A DNA stretch of 5,337 nt from positions 1 through 5,337 of the forward strand of contig CAJOIF010000069.1 of NCBI GenBank assembly GCA_905234765.1, in the 5' to 3' direction. Under the pieces are notes generated by a model. The model was not told where the DNA came from. It was given only the letters and a program-made list of their open reading frames with translations, and did not search any database. Source of the DNA: an uncultured Bacteroidales bacterium. GTDB lineage: Bacteria > Bacteroidota > Bacteroidia > Bacteroidales > F082. Shown here one piece after another: positions 1-5,337 of the stretch. Each line of letters begins with the position of its first letter. Within the stretch, counting starts at the first letter, position 1. The position numbers and the translations under genes are program-made.

Positions 1-77
1 GTCAGTTCGTCCGCTCTTGCAATGCCCACAAAGGCAAGCAAAAGCGTCATCATCAAAGAAAATACTTTCTTTTTCAT
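1..77 (-). CDS. Exported protein, N-terminal fragment (runs off the left edge)
   Basis: The reverse strand opens with ATG at 77 and stays open to the window edge, giving 25 complete codons. The peptide starts MKKKVFSLMM, continues through a leucine-rich stretch, and ends GIARADEL. This is a textbook Sec signal peptide: a lysine-rich n-region, a hydrophobic core of about 14 residues, and a probable cleavage after A-R-A (residue 22). The mature protein would be periplasmic or, given the neighbouring T9SS cargo genes, secreted. From memory, very similar leaders occur on large Bacteroidales surface proteins with T9SS sorting domains, but nothing of the mature domain is visible here, so no function is assigned. 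No canonical TAnnTTTG box lies in the 160 bases upstream. Confidence 0.8.
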   Translation of the reverse strand, partial: MKKKVFSLMMTLLLAFVGIARADEL

Positions 78-124
78 AATGAATTGAATTGGTTAATAAA
101 TGAGTGAATTGTAATTAGTTAGAT

Positions 125-139
125 ATTGCAATGATTGCA
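125..139. repeat. Short inverted repeat upstream of the left-edge gene
   Basis: TGCAAT-G-ATTGCA (127-139) is a perfect 6+1+6 inverted repeat. It also contains ATTGCA twice as a direct repeat (125-130 and 134-139). It starts 50 bases upstream of the start codon at 77, where an operator could sit. In AT-rich DNA a match this short could be chance, so the regulatory reading is only a suggestion. Confidence 0.25.
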
Positions 140-262
140 TATTCCTATTTATATTTTATATATAGACTAATAATTCCTTATTTACCCTTAGTCGAAAACG
201 AAAAAAAATGAAAATTTTACATAAAAGATGCTTAACTGGGTATCACAAACTTTACACTTTTA

Positions 263-351
263 CCGTCATAGCGGACTTGATCCGCTATCTCCCAAGCGCG
301 AAGAAGAATCCCTGTCGCGTAAGAGATTGCGGGTCACGCCCGCAATGACGG
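263..351. repeat. Palindromic REP/BIME-like element of two inverted hairpin units
   Basis: Two related 29-base units face each other: unit A at 263-291 on the plus strand and unit B at 323-351 on the minus strand. Both begin CCGTCAT and end ATCTC. Each folds into an 8-bp hairpin with a 5-base loop (268-275 with 281-288; 326-333 with 339-346). The units differ at five positions. Four of these form two compensated base-pair swaps (A-T to T-A, A-T to G-C) and the fifth is in the loop, so the fold has been conserved rather than the sequence. The outer CCGTCAT and ATGACGG also pair with each other. The element resembles dispersed palindromic repeats known from many bacterial genomes and lies just 3' of the XRE-like gene, where it could also act as an mRNA end. 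No transposase is present in the window. Confidence 0.8.
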
Positions 352-435
352 ATAATAAGCAAATTACATGTACCCAAATAAATTTAGCGTAATTTGGAAT
401 ATTTACTTAAAAAAAAGATGGGGATGGAAAGGACT

Positions 436-654
436 TCAATTCTCTTCAAAACAATCGCGAAGGAAATTGTGATTGAGGGCTTCCGAAATCATCATCAGTT
501 GCTTCAAGTCGATGCTCTTGCGCTGAAAGAGTTTGTAGATGTTCGACTTCTCGCAGTAGATTTTTTCGGACAGCCATTTGACGGTGCGGCCTTGTTTGCG
601 CAATTCGTCATGAATCAAGTTGCCCACATGCACGTCTTTCATTCTAAAGTCCAT
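436..654 (-). CDS. Small XRE-like helix-turn-helix DNA-binding protein
   Basis: This 72-residue protein is little more than one helix-turn-helix domain. Residues 10-21 (VGNLIHDELRKQ) form a first helix, GRTVKWLSEKI (22-32) fits the second helix, and EKSNIYKLFQR (35-45) fits the recognition helix. It is followed by a SIDLKQLMMISEAL helix typical of Cro/C1-like folds. Stand-alone XRE domains of this size are common in Bacteroidota and usually act as repressors or partners of larger systems. The start at 654 is favoured because a TAnnTTTG box at 678-685 puts the transcript start about 18 bases upstream. A second Met at 642 is an alternative start. Four TAGTTGAT copies upstream could be its operator or another regulator's. 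The plus-strand frame across this gene (394-747) is a shadow. No toxin partner is adjacent. The target is unknown. Confidence 0.8.
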   Translation of the reverse strand: MDFRMKDVHVGNLIHDELRKQGRTVKWLSEKIYCEKSNIYKLFQRKSIDLKQLMMISEALNHNFLRDCFEEN

Positions 655-677
655 AGCTTGCTGTTTGGTTTGGGCTG

Positions 678-709
678 CAAAGATAGAGGCTGCATTTTGT
701 TCGGCGAAA
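678..709 (-). promoter_or_regulatory. Bacteroidota-type promoter of the XRE-like gene
   Basis: On the minus strand TATCTTTG (685 to 678) matches the TAnnTTTG -7 consensus exactly and is followed by CAGC. A weak -33 match, TTTC (709 to 706), lies 20 bases upstream. Transcription would begin near 672 and leave a leader of about 18 bases before the ATG at 654, much like the leader of the TPR regulator gene. Confidence 0.6.
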
Positions 710-728
710 AAACGCGCTCAAAAAACCA

Positions 729-828
729 ATCAACTACGATAAAATAAACTTATATAATTGACTTGAAAAACAATAAATTACAAAAATAATCAACTAAAAT
801 CAACTATTTTAACAGAAGCCATCAACTA
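729..828 (-). repeat. Four direct copies of TAGTTGAT
   Basis: ATCAACTA on the plus strand (TAGTTGAT on the minus) occurs at 729-736, 789-796, 799-806 and 821-828, always in the same orientation. Distances between copies are 60, 10 and 22 bases, close to whole turns of the helix, so a protein bound at each copy would sit roughly on one face. The cluster fills the space between the TPR/HTH gene's stop codon and the XRE-like gene's promoter. This placement suits an operator or activator array for the XRE-like gene. The binding protein is unknown, and no copy was noticed elsewhere in the window. Confidence 0.55.
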
Positions 829-852
829 TTGCTAGAATTCGTTATAAATCAT

Positions 853-2376
853 TCAAAACCACTCGTTTATGATGTTTTGGAGGAAAAACTGGATATCCGA
901 CTTGTTGCCGAAGATGTCGTGCAGTTTTGAAGAGCGTTTCCAGACGGCCTGGTAGGTCTTTCCCGTGAGGGCGGCAGCCTGTATCTCGTTGATGCCGAGC
1001 AGATAGAGGCAGCAATACACGATGTCGGAGCGTTTCAGACGCGGGTATTGTGCAATCATCTTGACGGAGAACTTGGGGAAGACTGCATCCACCGCGTTGA
1101 CCAATTGGCTCAGATGGTTCTCCGATAGGGCGAGCTCGGGGTAGGTCGTGCTGGCTTTGACGTTGTAGTCCAACACGTTAAGGACACGCTTGCAGACGGG
1201 AAGCTGTTTCAGCACCTCCATCTTCTTATCGAAAGGCTGCTTTTGGAAATCGGGGTCGGAGAGGGTGCGCTGCAGCTTCGCCTCCAACTCCTTGATTTTC
1301 TCTTCCTTCTGCTTTGTGTCGGTTTGGGTTTGCACAATTTGTCCTTCCAACTCGCTTTTGATGCGTTGGTGCCTCTTCTCGTCTTCTTGATGTTTGCGTC
1401 GTGTCTTCCTAATCCTTAGGACAGTGATAATGAGCAACAAACCCAGTAAGGCCGACAGTGTGATTGTGAACAGGATGATGTTTTTGTTTTGTGCGTTGCG
1501 CTTGTCGGATTTGTACCGTTCGTACAAGGCGATGACTTTGTTTTTGTCGCCTACCGCGGCGTGTTTAGCGAGTTCGAACGTGGCCAGTTGGTTGCCATAC
1601 GACGCTGCTTTCTCTGTGTCGCCCAATTCGTTGGAAATCTGAACGATTTGGCACAATGCCTTGGTGGTTTGTCTTGGCAGCAAGGGGATGGATTTCTCGT
1701 AGTTGGACAGGGCTGAGTCCAGGGTGTGGTTCTCGAAATAAAAACGTCCGAGGGCGTAATGGATTCTTCGCGACATGTAGCTGTCGTTAGTGAGGGCAAG
1801 CGCATGGTGTAGCAAATCGAAAAGCGAATCCTGCATTCCGTTGTCGTGGAGGTTGATGGAGCGGTGGATCAACATGCTGAAATGCTCATAGATGTTATCG
1901 TCTTTCAGCAGTTCGTAGAGGTCATCGGAAGCGGCGTAGTATTTTGTCGCGGTGGTTCGGTCGGACTGCGCCAGCATGATGTCGCCCATCAGTTCCAGGT
2001 TTTCGGCGATGCCTTGCGCATTGTTCTCTATCTTGAAGCTTTCATTTGACTTTTCCAGCATCTCGATGGCCATTTCCCAGCCGTCGTAATGGTTGAGGAA
2101 AGTGGCCAACTGGTTGTAGATGAGTGCCGTAAGGTGCTCATATTCATTGTTTTTGTGTGATTTGAAAAAGACCCGCCGCTCACCGGTCAGTTTGTCTATG
2201 ATGGTGAGGCTCTGCAACAAGTCCGAGTAGCTTTCGACATTTTGGTTGTTGCGTGATTCCTCCATGGCCTTATCATATAATGATTGTGCCATCTCATACT
2301 TGAACGGCTTATTGCGTTGGCAGCTTGTAATGCTGGCTGTCAACGCAAGCAGAAGGAGGAAAAGCCTATGTTTCAT
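853..2376 (-). CDS. Membrane-anchored TPR protein with C-terminal helix-turn-helix
   Basis: The 507-residue protein starts with a lipoprotein-like signal (MKHRLFLLLLALTASITSC, lipobox ITSC, Cys19). Helical TPR-like repeats follow at about 30-290. One membrane helix spans 299-320 (IILFTITLSALLGLLLIITVL) and is followed by the basic RIRKTRRK stop-transfer stretch. A coiled coil covers about 328-372. A C-terminal domain (about 447-490, with SDIVYCCLYLLGINEIQAAAL and then a YQAVWKRSSKL recognition helix) resembles the LuxR-like HTH of Bacteroidota TPR regulators. The likely topology is TPRs in the periplasm and HTH in the cytoplasm, so the protein could pass an envelope signal straight to DNA; this is inferred from layout. 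The frame stays open to 2436, but the start at 2376 is preferred because the promoter lies between the two and because it begins the signal sequence. The ligand and targets are unknown. Confidence 0.88.
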   Translation of the reverse strand: MKHRLFLLLLALTASITSCQRNKPFKYEMAQSLYDKAMEESRNNQNVESYSDLLQSLTIIDKLTGERRVFFKSHKNNEYEHLTALIYNQLATFLNHYDGWEMAIEMLEKSNESFKIENNAQGIAENLELMGDIMLAQSDRTTATKYYAASDDLYELLKDDNIYEHFSMLIHRSINLHDNGMQDSLFDLLHHALALTNDSYMSRRIHYALGRFYFENHTLDSALSNYEKSIPLLPRQTTKALCQIVQISNELGDTEKAASYGNQLATFELAKHAAVGDKNKVIALYERYKSDKRNAQNKNIILFTITLSALLGLLLIITVLRIRKTRRKHQEDEKRHQRIKSELEGQIVQTQTDTKQKEEKIKELEAKLQRTLSDPDFQKQPFDKKMEVLKQLPVCKRVLNVLDYNVKASTTYPELALSENHLSQLVNAVDAVFPKFSVKMIAQYPRLKRSDIVYCCLYLLGINEIQAAALTGKTYQAVWKRSSKLHDIFGNKSDIQFFLQNIINEWF

Positions 2377-2403
2377 GATTGAATGAGATTGGAAATGAAA
2401 CCG

Positions 2404-2437
2404 CAAAATTAAAAAAACATGCATAATATTGGGCAAA
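2404..2437 (-). promoter_or_regulatory. Promoter of the TPR/HTH regulator
   Basis: On the minus strand TTTG (2437 to 2434), a 22-base spacer, and TAATTTTG (2411 to 2404) match the Bacteroidota -33/-7 pattern. Transcription should begin near 2398, about 22 bases before the ATG at 2376. This rules against the longer in-frame start at 2436, which lies inside the -33 element, upstream of the transcript start. Confidence 0.7.
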
Positions 2438-2471
2438 TTTGAAAAATAATCCCAATAAAATCCAACCTTTG
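2438..2471 (+). promoter_or_regulatory. Possible divergent plus-strand promoter
   Basis: TTTG (2438-2441), a 22-base spacer and AACCTTTG (2464-2471, 7 of 8 against TAnnTTTG) form a plus-strand promoter candidate. Its -33 element abuts that of the TPR gene's promoter, together making the palindrome CAAATTTG, and both spacers are 22 bases. The -7 box lies inside a 6-bp inverted repeat (AACCTT 2464-2469, AAGGTT 2476-2481). The first base of the -7 box is a mismatch, so activity is uncertain. Confidence 0.4.
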
Positions 2472-2494
2472 CGGCAAGGTTCTATTATAAGACC

Positions 2495-2656
2495 ATGCCC
2501 AAACTCATTTGGCTTTTCGGAAATGCCGAAAGCACTGAAAACAAAGAAGACACCTTACGACCTGATGTAGGTCTTATTCGTGTGCAATCACCAAGCGTTG
2601 CGTTTTTCCGTTGCTTGTCTTTACGAAGTAGATACCGTTTTGGTACGTGGTTGTAG
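2495..2656 (+). CDS. Doubtful 53-residue plus-strand ORF
   Basis: An ATG at 2495 opens 53 codons ending with TAG at 2654. The peptide starts MPKLIWLFGNAESTENKEDT and I recognise no family in it. The first half lies in the gap between two minus-strand genes. The second half (from about 2574) is antisense to the T9SS sorting domain of the thioredoxin-fold gene, so that part is probably not under coding selection. In its favour, a plausible promoter puts the transcript start about 18 bases upstream, as for the other genes here. The alternative is a short non-coding or antisense RNA, or no product at all. Confidence 0.22.
   Translation: MPKLIWLFGNAESTENKEDTLRPDVGLIRVQSPSVAFFRCLSLRSRYRFGTWL
2559..2573 (-). 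terminator. Weak hairpin right after the thioredoxin-fold gene
   Basis: GACCT-ACATC-AGGTC on the minus strand begins at the base after the TAA stop (2574-2576). The stem is only 5 bp. A U-rich but interrupted stretch (UCUUCUUUGUUUUC) follows about 8 bases later. This is the only terminator-like structure between this gene and the next promoter, but it is weak. Confidence 0.25.
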
Positions 2657-3650
2657 GAATGACCATTTGCGATTCCTCAGAGAAGAATGTGTCAACTTTT
2701 TGGCCCAATGTGTTGTATATGCTTATTACTCCAAGGTTTTCGCCTCGGAGGGTCACGCTTTCATTGGCGGGATTGGGGAATAGCGTCAGTGTCGAGTTGT
2801 TTTCATTTATTCCGAGGGTTGTTTCGTAAACAATGTTGACTTCAAAGTCGCCCGCCGAGGTGCTGATATACATCGTTCCTTCAAAAGTCTCCTTTACAGG
2901 TACATCAACGTAGACTTCCACGGTGGCAGACTGCCCCGCGGCTACTGTCATACCCTCGGTGACCTCTTGGCCTTCATACATGCATTGGAGCGCAAAGATG
3001 GGGTCGGCAGTGAAGGCGTTGACAGTCACATCGTCAGCGGTCATGTTGGAGATGGTCAGCAGGCCGGGCTCGTAGGTCGTTTCGTCGCTGTAAATATGTA
3101 ATGTTTGTGGATTGACGGTCAGCGTGCCTGTGCAGTCATGAGGTTGCAGGCCGTTTTGCTGCATGGCGTTGACGACATCTTGTGCCGAGAATGGATACAG
3201 TTGCAACAATCCTTGGATGGGAATGCTGCGGTCGGGCATGATGAGGACGAGTGTGGGACAGGCTTGGATGCCATAGAGCTCGAAGACCTCGTTGCCGCCG
3301 CCGTCCTTTCCGACGGTAGGAAATTCAACACCGTATTCGTTAGCCCATTGCTGGCAGACGGCATCGCTGTCGATGTAAGAGATTTCGATGTAGAACACGT
3401 CGTGCAAGTTGCAGCCCATTTGGGTATAGGAACCAGTGATATAGGGCGAAATCACCTGGCATTGGCCACAAGAATAGAAGAAAAAGTCAATGAAAACAGC
3501 TTGACCACGGTCAAGGATTTCAAAGAGGTTGTAGGTCTGTCCGTGGCAGTCGGTGACGGTGAAGTCGACGGCCTCGGTGAGGTTGGTCTGCTGGGCGCGA
3601 AGACCTGCGCCAAAGAGCAGGAAAGCAAGGAGAATGTAAAGTTTTTTCAT
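2574..3650 (-). CDS. Secreted thioredoxin-fold protein with T9SS sorting domain
   Basis: The 358-residue protein begins with a Sec signal peptide (MKKLYILLAFLLFGAGLRAQ). A TlpA/AhpC-like thioredoxin fold covers about 25-165. AVFIDFFFYSCGQCQVISPY carries the redox motif CGQC (61-64), and GIQACPTLVLI (128-138) carries the usual cis-proline, Pro132. An Ig-like beta domain at about 174-277 (similar in feel to BACON/ASH-type domains, unverified) follows. Residues 288-358 form a type A T9SS sorting domain, with LTLFPNPANESVTL, IYNTLGQKV and NGIYFVKTSNGKTQRLVI. The protein should cross the outer membrane by T9SS and be released or surface-anchored, acting as a thiol oxidoreductase or disulfide handler outside the cell. 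Its substrate is unknown. Cys131 just before the cis-proline is unusual and could interact with the active-site pair. A strong hairpin lies upstream, and no clear promoter is seen (best candidate CATATTTG, 7 of 8, just 5' of the hairpin). Confidence 0.88.
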   Translation of the reverse strand: MKKLYILLAFLLFGAGLRAQQTNLTEAVDFTVTDCHGQTYNLFEILDRGQAVFIDFFFYSCGQCQVISPYITGSYTQMGCNLHDVFYIEISYIDSDAVCQQWANEYGVEFPTVGKDGGGNEVFELYGIQACPTLVLIMPDRSIPIQGLLQLYPFSAQDVVNAMQQNGLQPHDCTGTLTVNPQTLHIYSDETTYEPGLLTISNMTADDVTVNAFTADPIFALQCMYEGQEVTEGMTVAAGQSATVEVYVDVPVKETFEGTMYISTSAGDFEVNIVYETTLGINENNSTLTLFPNPANESVTLRGENLGVISIYNTLGQKVDTFFSEESQMVIPTTTYQNGIYFVKTSNGKTQRLVIAHE

Positions 3651-3690
3651 GGTGTGTAGTTGTTCAAGATTTAACTTCGTGTTTTTATCA

Positions 3691-3728
3691 CGAGACTACG
3701 AGGCTACATTAGTAGCCCCGTAATCCCA
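3691..3728 (-). terminator. Strong intergenic hairpin (terminator or mRNA-end structure)
   Basis: In minus-strand RNA, 3728-3712 pairs with 3707-3691 to give an unbroken 17-bp stem with a UAAU loop. Four of the pairs are G-U wobbles. On the plus strand these become A-C mismatches or a closing mismatch, so the structure works only when read on the minus strand. Each arm is built from two 8-base near-repeats (GGGATTAC/GGGGCTAC and GTAGCCTC/GTAGTCTC). There is no U tract after it, only GUGAUAAAAACACG, which forms a small second hairpin. It lies 27 bases after the stop of the upstream T9SS cargo gene and 41 bases before the next start. It could end transcription, stabilise the upstream mRNA, or be a leader element of the thioredoxin-fold gene. 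Confidence 0.5.
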
Positions 3729-3754
3729 AATATGTAAACTAAAAAAGCTCGTCT

Positions 3755-4600
3755 TTATTGTTTCGAAATAAGTTTCACGCTTTCTCCGTTTTCGGTTGCC
3801 ACGCGTACCATATAGATGCCCGTCTGATATTGGTTCATGTCGAGGGTGGTCATGTTTCCATCGGCATCGCTATCGTAGATGACTTGACCGAGTGTGTTCA
3901 TCACGGTGATGTGGCTTAATCCCGGTGCGGCGATATTCACGTTGCCCGTGGTGGGGTTGGGGTACACAAAGACAGATTCGTTGCTTTCGCCAATCCAATC
4001 GTAACCGTCCACATAGACCCATGCCAGCCAGCTGTATACCTCGCTGCTCACAGAAGCCACATCCATCCAGCCATAGCCGTCAATGCCGAGCCAGCGGCTG
4101 TTGGGGTTGCCCACGTCGGCAACGGCTGGAGCAGGATATTGAATGGAACCGTCATGGTAGAAAGTCAACCAAATGTTTTGTGTACCATCGATTTCGACAG
4201 GTGTGTCGAGCCTGAAGGTGACCACATCACCGACTGTGCCTGTAATTTCGAATTGTTGGGTAGCAACCAAAGTGCCTGGAGCAGTATCGCCACCAAGGTA
4301 GAAGTTGACGGTGTAGGTGGTGGCAAATTGTTCTTCACCAGCATCCAAGAAAGCGAACTGGGTGAAGGAGCATCCCTTGTAGTCGTTCATCAGCTCCGCG
4401 GGGAACATGTAACCCCAGCTGAAGGGCATCCCGATGCCGATAATCTGCGGTGATGAATAATCACCGACGTAGGAGAACCAGGAACCCTCGGAAAGTTGTT
4501 GGTCATAGGAAATCATTACATTGTTCAATTCGGTGGCTTTCAGTTGGATGTCGCCACGATTTTGTGCCTGAGCCATGTTGCTAATGGTAAAAAGGCACAT
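3755..4600 (-). CDS. T9SS cargo protein, signal peptide broken by a frameshift
   Basis: The open frame of 281 residues starts MCLFTISNMAQAQNR, a half signal peptide with the AQA cleavage site but no lysine n-region. The missing part, MKKNVCFFL, is encoded just upstream from an ATG at 4631, in another frame. A tandem TCAGTCAG (4600-4607) separates them. Removing one 4-base copy fuses the two into a perfect 290-residue protein. The mature part is a beta-rich domain (about 45-200) with YLGGDTAPGTLV (101-112), IWLTFYHDG and a tryptophan-rich end. I recall this pattern from Bacteroidales surface proteins but cannot name a family. Residues 210-281 are a type A T9SS sorting domain (VFVYPNPTTGNVNI, VMNTLGQVIYD, TGIYMVRVATENGESVKLI). 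As read, export should fail unless translation shifts or restarts with a weak signal. It probably belongs to one transcript with the upstream gene, whose stop is 26 bases before the ATG at 4631. Confidence 0.82.
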   Translation of the reverse strand: MCLFTISNMAQAQNRGDIQLKATELNNVMISYDQQLSEGSWFSYVGDYSSPQIIGIGMPFSWGYMFPAELMNDYKGCSFTQFAFLDAGEEQFATTYTVNFYLGGDTAPGTLVATQQFEITGTVGDVVTFRLDTPVEIDGTQNIWLTFYHDGSIQYPAPAVADVGNPNSRWLGIDGYGWMDVASVSSEVYSWLAWVYVDGYDWIGESNESVFVYPNPTTGNVNIAAPGLSHITVMNTLGQVIYDSDADGNMTTLDMNQYQTGIYMVRVATENGESVKLISKQ

Positions 4601-4631
4601 CAGTCAGAAAGAAGCATACATTTTTCTTCAT
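4581..4631 (-). pseudogene. Detached signal-peptide start of the T9SS cargo gene
   Basis: ATG at 4631 encodes MKKNVCFFLTDVPFYH and stops at TAG (4583-4581), a 16-residue dead end. The first nine residues are a typical n-region and the beginning of a hydrophobic core, and they match what the following frame lacks. This short frame overlaps the downstream ATG at 4600, which itself overlaps a TGA of a third frame (TGATG). It is the 5' end of the cargo gene, shifted by the tandem 4-mer. Confidence 0.7.
4600..4607. repeat. Tandem TCAG duplication causing the frameshift
   Basis: Two adjacent copies of TCAG (CTGA on the coding strand) sit inside the signal-peptide codons. The period-4 pattern ends exactly at these eight bases. 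One copy instead of two reads CTG-ATG-TGC and joins MKKNVCFFL to MCLFTISNMAQAQ in frame. A tandem duplication is the simplest explanation, and loss of one copy by strand slippage would reverse it. Confidence 0.75.
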
Positions 4632-4657
4632 AAGAATAAAATTTGATAAAAGAATAA

Positions 4658-5337
4658 TTAATTGATGATAATGTCTTCGCTGATATGGGTGATAATGGTG
4701 TTACATTCCTCCTGGTCGTCATAGAAGAAGAGCCATAGGGTGCGGTTGTCGTAGTCGGCGGCGGTGATGTAACCCATGTGGCCGTGACTTTGGGCATCGT
4801 CCATGATGCGGTCGCCAAATTCTTTTTGCTGTTGCAGACTGGGATTCGGGCTTGTATTCGCCTGGATTTTTTCGTTAATCAGCCCAACGACAATAGCGCG
4901 TGAAACGGTTAAGATGTAGTCGTCATAGGTGTTGTCGGTGACTTCATGTTCTATCTCGCCTTGGCCAATGATGATGGCAGTGTTAGGCAGCAACGAGTCG
5001 GGAGCCTGAAAACTCTTCATGATTTCGCGAATCTTGTCTGCAACAATGAGGGTGAATTTCTCGATGTCTTTTTCGGGTATCTGACTGATGTCGGTCAAAG
5101 TGTCGAGGACGGCCTCATCCAAAAAATCAGTTTCGATGCCGACACCCACCATAACTGGATTGTCGTCGTTTGGACAATTCATGGCAGCGGTGCCGGAAGG
5201 CATCATGCCGAAATCTTGTTTCAGGGTTTCCCAGTCCGCTTCTTCGTTGGCTTGGATCATCAAGGCGTCGATCTTGTTGCCGTTGAGGCAGAAGTCGCCC
5301 ATGAAGGCCACGGTCAGGTTCGGATCCTCGGCGTATT
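4658..5337 (-). CDS. Protein of unknown function (start lies beyond the right edge)
   Basis: The frame is open from the right edge to TAA at 4658-4660, giving 225 residues without their true N-terminus. It reads through a GTG at 5311 and an ATG at 5302, but neither is needed as a start because the frame continues upstream (YAEDPNLTVAFMGDF). The protein is acidic and rich in Asp, Glu, Asn and Ile. It shows no membrane helix, no sorting domain and none of the catalytic motifs I know. Residues such as IEKFTLIVADKIREIMKSFQ suggest amphipathic helices, and the end (LWLFFYDDQEECNTIITHI) suggests a closing beta strand. I do not recognise the family. Its stop is 26 bases before the next start, so it is probably in one operon with the frameshifted T9SS cargo gene. 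The signal peptide status cannot be judged from this fragment. Confidence 0.75.
   Translation of the reverse strand, partial: YAEDPNLTVAFMGDFCLNGNKIDALMIQANEEADWETLKQDFGMMPSGTAAMNCPNDDNPVMVGVGIETDFLDEAVLDTLTDISQIPEKDIEKFTLIVADKIREIMKSFQAPDSLLPNTAIIIGQGEIEHEVTDNTYDDYILTVSRAIVVGLINEKIQANTSPNPSLQQQKEFGDRIMDDAQSHGHMGYITAADYDNRTLWLFFYDDQEECNTIITHISEDIIIN

Follow-up and report, generated by a model that had tools for sequence, protein, structure and literature searches.

A tandem duplication of the tetranucleotide CTGA splits the signal peptide of a T9SS cargo gene in the window (the whole 5,337-nt stretch of DNA analysed here), as a first, sequence-only reading of this DNA had proposed and as both the frames in the window and the intact frame in relatives now confirm. 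We consider it highly probable that this is an ordinary recent 4-base duplication, which yielded an export-null allele that would revert only passively and would not belong to an evolved switch. The split gene consists of the following elements.

4600..4607, minus strand: CTGACTGA, two tandem copies of CTGA (sequence, compared with the relatives' loci)
4581..4631, minus strand: initial half of the split signal peptide, left on its own as a 16-codon ORF MKKNVCFFLTDVPFYH plus stop (ORF reading)
3755..4600, minus strand: body of the T9SS cargo, reduced by the frame break to an ORF of 281 aa (ORF reading; identical to catalogue protein P0001)

The minus-strand ATG at 4631 opens MKKNVCFFLTDVPFYH*, which starts with MKKNVCFFL and terminates at the stop codon 4583-4581, while the 281-aa ORF MCLFTISNMAQAQ... 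is opened by the minus-strand ATG at 4600 and ends at 3755. Both frames had been named by the sequence-only reading and both are present in the sequence. Its placement of CTGACTGA between the two pieces was not wholly accurate, since the repeat occupies 4607-4600 and ends on the A of the 4600 ATG. An in-frame TGA lies two codons upstream of this ATG (TGA CTG ATG), the body frame opens immediately past the TGA at the repeat, and the leader frame continues to a TAG whose first base is 17 bases downstream of the A in the internal ATG. No second lesion was found in the 281-aa body. The single frame of 290 codons expected upon removal of one CTGA copy matches the relatives in the protein catalogue, where 114 of the 120 listed proteins (the best 120 of 257) are 289-291 aa long, and the same 22 signal-peptide residues deduced earlier from the sequence are intact in one of them, P0028.

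The comparison was made with 28 related loci, obtained from a scan with one genome per species and 70-91% identical to the window over the best aligned segment. Their titles denote Bacteroidales or Bacteroidia MAGs, 20 of which bear RUG names, which we take to be rumen genomes, 3 come from buffalo or goat abomasum and 5 are sequencing-run bins; the window bacterium probably inhabits a cow- or goat-like gut. Signal peptide and body share one frame in 26/28 loci, and none of the 27 loci in which the site can be read has CTGACTGA at that position. The closest locus (L024, 91%) starts inside the gene at a contig edge, so that the site is not readable. The frame of another locus, L023, is lost just after a signal peptide that is itself present, through a 25-base deletion of its own. 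This independent deletion (L023:4678-4860, in the orthologue of MAG RUG11504) represents a second, different N-terminal lesion in the same gene. The orthologue in the L028:6001 region keeps its signal peptide and lacks, in frame, the linker preceding the jelly-roll domain, indicating that the cargo linker is dispensable or variable.

The alignment of related genomes that had been suggested as a check thus revealed no CTGA tandem in 27 readable loci, and the outcome that would have spoken against a lesion, two copies in all related strains, was seen at species level in 0/27. Because 26/28 of the relatives' loci and most of the listed catalogue proteins are intact, and no readable locus has CTGACTGA at the site, the duplication is, on this sequence comparison, the derived state of the window's lineage. 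The difference in CTGA copies between the window (two) and the 27 readable relatives (no tandem) is a one-off, between-species difference, and relative to its orthologues the window allele carries a frame-disrupting lesion, as expected of a pseudogene. A further search in the genus of the first relative gave matches at E <= 1e-80 in 32 of 99 genomes, with no internal stops among the 35 matches listed; since 28 of the 40 loci from the genus and genome searches were copies of loci already included, these stop-free matches do not constitute independent support. The finding rests on the comparison with relatives and not on the repeat, because the number of two-copy tandem tetramers in the window is at the background level (17, versus 16.1 +/- 3.7 expected from Markov-simulated sequence).

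The age of the lesion was approached through the constraint on the body. Over 228 codons, corresponding to the coverage of L024, dN/dS was 0.073 (bootstrap 0.037-0.142) on the window branch and 0.065 (0.024-0.133) on the L024 branch, as estimated from 26 of the 28 loci (all except L023 and L028), of which 25 served as outgroups; the dS of 0.6-1.2 to the relatives makes these branch estimates a rough clock. The implied neutral fraction of the window branch was 0.6%, with the 97.5th percentile at 8.1%. Relaxed constraint or further lesions, the other marks of a pseudogene, were therefore not detected in this comparison (0.073 versus 0.065, with the body intact), and as a pseudogene the allele is young at most. 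Given a body free of decay, the mutation is either young or mild, or else the protein is still made, and the missing decay is equally compatible with a protein that is still made and useful. No intact conspecific copy was present among the best 120 of 257 homologues, the top other homologue (P0002) being 90% identical, so that the designation "recent" is supported by dN/dS rather than by a sister strain. Together, the derived site and the unrelaxed dN/dS of the body uphold a simple recent mutation as the safer reading, as had been suggested at the outset.

The body carries the two domains listed here.

3758..3979, minus strand: type A T9SS C-terminal sorting domain (CTD), residues 208-281
4004..4495, minus strand: modelled jelly-roll domain, probably lectin-like, at residues 36-199 of the 281-aa ORF

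Matches to PF18962 (50.5 bits, cut-off 27, residues 212-276) and TIGR04183 (45.4 bits, cut-off 23, residues 212-278) substantiated the earlier assignment as T9SS cargo, and the CTD of the 281-aa ORF also gave a fold match to solved CTDs. As modelled, the cargo is probably a lectin-like jelly roll joined to a CTD. SprA (TIGR04189), the component searched for, was found in 9 of 10 relatives' genomes compared to 0 of 14 control genomes. Genomes G001-G010 gave at least 44-98 matches per genome to the query, many of them to the CTD alone, and contained jelly-roll-like stretches (about 28-44% identity) in open frames that, among those listed, reach 3,792 aa.

The start of the window body resembles a signal peptide poorly, its best 12-residue Kyte-Doolittle mean being 1.04 with no K/R before the core, compared to 2.51 and two K/R in P0028. 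Read as ORFs, the window allele contains no contiguous signal peptide in frame with the body. Judged by these sequence features, the gene family is of the T9SS type A cargo kind and the window allele is not, and export of its protein should fail. We propose that CTGA went from one copy to two by a recent spontaneous tandem duplication, probably through replication slippage, within a single lineage of an uncultured Bacteroidales species. Translation from the normal ATG would then end after a 16-residue peptide, and protein initiated at the internal ATG, with no basic n-region and only a minor part of the hydrophobic core, would stay in the cytoplasm. The Sec step would fail, and with it the T9SS step, leaving the probably lectin-like protein undisplayed. 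Reversion, by loss of one of the two short repeats, would occur only at an ordinary low rate, and low-level leakage through a +1 slip over the codons following the repeat is possible in principle.

The reading that survives best beside the proposed duplication, while still unlikely, is an assembly or consensus error, with a single CTGA in the source cells and the second copy introduced by the assembler or by strain merging. Short-read errors do not usually take the form of a clean 4-base tandem. The identical truncated protein (P0001) occurs on 4 contigs in the catalogue, the longest of 39,048 bases, which makes a one-off slip less likely; nevertheless, catalogue contigs may have been assembled repeatedly from a single set of reads, and one of the four may be the window itself.

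Continued productivity of the gene, with a +1 shift near the repeat or re-initiation at the 4600 ATG giving an exported or a cytoplasmic protein, appears improbable. The unrelaxed constraint on the body would suit it, a +1 shift between the TGA of the repeat and the TAG of the leader would restore the signal peptide, and the leader stop is close enough to the internal ATG for re-initiation. However, no +1 shift signal was recognised by eye, the 27 readable relatives show no frame break at the site, and the internal start provides neither an n-region nor a long enough hydrophobic core.

The catalogue also bears on whether the signal peptide is lost repeatedly. Seven of 151 family proteins start inside the signal peptide (P0001, P0062, P0063, P0097, P0098, P0121 and P0122), where the 151 are the union of the best 120 of 257 and the best 120 of 279, the second search being enriched for truncated starts because it was seeded with P0100 on account of its truncated twin. 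The six besides the window's protein are each 98-100% identical to an intact protein: P0097, P0121 and P0122 to P0100, P0063 to P0064, P0098 to P0087, and P0062 to P0049. P0063 begins with MM at a position where L014, the nearest relative among the genomes, reads CTG ATG, which means that this start has changed in some way. In a control family, the N-terminus was missing from 4 of 109 proteins (P0236, P0237, P0238 and P0269; the 109 being those >75% identical among the best 120 of 550), a frequency similar to 7/151 (Fisher P 0.77), although the two counts are not strictly alike, as the control family's signal peptide contains no internal Met. We rejected as unproven the idea that the truncated catalogue starts demonstrate recurrent frameshifts, since the control family behaves similarly and an internal start chosen by the gene caller looks alike.

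We regard it as doubtful, about as much so as continued productivity, that loss of the export signal recurs in parallel lineages, at a contingency locus without long repeats whose export-null alleles would be repeatedly selected and later restored. Its candidates are the window, P0062, P0063, P0097, P0098, P0121 and P0122, and the 25-base deletion of L023. If such recurrent loss were true, selection could come, for example, from phage or from predators exploiting the protein on display.

The data do not support a programmed ON/OFF switch, because two-copy tetramers occur at chance level and the two units here are below the floor of three or more tandem units from which, in the available part of a Haemophilus study, tetranucleotide repeats were counted (PMC2651432). 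The earlier description of the split as potentially reversible does not hold beyond ordinary back-mutation, given only two units, 0/27 relatives with CTGACTGA and tandems at the window's background. Least probable of all is a slow contingency switch, in which changes of CTGA copy number would keep ON and OFF cells together and so control surface display: a surface protein with a frame-changing tandem near the start, as in Haemophilus (PMC2651432, as far as available), and six further family proteins lacking a signal-peptide start are in its favour, but the repeat has two units where that study counted from three, the tandem is missing from the 27 readable relatives and at background rate in the window, and lost starts are about as common in the control family. 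Other two-copy tetramers, homopolymers aside, were found in frame in the signal-peptide codons of 4/27 relatives (L004, L006, L012 and L016). A run of eight A directly follows the start ATG in 12/27 relatives (L004, L007, L011-L013, L015-L018, L021, L023 and L026) and is more slippage-prone than the CTGA pair of the window, which has five A there. We found no literature joining T9SS, phase variation, frameshift and Bacteroidetes; among the papers matching T9SS with phase variation, neither term appeared in any title or abstract, and one of them, PMC9862357, in its available part, concerns DNA-methylation phase variation.

The split gene is flanked by two conserved neighbours.

4658..5335, minus strand: upstream gene, 5' end outside the window, separated by a 26-base gap from the 4631 ATG (found in 27/28 loci)
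2574..3650, minus strand: intact downstream neighbour of 358 aa with a thioredoxin-like (AhpC/TSA) domain and a T9SS type A CTD (relative in 27/28 loci)

The full-length relative of the upstream gene in L001 has, by eye, a lipoprotein-type N-terminus. The conserved cluster (L001:4198-8061 and the matching stretch of the other loci) is headed by an ECF sigma factor, followed by a 133-aa putative anti-sigma protein, the lipoprotein-type gene, which had no Pfam or NCBIfam match, the T9SS cargo and the thioredoxin-like T9SS cargo. By analogy, the cluster is possibly a PorA/SigP-like surface-sensing circuit. Elsewhere in the window, the intergenic region 270-350 contains two units of palindrome-like sequence, 270-286 (AGCGGACTTGATCCGCT) and 327-345 (TTGCGGGTCACGCCCGCAA), which resemble a REP-type repeat; the exact pattern of the TTGCGGGTCACGCCCGCAA unit was present in 0 of 75 loci searched.

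By itself, one young loss-of-export allele is of little weight. The annotation of such an allele as a 281-aa protein with an internal start can hide the split signal peptide, so that such genes can go uncounted when T9SS cargo is tallied in metagenome assemblies. Were the locus recurrently switched off, it would offer a natural readout of selection on the surface proteins of gut Bacteroidales.

The closest known systems include T9SS type A cargo proteins, with which the relatives share a signal peptide, a globular domain and a CTD, whereas the signal peptide of the window allele is not contiguous. PorA of Porphyromonas gingivalis, according to the available part of PMC7712824, combines a FimH-like lectin domain with a CTD in a small protein and is encoded upstream of the ECF factor SigP. 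The cargo described here is likewise small, with a CTD and a probably lectin-like domain, and the relatives' cluster is headed by an ECF sigma factor; in this comparison by description, the modelled window cargo differs in that its best fold match is Cwp84. The tetranucleotide phase-variable genes of Haemophilus, whose usual layout in the available part of PMC2651432 is a frame-changing tandem near the start codon, resemble the window in that a surface protein gene has a frame-changing unit near its start, and differ in having three or more units instead of two, with no such repeat at the site in our relatives. The lacI hotspot, in the available part of PMC3485313, consists of three CTGG units, and lacI is put out of frame and inactivated when a unit is added or lost. 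The window resembles it in that a change by one 4-base tandem unit likewise shifts the frame and inactivates the gene, but the ancestor of the window apparently had one unit, unlike the three of lacI, and gain and loss of the CTGA unit would for this reason not be expected to be fast.
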